This document shows positions 1-64,000 of a stretch of DNA of 64,000 nucleotides, one piece after another (the first letter of the stretch is position 1; the number at the start of each line of letters is the position of its first letter). Below the pieces are notes generated by a model. The model ran no database searches, was not told the origin of the DNA, and saw only the letters and a list, made by a program, of their open reading frames with translations. The translations under genes were made by a program, and so were the position numbers. This DNA comes from Desulfofustis limnaeus (GTDB taxonomy: Bacteria; Desulfobacterota; Desulfobulbia; Desulfobulbales; Desulfocapsaceae). The stretch covers positions 2,893,501 to 2,957,500 of the forward strand of contig NZ_AP025516.1 in assembly GCF_023169885.1 (NCBI RefSeq), given 5' to 3'.

Positions 1-1071
1 ACCGTTTTCCGCATGAAAAGAGACCTGCTCGCGCAGAATCTCGTTCATCTTCACCGCCGATTTCTCGTTGGCGATCAACCCGGACTCAAGCCGGGACAAA
101 TCGAGCAGTTCCGAGACCATGGTAGTCAGTCCGGACATCTTCTCGGAGACCCGGCCGAGGATTTCCCGCTGTTTGTCGGTCAACTCGCCGGCCAACCCGT
201 CGAGGAGCACTTTGATCTGCATCATCATCGAGTTCATCGGGCTGCGCACTTCGTGGCAAACCATGGAGACAAAGTCGGAGCGGATGCGATCAAACTCCTT
301 GAGCGCCGTGATGTCGTTGAGCACCGTGATGGTACCGATGGTGGAGCCGTCCCGGCCGCGAAACGGTGCGCATTTAGCACGGACGATCCGCTCCCCGCTG
401 TCGTCGCTGCACGCAATCTCTTCGGTCGGTTCGGTGAATTCATCGCTCGGCATGGTCAACGTTTGACCGATCATCTCCCGCACCTGGTCGCTGACGTGGA
501 TCTCATCAATCAGGCGACCAAGCACCGATTCGCCATGATAGCCGATGAGGTGGAGAAAGGCCGGATTGGCCAGGACGATCCGGCGGTCCCGGTCGGTGGC
601 CATGACCCCGTCGGTCAACCGGTTGACCATGGTGCGCAGACGCGAGTTGGTGTCGGCGATATCCTGCAAGGCCCGGTTGTACTTGATGGCTTTGGCCACC
701 ACCGCCCGCAGTTGGTCCGGCGTAAACGGTTTGGGAATGAAGTCGAAGGCGCCACGCTTCATGGCATTGATCGAGTGCTCCAGCGTCGCATACCCGGTGA
801 TGACGATCACCACCGTGTCAGGGTGGGCCTCCCGGACGTGGGAAAGGACCTCGAACCCGGAGAGGACAGGCATCATCAGATCCACCAGGATCACATCGAA
901 GTGTTCCTGCTGGATCATCTGGACGCCTTCGTTGCCGTCAGCGGCCAGCGCCACCTCGAACCCCTGCTCGCTCAGCACCATCCGGCAGGCGTCGCGGATG
1001 CGAGGTTCGTCATCGACCACCAGGATCTTGGAACGAACGGGCTGTTTGACGGCGGGTATGTCCTGTTTCAT
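1..1071 (-). CDS. Hybrid receiver-PAS-histidine kinase, 3' end cut by window edge
   Basis: Two-component signalling protein read on the minus strand from an ATG at 1071; the open frame runs out of the window after 357 codons. Residues about 13-130 form a response-regulator receiver domain with the acidic pair at D20/D21 and the likely phosphoacceptor D64 in VDLMMP. A PAS domain follows (about 150-260), then a HisKA dimerisation domain with the H-box CHEVRSPMNS (histidine near 273). The ATP-binding HATPase domain must lie beyond position 1. It sits 15 nt after the kinase at 1087-2613, so the two probably form one signalling unit. The architecture is clear; the signal and output are unknown. 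Confidence 0.85.
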   Translation of the reverse strand, partial: MKQDIPAVKQPVRSKILVVDDEPRIRDACRMVLSEQGFEVALAADGNEGVQMIQQEHFDVILVDLMMPVLSGFEVLSHVREAHPDTVVIVITGYATLEHSINAMKRGAFDFIPKPFTPDQLRAVVAKAIKYNRALQDIADTNSRLRTMVNRLTDGVMATDRDRRIVLANPAFLHLIGYHGESVLGRLIDEIHVSDQVREMIGQTLTMPSDEFTEPTEEIACSDDSGERIVRAKCAPFRGRDGSTIGTITVLNDITALKEFDRIRSDFVSMVCHEVRSPMNSMMMQIKVLLDGLAGELTDKQREILGRVSEKMSGLTTMVSELLDLSRLESGLIANEKSAVKMNEILREQVSFHAENG

Positions 1072-1086
1072 GAAACGCTCCTGTTG

Positions 1087-2613
1087 TTAACCGATCGACT
1101 CGTAAATCTCATTGCTTGACACCGTGATCCGGGGCAACTCCAACACGAAGGTGGTTCCCTCGGGACCGGTCCGGCTCACGAAGATTCGTCCCTGGTTCTC
1201 TTCCATCACCCCATAGGCCATACTCAAGCCGAGCCCGGTTCCCTTGCCGAGCCCCTTGGTGGTGAAGAACGGGTCGAAGATCTTGGACAGGTTCTCGGTG
1301 GGAATGCCGCACCCGGTGTCGGTCACTTCCAGCAGCGCCCGCTCCCCTGTTTCGTCAAGGCAGGTGGCCAGCGTCAAGGTCCCTTTCTCTTCCATGGCAT
1401 CGACGGCGTTCATGATCAGGTTGATGACCACTTGGCAGATCTGATTCTTGTCAGCGCGCACGAGGACTTCCTCGTCAGTCAGATCCCTGATCACCTCGAC
1501 GTTCATGAACAGCCGCTGATCGTGGATCAGACGCAGGCTGTCGGTAACGGCGGCGTTGAACGGAAAAACCTCTTTCGTGGCACTGGATTGACGGCTGTAA
1601 GCCAGCAGGTTCTTGACAATCTCCCGGCAACGGTCAGCATCCTCGAGGATGTAATCGAGGTTCTGGCTGAGCGGATGGTCCCGCTCCAGCTTTTCCCGCA
1701 TCAGGGTACCGTAGAGGAGGATACTGGTGAGCGGGTTGTTGATCTCGTGGGCGACGCCGGCGGCCAGCCGGCCGAGCGAGGCCATCTTTTCCGTTTGACC
1801 GATCTTGGCCTGGGCCTCCTGCAGCTTCTTCTCCACTGCCAGCTTTTCCCGCAGGTCGTTGAAGATACCCGCCGAGGCCACCTCTTCGCCATTTTCATAG
1901 ATGATCGCCGCAGTCATCTCCACCGGGATCTGATCGCCCGATTTGTTGACGATATCGACCCGGGTAATGGGCAGCTTGCCCCTGCCGCCGAGTCTCTCGT
2001 CACGGAGCTTGCGCATGATCTCCCGGGCCACCCCCGATGGATAAAAGTCCTCGATGGAGACCTCGCTGACCTCCTCGCTCGAGTAGCCGAACAACTCTTC
2101 TGCGGCCCGGTTGGCCAGGATGATATCACCTTTGCGATTGGCGGCGATAATGCCGCTGACCGAACTCTGCACCACCTTGTCGATCAACTCTCGCATGTCA
2201 CTGTAGAGTTTTTCCAGCCGCTTGACATTGGTCACGTCGCGGATACTCTCGATGATATAGCCAACCGTACCATCTTCATCAAGGATCGGAGAAAAAACCC
2301 GATCCTCCCAGCGTTCATCTCCTTTTTCGTCAACGGCATGCAGGAGCACGGATTGTCCGGTTCGGGTGTCAACGGCCCGACACAGCGGACAAGACCGGTT
2401 ATTCATGCAGGGGAAGGTCTGCTTGGGAAATTGTCGGCGATTGACTTCGATGCAGGTTCTGCCGATAATGGTGTTGGGATCGTGTTGGTAGCGTCTGAGG
2501 AAGACGTCATTGACGGCAACGATGGTCCCGTCGGTCTTGAGGATGCGGGTGGGAAACGAGAGGGAATCAAACACCCGCAATCGCCATTCCAATTCTCGTG
2601 GGTCAACTGCCAT
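1087..2613 (-). CDS. PAS-PAS sensor histidine kinase with Cys-rich first PAS
   Basis: Cytosolic sensor kinase of 508 residues with no membrane segment. The first PAS (about 12-130) carries C54, C69, C75 and C78 ([10 protein letters not shown]), a pattern that could bind a metal, a FeS cluster or act as a thiol switch. A second PAS spans about 140-255. A HisKA domain with H-box [12 protein letters not shown] (H289) and a HATPase with DTGCGIP and GKGTGLGLS follow. It precedes the hybrid kinase at 1-1071 by 15 nt and follows the metF/hdr cluster, so it may sense redox state for that pathway; this is inference. The ATG at 2613 has no strong ribosome site close by. Confidence 0.85.
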
Positions 2614-2687
2614 GATCGTATCGGTCCATGAGCTCCGGTGTCATCCATTTCGTCCCGTAACCGCTCGGGAACACAAAGCTGAGCTTG

Positions 2688-3722
2688 TTATACCTTCGGT
2701 ACGATAAACAGCTCCGTCAACGCCGCAACGGCCGCCTCTCCCTTTTTTTGGGGGACCGCGAGAAATATGCTGGAACCGGTACAGGACACCGCTGCCACCG
2801 GGATATGGTGGTGCTGCAGCGAATCCAGGGCGGTGAGGAGAACGCCATAGCGATCCTGAAAATGCGGTCCGTGCATGGACAACAGATCCACCGGTCGCCG
2901 ATCGATACCGCGAAAATCGGAATCCAGATCACACCGGGCACCGCCGCACCGTTCGACTAACGCCAGGTAATAACCGTCACCATGCACCTGCATCACCGCC
3001 AGGTCAAACCGGCCTTCTGCACCGGACCTTTCCAGGCGCCTCCCTGCGTCTTCCAGATGCGCTGCCGCGAGATCCACCACCGTCAGGGTACAATCGGTCT
3101 GCAGATTGACACCATAGACCCGGATCTGCCGTTCCCAGTAGGTTGCCGCTGTCTCCACCGGCAGTCTCGATGCACCTGGCGGCAGCGTGCCATGGTCGAC
3201 CTCGGGCGGCTCAGCACGAAACGGCGCATGATTGGCAGGCAGGGAGAATCGCTGCAGCAACAACTCCGCCGCCCGGTCGAGTTGCCGGGCCTCGGTCACA
3301 ACCGCGATCCCAGACAGCGACGTGCCCAGTGACCAAAGCGGTAGCCGATGTTTTGCCATGACTGTCAGTACCCCGCCAAGAACACTCAGGCGCGACTGGT
3401 GCGGGAAAAGAAGTAAGGTGGCGGCTCCCCGCATGGCGTCCGGGAAGCTTGGCCATTCGGGAAAAAGGGTGGTGGCCGACGCCTGCCAGCGGTTGAGATC
3501 GTCAGTACTCACGCAAAAAGCCGCTTGCACCGCTCCGCTGCCGATCGCGCCGTAATAGCTCAGATTGATCTTCTGTCGGCTCAGCAACCGCAACAGTCCA
3601 GTTACGGCCGACGGGTGCGCCTGTGCTTCCGCCAGGACCACATGGGCGCACTCGTCACTGAACTTCAAACCGCCGAGCCGAATTTTTGCCGTTGCTGCGA
3701 TGGCGCCACCTCCCCCACCCAA
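2688..3722 (-). CDS. Tandem ACT-like domain protein of unknown function
   Basis: A 344-residue soluble protein. I see about four weakly repeated units with an alpha/beta ACT-like pattern: a strand, a helix with 'gvl..ll....i.l', then a short strand pair. They lie near residues 20-95, 105-170, 180-260 and 285-340. The fourth resembles the regulatory ACT pair of aspartate kinases (IPVAAVSCTGSSIFLAV). No catalytic domain is visible, so a ligand-binding regulatory role is possible. It is the last gene of the metF/hdr cluster, 50 nt after the receiver protein. The start is uncertain: TTG at 3722 is too close to the GGGAGG site and no in-frame ATG or GTG follows early. Confidence 0.5.
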   Translation of the reverse strand: MGGGGGAIAATAKIRLGGLKFSDECAHVVLAEAQAHPSAVTGLLRLLSRQKINLSYYGAIGSGAVQAAFCVSTDDLNRWQASATTLFPEWPSFPDAMRGAATLLLFPHQSRLSVLGGVLTVMAKHRLPLWSLGTSLSGIAVVTEARQLDRAAELLLQRFSLPANHAPFRAEPPEVDHGTLPPGASRLPVETAATYWERQIRVYGVNLQTDCTLTVVDLAAAHLEDAGRRLERSGAEGRFDLAVMQVHGDGYYLALVERCGGARCDLDSDFRGIDRRPVDLLSMHGPHFQDRYGVLLTALDSLQHHHIPVAAVSCTGSSIFLAVPQKKGEAAVAALTELFIVPKV

Positions 3723-3727
3723 CCTCC

Positions 3728-3762
3728 CTGCAGTTCCCCCGCATAGTGCCGGGGAACTGCAG
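3728..3762 (-). other. 12-bp perfect inverted repeat before the ACT-like gene
   Basis: CTGCAGTTCCCC at 3728-3739 pairs perfectly with 3751-3762 around an 11-nt loop. It lies between the stop of the receiver gene (3773) and the next start. No T-run follows on the minus strand, so it may be an attenuator, processing site or 3' stabilising hairpin instead of a classic terminator. Confidence 0.55.
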
Positions 3763-3772
3763 GAGATATCGA

Positions 3773-4159
3773 TTAACGCAGGTTGTCCGCAACAATCTCC
3801 ATCAGTTTGTCCAGATCGATCGGTTTGGAGATGAAGTCGTCGGCCAGCGTCGTCTTGCCACCCATATGGGTGTAGTTGGTGGTGCTGATGGCATCGGTCA
3901 CCGCCGTCAGCAGAATGACCGGAATATCCTTGTAGTCATCCGATTTTTTCAGCTCGTCGCAGAGCTGATAGCCATCCTTGCGTGGCATCATCACATCGAG
4001 GATGACCAGAGCCGGCCGCTGAGCCTTGATCTTCTCGAGTCCCTCGACGCCATCGTAGGCCTTGGCCACAGCGTAGTCGAGACTCTCCAGCTTCATGGCC
4101 AGCGCTTCCACCAGATCGATGTCGTCGTCGACGACCAATATCAATTTCTTGTCGCTCAT
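3773..4159 (-). CDS. Single-domain response regulator (CheY-like)
   Basis: A 128-residue stand-alone receiver domain: acidic pair in VVDDDIDL, phosphoacceptor aspartate in VILDVMMPRKDGY, conserved T in LLTAVTD and K in FISKPIDL. There is no output domain, so it would act by protein contact or phosphorelay. I start at the ATG at 4159, preceded by GGAGGAAGAGG; a longer open frame upstream to 4318 overlaps metF and lacks a ribosome site. It lies 25 nt after metF and is probably co-transcribed with the methylene-THF reductase cluster. A likely partner is one of the kinases at 1-2613, by inference. Confidence 0.88.
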   Translation of the reverse strand: MSDKKLILVVDDDIDLVEALAMKLESLDYAVAKAYDGVEGLEKIKAQRPALVILDVMMPRKDGYQLCDELKKSDDYKDIPVILLTAVTDAISTTNYTHMGGKTTLADDFISKPIDLDKLMEIVADNLR

Positions 4160-4184
4160 CTGTGCCTCTTCCTCCCAAATTACC

Positions 4185-5111
4185 TTACTGAATCTGCGGT
4201 CTTGGATAGAGCCCGGCTTTCTTGACGATCTCTTCCACCTTTTCTTCCCAATCGATTGCCATGATATGGAAACCGGCAACGCCTTCCACCTGCTTGAGCC
4301 GCTCCATGGTCTCCACACAGATGGCGATCCCTTCCGCCGGCTGTTTTTCCTTCTCCACCGAGGCCATCCGTTCCACCAGTTCGGTCGGTACGTCCATACC
4401 CGGGACCTTGTTCTTCATGTAGCGAGCCGCGCCGACCGATTTCATCGGGGTTACCCCGGCCAGGATGTAGCATTTCTTGTGCAGCCCCATTTTCCGCACC
4501 CCCTCCATCCAACGCTCGAATTTTTCCACGTTGAAGATGCACTGGGTCTGGATGAAATCGGCACCGGCGGCGATCTTCTTAGCCAGCCGCATGACCCGTA
4601 GCTCAAACGGGTCGGCAAACGGGTTGGCGGCAGCACCGATGAACATCTTCGGAGCCCCTTTGATCTCGGCGCCGCCCTGGAACTTACCCTCGTCGCGCAT
4701 GGTCTTGACCATCTGGATGAGCTGGATGGAATCGATGTCGTGCACGTTCATCGCCATCGGATGATCGCCGAATCGGGTGTGGTCACCGGACAAGCAGAGC
4801 ATGGTGTCGATGCCGAGGGCGTAGGCGCCGAGAATATCGGCCTGCATGGCCAACCGATTGCGATCCCGGGTGACCATCTGCAACAGCGGGTGCATCCCCT
4901 GCTGCCGCAACAGTACCGAGCCGGCGAAGCTTGACATGCGGACCATGGCGGTCTGGTTGTCGGTGATGTTCACCGCATCGACAATGCCTTCCAGATATTT
5001 TGCCTTGTCCAGGATCGAGGCCGCGGTGGCCCCACGGGGCGGGCCGCACTCGGAGGTGACTGCCAGATGGCCCGCGGCCAATACACGTTCGAGATAGCTT
5101 TCGGTTTTCAT
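4185..5111 (-). CDS. metF: Methylenetetrahydrofolate reductase (MetF)
   Basis: FAD-dependent TIM-barrel enzyme of 308 residues that reduces 5,10-methylene-THF to 5-methyl-THF, the last step of the methyl branch of the Wood-Ljungdahl pathway. Residues matching the E. coli catalytic set are present: E21 (TSECGPPRG), D110 (LSGDHTRFGD) and Q190 (FIQTQCIFN). It overlaps the metV stop by 4 nt (ATGA), as expected for the two-subunit MetFV form that lacks a fused NADH-binding domain. Electrons would come from MetV and the HdrA/MvhD/HdrBC-like subunits encoded just upstream, as proposed for the Moorella MetVF-HdrABC-MvhD complex. Confidence 0.93.
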   Translation of the reverse strand: MKTESYLERVLAAGHLAVTSECGPPRGATAASILDKAKYLEGIVDAVNITDNQTAMVRMSSFAGSVLLRQQGMHPLLQMVTRDRNRLAMQADILGAYALGIDTMLCLSGDHTRFGDHPMAMNVHDIDSIQLIQMVKTMRDEGKFQGGAEIKGAPKMFIGAAANPFADPFELRVMRLAKKIAAGADFIQTQCIFNVEKFERWMEGVRKMGLHKKCYILAGVTPMKSVGAARYMKNKVPGMDVPTELVERMASVEKEKQPAEGIAICVETMERLKQVEGVAGFHIMAIDWEEKVEEIVKKAGLYPRPQIQ

Positions 5112-5776
5112 TCTGCCAGATCCTCCCTGATAATCTTACGCGGCCCGGCTCCGCCGCCCGGCCGCCAATCTTTCGCCGGCATGATGTCCAGATACCGTTC
5201 CTGCAGGCCGAGTGCCTTGAGCCGCTCCCAGATCAGGTGCCAGGCACACTCCACATCGTCACCGATCTCGCACTTGCCGTTGCACGACCCACCGCACGGC
5301 CCGTTCATCAGCTGCTTGGCGCAGCGGGCAATGGGACAGATGCCGCCGGTAATGCCGAGCAGGCAATCACCACAGCCCTGACAGCGCTCGGTCCAGACGC
5401 CCTGGCGTTCGGAGCCGCCCATGAATTTGGTGTTGACCGCCGGAAAAACCGGCTTTTCCTTGAAACGCATGGCCAGTTGCTGTACTCCGCATCCACAGGC
5501 CATGGACAGGACGGCATCGGCGCTGTCGATCATCGGCACCAGCTCTTCCACATATTCAGGATCGCACTGGCGTTCCAGGGTGTGCTCGCGAATCTCGATG
5601 CTGGTGCCACTCTTGAGCAACGCCATCTGTAATCCCGAAGCGAGCAGCCCGACTTCCTTGCGACCGCCGGCGGCACAGACGGTGACACACTCGTTGCAGC
5701 CGAGGAGCAGGATGCGCTTGAAGTCCTTGACGTAGTCTATGATCTCTTCCAAAGGTTTTCGTTCCGCGGTGATCAT
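5108..5776 (-). CDS. metV: Methylene-THF reductase electron-transfer subunit (MetV)
   Basis: A 222-residue cysteine-rich protein of the 'methylene-tetrahydrofolate reductase C-terminal' family. Cysteines are grouped near the N-terminus (GCNECVTVC), in the middle (ACGCGV) and in a C-terminal block (CQGCGDCLLG, CPIARC, GPCGGSCNGKC), consistent with two FeS clusters and/or a zinc site. It passes electrons to the FAD of MetF. The reading frame ends inside the metF start (ATGA), so translation is coupled. It follows mvhD by 52 nt in the same cluster. Family and role are well supported; the electron donor is inferred from the neighbours. Confidence 0.92.
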   Translation of the reverse strand: MITAERKPLEEIIDYVKDFKRILLLGCNECVTVCAAGGRKEVGLLASGLQMALLKSGTSIEIREHTLERQCDPEYVEELVPMIDSADAVLSMACGCGVQQLAMRFKEKPVFPAVNTKFMGGSERQGVWTERCQGCGDCLLGITGGICPIARCAKQLMNGPCGGSCNGKCEIGDDVECAWHLIWERLKALGLQERYLDIMPAKDWRPGGGAGPRKIIREDLAE

Positions 5777-5828
5777 GGTGATTCACTCTCCTTGGTAAAT
5801 GCGGCTGGACACGGTCGCCATCAAGCCG

Positions 5829-6248
5829 CTAGGCAGCGACCGCCTTGATCGGACTTGGGCCGAGCCGGCGGATCTTTTCGGTCATCTCGGTTGCCACTTG
5901 GGCAAATCGGGCGCCCATGCCAGCCGACATCCGGACCATCATCAAGCGTTCGCTCTCGATGCCGATTTCTTCAAGATATTTCTTCACATAGTCGACGCGT
6001 CGGGCCGCCTTGTCGTTGCCATTCTTGAAGTGACAGTCGCCTTCCAGGCAACCGGCCACATAGACGCCGTCCGCTCCCTTCTCGAAGGCCTTGACGATAT
6101 GCAGCGCATCGACCTTGCCGGTGCACGGCACCCGGACGATTTTCACGTTGGCCGGATAGGGGAGCCGCTGACTGCCGGCCATGTCCGCCGCCGTGTAGGC
6201 ACAGTAGTGGCAACAGAAGGCCACGATGACAGGTTCATAAGATTCCAT
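5829..6248 (-). CDS. mvhD: MvhD-type [2Fe-2S] hydrogenase/Hdr delta subunit
   Basis: A 139-residue MvhD/FrhD-family protein that carries one [2Fe-2S] cluster and connects an electron donor to HdrA. The family cysteines are visible in FCCHYCAY, in PCTGKVD and in GCLEGDCH. Some relatives use selenocysteine in the first motif; here it is Cys. Its ATG overlaps the hdrA stop by one base (TAATG), showing tight coupling. No hydrogenase large subunit is encoded nearby, so electrons probably come from NADH, ferredoxin or the HdrBC-like protein, by inference. Confidence 0.92.
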   Translation of the reverse strand: MESYEPVIVAFCCHYCAYTAADMAGSQRLPYPANVKIVRVPCTGKVDALHIVKAFEKGADGVYVAGCLEGDCHFKNGNDKAARRVDYVKKYLEEIGIESERLMMVRMSAGMGARFAQVATEMTEKIRRLGPSPIKAVAA

Positions 6249-9200
6249 TATCCTTCCACCTCTTCAAAAAGTTGCTCGAGTTTCATGAGAATCCGGTCAT
6301 CCTCGAACTGCGCCAACTGAATGGCCTTGGCCGGACACTCGGCAACGCAGATACCGCAGCCGTGACACGTGGCCGGATCGATCTCCGAGTACCCGTCGGC
6401 ATTGATGAACGGCACGTCGAACGGGCAGGCTCGGACACAGATGAGGCAGGCCGCGCAACGAGTCGCATCGACCCGGGCGGTGGCCGCGCCGATACTGATA
6501 TACTCTCTGGCCAAAAGCGTCTGAGCGCGCGATGCCACCGCCCGTGCCTGCACCAGGCTCTCGACGATAGTCTTTGGGGCATGCGCGGTACCGGCCACGA
6601 AGAAGCCGGGAACCGGCATGTCAACGGGCCGGAGTTTGATGTGATCCTCGAGGAAGTAGCCGTCATGGGTACGCGGCAGCTTGAAGATCATCGCCAGTTC
6701 CTCGGTGTTGTCCTGGTCGGCGACGAGACCGGTGCTCAGACAAAGGCAATCGGCACTGACTCGCACCTCCCGGCCGAGGATGATATCGTCATAGCGGACC
6801 TCCAGTTTGCCGTCCACTTCTTCCACACGGGGCGGACGATCCTCATGGTACCGGGCGAAAATCACGCCTTTGGCCCGAGCCTCCTGGTAATAGCGCTCCT
6901 GGAAACCGTAGGTGCGCATATCCCGATAGAGGACGAACACCCGCGCCCCCGGGTTTTGCTCGACGATGCGCAGAGCGTTCTTCACAGCGGCCTGGCAGCA
7001 GATCCGCGAGCAGTTGGGATTCTGTTGATCCCGGGAACCGACGCACTGGATCATGACCACGTTGTCCCAGCCGGCCGCTTTCTCCGGCTGATCCTCGAGC
7101 AGTTGCTGCAGCTCCAGCTGGGTGATGGCGTCCTGATGGTGACCGAGCAGGAAGCGGTTCGGCCGATTGGCCACGGCGCCGGTGGCGAGGATGGTGATCC
7201 CGTGCTCGATCTGGCGGTAGAACAACTGCTTGCCCACCTGCATGCCGGTCTTGAACAGACCGGGCATACCGATATGATCGACAATGATGGCACCGGTAAT
7301 AACTTCAATGTTGGCGTGGCTGGTGGTCTGCCGGATCAGATCGGCGACGAAGGCGGTCACGTCTTCGCCTTCCAGGGTCCGCCTGATCTTTGTGGCCAGC
7401 CCCCCCAAGACGTTGTCCCGCTCCACCAGGTAGACTTTGAAACCCTGGTGAGCCAGCTCCAGCGCCGCCGTCATACCACTGACGCCACCGCCGACCACCA
7501 ACACGTTACGATTGATCGGCAGCCGGTGCTCGGCCAGGGGTTGAGCCTCCTTCACCGCACCGACCGCCATGCGGATCAGCTCCTCAGCCTTGCGGGCCGC
7601 CTTTTCCGGTTGGTTGGCATGGACCCAGGCGGCCTGATCCCGGATATTGGCAAACTCGAGCAGGTACTTGTTCAATCCGGCCCGGCGCAACAGGTCCTGA
7701 AATTTAGCCTCGTGGGTGCGCGGCGAACACCCGCCGATCACCACCCGGTTAATCTGTTGTTCTTCGATGGCCGTGCGCATACGCTCCATGGATTCACGGC
7801 TGCAGCCATGGCCGACGGCCTGGGCCACTGTCACCCCGGGCAATCTGCCGACCCGGTCCACCAACGCTTCCACGTCGATGACACTGCCGATGTTTTCGCC
7901 GCAATCGCAGATGAAGATGCCGACCCGCAGCTCTTCGCCCACCACGTTGCGCTCGAGCGGCGGCGGCTCGGCCGGCTCCTCTTCCCGATCCGGAACGGTA
8001 ACGTCGCGGCCGGCCAGGCAGGCGGCGGCGCTGGCCTGGACCATGGTCTCCGGGATATCTTTGGGGGCCTGGAAGGTGCCGGCCACATAGATACCGGGCC
8101 GGCTGGTGGCCACCTGGTTGAGGCCGGGATTGACCGGATAATGGTCAGCGTCCAGGTCGATGCCGCAGACCTGGGCAAGGTCGCGGGCCTGCTCACTGAT
8201 CTTGAAACCGGTGGCCAGCACCACCATGTCGAACTCCTCATCGATCAGGTTCGAGGCATCGTCGGTGGTATAGGACAGGTGCAGCCGCATGGATCCTTCC
8301 GGCCGCAAGATGCTGTGCGGTCGACTATGGATAAAGCGGACGCCGAACTCGTTTTTGGCTCTTTGATAGTAGAGTTCGTAATCTTTGCCGAAGGTGCGCA
8401 TGTCCATGTAGAAGATGGTCGTCTCGATATCGTCGGGAAACCGTTCCCGGGTGACGATCGCCTCTTTCAGGGCGAACATGCAGCAGGCTCCAGAGCAATA
8501 GGAGGCGGCGCCGCGCTGCAAACCACGCGAGCCGATGCACTGGATCCAGGCCACCCGCTTCGGCGGTTTACCGTCGGAGGGCCGCAGCAGCCGACCTCCG
8601 GTCGGCCCGGAGGCTGACAGCAGCCGCTCGTATTCGAGACTGGTAACCACATCCGGCTGCTCGCTGTAACCGAGATAATCAAGCCCGCTCGGGTCGAACA
8701 GCGCCGCTCCGGGGGACAGGACGATGGCTCCGCAGGCGATGTTGCCGCGACTGCCGATGTCGTCCGGCACGATGGCCCCGGCCGGGCAACACTTCACCAG
8801 CGCCTCGATGTCGGTGCATTTGGCCAAGTCGATGGAAAAGGCCTGCGGCGTCGCCTGCGGGTAACGCATGCAGGTCGGTGCCCGATGGTCGAGCCCCGGC
8901 GTGAAATTGACGCACTCCGGAAAGCTCGCCAGGCAGATTCCACAGCCGGTACATTTATCGAGATTGATATGGCGAGGAGCGGTCTCCAGAGTAACGATGA
9001 AATTACCCTGCTCACCAGTCACCGCCCGCACCTCGGTCATCGGCATCAACGTGATATGCTCCTGTCGGCCGCTCTCCGAGAGATTTGGCGCCAGCGTACA
9101 GAGGTCACAATTGTTGGTGGGAAAGGTCCGATCCAGTTGGGTCATCAGACCGCCGATATTGACCGCCCGATCGACCAGGATCACGTCCTTTTCCGCTTCG

Positions 9201-9289
9201 GCCAGATCAAGCGCCGTTCTGATGCCGCCGAGACCGCCGCCGACAACCAGTACCCTGTTGCTCGTCTGCGCTAAATTCGTATTTTGCAT
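6248..9289 (-). CDS. hdrA: Large tandem HdrA-like flavoprotein with FeS clusters
   Basis: A 1013-residue cytosolic flavoprotein of the heterodisulfide reductase A family, about 1.5 times the usual size. The first FAD module starts at VLVVGGGLGGIR (about 13-24) and contains CTGCGIC followed by FPEC in place of the usual CP. A canonical HdrA N-terminal domain follows near 450-580 (ICDCGENIG, GCSPRTHE). A second FAD module begins VLVVGGGVSGMT (about 605). Two C-terminal [4Fe-4S] motifs, CAACLICVRACP and CHGCGICVAECP, end the protein. In this family HdrA can bifurcate electrons. Here it would link MvhD, HdrBC-like and MetFV. The tandem form resembles QmoB-like HdrA proteins of sulfate reducers. 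Confidence 0.9.
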   Translation of the reverse strand: MQNTNLAQTSNRVLVVGGGLGGIRTALDLAEAEKDVILVDRAVNIGGLMTQLDRTFPTNNCDLCTLAPNLSESGRQEHITLMPMTEVRAVTGEQGNFIVTLETAPRHINLDKCTGCGICLASFPECVNFTPGLDHRAPTCMRYPQATPQAFSIDLAKCTDIEALVKCCPAGAIVPDDIGSRGNIACGAIVLSPGAALFDPSGLDYLGYSEQPDVVTSLEYERLLSASGPTGGRLLRPSDGKPPKRVAWIQCIGSRGLQRGAASYCSGACCMFALKEAIVTRERFPDDIETTIFYMDMRTFGKDYELYYQRAKNEFGVRFIHSRPHSILRPEGSMRLHLSYTTDDASNLIDEEFDMVVLATGFKISEQARDLAQVCGIDLDADHYPVNPGLNQVATSRPGIYVAGTFQAPKDIPETMVQASAAACLAGRDVTVPDREEEPAEPPPLERNVVGEELRVGIFICDCGENIGSVIDVEALVDRVGRLPGVTVAQAVGHGCSRESMERMRTAIEEQQINRVVIGGCSPRTHEAKFQDLLRRAGLNKYLLEFANIRDQAAWVHANQPEKAARKAEELIRMAVGAVKEAQPLAEHRLPINRNVLVVGGGVSGMTAALELAHQGFKVYLVERDNVLGGLATKIRRTLEGEDVTAFVADLIRQTTSHANIEVITGAIIVDHIGMPGLFKTGMQVGKQLFYRQIEHGITILATGAVANRPNRFLLGHHQDAITQLELQQLLEDQPEKAAGWDNVVMIQCVGSRDQQNPNCSRICCQAAVKNALRIVEQNPGARVFVLYRDMRTYGFQERYYQEARAKGVIFARYHEDRPPRVEEVDGKLEVRYDDIILGREVRVSADCLCLSTGLVADQDNTEELAMIFKLPRTHDGYFLEDHIKLRPVDMPVPGFFVAGTAHAPKTIVESLVQARAVASRAQTLLAREYISIGAATARVDATRCAACLICVRACPFDVPFINADGYSEIDPATCHGCGICVAECPAKAIQLAQFEDDRILMKLEQLFEEVEG

Positions 9290-9368
9290 TGTTCCCTTTC
9301 GTTCAGAAGAAAACCGTTATGGCCGGCCGTGCCTGCCCCCATCCCATGAGTTCAGGTGGCTTGTCGTC

Positions 9369-10241
9369 TCACAATTCGGCGTAATCAAGAATCTCGGGCA
9401 GCTTGTGCTCCCAGCCCAGCGTCTGAATCATGACCCCGCCGGCCAGCCCCTTCAGGGCCGCCACCGTCTCGCCGGCGATCTTGATTCCCTCCGCCTCACG
9501 ATCCGATGCCTTGCGAATCCGTTTGATCAGATCTTCGGAGATCCGTGCACCCGGCTCACTGCGGGCGATGTACTGGGCGATGGCCAGCGACTTGAGCAGA
9601 AAGACAGTGGGGATGATCGGTACCTGCAACCCTTTTGCCTGTTCGGCAAACACCTGGAAATGATTGACATCGAAAACCGGCGGAGCAACGATGAAACGGG
9701 CGCCGGCAGCCACCTTGTCGGCTGCCGCCTGCAGTTCACCGGCCAGGGCCTGGTCGTCGGCATACGGGGCAATGGTGCAACCGATGGTGAACTCGGGGGC
9801 TCCGTCCAGCTCGAAACCGCTCATATCCTGCCCCCGACAGAGATCGCCCGCAGTCTGCACCAGTTCCACCTCGGTGATATCGTTGACCGACTTCGCTTCA
9901 CGATGATCCCCCTGGCTCATCTCCTCGCTGTGGGTTACCACCAGGTTGCGGATTCCCAGGACGTGAGCGGCCAGCATATCGCCCTGCAGGGCCAGACGGT
10001 TCCGGTCCCGGCAATAGAGGTGGATGATTGCCTCGATGCCCTGTTGTTGCATCAGCGCACCACCGGCCAGGGCGCTCATGCGCATGATGCCGTTGTCCAT
10101 ATCGGGAACGACGACGCCATCGATCCTGCCCTTGACGCGCCGGGCGTCGTTGACCAGCCGGGTGATATTGACCCCCTTCGGGGTATGCATCTCGGCCACT
10201 ACGACAAATTCGCGTGCTGCTACTTTTTTTGCAAAACTCAT
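9369..10241 (-). CDS. MetF paralogue lacking key folate residues
   Basis: A 290-residue TIM-barrel protein clearly homologous to MetF and encoded in the same cluster, between hdrBC and hdrA. The N-terminal Glu is kept (VAEMHTPKG). The aspartate of the usual SGD motif is replaced in THSEEMSQGD, and the catalytic Gln of TQ is replaced by Pro in IVAPPVFD. The downstream GDH and DRNRLA segments are kept. It may therefore bind FAD without reducing methylene-THF, use another C1 substrate, or act as a docking or regulatory subunit. I prefer the ATG at 10241; the ATG at 10250 lies only 2 nt from the GGAGG site. Function unknown. Confidence 0.75.
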   Translation of the reverse strand: MSFAKKVAAREFVVVAEMHTPKGVNITRLVNDARRVKGRIDGVVVPDMDNGIMRMSALAGGALMQQQGIEAIIHLYCRDRNRLALQGDMLAAHVLGIRNLVVTHSEEMSQGDHREAKSVNDITEVELVQTAGDLCRGQDMSGFELDGAPEFTIGCTIAPYADDQALAGELQAAADKVAAGARFIVAPPVFDVNHFQVFAEQAKGLQVPIIPTVFLLKSLAIAQYIARSEPGARISEDLIKRIRKASDREAEGIKIAGETVAALKGLAGGVMIQTLGWEHKLPEILDYAEL

Positions 10242-10304
10242 GTGGTTCATTCCCTCCAGATAAGAGCTGACATTGTGGTCTCCTGCACCGGGTCGATGGA
10301 ATGC

Positions 10305-11624
10305 CTATAAAGCCGTCTCCGGATGAAAGACGTTCACATCCTTCAAGTCATCGCCCAGGTAGGACCGCTCGTTCGGCCCGAGAATGCCCAAAGAGAGGCA
10401 GATCAGGGTCCAGATATGGACGGTATTGTACGCCGCCCCGTGGTGGTGCGCCAGGTCGTGAATCTGAGCATGGCAGTTATGACAGCCGGCGATGCAGTAA
10501 TCGGCACCGGTGGCGATAATCTGTTCATACTTCAGTCTGCCGTATCCCTGGCGGGCGTCAGTGAAACCAGACTGCAGGAAACCGCCGCCACCACCGCAAC
10601 AATAGTTGTTCGACTTGTTCGGCGTCATCTCGATGACGTTCTCGGCGCCGACCACCGATTGCACAACAAAGCGCAGGTCATCGGCAACCGCATCACCGTA
10701 GCTCTTCCGTACGATCTGGCAGGGGTCCTGAATGGTGAACTTGATTTTACGTTCCCGGTTCCACTCGGAGCTGACTTTGAGTCGCCCTTCGCGAATCCAT
10801 TTGGCATAGTATTGATAGATGGAAGCGACCTCGAATTTGTGGTCGATGTTGAATTTTTTCAGTCCGGACCGGACTGAGAAGGTGATGTGGCCTCACTCCG
10901 TGTTGAGAAAGACCTTGCACCCCAACGCATCGGCCTGGTGCGCCGACACCCTCGTCACGTGTTCCCAGCATTTGTCATCCGCCAGGAACAGGCAATAGTT
11001 TTCGGCGGCCCAACCACGACTGCCGTACGTCCAATCGACCCCGGCCAGATGGAGGATCTTCCACAGCGGCACCAGTTCGTCCGGCTCGGTGTTGGGTTCC
11101 CGGGAATTCTGGTTGAGAAAGAAATGAACGCCGTGTTTGTCGATCGGGGCCTCCATGTCGGCGAACTCGGGTTGCGCTTCCCGATACTCGGCCAACACAT
11201 CCTCGATGACGAAGATAAAGTCATCGGGCGCGGTACCCATGGCCGAGCCGGAATCGTTACGTAGGGCCATGTCGCAGGAATCGCGAATACCTTTCGGCCG
11301 TTGGTCTCGCGGCCAGGCGGCCCGGGCGTTGTAGACGAGCTGCGGGATATCGATCTGCATCGGGCAGACATAGATGCAGCGCTGACACATGGTGCACATC
11401 CAGACCCAGGGAGTGGTGGTCACCTCCTCGTCCAGGCCCATGGCACACATGCGCAGGAACTTGCGCGGATCCATGTTCTCCAGGCCGGAGGCCGGGCAAC
11501 CCGAGGCGCAAGCGCCGCAGGTCAGACAGAGATCGAGATTGCCCCCGCCGGGAATGATGGATTGCACCTTGTCCTTGAAGGAGGACTGTTTCTTTCCTTT
11601 GACTGCAATACTGGTTTCGGCCAT
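10305..11624 (-). CDS. Selenoprotein HdrC-HdrB-like fused FeS oxidoreductase (in-frame UGA)
   Basis: Read as one 439-residue protein with selenocysteine at codon 244 (TGA at 10893-10895). The N-terminal HdrC-like part has two [4Fe-4S] motifs, CLTCGACASGCP and CTMCQRCIYVCP. The HdrB-like part continues in the same frame on both sides of the UGA: VFLNTE-U-GHITF, then DPCQIV, NYCCGGGGGF and CIAGCHNCH, which are the CCG-domain ligands of a [4Fe-4S] site. Homologues I know have Cys at the E-x-G-H position. A hairpin with a GGUCC loop starts 15 nt after the UGA. The ATG at 11624 has AAGGA upstream; the ATG at 11645 does not. The protein would exchange electrons with HdrA and MetFV. A nonsense mutation is the alternative but is less likely, since no other lesion is present. 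Confidence 0.85.
10859..10877 (-). promoter_or_regulatory. Bacterial SECIS-like hairpin of the HdrBC-like gene
   Basis: On the minus strand TCAGTCC pairs with GGACTGA around a GGTCC loop (or 8 bp with a 3-nt loop). The loop begins 22 nt after the UGA at 10893-10895, inside the distance range of bacterial SECIS elements. The GGUC loop matches that of E. coli fdhF. It lies within the coding sequence, as bacterial SECIS elements do. Confidence 0.75.
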
Positions 11625-11667
11625 CGGTCTATCCTTTTTTTCCATCGAGTCTTACCGGCCGGCCGGC

Positions 11668-11913
11668 TCATGCACATTTGCGAATGCGCACATGATCGGA
11701 GCCGCCCGCGTCTTCCTGATCATCAACCGTCAGCACCTCGTACGTGTATTCCGGGAGGATCTTGAACAGATCCTGTCTGGTATCTGGATCAGCGCCGCGA
11801 ATCTCCAGCACTTCACATCGCGCCATCGACTCGAAGACCTGGGTCACCTTGAGCAAGGCCACCCAGGAAACGAAATTGCGCAAATCCATGATGATGTAGG
11901 GTTTGTCGGTCAA
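11668..11913 (-). CDS. TusA/SirA-like protein lacking the active-site Cys-Pro
   Basis: An 81-residue small alpha/beta protein matching the TusA pattern from MDLRNF to the closing VRIRK. The conserved CPxP of sulfur-carrier TusA is replaced by SWVA, so persulfide transfer by that cysteine is not possible. TusA-like proteins often accompany Hdr-type complexes. I start at TTG 11913, which follows AGGAG by 10 nt and lies about 26 nt after the expected start of the sigma-54 promoter at 11952-11966. The longer frame from 12021 would contain that promoter. It is the first gene of the hdr/metF cluster, 43 nt before hdrBC. Confidence 0.65.
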   Translation of the reverse strand: MTDKPYIIMDLRNFVSWVALLKVTQVFESMARCEVLEIRGADPDTRQDLFKILPEYTYEVLTVDDQEDAGGSDHVRIRKCA

Positions 11914-11951
11914 CGTTCGGTTACTCCTGGCATTGAGTACCACCTTGTTAC

Positions 11952-11966
11952 GCAACAACTGGACCA
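11952..11966 (-). promoter_or_regulatory. Sigma-54 (-24/-12) promoter for the hdr/metF cluster
   Basis: Minus-strand TGGTCC-N5-TTGC keeps the invariant GG and GC exactly 10 nt apart, as in the RpoN consensus TGGCAC-N5-TTGC. Expected transcription start is near 11939, just ahead of the TTG start at 11913. A sigma-54 activator gene and clustered repeats lie 145-220 bp upstream, the usual enhancer distance. Confidence 0.6.
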
Positions 11967-12110
11967 GATGGTTATCAGTTCTGCTGATGGGAATTGACCA
12001 GTCGAACAGATAACTTCTCATCTCAATCAGTTAATCTGCCCCGCTTGGCTCATTCGACGGTTTCCCGGGCGCGTTCGATTTGTTAGAATGGTGCTGTTGC
12101 GCCGGGCAAC

Positions 12111-12171
12111 GTGTTAAATCAGTGTTAAAGTGTTAAGTTGTCTCCGCTTAACAGGTGTTAACCCTTAACAG
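12111..12171. promoter_or_regulatory. Cluster of six TGTTAA/TTAACA sites (putative enhancer/operator)
   Basis: Six 7-8 bp sites: GTGTTAA at 12111, 12122 and 12130, then CTTAACAG at 12147, GTGTTAAC at 12155 and CTTAACA at 12164. GTGTTAAG and CTTAACAG form an inverted repeat centred near 12142. The block ends only 9 bp before the ATG of the sigma-54 activator (12180) and lies about 150 bp or more upstream of the -24/-12 promoter on the other strand. It fits an upstream activating sequence that also allows autoregulation. Confidence 0.6.
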
Positions 12172-12179
12172 GTACGGGC

Positions 12180-13556
12180 ATGATCGGTCGGGAGTTGGAA
12201 GGTTTTTGGAAAACGGTGGTCAACACCATTCGCGACGGAATCATGATCGTCAATACCGGCGGAGCCATCGTTTCGGTCAACCGGGCTTTCGAAGAGATCA
12301 CCGGCTACAACCGGGAGGAACTGATCGGCAATTCCTGCCGTATCCTGGATTGTGACAGCTGTCGGGAAGAAGAGGAAAACGGCAGCACCCGCAGTATCTG
12401 TCCCGAACAGAACGGCGAGGCATTGCAGCGCCAATGCCGGATCCGTCGCAAGGACGGCGCCCTGATCCACGCCTTGAAAAACACGGCGCTGCTGCGTGAC
12501 GGCGACAACAACCCCATCGGCACCGTGGCAACCATCACCGACCTGAGCGAGATCATCGAAAAGGAGCACCAGTTGGAGGCCTTTCGCCAGCAGCTCTCCA
12601 ACGAAAATCAGTTCCATGGCATCGTCGGCAGCTCAGCCCCGATGCGCCGCGTCTACGACATGATCGAGAACGCCGCTGCTTCCGACGCACCAGTGATCAT
12701 CTATGGGGAAAGCGGTACCGGCAAGGAACTGGTGAGTCGGGCCATCCATGAAATCGGCAACCGGCGGGACAAACCCTTCATCAAGGTCAACTGCGCCAGC
12801 CTGACCGAGTCCCTGCTGGAAAGCGAGCTGTTCGGCCATGTCCGCGGTGCTTACACGGGGGCCTACAAGGATCGGGTGGGCCGCTTTGAAAAGGCCGACC
12901 AGGGCGACCTGTTCCTCGACGAGATCGGCGATCTGCCGCTGCCCACCCAGATCAAGCTGCTGCGGGTCCTGGAAGAAAAGACCATCGAACGGGTCGGCTC
13001 GAGCACGCCCATTCCCACCGACGTACGGATCATTTCGGCCACCAATCAGGATCTGAACAAGCTCGTGGAGCAGGGCCGGTTTCGTCAGGATTTCTATTTT
13101 CGCATCAATGTCATTCCTATCTTTCTGCCGCCCCTGCGCGAGCGGGTGGAGGACATCCCGCTGCTGGCCGAGTCCTTCGTTACCAAGCTGCGCCTGAAAA
13201 GCGGCAAGGACATCGCCGGCATCCGCCAGGACGCCATGGAACTGCTGCTCCGTTACCAGTGGCCGGGCAATATCCGCGAGCTGCGCGGAGCACTGGAGTA
13301 TGCCTTCGTCACCTGCCACTCGTCCCTGATCCAGGCGGGCCACCTACCCGAGACCATTACCCGGCAACGCCAGGTCGAACCGCCGGCCAAACGCACCCCC
13401 TTCAATCTTCAGGAAATCGAGCGCCAGGAACTACTCGAGGCTCTGGAAATGAGCAACGGTAACCAGTCGGAGGCCGCCCGCCGGCTCGGAGTTTCACGGG
13501 TCACCGTGTGGAACCGGATGAAGCGTTTCAACATTCAGATCAATCGTTCACCGTAA
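12180..13556 (+). CDS. PAS-AAA+-Fis sigma-54-dependent transcriptional activator
   Basis: A 458-residue enhancer-binding protein. An N-terminal PAS domain (about 5-130) carries five cysteines (C53, C58, C61, C74, C86; CRILDCDSC), suggesting redox or metal sensing. The AAA+ domain (about 145-385) has Walker A GESGTGKE, a Walker B region LFLDEIGDL, and the sigma-54 contact loop as GAYTGA, a common variant of GAFTGA. A Fis-type helix-turn-helix (QSEAARRLGVSRVTVWNRM) closes the protein. It is transcribed divergently from the tusA-hdr-metF cluster, which has a -24/-12 promoter, so it is the likely activator of that cluster. The ATG at 12180 has a weak AGGT upstream. Confidence 0.92.
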   Translation: MIGRELEGFWKTVVNTIRDGIMIVNTGGAIVSVNRAFEEITGYNREELIGNSCRILDCDSCREEEENGSTRSICPEQNGEALQRQCRIRRKDGALIHALKNTALLRDGDNNPIGTVATITDLSEIIEKEHQLEAFRQQLSNENQFHGIVGSSAPMRRVYDMIENAAASDAPVIIYGESGTGKELVSRAIHEIGNRRDKPFIKVNCASLTESLLESELFGHVRGAYTGAYKDRVGRFEKADQGDLFLDEIGDLPLPTQIKLLRVLEEKTIERVGSSTPIPTDVRIISATNQDLNKLVEQGRFRQDFYFRINVIPIFLPPLRERVEDIPLLAESFVTKLRLKSGKDIAGIRQDAMELLLRYQWPGNIRELRGALEYAFVTCHSSLIQAGHLPETITRQRQVEPPAKRTPFNLQEIERQELLEALEMSNGNQSEAARRLGVSRVTVWNRMKRFNIQINRSP

Positions 13557-13679
13557 ACACCTCATGGGCCGTACCACCCAATGACCGGGAGCCGGTCGTG
13601 ACCCGTTCCGACCGTCTCCCATCCATCTCGTCAAGCTGCTGGAGCAACCTTAAAGATCAGAGAAAACGTGGAGCCAACC

Positions 13680-15008
13680 ATGGACCGGATAACCGTTAAA
13701 TTCGGCGGGTCAAGCGTCGCCGACGCAGACCAATTCAGCAAAGTGGCCGCCATCGTAAAGGCCGACCCACGTCGCCGGATCATCGTCGTCTCGGCCCCCG
13801 GACGGCGGCACCAGGACGAACCCAAGATCACCGACCTGCTCTACCTCTGTTGCGATATGGCGGCCATGGGTACCGACATCGGCGAGCCGTTCGGGATAAT
13901 CCAATCCCGTTTCACCGAAATTGCCGATGCGCTGCGGCTCGACTCCGCCGTCCCGGAGCTCCTTGACTCCTTCCGTCAAGACCTGGAAACCGGTTGCAGC
14001 CGCGATTACGCCGCCTCGCGCGGGGAATATTTCTGTGCCCGGCTGATGGCTGAGTACCTGCAGGCCGAGTTCGTCGATCCGGCCGACCATATCGTTATCC
14101 GGCCCAACGGCACGGTAGTCCCTCAGACATACCAAACGCTGGCCGCTCGCTTCCGGGACCAGACCCAGCGATACGTCATGGCAGGCTTCTACGGACGTGG
14201 TCAGGACGGCGAGGTCAAGACCTTTTCCCGTGGCGGATCGGATATCTCCGGCGCGATTGCCGCCCGCGCCGCGGGAGCGATACTCTACGAGAATTGGACC
14301 GACACCTCGGGTATCCTGATGGCCGATCCACGCATCGTCGGAACCCCCCGGTGCATAGACGAGATCTCTTTTCGCGAGGTCCGGGAGATGTCATATATGG
14401 GTGCTTCGGTCTTTCACGACGAAGCCATTCTCCCGGTGCGCGAGGCGGCCATTCCAATCTGCATCAAAAACACCAATCGTCCCCACGACCCCGGTACCCG
14501 CATCGTCCCCCGGCTGAGTCAGCAGACTCTGGTATCAACGGAAATAGCCGGGATCAGCGGCAAGAAACCGTTCACCATGATCAGCCTGGAGAAGACCCTG
14601 ATGAACAAGGAGGTGGGCTTCGGGTATCGCCTGCTGGGGATTTTGCGTCAGTACAACATCAGCTTCGAGCATTGCCCGTCGAGTATCGACTCGATCAGCG
14701 TCATCATCGAAGCCAGTCAGCTGGATGGTCTGGAAGAATCGGTTCTCGACGACATCCGCCGGCAGCTGGCACCGGATCATCTGTCCATCGAACATGATCT
14801 GGCCCTGCTGGCCGTGGTCGGCGAAGGAATGGCCCGTACGGTGGGTATTGCCGGGAAATTGTTCGACGCCCTGGCCCGAGCCGGCATCAATGTCCGCATC
14901 ATCAATCAGGGCGCCTCCGAGATCAACATCATCATCGGCGTGGCCGAGCATGACTATGAGGCGGCTATTCGGGCCATTTATGCCGCCTTTGTACCGGCAA
15001 CGCCGTGA
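13680..15008 (+). CDS. lysC: Aspartate kinase
   Basis: Phosphorylates L-aspartate, the first step toward lysine, threonine and methionine. The amino-acid-kinase domain begins VKFGGSSVAD and continues to the nucleotide/substrate segment FSRGGSDISG. Two ACT domains follow (about 305-440), including GISGKKPFTMISL and VRIINQGASEINI, which would mediate feedback control. The 442-residue length is typical of monofunctional aspartate kinases. I choose ATG 13680, 6 nt after GGAG; an in-frame GTG at 13668 is possible. It is on the same strand as the sigma-54 activator but 123 nt away. Its product supplies homoserine for methionine, which connects it to the core methionine synthase at 22219. Confidence 0.92.
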   Translation: MDRITVKFGGSSVADADQFSKVAAIVKADPRRRIIVVSAPGRRHQDEPKITDLLYLCCDMAAMGTDIGEPFGIIQSRFTEIADALRLDSAVPELLDSFRQDLETGCSRDYAASRGEYFCARLMAEYLQAEFVDPADHIVIRPNGTVVPQTYQTLAARFRDQTQRYVMAGFYGRGQDGEVKTFSRGGSDISGAIAARAAGAILYENWTDTSGILMADPRIVGTPRCIDEISFREVREMSYMGASVFHDEAILPVREAAIPICIKNTNRPHDPGTRIVPRLSQQTLVSTEIAGISGKKPFTMISLEKTLMNKEVGFGYRLLGILRQYNISFEHCPSSIDSISVIIEASQLDGLEESVLDDIRRQLAPDHLSIEHDLALLAVVGEGMARTVGIAGKLFDALARAGINVRIINQGASEINIIIGVAEHDYEAAIRAIYAAFVPATP

Positions 15009-15107
15009 CGCTTGCGGCAACGGCGACACACACCGCTTTAACCACCACCCTACGATGATCTTTGCCCGACAGAGGGGCGCGGGCCCGAGCATGGATTCGT
15101 CAAGCCG

Positions 15108-15503
15108 TCAGGCAGCCCGACGATCGATAACCGGGGGCTCGGGCTGTTTTTCGGTCTCCCGGGGGGGAACCGGGCTCAGCCCGGCTTGTCTCTCCGCCTC
15201 GGCAAAACGACGTAACCGCTCACCGATGTTCAGCATCTTGATGAGAATGCCGCCGGCCGCGACAACCCCGGCTGCAGCAAGCACCCCGTAGCTACTGAGG
15301 CCGTACGCTTCCAGATTCAGGAAATATTTGATCAGGGACATCACCCCGATCAGCCCCACCGCCATGATCAAAGGGACGTAGAGGTTGGCCTGGAGGGTTT
15401 CACTCTTCCAGTTTGCCGGTTGCGGATTGCGCACGGCGATGAGCAGCAGGCAGAACAAAACCGCTGCCGAGACAATTGCCAAGACGCTGAGAAACAATTG
15501 CAT
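15108..15503 (-). CDS. Small membrane protein of unknown function
   Basis: A 131-residue protein with about three transmembrane helices: near 3-25 (with VSAAVLFCLLL), 45-65 (VPLIMAVGLIGVMSLI) and 72-92 (GVLAAAGVVAAGGILI). A charged, proline-rich C-terminal tail follows. The ATG at 15503 is preceded by GAGGAGGGATG. I do not recognise a family. It converges with lysC, whose stop is 99 nt away, and has no obvious operon partner. Confidence 0.6.
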   Translation of the reverse strand: MQLFLSVLAIVSAAVLFCLLLIAVRNPQPANWKSETLQANLYVPLIMAVGLIGVMSLIKYFLNLEAYGLSSYGVLAAAGVVAAGGILIKMLNIGERLRRFAEAERQAGLSPVPPRETEKQPEPPVIDRRAA

Positions 15504-15725
15504 ACATCCCTCCTCAAGGAAAAATACCCAATGCCCTCAACCCCTTCCATCATACGGCAATTCGTATTGATTTCGGTTGATTGTATTGTTATATCCACCA
15601 GCGACCCGGTCGTCAATGGGGGGGTAAAAAAATAGTTGGTGACACCACCCGCACTCAATCCATCCAGAAGACAGGCGCTGCCGGTCACCGCACCGTAGGA
15701 TTCATCCGGACTGTCCGTAGTTATT

Positions 15726-15991
15726 GGGTCATCCGACGCAAAAGCACGTATCGGCAAACACGGAGGCGACGGGCATCGCATGCAAAAGCTGCTTTTCGGC
15801 TTGATCGCCGTTGCCCCACGGCTGACAGACAGGCCGTCCCTGGCCTGCTGTCAGTTGCGGACATCCTGTCCGCAACCCTTCGGTCCTTATGTGGTGCCTC
15901 GGCGGGCCTGAGCGAGGCGTTTTCCAGCGATGCCCGTCGCCGGCAGGTGCCCCCGTGAGGTCCTTCACGTACACACACGTCGGATGAACCC
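15726..15991. repeat. Nested inverted-repeat element, possible structured RNA or MITE-like
   Basis: A non-coding block in the 604-nt gap 15504-16107. Outer arms GGGTCATCCGACG (15726-15738) and its near-complement at 15978-15991 differ by one inserted base. Inner arms of 15 bp match perfectly (15765-15779 with 15927-15941). Between them is a run of hairpins: 15784-15796, 15807-15822, 15822-15854 (7 bp plus 6 bp with one bulge), 15854-15876 (10-bp perfect stem, 3-nt loop) and 15896-15918. Open frames here are short and unconvincing. No target duplication is evident. It could be a structured RNA, a MITE-like insertion or a palindromic DNA site. I see nothing else in 15504-15725. Confidence 0.6.
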
Positions 15992-16018
15992 AAAAAAACT
16001 TCCCATTGACTCGGGAAG
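15992..16018 (-). terminator. Intrinsic terminator facing away from the ferredoxin gene
   Basis: CTTCCC (15999-16004) pairs with GGGAAG (16013-16018) around 8 nt, followed on the minus strand by seven T residues (15998-15992). No annotated minus-strand gene ends here. A TATAAT lies on the minus strand near 16067-16072, so a short RNA of about 60-70 nt is conceivable. Confidence 0.5.
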
Positions 16019-16107
16019 CCTGGTCCGCTAAAAGAAAAGATGTCTTGTCAATCACCTGCATTATACCCTATCAACAGCGGTATCACGAACCACCGGAGGA
16101 ACGGCAG

Positions 16108-16299
16108 ATGAAAGCGAAGATTACCAGTCAGTGCATGGGAGACCGAAACTGTAATAAGCTCTGTCCCGAAGTGTTCGAATACGACGAGGACCAACTGCTG
16201 TCGATTGTCAAGCACGATGTGATCCCGGCCCACCTGGAAGATATCGTCCGCCGGGCCGCCCGCGAATGCGGCGCCGAAGCTATCGAGATCGACGAATAA
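16108..16299 (+). CDS. Small single-cluster ferredoxin
   Basis: A 63-residue acidic ferredoxin. Cysteines in CMGDRNCNKLCP plus a later Cys in AARECGAEA match single-cluster [3Fe-4S]/[4Fe-4S] ferredoxins of the Fer4_19/Fer4_13 type, with a mid-protein PEVFEYDED segment. It would act as a low-potential soluble electron carrier. The ATG at 16108 follows CGGAGGAACGGCAG, a good ribosome site. It lies 16 nt upstream of the rubrerythrin gene and is probably co-transcribed, which suggests it may serve peroxide reduction. Confidence 0.85.
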   Translation: MKAKITSQCMGDRNCNKLCPEVFEYDEDQLLSIVKHDVIPAHLEDIVRRAARECGAEAIEIDE

Positions 16300-16315
16300 G
16301 CGGGGACGCGGTCTG

Positions 16316-16891
16316 ATGGGATCCTTTCGCGACAGTCACACGGCCCGCAATCTGCTGATTTCCTTTTCAGCCGAGTCTCAAGCCCGAACTCGCTACCATT
16401 TTTTCGCGCGACGGGCAGAAGAAGATGGGTATCAGGAAATTGCCCGGATCTTCGACGAAACGGCAGCTCAGGAGTATGAGCACGCCCTGCGTTTCTTCAA
16501 GTTCTTCAACGGTGGCGAACTGGAGATTACCTGGCGTTTTCCGGCGGGGGTTATCGAAGACACCAAAGCCAACCTGCTCTCCTCAGCGGCACTTGAGCGC
16601 CATGTCCACGAGGAGATGTACAGCGGCTTTGCCCGGATTGCCCGGGAGGAGAACCTGATTCGGGCCGCCGATACCTTCGACGCCATCAGCGTGGCCGAAC
16701 GGCACCACGAGACCGTGTTTCGCACCCTGGCCGACGAGATAGAAGAAAACCGTGTCTTTTCCCGCACCGGAGAGCGGCTGTGGAAGTGCCTCGGGTGCGG
16801 TTATCTGCATCAGGGTACCGAGGCGCCGAAAAAATGTCCGGCCTGCGTCAGACCCCAAGGTTATTTCGCGCTGCTCACCGAACGCCGCTGA
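16316..16891 (+). CDS. rbr: Rubrerythrin
   Basis: A 191-residue peroxidase of anaerobes that reduces hydrogen peroxide with rubredoxin-type electron donors. The N-terminal ferritin-like four-helix domain supplies di-iron ligands in SAESQART, AAQEYEHAL, ERHVHEEMY and VAERHHETV. The C-terminal rubredoxin domain has two CxxC knuckles, WKCLGCGY and KKCPACVR, 15 residues apart. Full length for the family. It follows the ferredoxin gene by 16 nt, which suggests one oxidative-stress transcript. Confidence 0.95.
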   Translation: MGSFRDSHTARNLLISFSAESQARTRYHFFARRAEEDGYQEIARIFDETAAQEYEHALRFFKFFNGGELEITWRFPAGVIEDTKANLLSSAALERHVHEEMYSGFARIAREENLIRAADTFDAISVAERHHETVFRTLADEIEENRVFSRTGERLWKCLGCGYLHQGTEAPKKCPACVRPQGYFALLTERR

Positions 16892-16977
16892 ACCGGCCGT
16901 GCCCAGCACAGACTACCACCGTCCCCGACCCACGCCAGGGACGGCGAGGTCATGCAGCCGAGGCAGAAGAGATGCGG

Positions 16978-17343
16978 TTACGCGAAGATGTCGGCGGGCA
17001 CATAGGGGTGAGTGCCCTCGATCACCCGAATACCGGCCTTCGCCGTGATCTTTTTGATGATCTCTTCCTTGTGGGGACACTGCTCCGAGATGCAGGGAGC
17101 GATGTGAATCACCGTCGGTTTTTCGTTCATCGGGGCATTCCACAGCTTGACCTGCATCAGTCTCGTAACGATGGCCGGAGCCGGGCAACCGCCGCAACCG
17201 ACCATGCCGACGATCTCCGCATTCTCCCCCTCATAGATTTCAAAAACCCCCTGGCGCCGGTTGAAAGCGACCAGACAGCGGGAACAACCGATGCACACAT
17301 CATCCATGGTGTTTTTGCAGCCGACGATCAGTATCTTTTCCAC
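16978..17343 (-). CDS. CGGC domain-containing metal-binding protein
   Basis: A 121-residue cysteine-rich protein. Motifs in order are VGCKNTMDDVCIGCSRC, GCGGCPAPA and IAPCISEQCPH, typical of the CGGC-domain family predicted to bind a metal; its biochemical role is unknown. The GTG start at 17343 follows GGGAGGT by 5 nt, a strong site, so the longer frame to 17388 is not used. It converges with rubrerythrin, 86 nt away. Proteins of this family are frequent in strict anaerobes with many FeS enzymes. Confidence 0.85.
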   Translation of the reverse strand: MEKILIVGCKNTMDDVCIGCSRCLVAFNRRQGVFEIYEGENAEIVGMVGCGGCPAPAIVTRLMQVKLWNAPMNEKPTVIHIAPCISEQCPHKEEIIKKITAKAGIRVIEGTHPYVPADIFA

Positions 17344-17462
17344 AGTGGACCTCCCTCTTGTAATGTGCCAATGCACACATACTACCACTCCACCGGGGCC
17401 CCCGACAAGCCTATAGTATCAGTGGCGTCACCGTCCAACCAGGACGCGGCCCGGTCCATCGC

Positions 17463-18293
17463 TCAGCGGGATGAACCCGCAGAGACCTGATCGAAAGATA
17501 CTCCGTGCCGCTGCGCCAGCTTTTCAAACATCTGGGTAAGCCCGGCGGCCAAGGTATAGGCACTGTCGATACCGATATTGTCATCGGCCGAACGATCGAA
17601 AAAGAGCAGGAGATCGGAATCCATCCCCTCTTCCGCCCGCCAATAGCAGATCATCAACGGTGCCAGGGGAAAGACCGGCAGGACAACACTGATATCGGAG
17701 TCGAAGTGACTCTCGATCTGCCGGCCTTGAAACAGATCCACCAGGTCGGCAAAGAGATCGGTATAGCGATCGGCAATCTGCTGCATCGCCATCTCGACAC
17801 GCCGGTTGAAGAGCGGATAGCGCTCGGCCCCACCCCGGAGTTCACGCAGAGAAACCCATTCCCCGCGCAACCGTCTGCCCCGACAGGTGAGCACATAGGT
17901 CAGAAACGGGGCAATGACCCAGGGGAGCATGTGCAGTTCTGAAAAGAATTTTCCTTTCCGATCAACACTGAAGTCCTTGCCGAGGATTTTGACCGTCAGC
18001 CGATCCCCGTCGCTGCGGCCGCCGATCCGTTCAGCGACCTCATGAAAATCGAGCCGGGCCGCCTGTTGTCTCATCTTCTCCAGGAAATCATCGGCTACGG
18101 AACCAGCGCCATCGTCGGCTACCGCAGCAAAAGCCGCCACCATCTGCCGATCCAGGTGCGGACAATCGCCCAGCGTCCGCCGCCCTTGATAAACCGCGCC
18201 GGCAAAAGCGAGGCAGGTCTTTTCCCCGCACTCCCGGCAATTGCTCTTTTCAAGTAACTGAAAAACCTCCATGGCATGCTTCGGTCTCTTCAT
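17463..18293 (-). CDS. FeS-motif DUF3786-like protein
   Basis: A 276-residue soluble protein. The N-terminus carries a CRECGEKTC motif followed by GDCP (about 16-42), the same four-cysteine [4Fe-4S] signature found at the N-terminus of AcsC/CdhE. The rest (about 75-265) matches the DUF3786 pattern, rich in aromatic residues and ending in a helical segment. Function is unknown; the AcsC-like cluster domain suggests a link to corrinoid or CODH/ACS chemistry. I start at ATG 18293, 7 nt after GGAG. It lies 34 nt after the citrate synthase gene and may be co-transcribed with it. Confidence 0.7.
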   Translation of the reverse strand: MKRPKHAMEVFQLLEKSNCRECGEKTCLAFAGAVYQGRRTLGDCPHLDRQMVAAFAAVADDGAGSVADDFLEKMRQQAARLDFHEVAERIGGRSDGDRLTVKILGKDFSVDRKGKFFSELHMLPWVIAPFLTYVLTCRGRRLRGEWVSLRELRGGAERYPLFNRRVEMAMQQIADRYTDLFADLVDLFQGRQIESHFDSDISVVLPVFPLAPLMICYWRAEEGMDSDLLLFFDRSADDNIGIDSAYTLAAGLTQMFEKLAQRHGVSFDQVSAGSSR

Positions 18294-18327
18294 GAAACAA
18301 CTCCAGCTGTTCGTCAACGCAACCGTT

Positions 18328-19614
18328 TCAGCGCTGCGCCAGGGGGACGAAAGGCCGCAGGGTCGGCCCGGTGTAAATCTGCCGAGGTCGGGAAATCCGT
18401 TGTTGGTGATCGTGCAACTCGCGCCAGTTGGCAATCCAACCCGGCATTCTGCCGATGGCGAACATCACCGTATACATGTTCAACGGGATGCCGATGGCCC
18501 GGAGCAGGATACCGCTGTAAAAATCCACGTTCGGGTAGAGGTTGCGTTCGATGAAATACTCGTCCTGCAGCGTTTTTTCCTCCAACTCGAGGGCGATATC
18601 AAGCAGCGGATCCTGTTGCTGCAGCTCATTGAGGACTTCGTAGACGCGCTTTTTCAGGATTCGTGAGCGCGGATCGAAATTCTTGTAAACCCGGTGGCCG
18701 AATCCCATCAACTTGTAGTCGTTATTCTTGTCCTTGGCCATGTCGAGGTAATAGCTGATAGGTCGCCCCGAGGTCTTGATATCCTCGAGCATCCTGATTA
18801 CCGCAGCATTGGCGCCACCGTGCAGCGGCCCCCAGAGGGCGCAGACCCCGGCCGACACCGAGCTGAACAGGTTGGCCCGGGAACTGCCGACGACCCGGAC
18901 CGTGGATGTGGAACAGTTCTGCTCATGATCGGCATGCAGTACCAGAAAGAGCGTCAGGGCCCGCTCCACCACCGGGGAAGCTTCGTACTCGCGATACGGC
19001 TCGGAAAACATCATGTGCAGGAAATTCGAGCAGTAACTGAGATTCGGGTTGGGGTGCATGAACGGTTTGCCGGAAGCCATCCGGTAGGAAAACGCGGCAA
19101 TCGCCCGAACTTTAGAGAGCAGCAGCGCTGCCGTCCGGTCGAACTCCGGCCCCTCGGTATGGACCTCGAGAACCTCCGGATGAAAACAGGACACGATGTT
19201 GAGCATGGCCGACAGAATGGCCATGGGCGGAGCCGATTTGGGAAACCCGGAAAAGTGATGTTCGAGACTGGTATGCAGGGGTGCATGTTCAGCGATCTGG
19301 GCTCGAAAATCGGCCAACTGACGGGCATTGGGCAGTTCCCCGTTGAGTATCAGATAGGCGGCCTCGACAAAGGTCGCCTTTTCGGCCAGTTCCTCGATGG
19401 GATAGCCTCGATAACGCAGAATGCCTTTGGCCCCGTCCACGTAGGTGATCGCCGAGAAACAGGAGCCGGTGTTTCCATACCCTGGGTCCATGGTAATGCA
19501 ACCGGTCTCGGCACGAAGATCACGAATGTCGATGCACCGCTCGTTTTCCGAACCGGTGATGATGTCATACTGGTAATTCTTACCGTCAATCGTCAAGGTC
19601 GCTTGGTCACTCAT
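18328..19614 (-). CDS. gltA: Citrate synthase (Si-type)
   Basis: Condenses acetyl-CoA and oxaloacetate to citrate. The 428-residue length and catalytic residues fit the bacterial hexameric type: His in WGPLHGGAN, His in GFGHRVYKN and Asp in VDFYSG. The N-terminal domain DPGYGNTGSC matches the E. coli-like regulatory fold. The ATG at 19614 follows AAGGAGAGACT. It may feed biosynthesis or an oxidative TCA branch that takes acetyl-CoA from beta-oxidation. The DUF3786-like gene follows by 34 nt. Confidence 0.95.
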   Translation of the reverse strand: MSDQATLTIDGKNYQYDIITGSENERCIDIRDLRAETGCITMDPGYGNTGSCFSAITYVDGAKGILRYRGYPIEELAEKATFVEAAYLILNGELPNARQLADFRAQIAEHAPLHTSLEHHFSGFPKSAPPMAILSAMLNIVSCFHPEVLEVHTEGPEFDRTAALLLSKVRAIAAFSYRMASGKPFMHPNPNLSYCSNFLHMMFSEPYREYEASPVVERALTLFLVLHADHEQNCSTSTVRVVGSSRANLFSSVSAGVCALWGPLHGGANAAVIRMLEDIKTSGRPISYYLDMAKDKNNDYKLMGFGHRVYKNFDPRSRILKKRVYEVLNELQQQDPLLDIALELEEKTLQDEYFIERNLYPNVDFYSGILLRAIGIPLNMYTVMFAIGRMPGWIANWRELHDHQQRISRPRQIYTGPTLRPFVPLAQR

Positions 19615-19809
19615 AGTCTCTCCTTGGCTTTCGCTGATAGGGTGTAGCGGCCAGACTGCTCCAGGTTCTAAGATAAGTGATAAGTATCATTGCCGAGTTG
19701 TCGATGTCTGCTCGACGCGCTCAACCACTCCATCTGTCTAGCGGTTTTGCCGGGACCTGTCAACAACCGGGGGGACCATGGCCCGGCCGGTTTGCCCCAC
19801 ACTTCGCGA

Positions 19810-21132
19810 TCAAGTCGTCTGCTCGGCTCCACAACTGGCGGCCGGCCCCGTTCTGCCTCCCGTGGCCTTGTTCTCTGCTGTAAAATCAGTGTAAAAACTG
19901 AGAACCAAGGTCAGGCAGATGAAGAGAAAGGATATGCCGAAGACCACTCGATAGGAATCCACCCCCAGCCCGGCCAGGAGGTCAAGTAACCGCCCGAACA
20001 GCAACGGGTAACCGACAGCGACCGGCAGGGTGAGAATGGGAGCGAGGGAAAAATAGGGGGTGACATCAACTTTCTTGCAAAAGTTCTTCACCGCCGGGGC
20101 ATACACCATGTTACGGATGGCCCTGACAAAGCCGAGCAGATAGCTGACCAGAAAGAAGGCGGGCAAGGAAGGGAGAACGATCAGGATTAAGAGCAGCGAG
20201 AGGGTGATGGTTTTGCCGAGGACGAATTTCTGCTTCAGGCTCAGGAGATTCATGGCCCCCAGCACGATATTGACGGTTATCGATCCACTGTAGATACAAG
20301 CGACAAAGGCCCCGGCTGCGACGGCCAGAGGCACGTCGAAGTGCAGGGTGGCATAGTTGGCGTAAAAGGACATGATGGTCAGGACCACCGGAAAATCGAG
20401 ATCTGCGGCAAGGAAAACGAGGAACCGCCGGTTGGCCCTGATATCTGCAAGGGTGGTGGCGATATGTTGTCCCAACGAACCGTTATCCGGCGGCGGATCA
20501 TCCGGGTCGGCGATTTCCCTGGTGATCAAGAAACAGAGCGAGGCGATGATGAACACCACCCCGGTGACGATGAACACCACCGCCGACGAGGTCGGTGAAA
20601 AGGCGAACCGTTCAACGACCCGAACCATGATCAGGCTGGCCACAATCTTGCCGGTATTCTGGGCCAGCATCATGAACCCGAGAGCCGAAACGGTCTGCGC
20701 ATCGGGAAAGATGCGCACGAGATAATTGAGCCAGACCGGGATGGTCAACCCGATACTGATGGAAAAAATGGCATAGCAGAAAAAGAAGAGCGGGATGACC
20801 AGAGCGGTGGATGTGATCGCCAGCAGCAGGATTCCGAACAGTACGACGGAAAAGGCGGAACAAAGATGCAGCGCCAGGACCACCGGTCGTTTCATCCGGT
20901 AATTGCGGGCGCAATAACTGGCAAACAGGGGAAAGCAGGAGATGCCGGCAATAAAGAGCGCCGGCACCGCTCCGATGGCAAAATCGGAGGCGCCCAGGTG
21001 TTTGAGAAAGAGCTGCAGGAAGGTCGACTCGAGCATGATGGGGAAGCCGAGCCCCCAGACAAACTCAACGACCGAGGTGCCGTATACATTGCGCCGGTAT
21101 ACCGCACGTTTCTCCCGCTCGAGCGTGTCCAT
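19810..21132 (-). CDS. MFS-type transporter
   Basis: A 440-residue inner-membrane protein with about 12 hydrophobic segments, ordered as two six-helix halves with a hydrophilic central loop (about 205-225, rich in Asp/Pro). The N-terminal RRNVYGTSVVEFVWGLG segment and overall pattern match major facilitator superfamily carriers; the substrate is unknown. I start at MDTLEREKR (ATG 21132); the ribosome site is weak. It starts 22 nt after the DUF166 selenoprotein stop, so it probably belongs to the methionine module transcribed from 23292. Confidence 0.8.
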   Translation of the reverse strand: MDTLEREKRAVYRRNVYGTSVVEFVWGLGFPIMLESTFLQLFLKHLGASDFAIGAVPALFIAGISCFPLFASYCARNYRMKRPVVLALHLCSAFSVVLFGILLLAITSTALVIPLFFFCYAIFSISIGLTIPVWLNYLVRIFPDAQTVSALGFMMLAQNTGKIVASLIMVRVVERFAFSPTSSAVVFIVTGVVFIIASLCFLITREIADPDDPPPDNGSLGQHIATTLADIRANRRFLVFLAADLDFPVVLTIMSFYANYATLHFDVPLAVAAGAFVACIYSGSITVNIVLGAMNLLSLKQKFVLGKTITLSLLLILIVLPSLPAFFLVSYLLGFVRAIRNMVYAPAVKNFCKKVDVTPYFSLAPILTLPVAVGYPLLFGRLLDLLAGLGVDSYRVVFGISFLFICLTLVLSFYTDFTAENKATGGRTGPAASCGAEQTT

Positions 21133-21154
21133 CAGTGCCGCACCGGCCGAAATG

Positions 21155-21826
21155 CTAGCGGTGACCGGGCTGCCGGGCCAGCTCGACCGCTCTGGCCAGC
21201 GCCTTGCTGTGCACCTTGCCGGCAAAATGGACTGGGCTCTTGCCGTAGATGGGGTCCCATCCGGCCGGATCGGCCGAGCAGGAGAACTGGGCGGTCAAGC
21301 CGATCTTACGGACAGCTTCACCGGCCGGCTCTCCGATCAGCTTTTCGACCGCTTCCCAGGTGGCCCCACACGGGGCCCCGCGTACCACCTGCACGGCTAC
21401 GATCCGCTCGGCCTCGAGTTCAACCACAAATTCCGGGGCGCCAAACCGTTGCCCGTATGGTCCAAGACAATCCTGCCTTGGCAGCCCGCATCAGGTGGGC
21501 GGCGTCAATGACCACTGGTTAAGGCTTTTCTTACCGGAGACGACAAGAGGGATCCTCTGACGGGCACACCGTTCAGCCAGATCCTGGGAAAGATCGTAGT
21601 GCTTGAGGAAATCGAGGACCAGATCGGCGTCGATCCGCTCCGGCAGAAACGCGCTGCTGTCGTCGATGATCGACGGCAGATCCTGGTCGATGGAAAGCAC
21701 CTGCAGCTCGATGATATCACTGCCGTAACGACGGACCCCGGCGATCTTGCGCTCGCCGCTGCCCTGTTGCTGAAAAACGGTAACCCGCTGACGCGGGTGA
21801 AGGCTCGTGTCTTGGTGATCGTTCAT
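21155..21826 (-). CDS. DUF166-family selenoprotein (in-frame UGA)
   Basis: Read as one 223-residue protein with selenocysteine at codon 112 (TGA at 21491-21493), directly followed by Cys. The same frame stays open on both sides: LTPPT-U-CGLPRQDCLGPYG, then FGAPEFVVELE and GAPCGATWEA, the DUF166 signature. A SECIS-like hairpin with a GGAU loop lies 17 nt after the UGA. I recall that some DUF166 members are named (seleno)proteins but cannot check. The Sec-Cys pair, CLGP and APCGATW suggest a redox or thiol role; the reaction is unknown. The start overlaps the upstream gene stop (ATGA), so expression is coupled to the core methionine synthase. A simple nonsense mutation is the alternative. Confidence 0.8.
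21462..21481 (-). promoter_or_regulatory. Bacterial SECIS-like hairpin of the DUF166 gene
   Basis: Minus-strand CCAAGGCA pairs with TGTCTTGG (8 bp with one G-U) around a GGAT tetraloop. The loop starts 17 nt after the UGA at 21491-21493; the equivalent spacing in E. coli fdhF is 18 nt by my count. The G-rich loop and in-frame position fit a bacterial SECIS. Confidence 0.75.
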
Positions 21827-22209
21827 AGGTCGAGACGCACCCAGCGGGTGCAATAACGGTGCGCCGCCTCCAGCATTTTTCGTCGATTGAGGCCGGCGTG
21901 TGCGGCAGCCCCCACCGTGCCGTCGGGCTGCCGGTAAATAATCAGTCCTACGCTCAACTCCTCAGCGATGGCCGGGCCTTCTATTCGGCAGGGTCCGACC
22001 AACTCGGCCACCATCAGATCGTCATCCTGATAGCGATAGCACGCGGTCTGAGCCAGGGCGTGAACGGCATGCTTATCCGGCCCGCCAGGAGCACCACCTA
22101 GTACCCTGATATAGCCCGGCTCGGTCACGGCCCGTCCGGGAACAACAATGACCTCGCTGCACCGAATCGAGTCTTCCGCTCCGTGGTGGACGGTTAGCTC
22201 ACGTTTCAC
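21823..22209 (-). CDS. Unknown protein of the methionine synthase module
   Basis: A 128-residue soluble protein that I do not recognise. It has an N-terminal strand-rich part (SEVIVVPGRAVTEPGYIRV), a middle segment with an isolated PCRIEG and a C-terminal helix with LNRRKMLEAA. Only three cysteines are present and they are not clustered. It sits 9 nt after the core methionine synthase and overlaps the DUF166 start by 4 nt, so the three are surely co-transcribed and may act together. It could be an adaptor for a methyl donor; this is conjecture. Confidence 0.65.
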   Translation of the reverse strand: MKRELTVHHGAEDSIRCSEVIVVPGRAVTEPGYIRVLGGAPGGPDKHAVHALAQTACYRYQDDDLMVAELVGPCRIEGPAIAEELSVGLIIYRQPDGTVGAAAHAGLNRRKMLEAAHRYCTRWVRLDL

Positions 22210-22218
22210 CCCTGCCTC

Positions 22219-23292
22219 TCAAACAACGCCCATCTTATCCCTGATCAACATCGAGACCTGAGCGGTCAAGCTCAGAACCTTTTCCGCCAGCGACTCGGAG
22301 AGGGTACCGGTACCGCAGCTGGGGGTGATCAGCGTCTGGGCGAAAATCGTGCGGGCATCGAGACCGAGATGCTCCAACTCGCCGGTCTGCGTGAACCACT
22401 TGTCGGCCAGCGATTCTGCCGTCTCCCCCGCCACGTGCTCGGCAGCGGTGGGCACGATCCCCGAGGCGAGAATGCCGCCCCGTTGCAGGAACGAAACCAG
22501 GTGATCGGGGTATAACAGCAGCCGGTCGAAATAGGAATAGGCATCGTAATTAACGATATCCATCGCCGTATCGAAGATCACCGGCCATTCGGTGTTGGCG
22601 CAGACATGCACGCCGGCCAGGCCGCCCTCACCATGCACCGCCGCTATCACCTCGGAAAAACAGGTGGCGATGTCGGCCGGAGTGATGGTGATAAAGGCCG
22701 ATGACCCGAACCCCGCCAATCCCGGCTCATCAAAGAAGAGCAAAGGGCGCTCCTTGACTTGCGCCATCTTGCTCGTCTGCCAGCGGGCCTTCAGGGCCAG
22801 GTGTTTAACGGCCGCATCCCGGAGCTGCTCGTTATAAAAAATGGCTCGGCCATCCTGATCCACCAAGCCGGTGCAAAAGGTTATCGGCCCGGTAATTTGG
22901 CCCTTGAGCGCAATGACGCTGTCCCGGTGTAGGCGCGCCTCCTCAAGAAACGCAAAAAATCCGGCCGCCTCGGCAGGTGACATGGTAAAACGTGACTGGT
23001 CGATCTCCTCCGCTCCTTCTTCCACAGCCAGATACTGCTCGAAAAAATGGAGGAAATGCGTTTCGAAATCGGATGCGGCCGTATCGATGAAGACCTTGCC
23101 GTCCCGCTCGGTCACGCCCGGCATGCCGGGCAGAAATTGGCGCAGCATTCCCTCTTGACGGTTGGCGGGCAATTGTGGCCAGATGGGAATACTCGGCGTG
23201 GCGGAAAAAATAAGCTCGACTGCCTGTCGATGGCTTTTGTGCGGCATGCTGCCGACCAGAACCGGCAGTGCGTTGGCGGTAAACACTTCCAT
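22219..23292 (-). CDS. Folate-independent core methionine synthase (MesB-like)
   Basis: A 357-residue TIM-barrel protein of the UroD/MetE superfamily, equal to the catalytic half of MetE without the folate-binding half. Zinc ligands are visible in GVHVCANTEW and in PSCGTGT, the His-x-Cys and late Cys of the MetE core. Members found in anaerobes with the Wood-Ljungdahl pathway (MesB) are proposed to take methyl groups from the corrinoid iron-sulfur protein, which is encoded here as acsCD. It heads a four-gene run: this gene, an unknown protein, the DUF166 selenoprotein and an MFS carrier. Assignment to MesB instead of another core family is inference. Confidence 0.75.
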   Translation of the reverse strand: MEVFTANALPVLVGSMPHKSHRQAVELIFSATPSIPIWPQLPANRQEGMLRQFLPGMPGVTERDGKVFIDTAASDFETHFLHFFEQYLAVEEGAEEIDQSRFTMSPAEAAGFFAFLEEARLHRDSVIALKGQITGPITFCTGLVDQDGRAIFYNEQLRDAAVKHLALKARWQTSKMAQVKERPLLFFDEPGLAGFGSSAFITITPADIATCFSEVIAAVHGEGGLAGVHVCANTEWPVIFDTAMDIVNYDAYSYFDRLLLYPDHLVSFLQRGGILASGIVPTAAEHVAGETAESLADKWFTQTGELEHLGLDARTIFAQTLITPSCGTGTLSESLAEKVLSLTAQVSMLIRDKMGVV

Positions 23293-23434
23293 TACGACTA
23301 TCCTGCGTTGAAGTTGCGGGTCTCCCCGGTTTGATCAACCTGTTTGCAAAGTAATGCGCAAATCATACTTGTCACTTCTTTTTTCAGGACTGCTCGCCAG
23401 CCCCGGCGAACCGCGGCAAAAGAGTACTGGAATT

Positions 23435-23463
23435 TTGGCAAGAATGCGTTATTGATTTAGAAC
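23435..23463 (+). promoter_or_regulatory. Possible sigma-70 promoter
   Basis: TTGGCA (23435-23440) and TAGAAC (23458-23463) are separated by 17 nt, 63 nt ahead of the small gene at 23526. This is an approximate match only. The remainder of the 233-nt gap 23293-23525 shows nothing clear. Confidence 0.35.
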
Positions 23464-23525
23464 ATCATCGGGAAAACCGGATGGTCCTTTTCACACCCCC
23501 AGCATACCATAGCCAAGGAGAACTC

Positions 23526-23708
23526 ATGAAGATCACGATCGACAAGTCTCTGGTGGAACTGAAGCCGGAAAACCCGCAGGAAGCCAAAGAACTTGATGCC
23601 CTCTGGAAAAAGATCATCGACTGCGTCAAAAGCAACAAGAAACTGGTTCCGATTGGCGAGTATCTGCCGGGGCAAAAGGAGATCGCCCGTTTCAACATCG
23701 AAGACTGA
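23526..23708 (+). CDS. Small conserved-looking protein of unknown function
   Basis: A 60-residue charged protein with no cysteines and no membrane segment. It begins MKITIDKSLVELKP and has a central helix with DALWKKIIDCVKSNKK. The ATG at 23526 follows CAAGGAGAACTC, a strong ribosome site, and a possible promoter lies upstream, so it is likely translated. I do not recognise a family. It stands alone, divergent from the methionine synthase gene and 209 nt before the TauE-like gene. Confidence 0.6.
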   Translation: MKITIDKSLVELKPENPQEAKELDALWKKIIDCVKSNKKLVPIGEYLPGQKEIARFNIED

Positions 23709-23917
23709 GACGGCAACGACGCCCTTATAGCACTACGGCAGGGGGGGCACCGCAGCATGATGGCCCGGTAATTGGTTGCGCTGCGGAGAATTCCATTGCC
23801 GCCGACCGATTCATGGAGTAAGCAGAACCACGTGAGCCGGGCGGGGATACCGTGGACCGGCCTGTCATCGCTGCATCGGCGGTGGTGGAGAAGGAGTGTC
23901 AACGGGTTCCCAAGGCC

Positions 23918-24694
23918 ATGGAGTTCATCGATCTCACCAGTGAGCTGGTCGCCCTGCTGTTTTGCGTTGGTCTGATTTCCGGGATGGTCGACGCCATCGC
24001 CGGAGGTGGCGGCTTGATCGCTCTACCGGCCCTGCTGTTCATCGGCCTGCCGCCGCAGATGGCGCTGGGCACCAATAAATTACAGGGAACGTTCGGGGCC
24101 CTGTCCGCCTCGTACAACTTCATCCGCAAACGCCAGGTAGAGCTCAGGCAGTGCCGTACCGGCGTGATTTTCACGCTGATCGGCGCCGGAGCCGGCGCCC
24201 TGCTCGTCCAGGTGCTGGATGCAAGCATCATCGAGCCGCTGATACCGGCCCTGCTTTTTCTGGTCTTCCTCTATACCCTGTTCTCCCGCCGCCTCGGGTA
24301 TATGGACCGCGCCGCGCGCATGCAGGAGACTCCGTTTTTCATCCTCTTCGGTTTCGGATTGGGCTTTTACGACGGCTTCTTCGGTCCCGGTACCGGTTCG
24401 TTCTGGGCCTTCGCGCTGATGGTATTGCTTGGATTCAATATGGTCAAAGCGACCGGGGTCACCAAGATAATGAACTTCGTCAGCAACATCGTGGCGCTGG
24501 CAATGTTTATCGGCGGCGGCAACGTGGTCTATTCGATCGGCTTGATCATGGCTGCCGGACAGTTGATCGGCGGGCGTATCGGCTCTTCGCTGGCCATTCG
24601 AAACGGCGCCCAAGTGATCAGACCGATCTACCTGAGCATCGTCTTTCTTACCATCGTCAGGCTGCTGTGGACCAGTCTTGGCACGGGAAACTAA
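23918..24694 (+). CDS. TSUP (TauE/SafE) family membrane transporter
   Basis: A 258-residue inner-membrane protein with about eight hydrophobic helices in two repeats. The repeat signatures GMVDAIAGGGGLIALPAL and GFYDGFFGPGTGSFW are those of TauE/SafE proteins, which move sulfite, sulfonates or related organic anions. The substrate is not identifiable from sequence. The ATG at 23918 is my choice; an upstream in-frame start at 23852 would add 22 residues and no better ribosome site is seen. The ybaK-like gene follows after 2 nt, so both share a transcript. Confidence 0.85.
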   Translation: MEFIDLTSELVALLFCVGLISGMVDAIAGGGGLIALPALLFIGLPPQMALGTNKLQGTFGALSASYNFIRKRQVELRQCRTGVIFTLIGAGAGALLVQVLDASIIEPLIPALLFLVFLYTLFSRRLGYMDRAARMQETPFFILFGFGLGFYDGFFGPGTGSFWAFALMVLLGFNMVKATGVTKIMNFVSNIVALAMFIGGGNVVYSIGLIMAAGQLIGGRIGSSLAIRNGAQVIRPIYLSIVFLTIVRLLWTSLGTGN

Positions 24695-24696
24695 CC

Positions 24697-25161
24697 ATGA
24701 CACCGGCAATCAACGAAGCAAAGAAACAAAAGATCCCTTTCACCATCCACCAGTATCAACACGACCCGAACCACCCGTCGTTTGGCATGGAGGCCGCCGA
24801 GGCGTTGCAGCTCGAACCGGCCAGGGTGTTCAAGACCCTGGTGATTCAACTGGACAACGGGAAGCTGGCGGTGGCGGTGTTACCCGTTTCGGAAATGCTC
24901 AACCTGAAACGGGCGGCAGCCGCCTGTGGGACGAAGAAGGCTGAGCTGGCAGACAAGGCGGTGGCCGAGAAATCGACCGGTTACGTGCTCGGAGGAATCA
25001 GTCCACTGGGCCAGAAAAAACGGTTGTCAACGCTCATCGACAAAACCGCGACCGACCACCATACGATCTATGTCAGCGGCGGCCGTCGGGGCCTGGACAT
25101 CGAGCTGCGCCCGGCCGACCTGCAGCGTTTGACCAACGGGCAATTCGCTGAACTGACATGA
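24697..25161 (+). CDS. ybaK: YbaK/EbsC-type aminoacyl-tRNA deacylase
   Basis: A 154-residue protein of the Cys-tRNA(Pro) deacylase family, which hydrolyses mischarged aminoacyl-tRNA in trans. Family features are FKTLVIQLDNGKLAVAVLP, the lysine-bearing segment NLKRAAAACG, and GYVLGGISPLGQKK. Length is typical for the family. Its ATG follows the TauE stop by 2 nt. It converges with cooC, whose stop is 4 nt away. Confidence 0.9.
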   Translation: MTPAINEAKKQKIPFTIHQYQHDPNHPSFGMEAAEALQLEPARVFKTLVIQLDNGKLAVAVLPVSEMLNLKRAAAACGTKKAELADKAVAEKSTGYVLGGISPLGQKKRLSTLIDKTATDHHTIYVSGGRRGLDIELRPADLQRLTNGQFAELT

Positions 25162-25165
25162 TCGT

Positions 25166-25945
25166 TCAGGGACGCAACGCCAAAAGACGCGCCGCCGTTT
25201 GATGCAGCTCCGCCGGGGCCTCAGCAATCCGCTCATAAGGTCGGCGCCCCTGGCGATCGGCCTGCACCACCTCATCATCCTCCGGCACGAATCCGATGAC
25301 CTCAAAGTCGGGCAGGGCTGAGCGGATCAACCGCTCATCCTCATCGTCACGGACCCGATTTCCCAGCACGACGATCCGTTTGATGCCGATGTCGCTACCG
25401 AGCTTGCGGATCATTTCGGCCGCCGCCCGGCTGCGGGCGCCGGGATTGACGACAATCACCAGGGCATCCACCGACGCCGAGGTGGCCCGGCCGAGATGCT
25501 CGATTCCCGCCTCCATGTCCATGATCACCACATCGTCACGGAACAGGACCAGATGGGTCATCAATGCCTTGAGAATGGTGCTCTCCGGGCAGATGCAGCC
25601 GGAACCGCCGCTCTTGACCGTCCCCATCACCAACAGGCGCACCCCGTCCCGCTCTCGCGAGAAACGGTCGGGGATATCGTCCACCTTCGGATTGAGGGTG
25701 AAGAAGCCACCCATGGTACCGGGCTGGGCACCGGTCCGCTCGGCGATCAGGTCACGCAATTCGGCGATCGGCGTGATCGGTTCGCCACTCTCGATGCCCA
25801 GCGCCGCAGCGAGATTGGCCACCGGATCGGCATCAATGGCAATCACTTTATTGGACTGATCGGCCGCCAGGCAGCGAGCCAGCAAAGCGGCCACGGTGGT
25901 CTTGCCCACACCGCCCTTGCCGCCGATCGCAATCTTCAAACCCAT
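25166..25945 (-). CDS. cooC: CODH nickel-insertion ATPase (CooC)
   Basis: A 259-residue P-loop ATPase of the MinD/CooC group that matures the Ni-Fe-S C-cluster of carbon monoxide dehydrogenase. The deviant Walker A is GKGGVGKTT at residues 8-16. The CooC-specific Cys pair that binds metal at the dimer interface is in GCICPE. It ends the acs gene run, 40 nt after the unknown gene at 25985. A terminator after acsE separates these last two genes from the main operon, so they may have their own promoter. Confidence 0.93.
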   Translation of the reverse strand: MGLKIAIGGKGGVGKTTVAALLARCLAADQSNKVIAIDADPVANLAAALGIESGEPITPIAELRDLIAERTGAQPGTMGGFFTLNPKVDDIPDRFSRERDGVRLLVMGTVKSGGSGCICPESTILKALMTHLVLFRDDVVIMDMEAGIEHLGRATSASVDALVIVVNPGARSRAAAEMIRKLGSDIGIKRIVVLGNRVRDDEDERLIRSALPDFEVIGFVPEDDEVVQADRQGRRPYERIAEAPAELHQTAARLLALRP

Positions 25946-25984
25946 GTTCGTTCTCCAGGCGAAAAGCCCGCCCTCTCTATCTGG

Positions 25985-26284
25985 TCAAACATTCTCCCCG
26001 TTATGATCGACAATCCGACCATCTCCGTCAACCAGGGCTACGGCAAACCCGTTTTTGCCGGCATCAACGGTCAGTTCATCCAGATGAATTGCCTGAATCT
26101 CATATTTCCCGCCGGGTTGCCGAGGTAACGAGAGAAAGCAGTCACTCGCCGCCTCCCGACTGACAAAGGCCGGGATGAAATCCATGTCATTTTCTTCATT
26201 GTGCAAGCCAAGATAATGACCTCCATCCGCTTTGTCGCTGACAATTACCCAGACCCAGCCCTCGCTATGTTTCTGTTCCGCCAT
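25985..26284 (-). CDS. Unknown protein next to cooC
   Basis: A 99-residue soluble protein that I do not recognise. It starts WVWVIVSDKADGGHY and contains DFIPAFVSREAASDCF, where substitution of active residues by a substrate-like site cannot be judged. It has one Cys, so it is unlikely to bind a cluster alone. It sits between the acsE terminator and cooC (40 nt), which hints at a role in CODH maturation or control. The ATG at 26287 is an equally possible start. Confidence 0.55.
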   Translation of the reverse strand: MAEQKHSEGWVWVIVSDKADGGHYLGLHNEENDMDFIPAFVSREAASDCFLSLPRQPGGKYEIQAIHLDELTVDAGKNGFAVALVDGDGRIVDHNGENV

Positions 26285-26351
26285 CACTGTCTCCCGTCAA
26301 AGGATCCGCGCAGACACCTCTATCCGTTAACAGGTTTAAGGTAATCATGAA

Positions 26352-26389
26352 CAAAAAAATTCGCCCCATCCTTTTGCAGAATGGGGCGA
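26352..26389 (-). terminator. Rho-independent terminator after acsE
   Basis: Minus-strand TCGCCCCAT (26381-26389 complement) and ATGGGGCGA (26361-26369 complement) form a 9-bp stem around 11 nt, followed by AATTTTTTT (26360-26352). It is a clean intrinsic terminator 20 nt after the acsE stop and should end most acs transcripts. Confidence 0.85.
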
Positions 26390-26409
26390 CAAACCGGAGC
26401 GAATAACAC

Positions 26410-27300
26410 TCAGATTTCCAGATACGAATCGGAGAACAGGGTCTCGCCCATGATCACCTTGACGGTCTTCACATAATCGCCAAGCTCTTTGCTCAGCGTC
26501 GACGGGTCGGGGGCCGTGCCATCCATCGCCTGGTGGACGACGTCGACGATATCGGGCCGTTGTCCTTTGGCCACGGCGACCAGGTTGGTGTCAAGCGGGT
26601 CGGCGATAACTGATTTCATGCCATAACGCTCGAGCATCACCATGTACGTGGTGTTGAGAATGGGCCGCAGATGGACCGGCGGACCGTTGGAAATGTTGGA
26701 AAGGCCGCAGGTGCTCATGGCGCCGGGAGCAATCTCCTCGAGCATCATCTGGAAATTGAGCAGGCTGACGCATTGGGCCTGTTGGATGTTGACCGGGGTG
26801 ACGATGCCGTCGACCCAGATTTTCTCGTTCGGGATCCCCGCTTCATTGGCGGCATAGAGCAACTCGACAGCAAGCGCCGCCCGCTCGTTCTCATCACGCG
26901 GCAACCCGTCCGGCCCCCAGAGCAAGGCCACGATGTCCGCCTCATATTTGGCGGCCATGGGCAACATCACCTCATAACGCTCGGCCCGGGCCATGATGGA
27001 GTTGACGATGTGCGGCTTGCCCACCGGTTTGAGCACTTTCAGGCCTTCCTCTATGGCAGCGATGTTACTCGTATCGAGCAACAACGGCAGATCCGGAACC
27101 ACCTCCTGCACCACCTGACAGACCCATGGCATCAGTTCGTGCCCGTCTTTCTTGGCCGGACCAAGATTGATGTCGATATAATCCATGCCCCGCTCCTTCT
27201 GATCCAGGGCCTCCTCCTGAATCGGCTTGGGGTCCCGTTCCCTGAACGCTGTTCCGATCTTGCGGGAAATAACGTTCAGGCTCTCACCGAATAGAATCAT
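26410..27300 (-). CDS. acsE: Methyl-THF:corrinoid iron-sulfur protein methyltransferase (AcsE)
   Basis: Transfers the methyl group of 5-methyl-THF to cob(I)amide of the corrinoid iron-sulfur protein AcsCD. The 296-residue TIM barrel of the pterin-binding family shows its signature MDYIDINLGPAKKDG near the N-terminus, the conserved LLLDTSN, and the late AMSTCGLSNISNG. It is the link between MetF and CODH/ACS. It lies 82 nt after acsC and ends at a strong terminator. Length and motifs match the acetogen enzyme. Confidence 0.95.
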   Translation of the reverse strand: MILFGESLNVISRKIGTAFRERDPKPIQEEALDQKERGMDYIDINLGPAKKDGHELMPWVCQVVQEVVPDLPLLLDTSNIAAIEEGLKVLKPVGKPHIVNSIMARAERYEVMLPMAAKYEADIVALLWGPDGLPRDENERAALAVELLYAANEAGIPNEKIWVDGIVTPVNIQQAQCVSLLNFQMMLEEIAPGAMSTCGLSNISNGPPVHLRPILNTTYMVMLERYGMKSVIADPLDTNLVAVAKGQRPDIVDVVHQAMDGTAPDPSTLSKELGDYVKTVKVIMGETLFSDSYLEI

Positions 27301-27382
27301 ATGCTCTCTCCTTTCTCTTTAATCGTCAATAACAGCAGGCTCGGTGCGGCCGGCGCCCGCTGAAGGCGCCGGCCCATGGTGG

Positions 27383-28720
27383 TTAACGCGCTTTTAAAAA
27401 GCCGGGAAGGTGAGCCGCCTCACGCGGTCCGACGGTGATCGTCCAACCGGGCAGTTCCTCTTCCACATCGGCTACGATGGATGCCGCGTAGCCGGGGATG
27501 ATGAGTTCGGTGTGCTTGACCTTGTCCATGATGCCGGACTTCTTGACGAAGGCCCCCACATCGTCACCGCTGAATTTGCCGGCCGCCCACGCGGTCAGCA
27601 CCGAGAGACCTTCAGAATCCTTGATCAGCAGCCAGGCCGGTACCTTGCTGGCCTCGATCTCGCCGGAGACGATGAAGTAGGTCAAAGCGAAGTTGGTGGT
27701 AACCAGAACCGGTGAGTTCTCGTTCGGAGTACCGATCTCGTAGATGCCCTCGGTAACCGTCATCGGCCGCTGCGGATCGGTGAAGATGTTGAGTCGCTCC
27801 AGCATCAACGGGAACAGGGCCTCGGTGTTCAGATCGGAGAGCACGACGATACCGGCATATTTCGACACGTACATCCCGGCAATGAGCGCCTCCATATCGG
27901 TGTTGCCGGCCATCTCACACGGAAAGACAATGGCCGGGAAACCCAGAGCCCGGTTGCCGTCCTTCAATGAGGCGCGGCGCAGAGCCACCATGTCCTGGAG
28001 GGATTGCTTGACTTCCCGTGACCCCGGATCCAGGACCAGATCCTTGAGGCCCATGGCGGTCAGCTTGGTGGTCAGCTCGATGAGACCATCAATCGAGTCG
28101 GCCTTGACCGCCAGCGGCAGCTCGTGTTCCACGGCCAGTTTGCCGAAAGCGTCCACAGTGGCCGCCGTCGCCGCGTAGAGCAGCGGCCGCTTGAAGCTGC
28201 AGGCGGCAACAGCGGCGGCCATGGCTTCGGCGTCTTCGCTCATCAGGATAAGGTTGAATTCGGACGTCTCGGCCACCTGTTTGGCCACCGCAGCAAAAGC
28301 GGTCTTGTCACCGGTATCTTTGACTGCCACCAGCTCCGGGCGCAAGTTCAGGCCGACCCGCTCATACTGCAGCGCCTGCCAGCCCTTCAGCTTTGCCTCC
28401 ACCTGTGCGGCCGGGGTGTCGGCGGACAGCAGACCGGCGAACAGAGTCGGGTTGTAAAAAGTTTTTTCATGGCGATACAGCACTGTCTCGCCACCGGTCT
28501 TGGCAGCCCTGACCCCCTTGCCGAGCGCGACCTGACGGATGGGCGGTGCGGATGCCTCTTCCAACTGGGCCCGGGCTTCGTCGGAGACGTACGGGCAGGA
28601 ATCAAGCTCCGCCTTGCCCGACGCCAGGTTCATGGCGAAGGCAAGACACGTGGGCACACCGCACTCCTTGCAGTTGGTCTTCGGCAGGAGTTTGAAGATC
28701 TGCATTCCTGTTAATGCCAT
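27383..28720 (-). CDS. acsC: Corrinoid iron-sulfur protein large subunit (AcsC/CdhE)
   Basis: A 445-residue gamma subunit of the corrinoid iron-sulfur protein, which carries the methyl group from AcsE to AcsB. The N-terminal [4Fe-4S] domain has CKECGVPTC followed by SCPY, then a long linker and a TIM barrel. The C-terminal corrinoid-binding domain begins near 320 and includes TELIIPGYAASI. I start at MALTGMQIFK (ATG 28720), preceded by GAGGAGAG; a longer frame to 28753 has no ribosome site. It follows acsB by 84 nt. Confidence 0.95.
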   Translation of the reverse strand: MALTGMQIFKLLPKTNCKECGVPTCLAFAMNLASGKAELDSCPYVSDEARAQLEEASAPPIRQVALGKGVRAAKTGGETVLYRHEKTFYNPTLFAGLLSADTPAAQVEAKLKGWQALQYERVGLNLRPELVAVKDTGDKTAFAAVAKQVAETSEFNLILMSEDAEAMAAAVAACSFKRPLLYAATAATVDAFGKLAVEHELPLAVKADSIDGLIELTTKLTAMGLKDLVLDPGSREVKQSLQDMVALRRASLKDGNRALGFPAIVFPCEMAGNTDMEALIAGMYVSKYAGIVVLSDLNTEALFPLMLERLNIFTDPQRPMTVTEGIYEIGTPNENSPVLVTTNFALTYFIVSGEIEASKVPAWLLIKDSEGLSVLTAWAAGKFSGDDVGAFVKKSGIMDKVKHTELIIPGYAASIVADVEEELPGWTITVGPREAAHLPGFLKAR

Positions 28721-28804
28721 CGGTGTTCTCTCCTCTTCTCTGGTTCGAGCCACTGACAGGACCGGCCGCTACCGTGGAGCAGCCGGTCGAGGCCCGCATA
28801 TGGT

Positions 28805-31018
28805 TTAGCTGATGAGCGGTTCCATGCTCAAAGCAGGATGCCCTTTCTCCTGGAGGAACGGCAGGATCTCGTCTTCGGTGATACCGACCGTCTCGTCGGC
28901 GATCTTGTCGGCGAGATTCTCCACCCCCATTTCCTTGCCCCGGGCATTCAGACGATCGTAAATCTCGTCCTTGAGGCTCTTGGGCATCCAGACCACCCGC
29001 AACAGTCCGCCATCACCGAGGATGAACTTCTTCTGGGTGACGTTGAACTTGGAATGGCCGACAAATCCGGGCGATGATTGACCGCCGCCCATGACTCCGG
29101 CCAGGGTGGTGAACTTCATGCCGCACGGCGTCTCACCGGCATAATCGCGGTTGACGGTCATGACGCCGTTGCACGACGGCAGCATGGCGGCGATGCACTC
29201 ACAGCAGCCGCAGGTGGTCATCGGGGCATGGACCATGGAATAGAAGTTGTAGGTATCGATGGCACCTTTCGAGGCCTGCCTGATGAACTCATCAACCCCC
29301 TCGAAACGGCCAAGCTTCGTATCGAGAACCTTGCCTTTCTTGATCGGCTGGTTCGGACCGGTGGGGTTGATCTCGAACGAGGCCTTGCAGTCCATCCAGT
29401 TGTAAGCGCCGCACAGGCCGGTCCTCTCCGGACTGACGGTGCAAACGTGGCTGGGCGCAAAGGACTGGCAGAGGGTACAGGAGTAGAAGGTATCCACATC
29501 CTCGTCGGTCATCTTGTCGACCCGCTCGTCTCGCCGCTTGTACTCGGCCCGGGCGCGCTCGGTCAGTTTGTCCACATCCTCCTTGTTGGAGTACAGGGTC
29601 ACCTGGACCTTGTCGACGATCTTCTGGAATTCCTGATGGAATTTGGCATGCAGGACGACGCCCAGATGTTTCAGGGAGAAGCCCTTCTCGACAGCCGCCT
29701 TGCTCACCCTGATCCAGGAGATATCGCGCTGGCCGATATGCATGATGCCCTGGATGTAGTTGATCAGGTGATGGATCTGGCGCTCCATGATCGGCTCGAA
29801 GTCTTCCTGGAACTCGCGACCGGCAATCTGGACGTAGATACCGAGCGGCAGGGTCTCGCCCTCTTTGAGGTCGGGGATGTCGGGGCCGACCACTTGTACC
29901 TTGGCGTCGTCGATCTCCTTCATGTCGGCCATCTTGACCAGTTCCGTGCACTGGGTCTTGCCGCCGCCCATCTGGCAGAACAGATCGCCGCCGCGGACAC
30001 GCTCGCCCTCGAAAGCCGGACCGAAGGCCAGCGGGATGTCGATCTCGGTAACGTTGATTTTGAGCCCGCGGACTTCCACCGATTTCTGGCAGATTTCGTC
30101 ATGCGGCACGTTGGCCACCACATGCTCGTAAGTACAGATACCGGTGGGCAGGATCTCCGGGATATCGGTGTCGGCCAGCGTCGGAAAACCCCAGTTGACG
30201 GCGCCGGCGGCAGCCACCGCCCATTCGGTACCGACGTCGCCCAGGGCGTTGACAAAGGCGAAGATACGGTTCTTGTTGTACATCAACATGCGCCGATAAT
30301 CGCCGGGTTGTACGCCGCCAAAGGCCATGGCGGCACGGTTGGCGAAACCAAGCGCGAAGACGGCCGACGAGATATCCGGCCCGAACGGTACGATACGGGT
30401 GCTCCAGCCCACCTGCATGCCGGCCTGCAGACACTGCTCGATGGCCGTCTTGCCGTTGTGGTTAGCGGCGCAGAAGATATAGAGGCTCTTCTTCTGATAG
30501 TCCTCAATGATCATCTTGGCGATCTCCGGGGTCGGCGCCGCACCGACGATGGCGGCGAAGCCGGGGGCTGAGCCGTCGACGAACTCAACCCCGCGCTTGC
30601 GCAGGATGGTGTCGTCGGCCGGGCCAACCCACAACTTGCCGGCCTCCACATCGGGATCCTCGGTAAAGGTGTAGAAATCCGGCTCACGCAGGATGCGCAG
30701 TGCCTCTTTCACCTCGTAGGCGAAGATACCGGCCATACCGGCATCCAGCAGCGGCCCGAGGTAGGGCAGATGGTTCTGCCCTTTGACATGAGGCGGCAAC
30801 AGACCGCGGGCGAACTCCAATGGTTTTTTGAGATCCTCCAGGGTCTCACACTTCATGCCGGTCAACGAGTAGATGACCGGGAGATAATAGGCGGTATTTC
30901 CGAAGCTGATCTTGGTGGCGGCATCATGGGACGCCAGGGCCTTCTCCAACTCGCCCTCGACCTGCGACACGACCTTGTATCCGCCCTGTATCGCCGCAAA
31001 AGCTACTAATCTTGACAT
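28805..31018 (-). CDS. acsB: Acetyl-CoA synthase (AcsB)
   Basis: A 737-residue subunit that joins CO, a corrinoid-bound methyl and CoA into acetyl-CoA, or runs in reverse. The full three-domain bacterial form is present, close to the 729 residues of the Moorella enzyme. A-cluster ligands are recognisable: [4Fe-4S] cysteines in YSCTLCQSF, SHVCTV and TGLCG (about 510-535), and the distal-nickel Cys-Gly-Cys in TTCGCCEC (about 600). The N-terminal domain contacts CODH and forms the CO tunnel. The ATG at 31018 follows GGAGGAGAGC, 47 nt after acsA. Confidence 0.96.
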   Translation of the reverse strand: MSRLVAFAAIQGGYKVVSQVEGELEKALASHDAATKISFGNTAYYLPVIYSLTGMKCETLEDLKKPLEFARGLLPPHVKGQNHLPYLGPLLDAGMAGIFAYEVKEALRILREPDFYTFTEDPDVEAGKLWVGPADDTILRKRGVEFVDGSAPGFAAIVGAAPTPEIAKMIIEDYQKKSLYIFCAANHNGKTAIEQCLQAGMQVGWSTRIVPFGPDISSAVFALGFANRAAMAFGGVQPGDYRRMLMYNKNRIFAFVNALGDVGTEWAVAAAGAVNWGFPTLADTDIPEILPTGICTYEHVVANVPHDEICQKSVEVRGLKINVTEIDIPLAFGPAFEGERVRGGDLFCQMGGGKTQCTELVKMADMKEIDDAKVQVVGPDIPDLKEGETLPLGIYVQIAGREFQEDFEPIMERQIHHLINYIQGIMHIGQRDISWIRVSKAAVEKGFSLKHLGVVLHAKFHQEFQKIVDKVQVTLYSNKEDVDKLTERARAEYKRRDERVDKMTDEDVDTFYSCTLCQSFAPSHVCTVSPERTGLCGAYNWMDCKASFEINPTGPNQPIKKGKVLDTKLGRFEGVDEFIRQASKGAIDTYNFYSMVHAPMTTCGCCECIAAMLPSCNGVMTVNRDYAGETPCGMKFTTLAGVMGGGQSSPGFVGHSKFNVTQKKFILGDGGLLRVVWMPKSLKDEIYDRLNARGKEMGVENLADKIADETVGITEDEILPFLQEKGHPALSMEPLIS

Positions 31019-31065
31019 GCTCTCCTCCTTTCTTCAGGATTGACTCCCTGCACGGGTGTCTTCGC

Positions 31066-33096
31066 TTATTCGATTCCCAGGGCCTGCCGATCGGCCATAT
31101 CCATGAGCACGCGCTCTCGCGCCTTGTCGATGCCCAGCTCCTTACGCTTCTTGTCGATATGAGCGATCATCTTGTGGGCGTGCTTGACCGGATCCGGCTC
31201 ACAATCCCACATGCCGCCGTACATCTTCTCCATCTGCTTGTAGAGATAGTCTTTGAACACCGGAGCACCCTCCAGCGGCATATGGTAGCCGAAGACGGTG
31301 TAGACACCGGAGGCGACGAAGTACTGGCCGATGGAGATGGCCTTCTCGCTCATCCATTCCGGGGCACTGCCGGCGGCCGGCAGATCGCAGATGTCTTTGC
31401 CCAAGCCGCCGGCCTTGACCACCTCGGTGGCAGCCAGCAGAATGCGGCTGTTGTCGACGCAGGATCCGAGATGCAGTACCGGCGGAATGCCCACTGTCTC
31501 GCACACCTCGGCCAGACCGGGACCGCAATGTACGGCAGCGGCTCCGGGGGTCAGCAGCCCGTGCATACCGGCGGCGATGGCGGAGCAGCCGGTGGTGAGG
31601 ACGATGACGTCGTTCTTGATCAGTTCCTTGATGATGGTGATGTGTTCTTCGTTGTGTTTGGTCCGGGCGTTGTTACAGCCGACGACACCGGCAATACCGC
31701 GGATACGGCCGTTTATGATGTTGTCGTTGAGCGTGTAGTAGTCACCGCGGAAGGTGCCGCCCAAGTGATAACGGATCGACTCGACGCCGAAACCGGCGAT
31801 CTGCGAAGCCTTGTGCCGCGGGATGAGAACCTCGGCCTTGCGGTTGGTGAAGTTGTCGATGGCCATCCTGACGATCCGCTTGGCGTCTTCCATGGCGTGA
31901 TGCTCGTCGAACTCGATATGGATGACGTTGTCCTGCTCCATCTTGGCGATCGGATGAGTGGTAATCAGCTTGGTATGGAAGCATTTGGCGACGTTGGCCA
32001 GGTTCTGGAAGATACACTGGACGTCAACCACCATGGCGTCGCAGGCACCGGTGATGATGGCCAGCTCCTGCTGCAGGAAGGTGCCGGCCGGCGGCACGCC
32101 GTGGCGCTGCAGGACCTCGTTGGCGGTGCAGCAGATACCGGACAGCTGGATGCCCTTGGCCCCTTTTTCCTTGGCATAGGCGATCATCTCCTGCGACTGG
32201 CAAGCAGCGACGATCATTTCGGAGAGCACCGGCTCATGGCCGTGAACGATGATGTTCACATGGTCTTCCTTCATGACCCCGAGGTTCGCCTCGGACTGCA
32301 ACGGCGACGGCGTGCCGAACATCACGTCTTGCAGATCGGTGGCAATCATCGACCCCCCCCAGCCGTCGGCCAGCGCCGCCCGGGTTCCCTGTTTCATCAG
32401 GTTCTTGTAGTCCTGATCGACCCCCATGTGGGTGCGGTGCATGATCTCGACGATCTCGCGATCGACGTTGCGCGGCACGACCCCTTCCCGTTCCCATTTC
32501 TCCTGGAGCGGTTTCGGGGCCCGCTTGATGTAGTGAAGGCTGCCCTCAGGTTTGCCCCACTCGGCATAGGCGGCTTCCGCCACTTCGAGGGCAATCTCAT
32601 CGATAGATCGATCGAGCGTCTTGCCATCCACCTCCACCGTGGTCGCCACACCGAAATTCGGTGCGATGTCGACCAGTTTGATCGGATCCTTGATTTTATA
32701 ATCCTCGGTTTCCTTGCGGGCCACCGAACGGAATACCTCGGCCACCGAGCGGCCGTGATCCGAGTGGGCGGCGGCGCCGCCGGCGATCATCCTGATGAAG
32801 TTTCGGGCACAGATGGTATTGGCGGTGGCACCGCACAGACCCTTTCTCGTGTCCTCGCCGGTGATCCCGCCCTTGGGCAGCGGTAGGCGGCACGGACCCA
32901 TCGCACAATTCTTGCAGCAGATGCCTTGCATGCCGATGGCGCATGGCTTCATGGTCATCGCACGATCAAAGACCGTTTCCACCTGCAGCCGTTGGGCCCG
33001 CAGGATCATCTCCTGGGTTGCCGGATCGATCGATGCCTCTCGCGGGTCCACGAACTTGGCCTCTTTCGCAGCGGTTTTTTCCTTTAATTCTGCCAT
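31066..33096 (-). CDS. acsA: Carbon monoxide dehydrogenase catalytic subunit (AcsA/CooS)
   Basis: A 676-residue Ni-Fe-S enzyme that interconverts CO2 and CO. The N-terminus carries the D- and B-cluster cysteines (CCKNCAMGPCRLP and a following GLCG). C-cluster ligands lie in the second half (GVVGCNNART, TTGCSAIA, GSCVDNSR). Size is that of the ACS-associated bacterial CODH. I choose MAELKEK (ATG 33096), which follows GGAGGAATGTGAG; five more residues would be added by the ATG at 33111. It follows acsD by 56 nt. CooC at the end of the run would load its nickel. Confidence 0.96.
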   Translation of the reverse strand: MAELKEKTAAKEAKFVDPREASIDPATQEMILRAQRLQVETVFDRAMTMKPCAIGMQGICCKNCAMGPCRLPLPKGGITGEDTRKGLCGATANTICARNFIRMIAGGAAAHSDHGRSVAEVFRSVARKETEDYKIKDPIKLVDIAPNFGVATTVEVDGKTLDRSIDEIALEVAEAAYAEWGKPEGSLHYIKRAPKPLQEKWEREGVVPRNVDREIVEIMHRTHMGVDQDYKNLMKQGTRAALADGWGGSMIATDLQDVMFGTPSPLQSEANLGVMKEDHVNIIVHGHEPVLSEMIVAACQSQEMIAYAKEKGAKGIQLSGICCTANEVLQRHGVPPAGTFLQQELAIITGACDAMVVDVQCIFQNLANVAKCFHTKLITTHPIAKMEQDNVIHIEFDEHHAMEDAKRIVRMAIDNFTNRKAEVLIPRHKASQIAGFGVESIRYHLGGTFRGDYYTLNDNIINGRIRGIAGVVGCNNARTKHNEEHITIIKELIKNDVIVLTTGCSAIAAGMHGLLTPGAAAVHCGPGLAEVCETVGIPPVLHLGSCVDNSRILLAATEVVKAGGLGKDICDLPAAGSAPEWMSEKAISIGQYFVASGVYTVFGYHMPLEGAPVFKDYLYKQMEKMYGGMWDCEPDPVKHAHKMIAHIDKKRKELGIDKARERVLMDMADRQALGIE

Positions 33097-33152
33097 CTCA
33101 CATTCCTCCACAAAGAAAGTCTTTACATCCGCCTGAACACCGAACAGATCGC

Positions 33153-34706
33153 TTATGCACGTTTATGGAATCTGTTGAGCATTTCCAGGATCTTCTGCTG
33201 CTCGGTCTTCTGGATCGCAGCAGCGGTCATGGGTACGGTACCGGAAGCCTTCGGCTCCCGTTTGGCGGCCAGTTCCGCCCGCTCTTGGGCACGTTTGGCT
33301 CGCAATTCCTGCTCTTCGGCCTCTCGCGCCGCCCGCGCATCGGCCACAGCTTTTTTCTCCGCCTCCTCTTTGGCCTTGGCTTCCGCCTCGGCTCTGGCTT
33401 TGGCCTCTTGCTCCGCCTTAACCTTGGCCTCGGCCTCCGCTCTGACCTTGGCTTCCGCCTCAGCCTTTGCCGCTGCCTGTGCTTCCGCCTGGGCCTTGGC
33501 CTCCGCTTCGGCCTGGGCCTTTGCATCCACCGCCGGTGCGGCCGGTTTGGCGACCGGAGCCGGTTCCTCCTTCTTCGGCGGAGCCGCAGCAGCAGGGGCG
33601 GGCTTGGCCGGGGCCTCTTTTTTGGCCGGCGGCTCCTTCTTGGCCGGCGCCGCCTTCTTCTCCTCCTCAATGGTCAGATCAAGCGGCGGGGCCAGCGCTG
33701 CAAAGTCAACAGCCACGGAGGCCAATCGCTTTTCGATCGGCGCCGCGTCGGCAAGCGAACCGCCGCCGAGCAATGCTCCGATGAAGCTTTTGGCCAGTCT
33801 GATCGATTCGGGATGGCGCATGATCAGGATGTTTGAGCCGCTCAACAGATACGCCACCGCCCCCACCGCCTCCATCAGAATGCCGCGTTTTTCGGGATCA
33901 CCGAGCAGCGGCGCTTCGTCGACGCTCTGCTTGGCTTCCTTGCATTTCCACACCTCGTTGCCGAGGTTGTTGATCATCGGGTACTGAAGTTTATCGTCAC
34001 CCTGGCTCATGGCAGCCATGGACAATCGTTCCATGACCGAATAGGAATACTCCATTCCGTAGCCGAGACCGCCGGTGGTGGGATCGACCACCACCCGTTC
34101 CATGGGCATGCCGAAGTTTTCCAGCAGGATATTGATCTGCTTGGCCAGGTTGACATCGATCGGCGATGAAGCGATCACCGAATGCCCATAGCCCATGGCC
34201 GCCGCTGCGATGCCCTTGTAGTTTTTCTCTTCCACCGGACCGAGCAGCAGATTTTCGTTCTGACAGGCCTCGGCCACCGCTTTCAGCACCTCTTCATCCT
34301 TGGCCGGCGAGGTGCACCCCCAGACGATGACCGGCACCTTGACCGCGGCCAGCACTTTCTTCACCGTTTCCGCCGCCGACTGGGGGCTCGCGTCACGATC
34401 GTTGGGGTCGATGCTCTTGAGTTGCACGACAATCGCCTCGGCCCCGTACGCCTCGACACATTTCTTGGCCCAGGCCGCTGAATCACCGATCACGTCCTTG
34501 AACGGGGCGACAGCCGCCTCCGGCCAGTCGGTCGGCTCCATATCCCAGATCTCCATGGCGATTAACGGCTTATTGGGCATGTCACCTTCAAAGGTGTAAA
34601 ACGGGTAACATGTCTCGCCACCGACAGTTACGGCAGAATCACCTTTACCAATGGAAATGGGCTTGATGCCACCGGTATATGATTCCTTTTTGATTGCAAA
34701 TGCCAC
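33153..34706 (-). CDS. acsD: Corrinoid iron-sulfur protein small subunit (AcsD) with long C-terminal tail
   Basis: Residues 1-345 match the AcsD/CdhD TIM-barrel subunit that pairs with AcsC (DPTTGGLGYGMEYSYSVMER, ILMRHPESIRLAK-type segments). The family is usually about 320 residues; this one has 517. The tail starts with a Lys/Pro/Ala linker (about 346-395), continues as an Ala/Glu/Lys/Gln repeat predicted to form one long helix or coiled coil (about 395-485), and ends with a less repetitive helix (MTAAAIQKTEQQ to the C-terminus). The tail may tether partners or the membrane-proximal complex; function unknown. The GTG at 34706 follows AAGGAGG by 5 nt. Confidence 0.92.
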   Translation of the reverse strand: MAFAIKKESYTGGIKPISIGKGDSAVTVGGETCYPFYTFEGDMPNKPLIAMEIWDMEPTDWPEAAVAPFKDVIGDSAAWAKKCVEAYGAEAIVVQLKSIDPNDRDASPQSAAETVKKVLAAVKVPVIVWGCTSPAKDEEVLKAVAEACQNENLLLGPVEEKNYKGIAAAAMGYGHSVIASSPIDVNLAKQINILLENFGMPMERVVVDPTTGGLGYGMEYSYSVMERLSMAAMSQGDDKLQYPMINNLGNEVWKCKEAKQSVDEAPLLGDPEKRGILMEAVGAVAYLLSGSNILIMRHPESIRLAKSFIGALLGGGSLADAAPIEKRLASVAVDFAALAPPLDLTIEEEKKAAPAKKEPPAKKEAPAKPAPAAAAPPKKEEPAPVAKPAAPAVDAKAQAEAEAKAQAEAQAAAKAEAEAKVRAEAEAKVKAEQEAKARAEAEAKAKEEAEKKAVADARAAREAEEQELRAKRAQERAELAAKREPKASGTVPMTAAAIQKTEQQKILEMLNRFHKRA

Positions 34707-34905
34707 GTGAGCCTCCTTGATAAGTGAAAGTTAGTCTCGAACGGTCTGGAGCGGTCCGGCGGGGAGCTCAGCGAATACCGGCTGGGCACGTGGCCCACGC
34801 CAACCTTCCCATTCTCCTGAATAACCACTGAACCAACACGGTTATGCAACAGCTGTCGCTCCTCCGGGCCGCGTTGCTGGTTGGCCGCGGGCCGAACGGA
34901 CGAAG

Positions 34906-36867
34906 CTATCGCCCCGGAATGGCCTGCAAGTCTTTCCAGGCCTTGATCCGGCGCTTGACGCCGGGAAATTTCTCGATCTCGGTGTGCGGAATGAACATCG
35001 CTGCCACATAATGGTCCATGTATGACGGCGTTTCGGAAAGTTCAAAATTGGTCATCCGCTTGGTCACTTCGACAACGTCTTTTCTGATCCGATTGGTGAG
35101 CGAACTCATGCGCGCCCCCATCAGCGAGCCGTTACCGATAAAGATCACCCGGTCGGGGTCGATCTCCGGCAGCAGGCCGATGGTCATTGCCTTTTCCAAG
35201 TCGATATAGCTGCCGAAGCCACCGGCGAGAATGATTCGTTCAATGGCGTCCATGCTCAATCCCACCTCTTCGAGCAACGTCATGCAGCCGCTGTAGACAG
35301 CACCTTTGGCCCGGATCAGATTGTCAATATCGATCTCGGACAAGGTGATATCCCGACCGATCTGGGTCTCGTCTTTCCAGGCCAGGACGAATTCCCAGAT
35401 ACCCCGGTTGGCCCTGATCCGCTTGGTGCCATGGTCTCGATTGAACTTCCCGCGGTTGTTGATGACCCCCGTTTCAAACATCAAGGCCACCATGTTGATC
35501 AATCCCGATCCGCAGATCCCCTTCGGTCGGACATCACCGATGGTCACCAGCATCGGCTCATAGGTGACCGGGTCGATGGAAAAATCCTCGATGGCGCCCG
35601 TGGAGGCGCGCATGCCAAATTCGATGCCGCCGCCTTCAAAGGCCGGTCCGGCGGAACAGGCGGTACAGGCCAGCCAATCCTTGTTGCCGATGACGATCTC
35701 GGCATTGGTGCCGATATCGAGAAACAAGGTCAACTCATCATCACGATACAGCCCTGTACCCATGATCCCGGCGACGATATCGCCGCCCACATAGCTGGCA
35801 ATGGCCGGGTAAAGCAAGGCAATGACATGCTCGTCCAGGTCGATGCCGATGGTGTGAGCCTGAAACGGCGGATACAAGGTCGAGGCCGGCACATACGGAG
35901 AACGTCGCAGGTAGCGGGGGTCGATGGCCAACAGCAGCTGGGTCATGGTGGTGTTGCCGGCCATGGTAATGGTGGAGATGTTCTGCCGTGACACCCCTGC
36001 TTGTTTGATGATGATCCCGAGCACCTTGTTGATCGTGGCCACGACGGTTTTCTGCAGCGTCTCCAATCCGCCCGGTTTCTCTGCATAAATAATACGGCTG
36101 ATGACGTCCTCGCCGTAGCTGATCTGACCGTTGAAATCGCCTGCCTCCGCCAAGCTCTCGCCACTGCTCAGATCGATCAGCTGCGCATAGATGGTGGTGG
36201 TGCCGATATCGAGCGCGATGGCGTAATTCTCCGCGGTCGTATCTCCGGCCTGAATGTTGGTGATCAAGGTTTTGCCATCGTCGCGCACCGGGCGAACCAA
36301 TGTCACCGTGGCCTTGAACTGGTTTTCCCGGAGGATGGAAGGCAAACGCCGGATGACCGGTATGGTCATCTCCAGTTTATGTTCGTTGCCCTGCAGCTTG
36401 AGATATTCAATGAGCCTGGTGACGTCGGGCATATTGTTCTGGGCATCGGGCAGCGGTAGTTCCAGGTAGGTCTTCTCCACCGGCGGAATGAAGAGTCCCC
36501 GCTCCTTGAGGCTCTCAAAATTCATCTGCCGGATTCTGGCGGTACGGCGCGGGGTAAACTGCTTGTCGAAAACGATCCGGTCGATCGCCGATTCAACCGG
36601 CACCCGCACGGTCACATCTCCGCCAATCCGGGCCTGACAAGCCAGCCGACAGCCGCGTTGAGCCTCTTCGGCAGAAAAACGATCAGACAGACCGCCGGTA
36701 ACCGTGCCTTTTTCAATTTGAACCCGGCACTTGGCGCATACGCCCTCACCGCCACAGGAGGCGTTGATGTGAACCCCCGCCTGCATTGCGGCTCTGATCA
36801 GGCTTTCCCCTTCAGGGACGGTGATCGCTCGATTGTGCGGCAGAAATGTGACCTGACAATTACCCAT
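34906..36867 (-). CDS. acsV: Corrinoid protein reductive activator (RACo/AcsV)
   Basis: A 653-residue ATP-dependent activator that re-reduces accidentally oxidised cob(II)amide in the corrinoid iron-sulfur protein. The N-terminal [2Fe-2S] ferredoxin domain has CGGEGVCAKC and RLACQAR (about 38-78). A linker and middle domain follow. The C-terminal ASKHA-type ATPase region (DUF4445) starts YAIALDIGTTTIYAQL (about 213) and includes FLDIGTNAEIV and ILAGGFGSYID. It is the first gene of the acs run, 199 nt upstream of acsD. That gap (34707-34905) holds no convincing gene. Confidence 0.93.
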   Translation of the reverse strand: MGNCQVTFLPHNRAITVPEGESLIRAAMQAGVHINASCGGEGVCAKCRVQIEKGTVTGGLSDRFSAEEAQRGCRLACQARIGGDVTVRVPVESAIDRIVFDKQFTPRRTARIRQMNFESLKERGLFIPPVEKTYLELPLPDAQNNMPDVTRLIEYLKLQGNEHKLEMTIPVIRRLPSILRENQFKATVTLVRPVRDDGKTLITNIQAGDTTAENYAIALDIGTTTIYAQLIDLSSGESLAEAGDFNGQISYGEDVISRIIYAEKPGGLETLQKTVVATINKVLGIIIKQAGVSRQNISTITMAGNTTMTQLLLAIDPRYLRRSPYVPASTLYPPFQAHTIGIDLDEHVIALLYPAIASYVGGDIVAGIMGTGLYRDDELTLFLDIGTNAEIVIGNKDWLACTACSAGPAFEGGGIEFGMRASTGAIEDFSIDPVTYEPMLVTIGDVRPKGICGSGLINMVALMFETGVINNRGKFNRDHGTKRIRANRGIWEFVLAWKDETQIGRDITLSEIDIDNLIRAKGAVYSGCMTLLEEVGLSMDAIERIILAGGFGSYIDLEKAMTIGLLPEIDPDRVIFIGNGSLMGARMSSLTNRIRKDVVEVTKRMTNFELSETPSYMDHYVAAMFIPHTEIEKFPGVKRRIKAWKDLQAIPGR

Positions 36868-37021
36868 GCAAAACCTCTGCCCATAAATGCAAAACGGCCG
36901 GTAGGCCGCTCAACCCGGTTAACTGTACTCAAAATTGCCGAATATGAAAAAAGAAAACTATCGGTCATTCCGCGCCTTTTTGGACTGACCAGGAGCCCAA
37001 AAGAGCTAGTTTCCATGTTTT

Positions 37022-37060
37022 AGGAGGTCTTTTTTGGTATTACACAATACCCAGGAGGTC
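37022..37060. promoter_or_regulatory. Repeat-rich control region upstream of the acs genes
   Basis: AGGAGGTC occurs twice on the plus strand (37022-37029, 37053-37060), 31 bp apart or about three helical turns. Between them GGTATT-ACAC-AATACC (37036-37051) is a perfect inverted repeat. The block lies in the 353-nt gap 36868-37220 upstream of acsV and may be an operator. The rest of the gap is AT-rich and includes a short CGGCC hairpin near 36893-36906; no gene is supported. Confidence 0.4.
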
Positions 37061-37220
37061 AAAAACAGTAATGTTTTACTTTCTTTTCAACGAAATAGAT
37101 AGTGCATTGCTCGCATATGCAAAATGTGCAAAATCGCAAGCCGACGACACCAAAGAAATTTCGCTCTCAAAAAACGGTATCCGCCGGCCAGGCAAAGTCT
37201 CGCCTCACACCTCACCTTTT

Positions 37221-39353
<2,133 letters not shown>

Positions 39354-39409
39354 TTAGAGTGTGAGGATATGCAAGAACACGGTTTAACAACATATCAACG
39401 GAATCGGCC

Positions 39410-40279
39410 ATGGATTATCAGGGATCAATCTATCGTCCGCCCAGCGAGGCAAACTCCATCCTGCTCCAGGTTACCGTCGGTTGCTCACACAACGCGTGTT
39501 CCTTTTGCGGCATGTACAAAGGAGTCCGCTTCGCCATAAAAGACGAACGCACCGTAGCCGCCGACATTGAATATGCCGCTCGCCACTGCCGGCGACAGAA
39601 TCGGGTCTTTCTCTGTGACGGCGATGCGCTGATACTACCGAACCCAAGGCTGATCGCTATCTTGCAAGCGATCAGGGAAAAGCTTCCCTGGGTAACCCGG
39701 GTCGGTCTCTATGCCACACCCCGCAGCATCGACCGCAAATCCGTCGAGGAACTCCGGCAGCTGCGGCAGCTTGGCCTGGGCATCGCCTATCTGGGGCTGG
39801 AGAGCGGCGACAATCAGACACTCGCCGAGATCGGCAAAGGGGCCAACGCCGACCAGATGATTGCCGTGGGTCGAAAAATCCGTTCTGCCGGCATGGCGCT
39901 CTCCATCACCGTGTTGCTCGGCATCGCCGGACCACAACGATCGGTCGTGCACGCCGAGGAAACCGGTCGGGTACTCAGTGCCATCAACCCTGAATATGTC
40001 GGCGCCCTCAGTCTGATGCTGGTTCCCGGCACCGATCTGTACGAGCGCTGCCGGCGTGGTGACTGGCATCAACCGGAGCCGCGCCACCTGCTCGCCGAAC
40101 TGGGTATCATGATCGCCCGCACCCATTTGACCGACGGGCTGTTTCACGCCAACCACGCCTCCAACTACCTTCCCATCAAGGCGCACCTGCCCCGGGACAA
40201 AGCCGTTGCCCTGACACTCATTGAAAAGGCCTTGCAGGGCGGTGTCAACCTGCGCCCGGAACGCTACCGGGCCTTATGA
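39410..40279 (+). CDS. Radical SAM protein
   Basis: A 289-residue radical S-adenosylmethionine enzyme. The cluster motif is CSHNACSFC (Cys-x4-Cys-x2-Cys), the Elp3/HemN-like spacing, near residue 25. A GxxGxL-type SAM region (AYLGLESGDNQTL) and a C-terminal segment EYVGALSLMLVPGT follow. It resembles small uncharacterised B12-independent radical SAM proteins of anaerobes; the substrate is unknown. It is divergent from the dienoyl-CoA reductase and ends at a bidirectional hairpin. Ribosome binding at the ATG (39410) is weak. Confidence 0.85.
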   Translation: MDYQGSIYRPPSEANSILLQVTVGCSHNACSFCGMYKGVRFAIKDERTVAADIEYAARHCRRQNRVFLCDGDALILPNPRLIAILQAIREKLPWVTRVGLYATPRSIDRKSVEELRQLRQLGLGIAYLGLESGDNQTLAEIGKGANADQMIAVGRKIRSAGMALSITVLLGIAGPQRSVVHAEETGRVLSAINPEYVGALSLMLVPGTDLYERCRRGDWHQPEPRHLLAELGIMIARTHLTDGLFHANHASNYLPIKAHLPRDKAVALTLIEKALQGGVNLRPERYRAL

Positions 40280-40293
40280 GGGCCAGCCACCAG

Positions 40294-40333
40294 GACCGGC
40301 GATGCCAACGGGTTTCGGTCGGCATCGCCGGTC
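40294..40333. terminator. Bidirectional terminator hairpin
   Basis: GACCGGCGATGCC (40294-40306) pairs perfectly over 13 bp with 40321-40333 around a 14-nt loop. It lies between the converging radical SAM gene (stop 40279) and fadL (stop 40341). T-runs are weak on both sides. Confidence 0.65.
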
Positions 40334-40340
40334 GTATCGT

Positions 40341-41573
40341 TCAGAACTTATAGCTGAAGCCGGCGGAAACGAGGATCGCCGAGGCGCCCTCGAACTCACC
40401 CGCCAGTGTGGCGTTGCGCACCTTGCGCGACTCCTTGTAGTCGTACAGCAGGCCCAGCGCCATCTCCATCTGCTCGTTCAGCTTGTACCGACCGCCGATG
40501 GAGAACAGGTACGCGTCCGAATCGGGCAACTCGAAGTTGATCGATTCATCCGGCACCGGATTCTCATCAAAGGCAAAGCCCGCCATACCGGTGAACGATT
40601 CGTTGAAATCGTAGGACACGCTGATCCGATAGGCACTCGTGTCGTCCCAGTCCTTCGGCACCGCCGGCCCGAAAATCTGGGCCAGCACCGGGTGCATCAA
40701 CGGCCGCGAATACTGGATGTCCAACTCTTCGTACTCCGACCAGAAGGTCCGGTCCCAGGCCAGCTCCACCGTCATCTGCTCCCAGGTGTAGGCCGCCGCC
40801 ACCGTCAACACCGCCGGGGCCGGCAGTTCCACGTTGCCGCCCGACTCGAACACGTACGGTGACGGGTAGTTGGTGAACAGCGTCGCGTCCCCGGTCAGCC
40901 CCAGGTCCACATTGGACCGGTAGGTCACCGACAGGTTCAAGGCGTCGTTCGGCTGCACCGCCACCGCCAGGTTGTACCCCCAGTCGATCTCCCAGTCACC
41001 TTCCAGATCCCGGCTGAAGCCGATTCCCGTTGCCGTCCGCCCGCCGTTGCGCGCCACCGCCTTGGCCATCAGCATCCGCACGCCACCGGCCACCGACAGA
41101 TAATCGTTGACCGCGTAGGAGACCGACGGGTTCACATCGAACACCTGCAGCGAAAACTTGCGCGCATAGGTGGCTGGAAAGGTGTCGTTCCACCGTTTGG
41201 CCAGTCCATACGGGGCCGTCACCGAAAAACCGAAGCGAAAATCGTTGTAGTCCGGGGAAACCAGGAACAGCGTGGGCAACAGGAAATTCTCCGTCTCCGA
41301 GGTGCCGTTCATCAGCGGTGACCGGGCATCGGTGTAGTCGATCTCGGTCAGGTGGATGTAGGTCAGGTCGACCTCGGACAGCCAGCCGTCCGCCGCCCAG
41401 CTCATGTTCGCCGGGTTGTAATAGCTCGCATCCGCGCCCTGCGCCGAGGCGATATGGGCGCCCGCCTTGGCCACCGAATCGGCCGACTGTTCCGGAATCC
41501 GATAGCCCGATGCGTACGCCGTCCCCACCGCAAACACCGAGGCCAAGGCCACCAAAGAAATCGTCTTTTTCAT
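40341..41573 (-). CDS. fadL: Outer-membrane fatty-acid transporter (FadL/TodX family)
   Basis: A 410-residue beta-barrel protein. A signal peptide (MKKTISLVALASVFAVGTAYA) is cleaved before SGYRIPEQS. The typical N-terminal hatch follows with DASYYNPANMSW, then alternating aromatic beta strands, ending in a terminal aromatic residue (FSYKF) used for BAM insertion. It would bring long-chain fatty acids or hydrophobic compounds across the outer membrane, in keeping with the adjacent beta-oxidation genes. A hairpin upstream (41608-41628) may separate it from the etf operon. Confidence 0.93.
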   Translation of the reverse strand: MKKTISLVALASVFAVGTAYASGYRIPEQSADSVAKAGAHIASAQGADASYYNPANMSWAADGWLSEVDLTYIHLTEIDYTDARSPLMNGTSETENFLLPTLFLVSPDYNDFRFGFSVTAPYGLAKRWNDTFPATYARKFSLQVFDVNPSVSYAVNDYLSVAGGVRMLMAKAVARNGGRTATGIGFSRDLEGDWEIDWGYNLAVAVQPNDALNLSVTYRSNVDLGLTGDATLFTNYPSPYVFESGGNVELPAPAVLTVAAAYTWEQMTVELAWDRTFWSEYEELDIQYSRPLMHPVLAQIFGPAVPKDWDDTSAYRISVSYDFNESFTGMAGFAFDENPVPDESINFELPDSDAYLFSIGGRYKLNEQMEMALGLLYDYKESRKVRNATLAGEFEGASAILVSAGFSYKF

Positions 41574-41607
41574 GCCATCCTCTCCTCTATCGCGTTGACT
41601 GTCGACC

Positions 41608-41628
41608 TGCCTGCAGTGCCGGCAGGCA
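41608..41628 (-). terminator. Hairpin between thioesterase and fadL
   Basis: TGCCTGC pairs with GCAGGCA over 7 bp around 7 nt. No T-run follows, so it may be a weak terminator, attenuator or processing site between the etf operon and fadL. Confidence 0.35.
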
Positions 41629-41660
41629 TCCTCACATCCGTATCTTTTCCTGCAACAACC

Positions 41661-42068
41661 TCAGGGTTTTCCAAGCTTGCTCAGCTCTTCGTGCAACTCC
41701 CCCGCCATGACCATGGCCTTACCGCTGCCATCGCGAACGACAAAGGTGACCAGCGCATCAGCCACGCACTCCTTGGTCTGCTTAAGAACGATTTCCTGCC
41801 GCAACACCGCACTCTTGTTGCCCACCCGTTCCAGAGCAGTGGAGACCAGCAGTGTTTCCCCGACACCGACGGCCTTGCGATAATTGACATTGATATTGAC
41901 CACGAGAAAGATCCTCCCGCTATTGGCCCAGCGCTGCAGATCGATTTTCGATTCCAGTTGGGCCCAGCGATCTTCCTCGAAAAATTCCAGGTAGCGGGCG
42001 TTGTTGACGTGGCCATAGAAGTCCGCATGATAGCCGCGGACTTTGATTTCCGTCAGATACTCAGTCAT
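41661..42068 (-). CDS. YbgC/FadM-type acyl-CoA thioesterase
   Basis: A 135-residue hotdog-fold protein of the 4-hydroxybenzoyl-CoA thioesterase family, with the active segment HADFYGHVNNARYLEFFEED (Asp near residue 16). It hydrolyses acyl-CoA thioesters in the cytosol, possibly removing dead-end intermediates from beta-oxidation. It lies 65 nt after the SCP2-like gene and ends the etf run. Substrate range cannot be read from sequence. Confidence 0.88.
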   Translation of the reverse strand: MTEYLTEIKVRGYHADFYGHVNNARYLEFFEEDRWAQLESKIDLQRWANSGRIFLVVNINVNYRKAVGVGETLLVSTALERVGNKSAVLRQEIVLKQTKECVADALVTFVVRDGSGKAMVMAGELHEELSKLGKP

Positions 42069-42133
42069 CGGTTCGTACCGTGCAAGAAATGAGGCGGCCC
42101 GGTATGGGCCGCCGCTTGAATTGTGCCGGCCGC

Positions 42134-42445
42134 TCAGGCATTCTTGCCGAATGCGGCGAGAAAGGTCTTCAACAAGTCCGGGTTATTAGTCTTGATTTTT
42201 CCGGTCAAAAAATCCCCCATGCCCGGTCGATAATCCTCTTCCCAGATCTTGAGAAAGAAATCCGTACTCGTTTTACAGACGCAATCCGCCGCTTCGATGG
42301 TGCGTCCATGTTCGACATGGCACCGGTCGGGTGACAGCACAACCGTCTTCTTGATATCGTCCAGGGAAAAATAATAGCTTACCGGGGCCTTGACTGCCGA
42401 AGCGCGGAACTGTTCCGGCAGCGTTGCGAAAATCTGCTCAATCAT
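42134..42445 (-). CDS. SCP2 sterol-binding domain protein
   Basis: A 103-residue protein with the SCP2 lipid-binding fold: an N-terminal helix (MIEQIFATLPEQF), a strand pair (VSYYFSLDD, KTVVLSPD), and the closing motif DFLTGKIKTNNPDLLKTF. Such proteins bind fatty acyl chains or acyl-CoA and may shuttle substrate. It lies 9 nt after etfA in the same operon. Confidence 0.85.
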   Translation of the reverse strand: MIEQIFATLPEQFRASAVKAPVSYYFSLDDIKKTVVLSPDRCHVEHGRTIEAADCVCKTSTDFFLKIWEEDYRPGMGDFLTGKIKTNNPDLLKTFLAAFGKNA

Positions 42446-42454
42446 GGCCGTTCC

Positions 42455-43372
42455 TCAGCGTGCATTGAGTTTCTCCACCAGAACCGGGACCAGTTTGGTC
42501 AGGTCAGCCACCGCCAGTACATCGGCCACATCTCCGATCGGCGCGTCCCGATCAGTATTGATAGCGATGATGAAATCGGACTTCTTCATCCCGGCCAGGT
42601 GCTGGATGGCCCCGGAGATACCACAGGCCACATAAAGCTTGGGGGCAACCGTCTGTCCGGTGGTCCCCACCTGTCGATCATGTTCCGCCCATTCGGAGTC
42701 GACCACCGGTCGGCTGGCGCCGTATTCACCGCCGAGAGCCTTGGCCAGATCAGCGATCAGGGAGATGTTTTCGGCCTTGCCGATACCGCGCCCGGCACTG
42801 ACGATGACCTCCGCCTTGCTCAAGTCGATACCGCCGGCCTCGGCCGCTTCGTAACCGAGGAACTCGACGCGGTCGGCACCATCGATCTGCACCTTTTCCA
42901 CACTCGGGGAACCAGACGGTGGTTCGGACAAGCCGAAGGCGCCAGCCTGCAGGGTCAATACCGCTCCTTTGCTCTTGACGGCTACGGTGCGTCGCAGCTT
43001 GGCGTTGCACACCGGCACCACCGGGGTGTTATCGACATAGTCCACCACCTCCGAGACCTGGGCGAAACCGAGCACGCAGGCAACCCGGGGGGCCAGATCC
43101 CAGCCGTAACTGGAGTGACTGAAAACCACCAGATCGGGCTGCTCCTTTTCGATGACGGCAAGCAACAATTGTTTATGAACTCCCGGTCGATACTCCCCGT
43201 GCGCGGCGGCATCGGCCAGATACAGCTTGCCTGTGTAGGGCGGCAAGGCCGCCTCCGAACCGACCATGAACATGACATGGTCGCCGCCCACCCGCGCGGC
43301 AAAGCCAAGCAGATCGCCGATTGAGCCGAGCACCTTGCCATCCCGATATTCTGCAACGAGTAAACTTTTCAT
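42455..43372 (-). CDS. etfA: Electron transfer flavoprotein alpha subunit
   Basis: A 305-residue FAD-binding ETF subunit that takes electrons from acyl-CoA dehydrogenase. The C-terminal FAD domain shows the signature AGRGIGKAENI, VDSEWAEHDRQVGTTGQTV and YVACGISGAIQH, then a final INTDRDAPI. It forms a heterodimer with EtfB, encoded 10 nt upstream. The order etfB-etfA and the FeS membrane protein ahead make a complete route from acyl-CoA to menaquinone. Confidence 0.96.
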   Translation of the reverse strand: MKSLLVAEYRDGKVLGSIGDLLGFAARVGGDHVMFMVGSEAALPPYTGKLYLADAAAHGEYRPGVHKQLLLAVIEKEQPDLVVFSHSSYGWDLAPRVACVLGFAQVSEVVDYVDNTPVVPVCNAKLRRTVAVKSKGAVLTLQAGAFGLSEPPSGSPSVEKVQIDGADRVEFLGYEAAEAGGIDLSKAEVIVSAGRGIGKAENISLIADLAKALGGEYGASRPVVDSEWAEHDRQVGTTGQTVAPKLYVACGISGAIQHLAGMKKSDFIIAINTDRDAPIGDVADVLAVADLTKLVPVLVEKLNAR

Positions 43373-43382
43373 GGCTGCCCTC

Positions 43383-44156
43383 CTACGCCAACACGGCGGT
43401 CTTTTCCTTGATGATCTGAATGAGCCGGTCGGCCAATTCGGCCGGCTCTCCTTCGAGGATCAGGCCGCCTCCCTTTTTCTCAGGGAAATAGACCTTGGCG
43501 GTCTGCTGCCGCGGCTCTGCCTGCAACAGGTCGCTGACCGGCAGGGAAAGCAGCTCCTTTTTCTTAGCCTTCATGATATTCGGCAGGGTCGGGTAACGCG
43601 GCGTATTGAGGCCCAACTGGCAGGTGACGACCGCCGGCAGGGTAACCGCCACCCTGGCCTTGACTCCGCCCTCGAGTTCGCGTTTCAACTCCAGCTTGGC
43701 GCCGGCCAGGGAAAATCCAACCACGGTTGACACACCGGCCATATCGAGCATCTCCGCCACCAGGATGCCGACCTGGGCACTGCCGCGGTCCTGCGATTGC
43801 ATGCCGGTCAGGATCAGGTCAAACCCCTTGTCTTTGGCAAACCGACTGATGATCCCCGCTATCTCCAACGGCTCCCGCTGGCTCACCTCGTTGTCCACCA
43901 CCTGGACACCACGATCGCACCCCATGGCCAGCGCCTTCTTAATCGCTTCCTTGACCTTGTCGGGGCCGATGGAGAGCACGGTGATATCGGTGTCTCCGCC
44001 CTGTTCCTTGACCAGTACCGCCTGCTCCACGGCATATTCGTCATATTCGTTCAGGCGCCACGCCAGATCGGCAGTGTCATACCACCGGCCGTCGGCCGCC
44101 ACTTTGAACTTTGATTCCATGTCCGGAACCTGTTTGATACACACCAGAATCTTCAT
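43383..44156 (-). CDS. etfB: Electron transfer flavoprotein beta subunit
   Basis: A 257-residue ETF beta subunit, binding AMP or a second FAD. The N-terminal MKILVCIKQVPD and the recognition loop region with ALAMGCDRGVQV and LILTGMQSQDRGSAQVG are typical. It pairs with EtfA, 10 nt downstream, and starts 12 nt after the quinone-reductase gene. Whether this ETF bifurcates cannot be told; no NADH-linked partner is adjacent. Confidence 0.96.
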   Translation of the reverse strand: MKILVCIKQVPDMESKFKVAADGRWYDTADLAWRLNEYDEYAVEQAVLVKEQGGDTDITVLSIGPDKVKEAIKKALAMGCDRGVQVVDNEVSQREPLEIAGIISRFAKDKGFDLILTGMQSQDRGSAQVGILVAEMLDMAGVSTVVGFSLAGAKLELKRELEGGVKARVAVTLPAVVTCQLGLNTPRYPTLPNIMKAKKKELLSLPVSDLLQAEPRQQTAKVYFPEKKGGGLILEGEPAELADRLIQIIKEKTAVLA

Positions 44157-44168
44157 AGCTTCCTCCTT

Positions 44169-46163
44169 TCAGGACCTGCTCTCAGACAGACAATCGGCCA
44201 GGACTTCGGCAATATCCTTGGGCCGCAACGATCCGTCGGCATCGGCGCCTTTGACGCCATCCTCAAACATGGTCAGGCAGAACGGGCAATTGGACAGCAG
44301 CTGCGGAGCCCCGGTGGCCAAGGCCATCTGGACCCGTTTGACGTTGATCCGTTCGCCGATCTTTTCCTCGGCCAGGATGCGTCCGCCGCCGGCGCTGCAG
44401 CAAAACGCCTCGTCCCGGCATTTTTCCATTTCCACGATGCGACCGCCGGCGGCCCCAATGAGCTCACGCGGCGGTTGATAGATGTCGTTGTGCCGGCCCA
44501 GATAGCAGGAATCGTGATAGGTACAGGCAAAATCTCGCGCCTTCAGAGACAGCTTGCCGGCACCAACCAGTTCGGCAAGAAAGACCGGGTGGGGTTGGAC
44601 TTCCACCTCCAGGCCCAGATCCCGATAATCCTTGGCCAGCGTGTTGAAACAATGGGGGCAGGTGGTGACGACCCTGGCCGCACCACTTTGCTTGATGGCC
44701 TCGATATTTTCACCGGCCAGCGTCTGGTAGAGGTACTCGTTGCCCATTTTTCGCATCGGCTCGCCGCAACACTTCTCCTGCTTGCCGAGAATGCCCACCT
44801 TGACCCCGGCCGCCCGGCACAGCGCAACAAAACTCTTGGCCACGGCGATGTTGCGCTTGTCAAAAGAGGCATAACAGCCGACAAAATAGAGCACGTCCAG
44901 ATCGGTACCTGATTCGGCTATCTCCAGCCCGAGCCCCTCCGCCCAGTCACCCCGAGAAGCATAGCCGCTGCCCAAAGGATTGCCGTTGACCTCGGTCTGC
45001 TCCATGGCCGTCATCACCTCGTCACCGGGAAACTCTCCTTCCATCAGCACCAAAGCCCGACGCATCTCGACGATCTTGCCCACGTGTTCGATGCCAGCGG
45101 GGCAGATCTCCTGACAGGCCCGGCAGGTGGTACAGGCCCAGAGGACATCCTTGCCGACGGTGGCGATCAAATCACGGTCGGGTTCCCCAAAGGCCGTTTC
45201 GCCAATCTGATTCACCAGCTTCATGGGCGACAGAGGCTTACCGGTGGCATACGCCGGACAGCGATCCTGACACCGCTTGCAAAGAGTACAGGCATCGGCG
45301 TCGAAGATGTCCTTCCAGGTCAGATCGGCAACTTCGGTGGCACCGAACTTCTCGGTCTCCTCGTTTTCCAGATCGAGCGTGACCAGTTTGCCTTTCGGTC
45401 CTCGGTCGGCAAAGAGGTAATTGGCACTGGTGGTGAAAATATGACGGAATTTGCTGGAGGGGATGACGGCGATAAAGCCCACCGCGAGAAACAGGTGCAG
45501 CCACCACAGCACCCGATGTAACACCAGCAGACCGGGTTCACCGATGCCGCTCATGGCCTTGGCGAAGAGCAATCCGACGGGTGACCACGCTGCCAACGGC
45601 GTCCCCATTTCGGTCACGGCGATACGGGCCCCCTCGATGACAAAACCGGTCAGCAGAATGGCAAACAGCAGCCCGTGCATCAGTGCATCGTCCGGCCCGG
45701 TGAGCAGCCCTTCGGGCCGAACCAGGTAGCGTCGAACCAGCAGCCCGGCAAGCATTATCAGGGCGATCAGGCCGGCCAGATCAAGCACCAGCGAAAACCA
45801 GAGATAGAAGGTTCCCCTGAGAAACACCAGGTCAAAGAGCGGATCGGTGAAATCGGCCTGAATGAAAACCAAGGTGGTGCCGATGGCCAGCAGCACAAAT
45901 CCCCAGAAAAAAAAGGCATGAAACAGCCCCGGCCAGAGGACGCGCATGACTTTTTTCTGGAAGAACGTATCGGTGAGCATGGCACCAACACGCTCACCCA
46001 GATTATCCAGTCTGCCCAGCGGCCGTCCCAGCCGATAAACGATCCGACGCCGGAAAAAGGCCCGTACCAGAACCACGATCGCAGCCAGCGCCAACAGATA
46101 CATCGGCACCAAGGTCAACGCTCCATGTCCGACATTCCAATAAATCTCTCGGGTATACTCCAT
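44169..46163 (-). CDS. ETF:menaquinone oxidoreductase-type membrane FeS protein
   Basis: A 664-residue protein that probably passes electrons from ETF to menaquinone (the EMO type found with beta-oxidation in Geobacter/Syntrophus relatives). The N-terminal third has about five or six membrane helices resembling NarI-type cytochrome b. The middle has two [4Fe-4S] motifs, CTLCKRCQDRCP and CTTCRACQEICP. The C-terminal third is a double CCG domain (CCGEPMRK, CPHCFN, FCCSAGGG, CPFCLT). I start at MEYTREIY (46163), 5 nt after GGAGAGA. It is the first gene of the etf operon and has its own promoter at 46227-46255. Confidence 0.9.
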   Translation of the reverse strand: MEYTREIYWNVGHGALTLVPMYLLALAAIVVLVRAFFRRRIVYRLGRPLGRLDNLGERVGAMLTDTFFQKKVMRVLWPGLFHAFFFWGFVLLAIGTTLVFIQADFTDPLFDLVFLRGTFYLWFSLVLDLAGLIALIMLAGLLVRRYLVRPEGLLTGPDDALMHGLLFAILLTGFVIEGARIAVTEMGTPLAAWSPVGLLFAKAMSGIGEPGLLVLHRVLWWLHLFLAVGFIAVIPSSKFRHIFTTSANYLFADRGPKGKLVTLDLENEETEKFGATEVADLTWKDIFDADACTLCKRCQDRCPAYATGKPLSPMKLVNQIGETAFGEPDRDLIATVGKDVLWACTTCRACQEICPAGIEHVGKIVEMRRALVLMEGEFPGDEVMTAMEQTEVNGNPLGSGYASRGDWAEGLGLEIAESGTDLDVLYFVGCYASFDKRNIAVAKSFVALCRAAGVKVGILGKQEKCCGEPMRKMGNEYLYQTLAGENIEAIKQSGAARVVTTCPHCFNTLAKDYRDLGLEVEVQPHPVFLAELVGAGKLSLKARDFACTYHDSCYLGRHNDIYQPPRELIGAAGGRIVEMEKCRDEAFCCSAGGGRILAEEKIGERINVKRVQMALATGAPQLLSNCPFCLTMFEDGVKGADADGSLRPKDIAEVLADCLSESRS

Positions 46164-46226
46164 GGCTCTCTCCATTGTCAGGATGACCTCGCCTGATGGC
46201 CGCTTGGGCCGAAGACCGCTCGTCCC

Positions 46227-46255
46227 TTTATAAATGTTGTTTACGTTAAGGTCAA
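46227..46255 (-). promoter_or_regulatory. Promoter of the etf operon with overlapping MerR-type operator
   Basis: Minus-strand TTGACC (46250-46255) and TATAAA (46227-46232) are 17 nt apart, a near-consensus sigma-70 promoter. The palindrome-like TTTACGTTAAGGTCAA (46240-46255) covers the -35 box and half of the spacer. The same site type recurs at 46369 and 62561. Confidence 0.7.
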
Positions 46256-46328
46256 GACAAAAGAATAGCTCCCCTTTGCGGCCTCTCTTTCTCCCTTTAA
46301 TCTAGGGACATTTACCTTGCTTTTTTGT

Positions 46329-46384
46329 TTGACAGGGGATCGGCGCTCATGCTATCTTGGCCGTGAAAGTTACGTAAAGGTAAA
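46329..46384 (+). promoter_or_regulatory. Promoter of the MerR gene with downstream operator
   Basis: TTGACA (46329-46334) and TATCTT (46353-46358) are 18 nt apart. GTTACGTAAAGGTAAA (46369-46384) lies at the likely start site and resembles the operators at 46240 and 62561, suggesting autoregulation. A further inverted pair, GGACATTTACCTT at 46306 and AAGGTAAAATGTCC at 46377, encloses the promoter. Confidence 0.6.
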
Positions 46385-46538
46385 ATGTCCGAGCCTCGCC
46401 GTCGGCCCTGCCCGGACGAAAACCACAGCCCTTCAGAAACACCGGACCTAACGGCCGGTACACCAGTCTTCCTCGAGACCGGACCGTACCCGGCATGTAC
46501 AGCCATGGCCGGCAAGACGTGTCAAGGCGAGGTTTCTC

Positions 46539-46943
46539 ATGACTCGAAAAACGATCAAACCGGTACAAATTGGCGAGTTGGCAAAACAACTCGGTATAAC
46601 GACTAGAACCATCCGCTATTACGAAGAAATCGGTCTCATGGGCAAATCGGACCGACTCGGGGGCAGCACCCGGATGTACGACAAGGATGATATCCTGCGC
46701 CTCAAGTTCATCTTGAAAATGAAGGCGATGGGCGTCTCGCTGAAAGAGATCCAGGAACTCTCCGAAATCTTCGATATCAACGACCAGGACTTTTCCACCA
46801 TTACGCCCAAACTCATAGAAATTCTTGACCAGCATATCGCCAGGGTCGATGAAAAAATGGCGAAGCTCTCGTCCCTGCGCAACGATATTGTCAACTATCG
46901 GGTTCGGATCATGGATCTGTTGAAAAATGGCCACGCCATCTGA
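46539..46943 (+). CDS. MerR-family regulator of fatty-acid oxidation (LiuR-like)
   Basis: A 134-residue MerR protein. The winged helix is VQIGELAKQLGITTRTIRYYEEIGL with the typical R-x-Y-D-K-D-D step, followed by a dimerisation coiled coil (about 85-134). There are no clustered cysteines, so it is not a metal sensor; it resembles LiuR-type regulators of acyl-CoA catabolism in Proteobacteria. Its operator-like sites overlap promoters of the etf operon, fadD and its own gene, so it is probably a repressor lifted by acyl-CoA. The ATG at 46539 follows a GGCGAGG site. It is divergent from the etf operon. Confidence 0.85.
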   Translation: MTRKTIKPVQIGELAKQLGITTRTIRYYEEIGLMGKSDRLGGSTRMYDKDDILRLKFILKMKAMGVSLKEIQELSEIFDINDQDFSTITPKLIEILDQHIARVDEKMAKLSSLRNDIVNYRVRIMDLLKNGHAI

Positions 46944-47444
46944 TCGTGCCTTGTGGCCTGCGCTACCGACTCCGTTTACCTCTTTACGGGGAGCTTGAAA
47001 AATTCGAAATTTCGTTCAAGATCGAGGCGCGAAAGGTCATTTTATCGACGTTTCATGTACATGATATTCCGGTGATAAGATGTGATTGCGCACCGGTGAG
47101 ATGGGGCGAAATGGCACTTTTTCACGGCTCTCTTACCTTGTTTCAACAGAGAGCAACGCAGAGGTGATTTACCGCCTCTTCGTTGGACCATTCATGCACC
47201 AGATTTTTTTTTGCGGAGGGTGGCTAGAGACTGCATATTCCCCTTGTTTTTCTACCTTATCTGAGTTATAGGTTGCGCGTGTTCCTAACGAATATCAGAT
47301 CAGTTCTACCGCATCTCGTCACCTGTCTTGCAGGGTTTCTGCAGTCTCGTTGCCGATAAGGATTCTGACTGGTCATCTCAGCTGGAACAATGCATGTGGA
47401 TTCTTCATTACTCATGATCCGCTGCTCATCTTCGGTTTCTCGCC

Positions 47445-47467
47445 CCTATCTGCCGACGGCAGATAGG
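47445..47467. other. Perfect hairpin in the 679-nt region upstream of cspA
   Basis: CCTATCTGCC pairs perfectly over 10 bp with GGCAGATAGG around GAC. It lies in 46944-47622, the long gap between merR and cspA. That gap has no credible gene; its last 150 nt contain further short stems (near 47540-47580) and could be the long 5' leader usual for cold-shock genes. The hairpin lacks a T-run, so a terminator for merR is doubtful. Confidence 0.4.
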
Positions 47468-47622
47468 TAGGGCGGTTGGGAGCACCGGAGATAGCACACG
47501 TGGTGTGGAGAATCGTATCAACCCGTCAGCCTGGAGGAACCGGCTGATGCCGCCTTCCGGCACCGGGAGACGGCGCATGAAAAAAGGGTCACTAATTGCC
47601 CACACACACAGGAGTATTAGTA

Positions 47623-47823
47623 ATGTCAGAAGGAACAGTGAAATGGTTTAATGATGCAAAGGGTTTTGGCTTTATCGAGCAAGACGGAGGTCAGGATGTT
47701 TTTGTGCATCATTCCGCTATTCAAGCAGATGGCTTCCGGACCCTCGCCGAGGGCGAACGGGTGAGATTCGAGATTGTCGACGGAGCGAAAGGACCGGCAG
47801 CCAAAAACGTGCAGAAAATTTAA
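47623..47823 (+). CDS. cspA: Cold-shock protein (CspA family)
   Basis: A 66-residue OB-fold RNA/DNA chaperone. RNP1 (KGFGFIEQ) and RNP2 (VFVHHSAI) are intact. The ATG at 47623 follows ACAGGAGTATTAGTA, a good ribosome site. It stands alone between long non-coding regions, with a terminator-like hairpin 24 nt after its stop. Regulation by leader-RNA structure is likely from the family, not shown here. Confidence 0.95.
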
Positions 47824-47847
47824 CGGGCAATGCTAGTTATACCGGTT

Positions 47848-47873
47848 CGGGCAGCTACAGAAGCACCTGCCCG
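47848..47873 (+). terminator. Terminator-like hairpin after cspA
   Basis: CGGGCAG (47848-47854) pairs with CTGCCCG (47867-47873) around 12 nt, 24 nt after the cspA stop. The following bases are not T-rich, so termination is only probable. Confidence 0.45.
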
Positions 47874-47931
47874 TCCGCTGCGGAAGCGGTTCCCTGCAAC
47901 CGTCTCCTGATCCGCATCGAAGGGGGTGGCC

Positions 47932-48969
47932 TCATGGCTGTCCCCTTTTTCTTTGCCACCAACTCTGCGGCCCGATATCTTCGGGCAGGTACAAGCCGCT
48001 GTCCAGGATCCAGGCAGTTACCAGCCCGGCAGGCGTGATATCGAAGGCCGGATTGGCCACCTCGCTGCGTTCAGGCGCCCACCGGCAGCAACCGAAAGCA
48101 CCGCTCACCCCTCTGATCTCCTGAGCATCCCGTTGTTCTATGGGAATGGCCTCGCCGTTGGGGCAACCTGGATCGACGGTGGTAACCGGCGCCACCACGT
48201 AGAACGGAATTCGATGATAACGGGCGGCAACCGCCAAAGCATAGGTGCCAATCTTGTTGGCGAAATCACCGTTCGCGGCAATCCGGTCACTCCCGACCAG
48301 AACACGCTGCACCATCCCCTGACGCATCAGAGCCGGTGCCGCCGAGTCACAGATTATTCGATGCTCGATCCCGGCTTGCAGGCATTCCCAAGCGGTCAAG
48401 CGTCCTCCTTGCAGGAGCGGCCGCGTTTCCGCCACCCAGACGAACGGCCGCTTTCCTTCCCGTTGCGCCCGGGCGATCACCCCGAAGGCGGTCCCTTCCC
48501 CGGCAGTGGCCAGGGATCCGGTGTTGCAAATAGTCAGTATTTTTTCAGAATCGCCGAGCAAGCGGGCTCCCGAAAGGGCCATTCGAGCACATGACTCAAC
48601 GTCTTCGCGATGGATGCTGACCGCTTCCTGGACCAGTGATCGAGGATAGTCGGCAGCCGTCATCAACGGCAACAGCCGATCGATACTGCCCATCAGGTTG
48701 TATGCGGTGGGACGGGCGTCACGCAAACGCAAGGCGTCTGCCCGTAACTGGTGCGGCGCTCTGCCCCGCTCGGCACACACGGCCAGCAGCAGGGCTGCAG
48801 CAACGCCGATCGCCGGCGCCCCGCGAATGGCCAGACGACGCATCAATTCGATCAAGGTGGGAACATCATCACAACACTGCCAAACCTCCTGGTGCGGCAA
48901 CAGACTCTGGTCCAAAATAAACAGTGAGCTGCCGTCATAGCGGAGACACCCGCTGGTAAGCGGAGTCAT
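47932..48969 (-). CDS. mtnA: Methylthioribose-1-phosphate isomerase (MtnA-like)
   Basis: A 345-residue aldose-ketose isomerase related to eIF2B-alpha that converts 5-methylthioribose-1-phosphate (or 5-deoxyribose-1-phosphate) to the ribulose form. The catalytic Cys is in ICNTGSLATAG and the catalytic Asp in VGSDRIAANGD. Full length. The class II aldolase gene lies 9 nt upstream and a nitrilase before it, so the three form one salvage transcript. No mtnC/mtnD dioxygenase is present, as expected in an anaerobe using a DHAP-type shunt. Confidence 0.92.
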   Translation of the reverse strand: MTPLTSGCLRYDGSSLFILDQSLLPHQEVWQCCDDVPTLIELMRRLAIRGAPAIGVAAALLLAVCAERGRAPHQLRADALRLRDARPTAYNLMGSIDRLLPLMTAADYPRSLVQEAVSIHREDVESCARMALSGARLLGDSEKILTICNTGSLATAGEGTAFGVIARAQREGKRPFVWVAETRPLLQGGRLTAWECLQAGIEHRIICDSAAPALMRQGMVQRVLVGSDRIAANGDFANKIGTYALAVAARYHRIPFYVVAPVTTVDPGCPNGEAIPIEQRDAQEIRGVSGAFGCCRWAPERSEVANPAFDITPAGLVTAWILDSGLYLPEDIGPQSWWQRKRGQP

Positions 48970-48978
48970 CGGGCCACC

Positions 48979-49635
48979 TCAATCGTTCGGCCAGGCAAGG
49001 GCCAGCGCCAAGGTCTCAACCAACGCCACCACGGCTTGACGCGGGCTGGCACCGTAACTGAGGACGCCGTCTCGGTGGCCGCCCATGACCAGGACCCGGC
49101 TTCCCACCGCTCGTGCTGCATAAAAGAGCCGCTCCACCTCGGCGGCCATGGCGACCGTCCCATAAAGCGCTTCGGGAGCTGTCGTCAATAGCCCAAGTTC
49201 ATCGCTCCGCTCCCAGATTTCCGGGCAATGTCCGTGAACGACGCACTGTACCTCCGGGTCCAATCGGTAGATCTGGCCATGGGTCAAGGCCTCCGAAGAC
49301 GGAGGCACCGCGCCTCGGGCGGCAACGCTGTTGGCAGCCGGGTCCCATCCGGTAACCAGGGCGTAGTGCGTGGTCGTCAGAGAAGGGTGGCCGCCGGTTT
49401 GGGTGCCGGTAACGATAAACCCGTCGATGCCGTCCCGCCGATAACGCCTACTGATATTACCGTACCCATAGCCGCCGTAGCGATCGACCGACTGGCCGAT
49501 GAGTTGCAGGCGATGCAGGATTCTGCGCCAGGACTCGATCTCCCGGATGGCATCAGCGCTCAGACAGTCATCCCTCCGCTCAAAAGACACCTGAAACTTG
49601 CAGACACCCTCTCGTCCCGACCAATCATTGCCCAT
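48979..49635 (-). CDS. Class II aldolase/adducin family protein
   Basis: A 218-residue zinc-dependent aldolase of the fuculose-phosphate/MtnB family. Visible motifs are YGYGNISRR, GTQTGGHP, and the zinc-binding HGHCPEIW with a later GGHRDG. Next to MtnA it likely cleaves 5-methylthioribulose-1-phosphate or 5-deoxyribulose-1-phosphate into DHAP and an aldehyde; dehydration (MtnB) is the alternative. I start at the second ATG (49635), 5 nt after GAGGAG. It lies 9 nt before mtnA and 9 nt after the nitrilase gene. Confidence 0.82.
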   Translation of the reverse strand: MGNDWSGREGVCKFQVSFERRDDCLSADAIREIESWRRILHRLQLIGQSVDRYGGYGYGNISRRYRRDGIDGFIVTGTQTGGHPSLTTTHYALVTGWDPAANSVAARGAVPPSSEALTHGQIYRLDPEVQCVVHGHCPEIWERSDELGLLTTAPEALYGTVAMAAEVERLFYAARAVGSRVLVMGGHRDGVLSYGASPRQAVVALVETLALALAWPND

Positions 49636-49644
49636 CATTTCTCC

Positions 49645-50457
49645 TCAGCGCTCACCAAACAGATCCATCCTCCGGTGCTGCAACGCCGGGAACCGTTGGC
49701 GAACCCGATGTAGTTCCTCGAGATCGAGGTCGGCGACGATGGTCGTAACCCCATCGCTTGCCTGAGCGACGACCACACCCCAGGGGTTGATCACCATGCT
49801 GCGGCCGTACAACAGGTGTTCGGGAGGAGCTGTGCCCCACTGGCCGGCGGCGACGACCCAACACAGGTTCTCGATGGCCCGGGCCCGCAGCAGAACTTCC
49901 CAGTGATCCCGGCCGGTTTGCAGGGTAAAAGCGGCGGGCACCAGCAGAACCGTCGCGCCGTGGCTCACCAAACGGCGAAACAGCTCGGGAAAACGGAGAT
50001 CATAGCAGGTCGCCATACCGAAGACCACGCCATCGATGGTGCAGGTAACCACCGTATCGCCGGGGGTAATCAGGTCCGATTCGCGGTAACAGAGCCCGCC
50101 CGGGATCTCCACGTCAAACAGATGGATTTTGCGGTAAGAGGCGATAATCGTGCCGGCGGGGTCAATGACAACCCCGGTATTGTACAGACGTTCACCCGCT
50201 TTCTCCAGAAAGCTGCCGATATGGAGATAAATCCCGCAGGAACGGGACAGTGCTCGAAAACGGGGCAACCAGCCGGCCTCGACCAGAGGCTTTGCGTGTT
50301 CACGTTTCGCCTGCTCCGGCCCGATGAAATCGAAATGCTCGGGTAACATGACCAATCGGGCGCCGGCTTCGGCAAGCGTCACGATCGCCGCTTCGGCAGC
50401 TTTCAAATTGGCCTCCCGGTCATCTCTGCTGTTGAGCTGGGCACATCCGACTCTCAT
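49645..50457 (-). CDS. Nitrilase-superfamily amidohydrolase (Nit1/omega-amidase-like)
   Basis: A 270-residue C-N hydrolase with the Glu-Lys-Cys triad: E in LPEHFDF, K in YRKIHLFD and C in ATCYDLRFPE. This branch includes omega-amidase and deaminated-glutathione amidase. In methionine salvage operons a related enzyme (MtnU) hydrolyses 2-oxoglutaramate made by the last transamination. Its place ahead of the aldolase and mtnA fits a salvage or damage-repair role. I choose ATG 50457, 9 nt after GGGAG; the ATG at 50466 abuts that site. Confidence 0.88.
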   Translation of the reverse strand: MRVGCAQLNSRDDREANLKAAEAAIVTLAEAGARLVMLPEHFDFIGPEQAKREHAKPLVEAGWLPRFRALSRSCGIYLHIGSFLEKAGERLYNTGVVIDPAGTIIASYRKIHLFDVEIPGGLCYRESDLITPGDTVVTCTIDGVVFGMATCYDLRFPELFRRLVSHGATVLLVPAAFTLQTGRDHWEVLLRARAIENLCWVVAAGQWGTAPPEHLLYGRSMVINPWGVVVAQASDGVTTIVADLDLEELHRVRQRFPALQHRRMDLFGER

Positions 50458-50573
50458 CGTACGCATCTCCCTTGTTAGCTATCACGTCCAGGGGTGGCTG
50501 ACAGATTTCACAGATACCAGAGTGTGCCCGAAAAGAAAAGTCCGGCACTGATCAGCTCGTTCTGTTTCAACAA

Positions 50574-50609
50574 GACAGGGGCAACCGATCGCTGCCGGTT
50601 GCCCCTGTC
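50574..50609. terminator. Bidirectional-type terminator hairpin
   Basis: GACAGGGGCAACCG (50574-50587) pairs over 14 perfect bp with 50596-50609 around 8 nt. It lies 24 nt after the chemoreceptor stop and before the nitrilase gene. A loose T-rich stretch (TCTTGTTG) follows on the minus strand. Confidence 0.75.
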
Positions 50610-50632
50610 TGTTCTGGTACGCTGAAGGCAGC

Positions 50633-52630
50633 TCAGACTTTGAAACCGCCGACGATGGTGTTCAGCTCGCCGGCCATCTTCTGCAGGCTCTTGGAACTCT
50701 CCTCCACCAACTTGCTGCTCCGGTTGATGGCTTCCGCCGCCGCATTCACCTCCGAAATGTCCTTGGAAATGTCGTTGGCCACGATCGAACTCTGGCTGAC
50801 GTTCTCGTTCACCTCCTGAATGCCCTGGCTGGCCTGGGTGATATTGTTGGCTATCTCCTGGGTCGCCGCCGTCTGCTCCTCCACCGCCGTGGCGATCGTC
50901 GCCACAATGTCGTTGACGCCGCTGATCACCGTCGAGATCTGATCGATCTCCACCCCCGTCGATTGCGTCGTTCGCTGCACCTCTTCGATCAGGTTCTTGA
51001 TGTCCAGCGTCGCTTCAGCAGTCTGCTTGGCCAGTTCCTTGATCTCGTTGGCCACCACCGCAAAGCCCTTGCCCGCCTCACCGGCACGGGCCGCCTCGAT
51101 GGTGGCGTTCAAGGCCAGCAGGTTGGTCTGTTCCGAGATCTCGGTGATCGTCTCCGTCACCCGACCGATCTTCTCCGCCGCCTGCCCAAGTTCGCCCATT
51201 TTGCCGGCGGCGTTTTCCGCCTGCCGCACCGCGTCGGTGGAAACGCTGCGCGCTTTCTCCGCATTCTCCGCAATCTCGTTGATCGTCGAGGTCATCTGCT
51301 CGGAGGCTGCCGCCACCATGTTGGTGTTGGTCGCCGATTGCTCCATCGCCGCCGCCACGTTGTTCAGATTGGCGCTCATCTCCTCTGCCGCAGTCGCCAC
51401 GTTTCGGGCCCGCTTCGAGGTATCCTCGGCACCGCTCGACAACTCCCCGGCGATCGACAACAGATCCGTCGACGAGCTACCCACCACTGACGAGTTTTGA
51501 GCAATCCGCTTGATGATGCCCTGCAATTTCTCGATGAAGGTGTTGAACCACAAGGCCATCTCGCCCACTTCGTCTTTCGACTTCACCTGCAGGCGCATGG
51601 TCAGGTCGCCCTCACCCTCGGCGATATCCTTCAGGCCGGCCACCGCATCGTTGATCGGCTTGACGATGGCCAACGCTGCAACGAACACCAGAACCACGGT
51701 AACGATCAACGCAATCAACCCAACCAGCAGGATCAGATTGCGGATGGAGTGGGCCGCCGCGAGGAATTCCTCAGTGTCCTGAGTGGCGGCAATAAACCAT
51801 TTGACCTCGGCCAGGGGCGCATAACCGGCTACTTTGTCGATACCTTGGAAAACATAGTCCTCGACGCTGCGCTTTCCGGCCAGCATGGACTGCATGAACG
51901 CCTCCATGCCCTCTATCTCAGCAGGATTGAGATCCAGGATAAATTCCCGTTTGGGATGCGCCAGGATCAACCCCGTATGATCGGTCATGAAACCGTAGCC
52001 GGTCTCGCCAATCTTACGACCGGCGACGAGATCGACGAGGAAGTCGACTTTCATCACCAAACCAAAGGTCCCAAGGAACTCCGCGGATGAGGACGTGATC
52101 GGGGCACAGACGACACTGATCAGTTTCTGTGTCGCCTGGGAACGCACCACCTCCCCGACCACCGTCTTGCCGGAACGCTTAACCTCTTGAAAATAATCCC
52201 GTTGCTCGATATTGGATCCCTTGTACTCCTTGCCGCTATCCAACACGCCGGTGTAGAGCAACCCGCTCCTATCGGTGACGAAAATTCCCTGGTAATTATC
52301 ACCGAGCTGGCCAAACTGGGCCGTCAAATCAGCAAACAACCGGCTGATCTCCGCTGCCGCTCCGTCGACACCATCCTGCTTGACCTTCTCGGCCACCTCA
52401 ATAATTTTCCGATCAGCAGCGAAGACCTCGGCGATCTTCTTTTCCTCCACCAAAATATTGTCGACCAATCGAGCCAGATCGGCAGCCACGTCCTGAGCCC
52501 CCTCCTTGCCCAGCTGATCCAGCGCGTTGGTCGACTTGACCACCGAGATCAAGCCAACGATAATCAACGGCAGCAAGACCAGAATAACGCCCCCCACCAG
52601 CAACTTGAACCTGATTGACGTAACTTTCAT
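50633..52630 (-). CDS. Methyl-accepting chemotaxis protein with dCache sensor
   Basis: A 665-residue chemoreceptor. Membrane helices are near 9-32 and 293-320. Between them a periplasmic double-Cache domain has the ligand-binding pattern [21 protein letters not shown] and [18 protein letters not shown] follows (about 320-375), then the cytoplasmic signalling domain with hairpin tip [22 protein letters not shown]. The ligand is unknown; dCache domains often bind amino or organic acids. It is a single gene with its own promoter and terminator. The partial receptor at 63413 has a near-identical signalling tip. Confidence 0.93.
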
Positions 52631-52685
52631 GTGTCCCTCCTCATAAAACTTTCATGAAACTCACAACAGACTCTTTTTTCACCTG

Positions 52686-52715
52686 AGTATAGGCGAGCCG
52701 AGAGGCAAATTGCAA
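52686..52715 (-). promoter_or_regulatory. Sigma-70-like promoter of the chemoreceptor gene
   Basis: Minus-strand TTGCAA (52710-52715) and TATACT (52686-52691) are 18 nt apart, about 50 nt ahead of the ATG at 52630. The 297-nt gap 52631-52927 shows no other clear element. Confidence 0.45.
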
Positions 52716-52927
52716 ATGGCTCACCGACAAAATAATATCGATTCTCATCAAGCCACCATAGCTACGACACTTTTCAGCCACCCTTTGTCCCGCCGATGCT
52801 TCGGGACCAGAGGAAAATGAAGCAGCGATTCCCCTATCTTCTCCGTGACGGATGAGCAGAGGAGTGGTATAAGGGCACACAGCCGACGGCGGCGGATCAT
52901 CACTCACGTTTTCAGGAAGACAACACC

Positions 52928-53626
52928 ATGTTCGGCACCATCGTCAACGCGCTGGCCATCATCGCCGGCAGCCTGCTCGGCCTCCTTTTCAGCAAGGGGA
53001 TTGCGGAGCGTTACAAGGAGATCATCCTGAGCGGTGTCGGCCTTGCCGTGGTTTTGATCGGCATCAGGAGCGCGCTCAGTTCAGACGATCTGATGGTGGT
53101 GATTTTTTCGATGATCATCGGGGCGGTGATCGGCGAGTTTCTGGCCATCGAAAAACGGTTGGCCCGTTTCGGCACCTTTCTGGAAAAAACGGTTGCCGCC
53201 AAATCGAGCGACACCAGTTCCTTTGCCCGCGGCTTCGTCACCGCCAGCCTGGTGTTCTGTGTCGGCTCGATGGCTATCGTCGGCTCTCTGGAGAGCGGTC
53301 TTACCGGCAATCATCAAACGCTGTTCGCCAAATCGATTCTCGACGGAGTTACGTCGATCATCTTCGCTTCGGCAATGGGGCTTGGCGTTTTGTTCTCCAG
53401 CCTGGCCGTCTTCCTCTATCAGGGCCTGATTACGCTGACTGCCGTCTTCCTCAAGAATTTTCTGGTCCCTGAGACAATCAGCCAGATGACCTCGGTGGGT
53501 GGCCTGTTGATCCTGGCCATCGGTTTGAACATGCTAAAGATAACAACCATCCGGGTGGGCAACCTGCTCCCCGGCATCTTCCTGCCGCTCGTCTACTTCA
53601 TGGCACTGCAGCTTCGCTGGTGGTGA
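52928..53626 (+). CDS. DUF554-family membrane protein
   Basis: A 232-residue inner-membrane protein with about six or seven hydrophobic helices. The DUF554 (YdfK/YqgA-like) signature includes GTIVNALAIIAGSLLGLL, the mid segment VFCVGSMAIVGSLESGL and the late LLILAIGLNML. Function is unknown; a transport role is often suggested. The ATG at 52928 follows CAGGAAGACAACACC. It converges on the DUF4442 gene, 8 nt away. Confidence 0.88.
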   Translation: MFGTIVNALAIIAGSLLGLLFSKGIAERYKEIILSGVGLAVVLIGIRSALSSDDLMVVIFSMIIGAVIGEFLAIEKRLARFGTFLEKTVAAKSSDTSSFARGFVTASLVFCVGSMAIVGSLESGLTGNHQTLFAKSILDGVTSIIFASAMGLGVLFSSLAVFLYQGLITLTAVFLKNFLVPETISQMTSVGGLLILAIGLNMLKITTIRVGNLLPGIFLPLVYFMALQLRWW

Positions 53627-53634
53627 CGCACTGC

Positions 53635-54144
53635 TCACACCCGGGTCCGCACCCGGTCCCACCGTTTGACCTGCCAGGTGGTGTGGGCAATGGCTATCTC
53701 GTTGCCGGAACGGTCACGCACCTCACTGCGCATGCGGATCGACACCTTTTCCTGCGATCGTAACGGTTCGATAACTTCCTGCAGCAACCGCTCGTCCGAC
53801 AACTCGCTCTCGGACACAATCAAATCCTTGGCTTGATAGGAATAGTCAACTTCCAGGCGGGCCATGATCAACCGATACCGGCCTGGATCGAGCCGGGAAA
53901 GAAGCAAAAAGCCGGCGGACATCTCGGCCACCGTGGCAATGGCGCAGGCATGTATGCCGCGCACATGGTTGCGATTGACACGTCGCCAGCTGGCTGCAGA
54001 GCGGGCCCGGTTTTCGCTGATCATCGCTATCCTGAAACCATGCGGTCGGTTGAAAGGGATGATCCAGGCCAACACCAGGTTCATCACCCAGAGCCAGAAA
54101 GCCGATTTTCGCGCCCGACAGATCAGTTGTGGCAGCAACTTCAT
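53635..54144 (-). CDS. DUF4442 hotdog-fold protein (thioesterase-like)
   Basis: A 169-residue hotdog protein of the DUF4442 family. Features are an N-terminal hydrophobic helix (FWLWVMNLVLAWIIPF), the conserved RNHVRGIHACAIATVAEMSAG segment that forms the central helix, and a closing strand pair. Related proteins hydrolyse acyl-CoA. ATG 54144 follows GGGGAGG by 7 nt; the longer frame to 54231 is not needed. It lies 43 nt after the MBL-fold gene and close to the beta-oxidation operon. Confidence 0.82.
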   Translation of the reverse strand: MKLLPQLICRARKSAFWLWVMNLVLAWIIPFNRPHGFRIAMISENRARSAASWRRVNRNHVRGIHACAIATVAEMSAGFLLLSRLDPGRYRLIMARLEVDYSYQAKDLIVSESELSDERLLQEVIEPLRSQEKVSIRMRSEVRDRSGNEIAIAHTTWQVKRWDRVRTRV

Positions 54145-54187
54145 GGTACTGCCTCCCCGGCAGTTTGAGCATTCTTCGCCGCGAGTC

Positions 54188-55129
54188 TCAGCGGACGGCG
54201 ACCTGGTGGTACGCTTCTTCCACCCGGGCAAACAACCCGGTCTGTTCGAGTGCCTCGCGCAACGGTTGCGGGTCCTCGAGAAGATCTTTCATGAACAGGA
54301 TTTCCGAAGCCTTCAAGAAGACATGAAACGGGTCCTTCATGTCGACAAAGACCCGGTCGATCACCTCGGCTACCGTGCTCCGACCAAGGTGAGGCCGCAC
54401 CTGATGTACCCGCTGAAGCAGCTTGGACAGATAAAAACAGAGCGTGTCATCGACACGGTCGATGAACATTCGGTGTCCGGGCAGAATCCGCTTGTCCCGG
54501 AGCCCGGCCAGGTTCACGATACTGGAGCAATAGGCACGATAGTTATTGAATCGGACGCCGGTCTCGGTGTCGATATCGAGCAGTGGCGATTGGAAGATAC
54601 CGCGCAGCATGGTATCCCCGGTGATTGCCCAGTCATCACCGTGGTAGACGAGATCACTCTGCGAATGACCGGGGCACGGCAGCGCCGTGATGCCGAGACG
54701 AGTCGGCAGCTCCGTCTCGGCAACCCGGTAACGCTCGGGAAACGGCGGGAACAGGACGCCCCGATCAAAAACCCGGCGGAGCTGATTGAGATACTGCGAT
54801 CCGAAACCCAGCCCGGTGAGCAATTCATACATCAGCTGCATCCGTTCCTGGTGGTGTCTGATCTTCAGCACGTCCCGGTACGGCAGATAGAGTTCTGCGT
54901 CGGTGTTGGCAACCAGCCAGGCGGATTGACCGTAATGATCGATATGGCAATGGGTGACAAGCACGTGGCGCAGCTGGGTCAGGTCAAGCGTCCGCTGCAG
55001 GAAGGCGCGGCCGGTGTCGGTCGGCGGACCAGTATCGAAGAGGATCAGTTCACCGTCGCGGACACTGCTGTAGCAGTGGACGGGCCCGACCATGTAGGGT
55101 GTTTCTACGGTGTGTTGGCGGGGAATCAT
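54188..55129 (-). CDS. Metallo-beta-lactamase-fold hydrolase
   Basis: A 313-residue MBL-fold enzyme with the binuclear zinc motif THCHIDHYGQ, a later metal His in CPGHSQSDL and the bridging Asp in ITGDTMLRG. A C-terminal helical region (about 230-313) is typical of the broad hydrolase branch that includes thioesterase-like and glyoxalase II-like enzymes. Position next to a hotdog protein and acyl-CoA dehydrogenase suggests acyl-thioester chemistry, by inference. Confidence 0.87.
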   Translation of the reverse strand: MIPRQHTVETPYMVGPVHCYSSVRDGELILFDTGPPTDTGRAFLQRTLDLTQLRHVLVTHCHIDHYGQSAWLVANTDAELYLPYRDVLKIRHHQERMQLMYELLTGLGFGSQYLNQLRRVFDRGVLFPPFPERYRVAETELPTRLGITALPCPGHSQSDLVYHGDDWAITGDTMLRGIFQSPLLDIDTETGVRFNNYRAYCSSIVNLAGLRDKRILPGHRMFIDRVDDTLCFYLSKLLQRVHQVRPHLGRSTVAEVIDRVFVDMKDPFHVFLKASEILFMKDLLEDPQPLREALEQTGLFARVEEAYHQVAVR

Positions 55130-55174
55130 CGCTGAGCATCACCTGCCGGCGTCACCATACCACCGACCGAAAGA

Positions 55175-55198
55175 GCCCCGGCCGCTGGCGGCCGGGGC
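55175..55198 (-). terminator. Terminator after the fad operon
   Basis: GCCCCGGCCG (55175-55184) pairs perfectly over 10 bp with 55189-55198 around CTGG, 12 nt after the fadE stop. On the minus strand it is followed by CTCTTTCGG, a modest T-rich stretch. Confidence 0.7.
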
Positions 55199-55210
55199 CG
55201 GTAACCGGGA

Positions 55211-56992
55211 TTAGCCGAACAGATACTTCTCCTCATCGCAGGCCGCGTCGGCCAACAACCGTTTGGCGGCCAGCAGACCGGTGGCGTCGTACTTGCTGAA
55301 GCGTCGGACTCCGGCCAGGATCATGGTCAACGTGTCGCCTTCCTCGATATAGAAAGCTCCTTTGCGGGCAGCGCTGCCGGCCGCTTCCGATGCGGTGAAG
55401 GCAAACACCTTGACGGCCGCCTTGACCAGTTGCCGCTTGCGTTCGCTGAACCGGGGCACTGCTTTTTCGGCTCGTAGGACTGCACTCTCCAGCGCGAAGA
55501 TCTGGATGGCAATGTCGGCGGCAGCCATCAGGATTTCCTGCTCGTCGGCAATCTTATCCATGAATTTCTGCACGCCGGCACCGGCCAGGATCAGGAACAG
55601 GGTCTTGAGGTTTTTCAGCAGGGCTTTTTCGGCGGCAAACGGAATCGACTCGTCGAGTTCTTCGAAACTGGGGGTCATCAACGATTCAAAGGCCTTCATC
55701 GCCTCAGCCTGAATGGGCAGCTCCCCTTTCATGGCCTTGCGCAGGATCATGCCGGGGATCAGCAGGCGGTTGATCTCGTTGGTACCCTCGAAGATCCGGT
55801 TGATCCGCTCATCGCGGTAATAGCGCTCGGCCGGGTAATCGCTGACAAAGCCGTAGCCGCCGAAGATCTGGACCACCTCGTCCACCGTCTGGGCCAGGAC
55901 CTCGCTGCAGAACACCTTGGAGATGCCGCATTCCGGAGCGTATTCCTCGATTCCCTTGAGGTATTCCGTATAATAGTTTTCGACACCCTTGTCGATGGTC
56001 GCCAGTTTGGTGTCGAGCAGGCCGGCCAGCCGATAGACCAGCGATTCGGAGGCATAGATGGCGGCCGTGAGGTCGGCGATCTTTTCCCGGATGGCTCCAA
56101 AACTGCTGATCTTTTTCTTGAACTGGACGCGCTCGTTGGCATACTTGATACCGGTCACCAGCGCCATCTTGGCGGCCCCGGTCACGGCGGCGCCAAGCTT
56201 GAAACGGCCGACGTTGAGTACGTTAAAGGCAATCTTATGGCCTTTGCCGATCTCGCCAAGCACGTTTTCCACCGGGACCTTGCAATTGTCGAGAATGATC
56301 TGGGTGGTGGAGCTGCCCTTGATGCCCATCTTCTTCTCTTCGGTGCCCACCACCAGACCGGGGAAGTCGCGCTCCACCAGAAACGCGGTGAAGTGCTCCT
56401 TATCGACTTTGGCAAAAACCGTGTAGATCTGGGCGAACCCGCCGTTGGTGATAAATTGCTTGGTGCCGTTAAGGAGGTAATGGCTGCCGTCCTCGGACAG
56501 CACGGCGGTGGCTTGGGCACCGAGCGCATCGCTGCCTGAACCGGGCTCGGTCAGACAATAGGCGGCACACCATTCACCGGAGATGATACGCCCCAGATAT
56601 TGTTCTTTCTGCGCCGGCGTCCCGTAATAAATGAGCGGCAGCGTGCCGATGCCGGTGTGGGCGGCAAAGGCGACGGAAAACGAACCGCCGTAGGAGATCT
56701 TTTCCGCCACCAGCATGCTCGAGGCCTTGTCCAGATCGAGGCCGCCGTACTCTTCCGGCGTATCCATCATCAGCAGACCCAGTTCGCCGCACTTGCGCAT
56801 TCCTTCCACCACCAGACCGAATTCCTGCTGATCGATCCGCTCCATGTTCGGGACGATCTCGTTCATGACGAACTGCTCGGTGGTTTCGGCAAACTGCCTC
56901 TGCTCGTCGCTGAAATCTTCCGGAGTAAACACCGATTCGCAAGCGACTTCGGTAATCAGGTATTCACCACCCTTCAACGTTCTATCAGCCAT
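55211..56992 (-). CDS. fadE: Acyl-CoA dehydrogenase
   Basis: A 593-residue FAD enzyme that oxidises acyl-CoA to trans-2-enoyl-CoA and passes electrons to ETF. The dehydrogenase core (about 25-420) shows AYCLTEPGSGSDA, KQFITNGGFAQIY, FGGYGFVSDYPAERYYRD and FEGTNEINR. A further C-terminal domain of about 150 residues makes it the long type seen with fadN-fadA-fadE operons of Bacillus. It is the last gene of the operon, 27 nt after the thiolase. Confidence 0.95.
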   Translation of the reverse strand: MADRTLKGGEYLITEVACESVFTPEDFSDEQRQFAETTEQFVMNEIVPNMERIDQQEFGLVVEGMRKCGELGLLMMDTPEEYGGLDLDKASSMLVAEKISYGGSFSVAFAAHTGIGTLPLIYYGTPAQKEQYLGRIISGEWCAAYCLTEPGSGSDALGAQATAVLSEDGSHYLLNGTKQFITNGGFAQIYTVFAKVDKEHFTAFLVERDFPGLVVGTEEKKMGIKGSSTTQIILDNCKVPVENVLGEIGKGHKIAFNVLNVGRFKLGAAVTGAAKMALVTGIKYANERVQFKKKISSFGAIREKIADLTAAIYASESLVYRLAGLLDTKLATIDKGVENYYTEYLKGIEEYAPECGISKVFCSEVLAQTVDEVVQIFGGYGFVSDYPAERYYRDERINRIFEGTNEINRLLIPGMILRKAMKGELPIQAEAMKAFESLMTPSFEELDESIPFAAEKALLKNLKTLFLILAGAGVQKFMDKIADEQEILMAAADIAIQIFALESAVLRAEKAVPRFSERKRQLVKAAVKVFAFTASEAAGSAARKGAFYIEEGDTLTMILAGVRRFSKYDATGLLAAKRLLADAACDEEKYLFG

Positions 56993-57019
56993 TTTCTCAC
57001 CTCGTTCGCTGAGTTTACC

Positions 57020-58192
57020 TTAGAGTTTTTCAAAAAGCCCGGCGGCACCCATGCCACCGCCGATACACATCGATACCAACCCGTAGCGCGCCTGACGACG
57101 CCCCATCTCATGGAGCAGGGTGGCAGTAATCTTGGCTCCGGTGCAGCCGAGCGGATGACCCAGCGCAATGGCGCCGCCGTTGACGTTTACCATCGAGCGA
57201 TCGAGCCCCAACTCCTTGATCACCGCCAGTGCCTGGGCGGCAAAGGCCTCGTTGAGTTCAATCAGGCCGATGTCGGCCAGCTTCATGTCGGCCATCTTAA
57301 ATACCGCCGGTATCGCCGCGATGGGGCCGATGCCCATCACTTCCGGCGCCACCCCGCGAACGGCATAGGCAATGAAGCGGGCAAACGGGTTGCCGCCGAT
57401 ACGTTTCAGGTAGTCTTCCGAAACCACCAGCGAGAAAGCCGCGCCATCGGTCATCTGCGACGAATTGCCGGCCGTGACCAACCCGCCGAGCTTGAAGGCG
57501 GGCCGCAGTTTACCGAGTGTCTCCATCGTGGTGGCGGGCCGCACCCCATCGTCAACCACCACCTGTTCGGTAGTGCGCTTGACCTTTCCCTTGACCAGTT
57601 GCGTCTTTTCAACCGTCACCGGGATGATCTCATCGGTGAACCGGCCGGCCTCGATGGCCGCAGCGGCCCGGGCGTGACTGTCGACGGCGAAGGCATCCAT
57701 GGCCGCCCGATCTATGCCGTAGCGTTCGGCCACCAGTTCGGCGGTGATGCCCATGGACGAGTAAGCCTCCGGCCAATCCTTGACCAGCGACGGGTTGGCA
57801 CTGTATTTCAAGCCGCCCAGCGGTACGCAGGACATGGATTCGGCGCCGCCGGCGACGATGCAATCGGCCAGGCCGAGCATGACCCGCTCCGCCGCCATGG
57901 CGATGGTCTGCAGGCCGGAGGAGCAGAAACGGTTGATGGTCTGTCCGGGGACCTCGATGGGCAGGCCGGCCTTCAGACCGGCCATTCTTCCCAGATTCAT
58001 GCCCTGTTCGGCTTCGGGAAAGGCGCAACCGAGATAGACATCGTCGACGGTGGCCGGATCGATACCGGTTCGCTCGACCAACCCCTTGATCGCCGTCGCC
58101 GCTAAATCGTCAGGGCGCACATCCTTGAATTTCCCCTTGTTCGCTCGGCAGCCTGGGGTCCGGTAGCTGGCCAGAATATAGGCTGTTTTCAT
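57020..58192 (-). CDS. fadA: Acetyl-CoA acyltransferase (3-ketoacyl-CoA thiolase)
   Basis: A 390-residue degradative thiolase that cleaves 3-ketoacyl-CoA with CoA. The nucleophilic Cys is in RFCSSGLQTIAM (about 90), the His in GGAIALGHPLGCTGA and the second catalytic Cys in SMCIGGGMGAAG. Length is standard. It pairs functionally with the 3-hydroxyacyl-CoA dehydrogenase encoded 42 nt upstream. Confidence 0.96.
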   Translation of the reverse strand: MKTAYILASYRTPGCRANKGKFKDVRPDDLAATAIKGLVERTGIDPATVDDVYLGCAFPEAEQGMNLGRMAGLKAGLPIEVPGQTINRFCSSGLQTIAMAAERVMLGLADCIVAGGAESMSCVPLGGLKYSANPSLVKDWPEAYSSMGITAELVAERYGIDRAAMDAFAVDSHARAAAAIEAGRFTDEIIPVTVEKTQLVKGKVKRTTEQVVVDDGVRPATTMETLGKLRPAFKLGGLVTAGNSSQMTDGAAFSLVVSEDYLKRIGGNPFARFIAYAVRGVAPEVMGIGPIAAIPAVFKMADMKLADIGLIELNEAFAAQALAVIKELGLDRSMVNVNGGAIALGHPLGCTGAKITATLLHEMGRRQARYGLVSMCIGGGMGAAGLFEKL

Positions 58193-58234
58193 ATCGTTAT
58201 CTCCTGGATCTTGGCTGGATGGTGGACCTGACCG

Positions 58235-60622
58235 TCAATTACGCAACGGCTTGCCGGTCTTGAGCATATGCTGAATCCGCTCCGACGTCTTCTTGTTGGT
58301 GCAAAGCCTGAGGAAGTTCTCACGTTCAAGCTGGAGCAGGTATTCCTCGGTAATCAGCGTCCCCCCATTGATATCGCCGCCGCAGATGACATCGGCGATG
58401 ATGCCGCCCATGGTCTCCTCATAGTCGGTTATATGGTTGCCCATCCGCATATTCCACAGTTGGCTCTTGATGCTGGCGGCGACGCTGCGTCCCGGCGCAG
58501 CAATATCGACCGCCGGCCGCGGCGGCCGATAGTTGGCCGCAAGCGAGAGGACCTTCTGCTTGGCGTCGCCGATCAAACGATCGACATTCATGGTAATCGA
58601 GTCGCCCGGCCGCATGTAGCCCATAGCCGGCAACTCGGCCGCTCCCATCGACACCTGGGCCATGGCTATCTGTCTGAAATGCTTGAATATAAAAGGCTGC
58701 GCATCGGTCTCGTAGCGCTTGGCCAACTCCGCCGCCCGAATGCACATCTCCTTGGTGCCGCCGCCGGCGGGGAGCAGGCCAACGCCGATCTCCACCAGGC
58801 CCATGTACGTTTCCGCCGAGGCGTTGATGGCATCGGCATGCAGGCAGAATTCGCAGCCACCGCCCAGGGTCATGCCGAATGGAGCCGCCACCACCGGAAC
58901 CTTGGCATATTTGACGGCCATGGTCGCCTTCTGGAAGGAGCGCAGCACCATGTCGACATCTTCGAAGGCACCTTCGGCCATGGCCACCGCCAGCAGCATC
59001 AGGTTGGCACCGACCGAGAAATTGGCGCCGCGGTTGCCGATGACCAGCCCCACGCCCTCTTCTTCAGCCCGCTTGATCGCCTTGTGAACCATCCCCAGGA
59101 TATCACCGCTGATGGCATTCATCTTGGAGTGGAACTCCAGGCAGAAGACGCCATCACCGAGATCGACCACCGAGGCGCCGGCGTTTTTCTCCACTTCACG
59201 GCCGCCCCGCTTGAGGATCTCCAGGTTGATCTGTCCCTCAGGCTGCGGCAACGGCCGATAGGCACCGGCCACCAAATCATAGAACTCCGGCCGGCCACCA
59301 TCGTCGTAGCGGTAAAAAGAGACGATTTCACGCAGCACCGCCGGCACCGCCACGCCGTCCTTTTCGGCGCGTTTGGTAAAAGCCGCAACGCCGATGGCGT
59401 CGAGCATCTCAAACGGGCCGAGTTCCCAGTTAAACCCCCATTTCATGGCGTTGTCGATATTGACCACGTCGTCGGCGATTTCCGGGATCCGGTTGACGGC
59501 ATAGATCAGCGTGTCCCGCAGGCTGCGCCAGGCATATTCGGCCCCCTTGTCGGCCCCGCCGACCATGACGGCAACCTTGCGCCGCGGATCGTCGATCTGC
59601 TTGGCCGTCTGGACCGATGTGAACTTCGGTTTCTGGAGCGGCAGATAGTCGCCGCTCGTATAATCGTAGTAATAGAGCTGCCGCTTACCGTTGGCTTTTT
59701 CTTTCTTGTAGAAACCCTTGCCGCTCTTGTTGCCGAGCAGCCCCTTCTTGATCATGGCGGCCATGAAGTCGGGCAGCTTGAACACCGCCCGCTCTTCGTC
59801 GTCGGGCAGCGCGTCGTGGGAGTTGGTACCCACATGGGCCAGGGTATCGAGTCCCACCAGATCGGCGGTGCGGAAGGCCGCGCTTTTCGGCCGGGCGGTC
59901 GCTGGTCCGGCGACCGCATCCACTTCCTCGACGGTCATGCCCATCTCCAGCATATGAGCAATCCCCTTGTAGATGGCGTAGACACCGATCCGGTTGGCAA
60001 TGAAGTTGGCAGTGTCCTTGGCGTAGACAACCCCTTTTCCCAGCCGTCGTTCGATGAACAGAGCCAGTTCGGCGACCACCTGCGGATCGGTCTCGGTACC
60101 AGCGACAATCTCCATCAGCCGCATATAGCGAGGTGGATTGAAGAAATGGGTAACCAGGAACCGTTTTCTGACATCCGGCGGCAACACTTGGGCCATCTCG
60201 TTGACCGACAGGCCGCTGGTGTTGGTGGTCAGCACCGTCCGCGCTCCCAAGTGGGGAACAATCCGTTCAAACAAGCTTCGTTTGACGGCCAGGTTTTCAA
60301 CCACCACCTCGATAACCCAGTCACAGGCGGTGAGCTTGCCCAGGTCGTCTTCAAGATTGCCTATGTCGATCTGCTTCGCGTATTCGGCCAGGTAGAACGG
60401 TGCCGGCTTCATCTTCAGCAGCCCATCCAAGCCCGACCGGGCAATCCGATTTCTCACTTCCGGGCTTTCCTGGGTCAACCCGCGAGATGCTTCCTGCTCG
60501 TTCAATTCGCGAGGAACGATGTCGAGCATCAAAACCTCCAGCCCCGCGTTGGCCAGGTGGGCCGCGATGGTGGCGCCCATGACTCCGGCACCGAGTACGG
60601 CTACTCGATTGATCTGCCTCAT
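58235..60622 (-). CDS. fadB: 3-hydroxyacyl-CoA dehydrogenase/enoyl-CoA hydratase fusion
   Basis: A 795-residue bifunctional enzyme. The NAD-binding dehydrogenase comes first (GAGVMGATIAAHLA at 10-23; catalytic His in LVTHFFNPPRYM). The enoyl-CoA hydratase/isomerase domain is C-terminal (about 490-720; NRGANFSVGANL, GMTLGGGCEF, VEIGVGLLPAGGG). This order is that of Bacillus FadN, the reverse of E. coli FadB. It overlaps the fadD stop by 4 nt, so translation is coupled. Confidence 0.94.
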   Translation of the reverse strand: MRQINRVAVLGAGVMGATIAAHLANAGLEVLMLDIVPRELNEQEASRGLTQESPEVRNRIARSGLDGLLKMKPAPFYLAEYAKQIDIGNLEDDLGKLTACDWVIEVVVENLAVKRSLFERIVPHLGARTVLTTNTSGLSVNEMAQVLPPDVRKRFLVTHFFNPPRYMRLMEIVAGTETDPQVVAELALFIERRLGKGVVYAKDTANFIANRIGVYAIYKGIAHMLEMGMTVEEVDAVAGPATARPKSAAFRTADLVGLDTLAHVGTNSHDALPDDEERAVFKLPDFMAAMIKKGLLGNKSGKGFYKKEKANGKRQLYYYDYTSGDYLPLQKPKFTSVQTAKQIDDPRRKVAVMVGGADKGAEYAWRSLRDTLIYAVNRIPEIADDVVNIDNAMKWGFNWELGPFEMLDAIGVAAFTKRAEKDGVAVPAVLREIVSFYRYDDGGRPEFYDLVAGAYRPLPQPEGQINLEILKRGGREVEKNAGASVVDLGDGVFCLEFHSKMNAISGDILGMVHKAIKRAEEEGVGLVIGNRGANFSVGANLMLLAVAMAEGAFEDVDMVLRSFQKATMAVKYAKVPVVAAPFGMTLGGGCEFCLHADAINASAETYMGLVEIGVGLLPAGGGTKEMCIRAAELAKRYETDAQPFIFKHFRQIAMAQVSMGAAELPAMGYMRPGDSITMNVDRLIGDAKQKVLSLAANYRPPRPAVDIAAPGRSVAASIKSQLWNMRMGNHITDYEETMGGIIADVICGGDINGGTLITEEYLLQLERENFLRLCTNKKTSERIQHMLKTGKPLRN

Positions 60623-62475
60623 TTTTTCTCTCCGTCTCTGGATGTGGTCTGGAATACCAGACCGTTTCCTTTCTTCAGATACATATCGTCGACCATATCC
60701 TTGTACTTCTCGTAAATCTCCTTGCGTTTGAGTTTGAGGGTCGGCGTCAGCTCTCCTCCTTCAATGGTGAATTCACGCGGAATCAAGGCAAAGTCCTTGA
60801 TCGTCGCGTAGGGTGGCAAGCCCTTGTTCAGCGCGGCGATACGTTCGCTGAACAGGTGCCGCACCTTGGTACTCTTGATCAGTTCATAGATGTCGAGGTA
60901 ATCAAGATCCTGCTCCCGACTCCAATCGATCACCCGCTCCAGATTGGTGGTCAACAGGGCCACCAGGTACGGCTTGCGATCGCCGAAAACGATGGCCTGG
61001 GAGATGTACTTATCCAGCTTCAGTTCGTTTTCAATGGGTTGTGGAGCGATATTCTTGCCGCCGGCAGTGACGATGATCTCTTTTTTCCGGTCCACGATGT
61101 AAACGAAGCCTTCCTCGTCGATCCTGGCGATATCCCCGGTTTTGAGCCATCCGTCGGCAAAGGTCTCGACTGTCTTGTCCTTGCTCTTGAAATACCCCTG
61201 CATCACCTGCGGCCCTTTCACCAGCAGCTCGCCGTCCTCGGCCAGTTTCAGTTCGGTCTGGGCGAGCGCCTTGCCCACCGAATCGAAGCGGATGTAATCA
61301 CGATTGCTCAAGGTCAAGGCCGGGCTGGTCTCGGTGAGACCGTACCCGTTGTACACCGGTAGGCCGATGGCCCACATGAATTCATTGATCGTCCTATCCA
61401 GCGGCGCCCCGCCGCAGATAAAACCGCGCAAACGGCCGCCGAAGCGGTCCCTGATCTTCCTGAAGACGAGCCGATCAAAGAGCCGATACTGCAGGGCCAA
61501 CAGACTGTCGGCTTGGCCGTTGACGTATTTTTTCGTGGCATACTCCCGACCGACCTTGAGAGCCCGGTGAAAGATGCTCCGCCGCAATGGGCTGAGCTGG
61601 TGCGCTCCCTCGTGAACCCGGGAGTAGATCTTTTCAAAGAGCCGCGGCACGCTCACCATCCAGGTGGGCTGCACCTCGACCATATTCTCCATGACCTTCT
61701 TCACATCCTCGGCAAAGGCCACATGCTGACCGCTCAACAGAGTCGCGTAATAGCCGGCGGTACGCTCCAGGACATGGCTGAGGGGCAAGAAGCTGAGAAA
61801 GGTCTCCTTGTCCCCGAGCACGCCAAGGTGATGTAAACCGATCTGGGCATTGCTCATGACGTTGTACTGGGTGAGCATGACCCCCTTCGGCACACCGGTG
61901 GTTCCTGACGTATAGATGATGGTGATCAGGTCGTCCTGCGTGATCTGCTCGATGATCGCCTCGATCTGCCCCGTGTCCTCGACCGACAACAGGGTTCCCA
62001 CCTCGGAGAGCTGATACTGGGTATAGACCGGGAATGAGCGATCTCCCATGAACCGCTCGTACGAGATCACCAACTCAACACCGGGGATCTCATCCCTGAC
62101 TTCCAGCAGCTTTTCATACTGCGCTTTGGTGGAGACAAAAACGATTTTTGCTTCACAATGATTGATGATATAGGCCGCTTGCTTACCGGTGTTCGTGGCG
62201 TAGATCGGGACCGGGATGCCTCCGGCGCTCTGGATGCCGAAATCGGAGATGGCCCACCCGAGACGGTTTTCGGAAAAGATGCAGACCGGATCACCTCGCT
62301 TCACCCCGACCTTAAGCAACCCCCGGGCCAACAACAACACCCGTTCGTAGAATTCCTCGAACGTTAACGAGAGGAACACCCCCTGCTTTTTGAAACTCAC
62401 TGCCGTTCTTTTCGCGTAGCGCTGTGCATTTTCCTTCAGAATTGCCGGAACCGACTGGTATGACAGGAAATCCAT
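60619..62475 (-). CDS. fadD: Long-chain acyl-CoA synthetase
   Basis: A 618-residue AMP-forming ligase that activates fatty acids. The P-loop-like motif is IIYTSGTTGVPKGVML, the adenylate motif YGLTETSP, and the C-terminal hinge DIARIDEEGFVYIVDRKKE with the catalytic Lys in GGKNIAPQPIEN. The family is the FadD15/AcsL-like AMP-ligase type used in beta-oxidation. It is the first gene of the fad operon, with a promoter at 62548-62576 that carries a MerR-type operator. Confidence 0.95.
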   Translation of the reverse strand: MDFLSYQSVPAILKENAQRYAKRTAVSFKKQGVFLSLTFEEFYERVLLLARGLLKVGVKRGDPVCIFSENRLGWAISDFGIQSAGGIPVPIYATNTGKQAAYIINHCEAKIVFVSTKAQYEKLLEVRDEIPGVELVISYERFMGDRSFPVYTQYQLSEVGTLLSVEDTGQIEAIIEQITQDDLITIIYTSGTTGVPKGVMLTQYNVMSNAQIGLHHLGVLGDKETFLSFLPLSHVLERTAGYYATLLSGQHVAFAEDVKKVMENMVEVQPTWMVSVPRLFEKIYSRVHEGAHQLSPLRRSIFHRALKVGREYATKKYVNGQADSLLALQYRLFDRLVFRKIRDRFGGRLRGFICGGAPLDRTINEFMWAIGLPVYNGYGLTETSPALTLSNRDYIRFDSVGKALAQTELKLAEDGELLVKGPQVMQGYFKSKDKTVETFADGWLKTGDIARIDEEGFVYIVDRKKEIIVTAGGKNIAPQPIENELKLDKYISQAIVFGDRKPYLVALLTTNLERVIDWSREQDLDYLDIYELIKSTKVRHLFSERIAALNKGLPPYATIKDFALIPREFTIEGGELTPTLKLKRKEIYEKYKDMVDDMYLKKGNGLVFQTTSRDGEKK

Positions 62476-62547
62476 GGTTGGTGCCCTCGCCAGAATAGAA
62501 GTGAACAGAACCTGTTGCTCCCCTGCGAATTACCCGGTAGTCGCCCC

Positions 62548-62576
62548 TGTATACCTTACCCTTACGTTTAAGTCAA
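62548..62576 (-). promoter_or_regulatory. fadD promoter with overlapping MerR-type operator
   Basis: Minus-strand TTGACT (62571-62576) and TATACA (62548-62553) are 17 nt apart. CTTACGTTTAAGTCAA (62561-62576) overlaps the -35 box and spacer, in the same geometry as the etf operon site at 46240-46255. This supports shared control by the MerR protein at 46539. Confidence 0.7.
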
Positions 62577-63032
62577 TCTGAATCACCAAAAACCCCTCTT
62601 CCAGCCAGCCGGCAGCTCGTTGTAGAGTACTCAAAAAATCCTGATAGATCTTCCTAATGATCTGTTATCAATAACTAATAAGACAAAACAATGAGAGGCG
62701 CTCCCCCCTTTCTCGACATGGACCAGAAACCATGTGTATCTTCTTTACGTAAGATGAATGGTACTGCGTCAGATATACGTGCAACAAGGTCGGCAATGTT
62801 GCCAGTCAACACTGGACAAAAAATCCATCCAACTCACGCGTCGGTATCGGCGATCGGGGAGGCGAAAGGTGTTACTTGAAAATGGTTGACGGGGTCTGCC
62901 TCCATATCACCGCAAGCTGGCCACGAAGATCTTCTAGTTCCTCCAACCCAAGCGTACGTCTTCGCCGGATTCTCTGCCGGTAACTCAAAAAAGTACGCTC
63001 AAGCCGGATGAACCGATCTTCTCAAACGACGA
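62577..63032. other. Intergenic stretch with no supported gene
   Basis: About 456 nt between the fadD promoter and the next gene. It is less GC-rich than its surroundings. A 46-codon open stretch on the minus strand (about 63021-62880, containing LGLEELEDLRGQLAVIW) lacks a start codon and looks like a gene remnant or chance frame. The plus-strand frame 62691-62879 has no ribosome site. Confidence 0.4.
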
Positions 63033-63398
63033 TCAGCGCTGCAGCGACCAGGGATTGCAGTTTTTGATGGTAACGCGCCCCTGCAACAGGTTGCCTTTTG
63101 AATACTCGCTGAAAATGCAGGTATTGGTCTTCGGATCGTAATTCTCCACCCACAGGTTGTCATCCTTCCAGGTCGCCGCCAGATGGTATTGGCCCTCCGG
63201 TACGGAGATGGTCATCACCCCTCCATAGCGCTTGACGAACACCTGCTGCAGACGAAAATAATAAGCACTCCAGGCGACCACCAGCACGATACCGGCCACG
63301 GACCACGCCACCTTCCAGCGCTCTGCCTTGACCCCGAGCCCGAAGAGCAGAGCCCCGACCACGGCAACCACCGAAAACCAATAGAGATAAGTAACCAT
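63033..63398 (-). CDS. Small membrane protein of unknown function
   Basis: A 121-residue protein with two transmembrane helices (about 5-22 and 30-47) and a C-terminal soluble part of about 70 residues with a beta-rich look (GGVMTISVPEGQYHLAATW) and two cysteines in TCIFSEY and IKNCNP. The C-terminal part probably faces the periplasm. It lies 14 nt after the chemoreceptor at 63413 and may be an accessory to it. Not recognised. Confidence 0.6.
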   Translation of the reverse strand: MVTYLYWFSVVAVVGALLFGLGVKAERWKVAWSVAGIVLVVAWSAYYFRLQQVFVKRYGGVMTISVPEGQYHLAATWKDDNLWVENYDPKTNTCIFSEYSKGNLLQGRVTIKNCNPWSLQR

Positions 63399-63412
63399 AC
63401 GCGATCGTGAAT

Positions 63413-64000
63413 CTATATCTTGTATTTCGCCACCAGTTCGTTGAGGGTCTCGGAAAGCCGCGACAGCTCGTCGGCTGAGGTGCGGACATGCTGGCTGCTC
63501 TGCCGCACTTCCACCGAGCGTTCCTTAACCTGCCCCACCGCCTCGTTCATCTGCTGCGTCATCCGGTTGCTGTTGGCCACATTCTCGTTGATCTCCGAGA
63601 TCCCCTGCGAGGCCTGGCTGACGTTGTTGACGATCTCGTTGGTGGTGATCGACTGCTCCTCGACCGCGGTCACGATACCGTTGACGATATCGTTGACCGA
63701 ATTGATGACGCTGGTGATGTCCTCGATATCCTTGACCGTGTCCGTGGTTTTGTCCTGAATGCCGCTGATGGCCTGCTTGATCCGACCCGTTGCTTCCGCC
63801 GTCTGCTTGGCCAGTTCCTTGATCTCGTTGGCCACGACGGCAAAGCCTTTGCCGGCCTCACCGGCCCGGGCCGCTTCGATGGTGGCGTTGAGAGCCAACA
63901 GGTTGGTCTGTTCCGAGATTTCGGTGATGGTCTCGGTAATCGAGCCGATGGCCCGAGCCGCTTCGCCAAGCTCTACGATGGTCTGGTGCGAGCGTTTGGT
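63413..64000 (-). CDS. Methyl-accepting chemotaxis protein, C-terminal part (cut by window edge)
   Basis: The frame is open to position 64000 and gives the last 195 residues of a chemoreceptor. The signalling tip [22 protein letters not shown] is intact, followed by the antiparallel helix down to ELVAKYKI at the C-terminus. Sensor, HAMP and membrane parts lie beyond the window. The tip is nearly the same as in the receptor at 50633, showing that both belong to one signalling-length class. An internal TTG is not the real start. Confidence 0.92.

Follow-up and report, generated by a model that had tools for sequence, protein, structure and literature searches.

The locus studied here raises the question of whether a TGA that separates two open reading frames of Desulfofustis limnaeus is read as selenocysteine (Sec) or marks the place where a gene has been broken and, if it is read, what the Sec residue might be doing in a protein family named only as a domain of unknown function, DUF166. 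Annotation easily splits selenoprotein genes, so a clean confirmation of such a case is useful. Within the 64,000-nucleotide stretch of DNA that was analyzed (the window), the open frames 21491-21853 and 21155-21427 on the minus strand share a common frame, with one TGA (21493-21491) between them. Read through from an ATG at 21826-21824 to a TAG at 21157-21155, with the TGA taken as Sec, the gene (dfsP; 21155..21826, minus strand) encodes 223 amino acids that match the DUF166 profile PF02593 with 139.3 bits over profile positions 2-220 of 221, as well as the NCBIfam model NF041372, "DUF166 family (seleno)protein DfsP," over its full length with 324.6 bits (cut-off, 200). The proposal of the first-pass annotation that the join restores a complete DUF166 protein is thereby borne out, both profiles being matched nearly end to end, and so is its reading of Sec as directly followed by cysteine: the TGA (21491..21493, minus strand) is codon 112, and the pair is Sec112-Cys113. 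From comparison with its relatives, the gene is almost certainly a real selenoprotein gene belonging to the known DfsP branch of DUF166, a judgment that covers both the decoding of the codon and the family assignment.

With respect to the identity of codon 112, we aligned 116 sequences, namely the window gene and 115 stretches from 113 genomes of relatives, leaving out a partial match (G190), a second match in G012 that has no stop, and weak second matches. A PF02593 profile search was positive for 115 of 193 relatives and, in a wider sampling of the phylum, for 83 of 395 genomes; the internal stops listed for the DUF166 matches in these two sets were always a single TGA. Among the 115 aligned sequences that have a letter at codon 112, TGA occurs in 46, TGC in 39, and TGT in 30, with no other codon observed; the remaining sequence, L083, has a gap there, belongs to a different type of DUF166, and was excluded from the codon counts. 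The alternation between Sec and Cys that real decoding would predict is therefore seen in 115/115 sequences, and the part of the gene downstream of the TGA, whose decay in close relatives had been raised as a possible objection, was found intact. Named public loci gave 70 TGA, 7 TGC, and 3 TGT codons among the best 80 of 308, a set that overlaps partially with the first and is biased toward relatives of the Sec-containing query. The cultured relative Desulfofustis glycolicus (L163) has the Sec form. According to a rapidly built tree of 113 rows that excluded column 112, L083, and the short sequences L125 and L126 (these three sequences are also absent from the conservation table), the two forms have changed into one another at least seven times, with three of these changes forced by well-supported branches. 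This repeated switching provides natural Sec/Cys pairs with which the function of DUF166 can be tested.

The first-pass annotation also described a hairpin with a GGAU loop 17 nucleotides after the UGA, and this held up as a feature specific to the Sec form among close relatives. The SECIS-type hairpin (21462..21481, minus strand) has eight base pairs, with the start of the loop (21473-21470) at precisely that distance. Taken by itself, the window hairpin is unremarkable (z = −1.74; equal stability was reached by 14 of 200 shuffled sequences), and its eight pairs are also formed by 16% of synonymous versions of the gene, so that the case rests on comparison with relatives. Of 35 close Sec genes, 29 retain all seven outer pairs and the other 6 lack at least one of them; among 69 Cys genes, 1 retains all seven. 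Seven or more of the eight pairs are present in 30 of the 35 close Sec genes, whereas 2,000 synonymous resamplings averaged 6.4 such genes and never exceeded 13. Shifting the partner strand by one to three bases lowers the mean number of pairs in these genes from 7.06 of 8 to 4.43 or less. Conservation of the hairpin in the close Sec genes thus exceeds what the protein sequence imposes. The hairpin was found in the window register in none of 11 more distant Sec genes; seven of these have identical loop-position bases and may form a different hairpin. The one Cys gene with all seven outer pairs (L052, TGT) is nested among Sec genes in the tree and, because it has also retained the whole hairpin, likely represents a recent Sec-to-Cys change in which the hairpin was left behind.

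The window's own genome (a single contig of 4,232,141 bases) encodes a tRNA-Sec (72.5 bits), SelB (364.7 bits), and two copies of SelD (369.7 and 365.5 bits). The genome's selenoprotein gene set had been named in advance as a check on decoding, and it is present with regard to tRNA-Sec, SelB, and SelD, while two models gave no match to SelA in this genome, parts of whose sequence are masked. SelA was found in 160 of 186 relatives, including genomes with the Cys form of DfsP, so its presence does not separate the two forms. It was likewise without a match in G013 and G045, which are single-contig genomes with the Sec form. Since at loci L253 and L254 SelA is close to an rRNA operon and has masked sequence next to it, its missing match in the window's genome is probably an effect of masking. 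In draft genomes SelA is often near contig ends, a location where it may easily be overlooked. We also observe that both SelD genes of the window's genome have one internal TGA inside the match. With these components, SelB carrying Sec-tRNA would decode the UGA at codon 112 as Sec, guided by the hairpin just downstream.

Were the TGA instead a normal stop codon or an inactivating mutation, the downstream half of dfsP would be a decaying remnant. Such a reading would draw on the fact that the hairpin does not reach significance from the window sequence alone and on the genome's lack of a SelA match, yet it leaves unexplained why relatives conserve the downstream half, why the internal stops listed are a single TGA at the very codon that is always Cys in the remaining aligned relatives, and why the hairpin goes with the Sec form. 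We regard it as extremely improbable and take Sec decoding of codon 112 as the basis for what follows.

Two further in-frame TGA codons in the window deserve mention. The first-pass annotation counted a second UGA case, which is probably the TGA at 10895-10893 on the minus strand; it lies within a frame at 10311-11645 encoding a TmcB/HmcF/DsrK-like iron-sulfur protein, in the context NTE-U-GH, and is not counted here toward Sec decoding at codon 112. At 43389-46190 (minus strand), an apparent in-frame TGA is found between HdrD/TfrB-like and EtfB-like proteins. It was rejected as a Sec codon, because the different family matches on either side mark it as an ordinary stop between two genes.

Concerning the residues around Sec112, eight positions are invariant over the 113 sequences (K27, D78, C113, C153, C183, D191, H200, and H206), and residue 112 is only ever Sec or Cys. 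A wider alignment, consisting of 30 loci from the phylum search, P0002, and the window gene, divides the 31 further sequences into 14 that are DfsP-like (9 Sec and 5 Cys) and 17 of the other DUF166 type (L255-L268, L273, L276, and P0002). The other type shares with DfsP the PF02593 domain, C113, C153, H200, and a cysteine either in column 183 or one residue away; it differs from DfsP in having Phe (12/17) or Leu (5/17) and never Sec at position 112 and in the replacement of H206 in 16 of 17 sequences. Across these alignments, Sec/Cys112 together with H206 is what marks DfsP. Since the other type keeps C113, C153, a third cysteine, and H200 alongside Phe or Leu at position 112, the comparison suggests that Sec112 was added beside an older three-cysteine site and that the DfsP site probably predates it, the direction of change being read from the distribution of residues.

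The predicted structure of DfsP gave no clear match to a solved protein. The DfsP model (pLDDT of 91.9, pTM of 0.86) was built from an alignment of 67 of the 80 public loci plus the window gene; redundant rows were removed, as was, over this alignment and that used for the neighboring protein described below, one row with a further in-frame TGA. Foldseek returned no match for the model at an E value of ≤0.001. The VIA comparison reached a best Z score of 8.4, in a list headed by alpha/beta domains at Z scores of about 8. Siroheme synthase CysG (Z of 8.2 to 8.4 over 114 to 124 residues) had a longer aligned stretch than most entries and was tied in score with unrelated ones. Sequence searches of the PDB with E values up to 1 gave weak, unrelated-looking matches only.

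The coupling of dfsP to an unknown protein, as claimed in the first-pass annotation, agrees with an ATGA overlap between the start of dfsP and the end of a gene for a 128-amino-acid protein ("sp1"; 21823..22209, minus strand) that begins with GTG. Of the 116 loci, 39 (33 Sec and 6 Cys) have a homologue of this gene immediately upstream of DUF166. All 39 belong to the close type, which comprises 41 loci; the homologue is missing at L084 and at L126, of which L126 is at a contig end. Among the public loci it is upstream in 34 of 80 (the best 80 of 308, overlapping with the first set), and it is single copy in the window's genome. Neither the 128-amino-acid protein nor a relative of it falls into a Pfam or NCBIfam family, and a Pfam search with 34 members gave scattered weak matches (best E value, 0.0063); the C-terminal motif C-T-R-W-x-R-L-D is invariant in the family. 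A model with a pLDDT of 91.9, obtained from an alignment of 33 of the 34 members plus the window protein after removal of redundant rows, had no Foldseek match at an E value of ≤0.001 and a best VIA Z score of 2.9. At 26 other loci the position is occupied by a small gene (about 118 amino acids) that seems to be unrelated. The linkage makes it reasonably likely that DfsP works with the 128-amino-acid protein in this lineage, and we put this protein forward as a candidate partner for testing DUF166 function.

Neighboring genes were called simply by taking the longest ORF, and contig ends cut off many loci, so that all neighbor counts are lower bounds. The gene clusters around the 116 loci contain no constant partner apart from the 128-amino-acid gene in the close clade. 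Downstream of dfsP lies a variable neighbor, an ORF for an MFS transporter (19810..21225, minus strand; PF07690, 52.2 bits) whose cluster occurs in 10/116 loci; its listed start overlaps dfsP, and the real one probably lies at a more internal codon. On the other side, a 357-amino-acid protein (22219..23292, minus strand), likewise a variable neighbor, was taken by the first-pass annotation to be a core methionine synthase. It scores 14.3 bits against PRK00957, the NCBIfam methionine synthase model (cut-off, 258), and has no Pfam match, the MesB profile not being among the models used; it could still be a distant core methionine synthase. The cluster of this gene is found near 10 of the 116 DUF166 loci, a figure from which contig ends hide some neighbors. 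Core methionine synthase, molybdopterin/NuoF/NuoG-like, Fe-ADH, KsgA, TsaD, UvrC, rubrerythrin, and LptF/LptG neighbors were all considered as clues to function and rejected; they look bound to lineages and were for that reason not used as evidence.

What DfsP does can be approached from the site, from its partner, or from its neighbors, and these lead to proposals of unequal strength. Our tentative preference, based on the residue patterns, is that three cysteines and one histidine would make up an old site for a metal or Fe-S cluster, to which DfsP would have added Sec/Cys112 (with H206), either as a further ligand or, in an oxidoreductase, as the reactive residue, Sec112 and Cys113 then standing as an adjacent selenol-thiol pair. 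The same adjacency, with neither position ever anything but Sec or Cys in the branch, could suit a metal-free thiol oxidoreductase working through a vicinal Sec112-Cys113 selenenylsulfide, but C113 is kept together with C153, a third cysteine, and H200 in the type that has no thiol at position 112, which a metal site fits better. Neither Foldseek nor VIA gave a clear fold match to a known oxidoreductase, a result that decides little either way; we find this version rather doubtful. Combining the metal or Fe-S site with the linked gene, one can imagine DfsP and the 128-amino-acid protein as a new kind of two-subunit enzyme, with Sec112 as an added selenolate ligand or nucleophile on the old three-Cys plus His site of DUF166 and with a small-subunit fold that is absent among solved structures, although in this full form the idea is unlikely to be right. 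A role alongside the neighboring core methionine synthase, as a thiol or selenol step in methyl or sulfur transfer, had been suggested by the first-pass annotation. The tight packing of the window genes on one strand and a similar gene order in some relatives would agree with such a role, but the cluster's presence at so few of the loci (even with some neighbors hidden), the formate dehydrogenase/NuoF/NuoG-like, Fe-ADH/KsgA/TsaD, or UvrC genes found at others, and an identification that falls below the model cut-off speak against it. The suggestion was not upheld and seems very unlikely to us.

As regards what was known before, the finding of a Sec-containing DUF166 protein is correct and is already on record, in reviews and in the NCBIfam model. 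In the portions of the two reviews available to us (PMC9312934 and PMC13188914), Sec-DUF166 is listed with a citation of Zhang and Gladyshev 2007 and traced to an Olavius algarvensis symbiont, and the one dated 2026 gives NF041372 for DUF166. The locus of the Olavius algarvensis associated bacterium Delta 3 in our set (L199) has the Cys (TGC) form of DfsP, although the available text of the reviews traces the Sec form to an Olavius symbiont. Our literature search found DUF166 as a whole word only in these two reviews, with nothing on its function and no mention of PF02593, and DUF166 is absent from the accessible part of PMC7857596.

Compared with these descriptions, the window gene belongs to the same Pfam family, PF02593, as the DUF166 selenoprotein of the reviews, as far as their accessible text goes, and resembles NF041372 DfsP in its full-length score and in having Sec or Cys at one position; no feature separates it from that model, and the 128-amino-acid candidate partner is an addition to the published descriptions available to us. 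What the present comparison adds to the known system is a U-C motif adjacent to a three-cysteine site that probably predates it, a hairpin tied to the Sec form, and a candidate partner. Where the tables of both reviews, in the portions available, give the redox motif of DUF166 as "-," the branch to which the window gene belongs has U-C, with C153 and C183 invariant.
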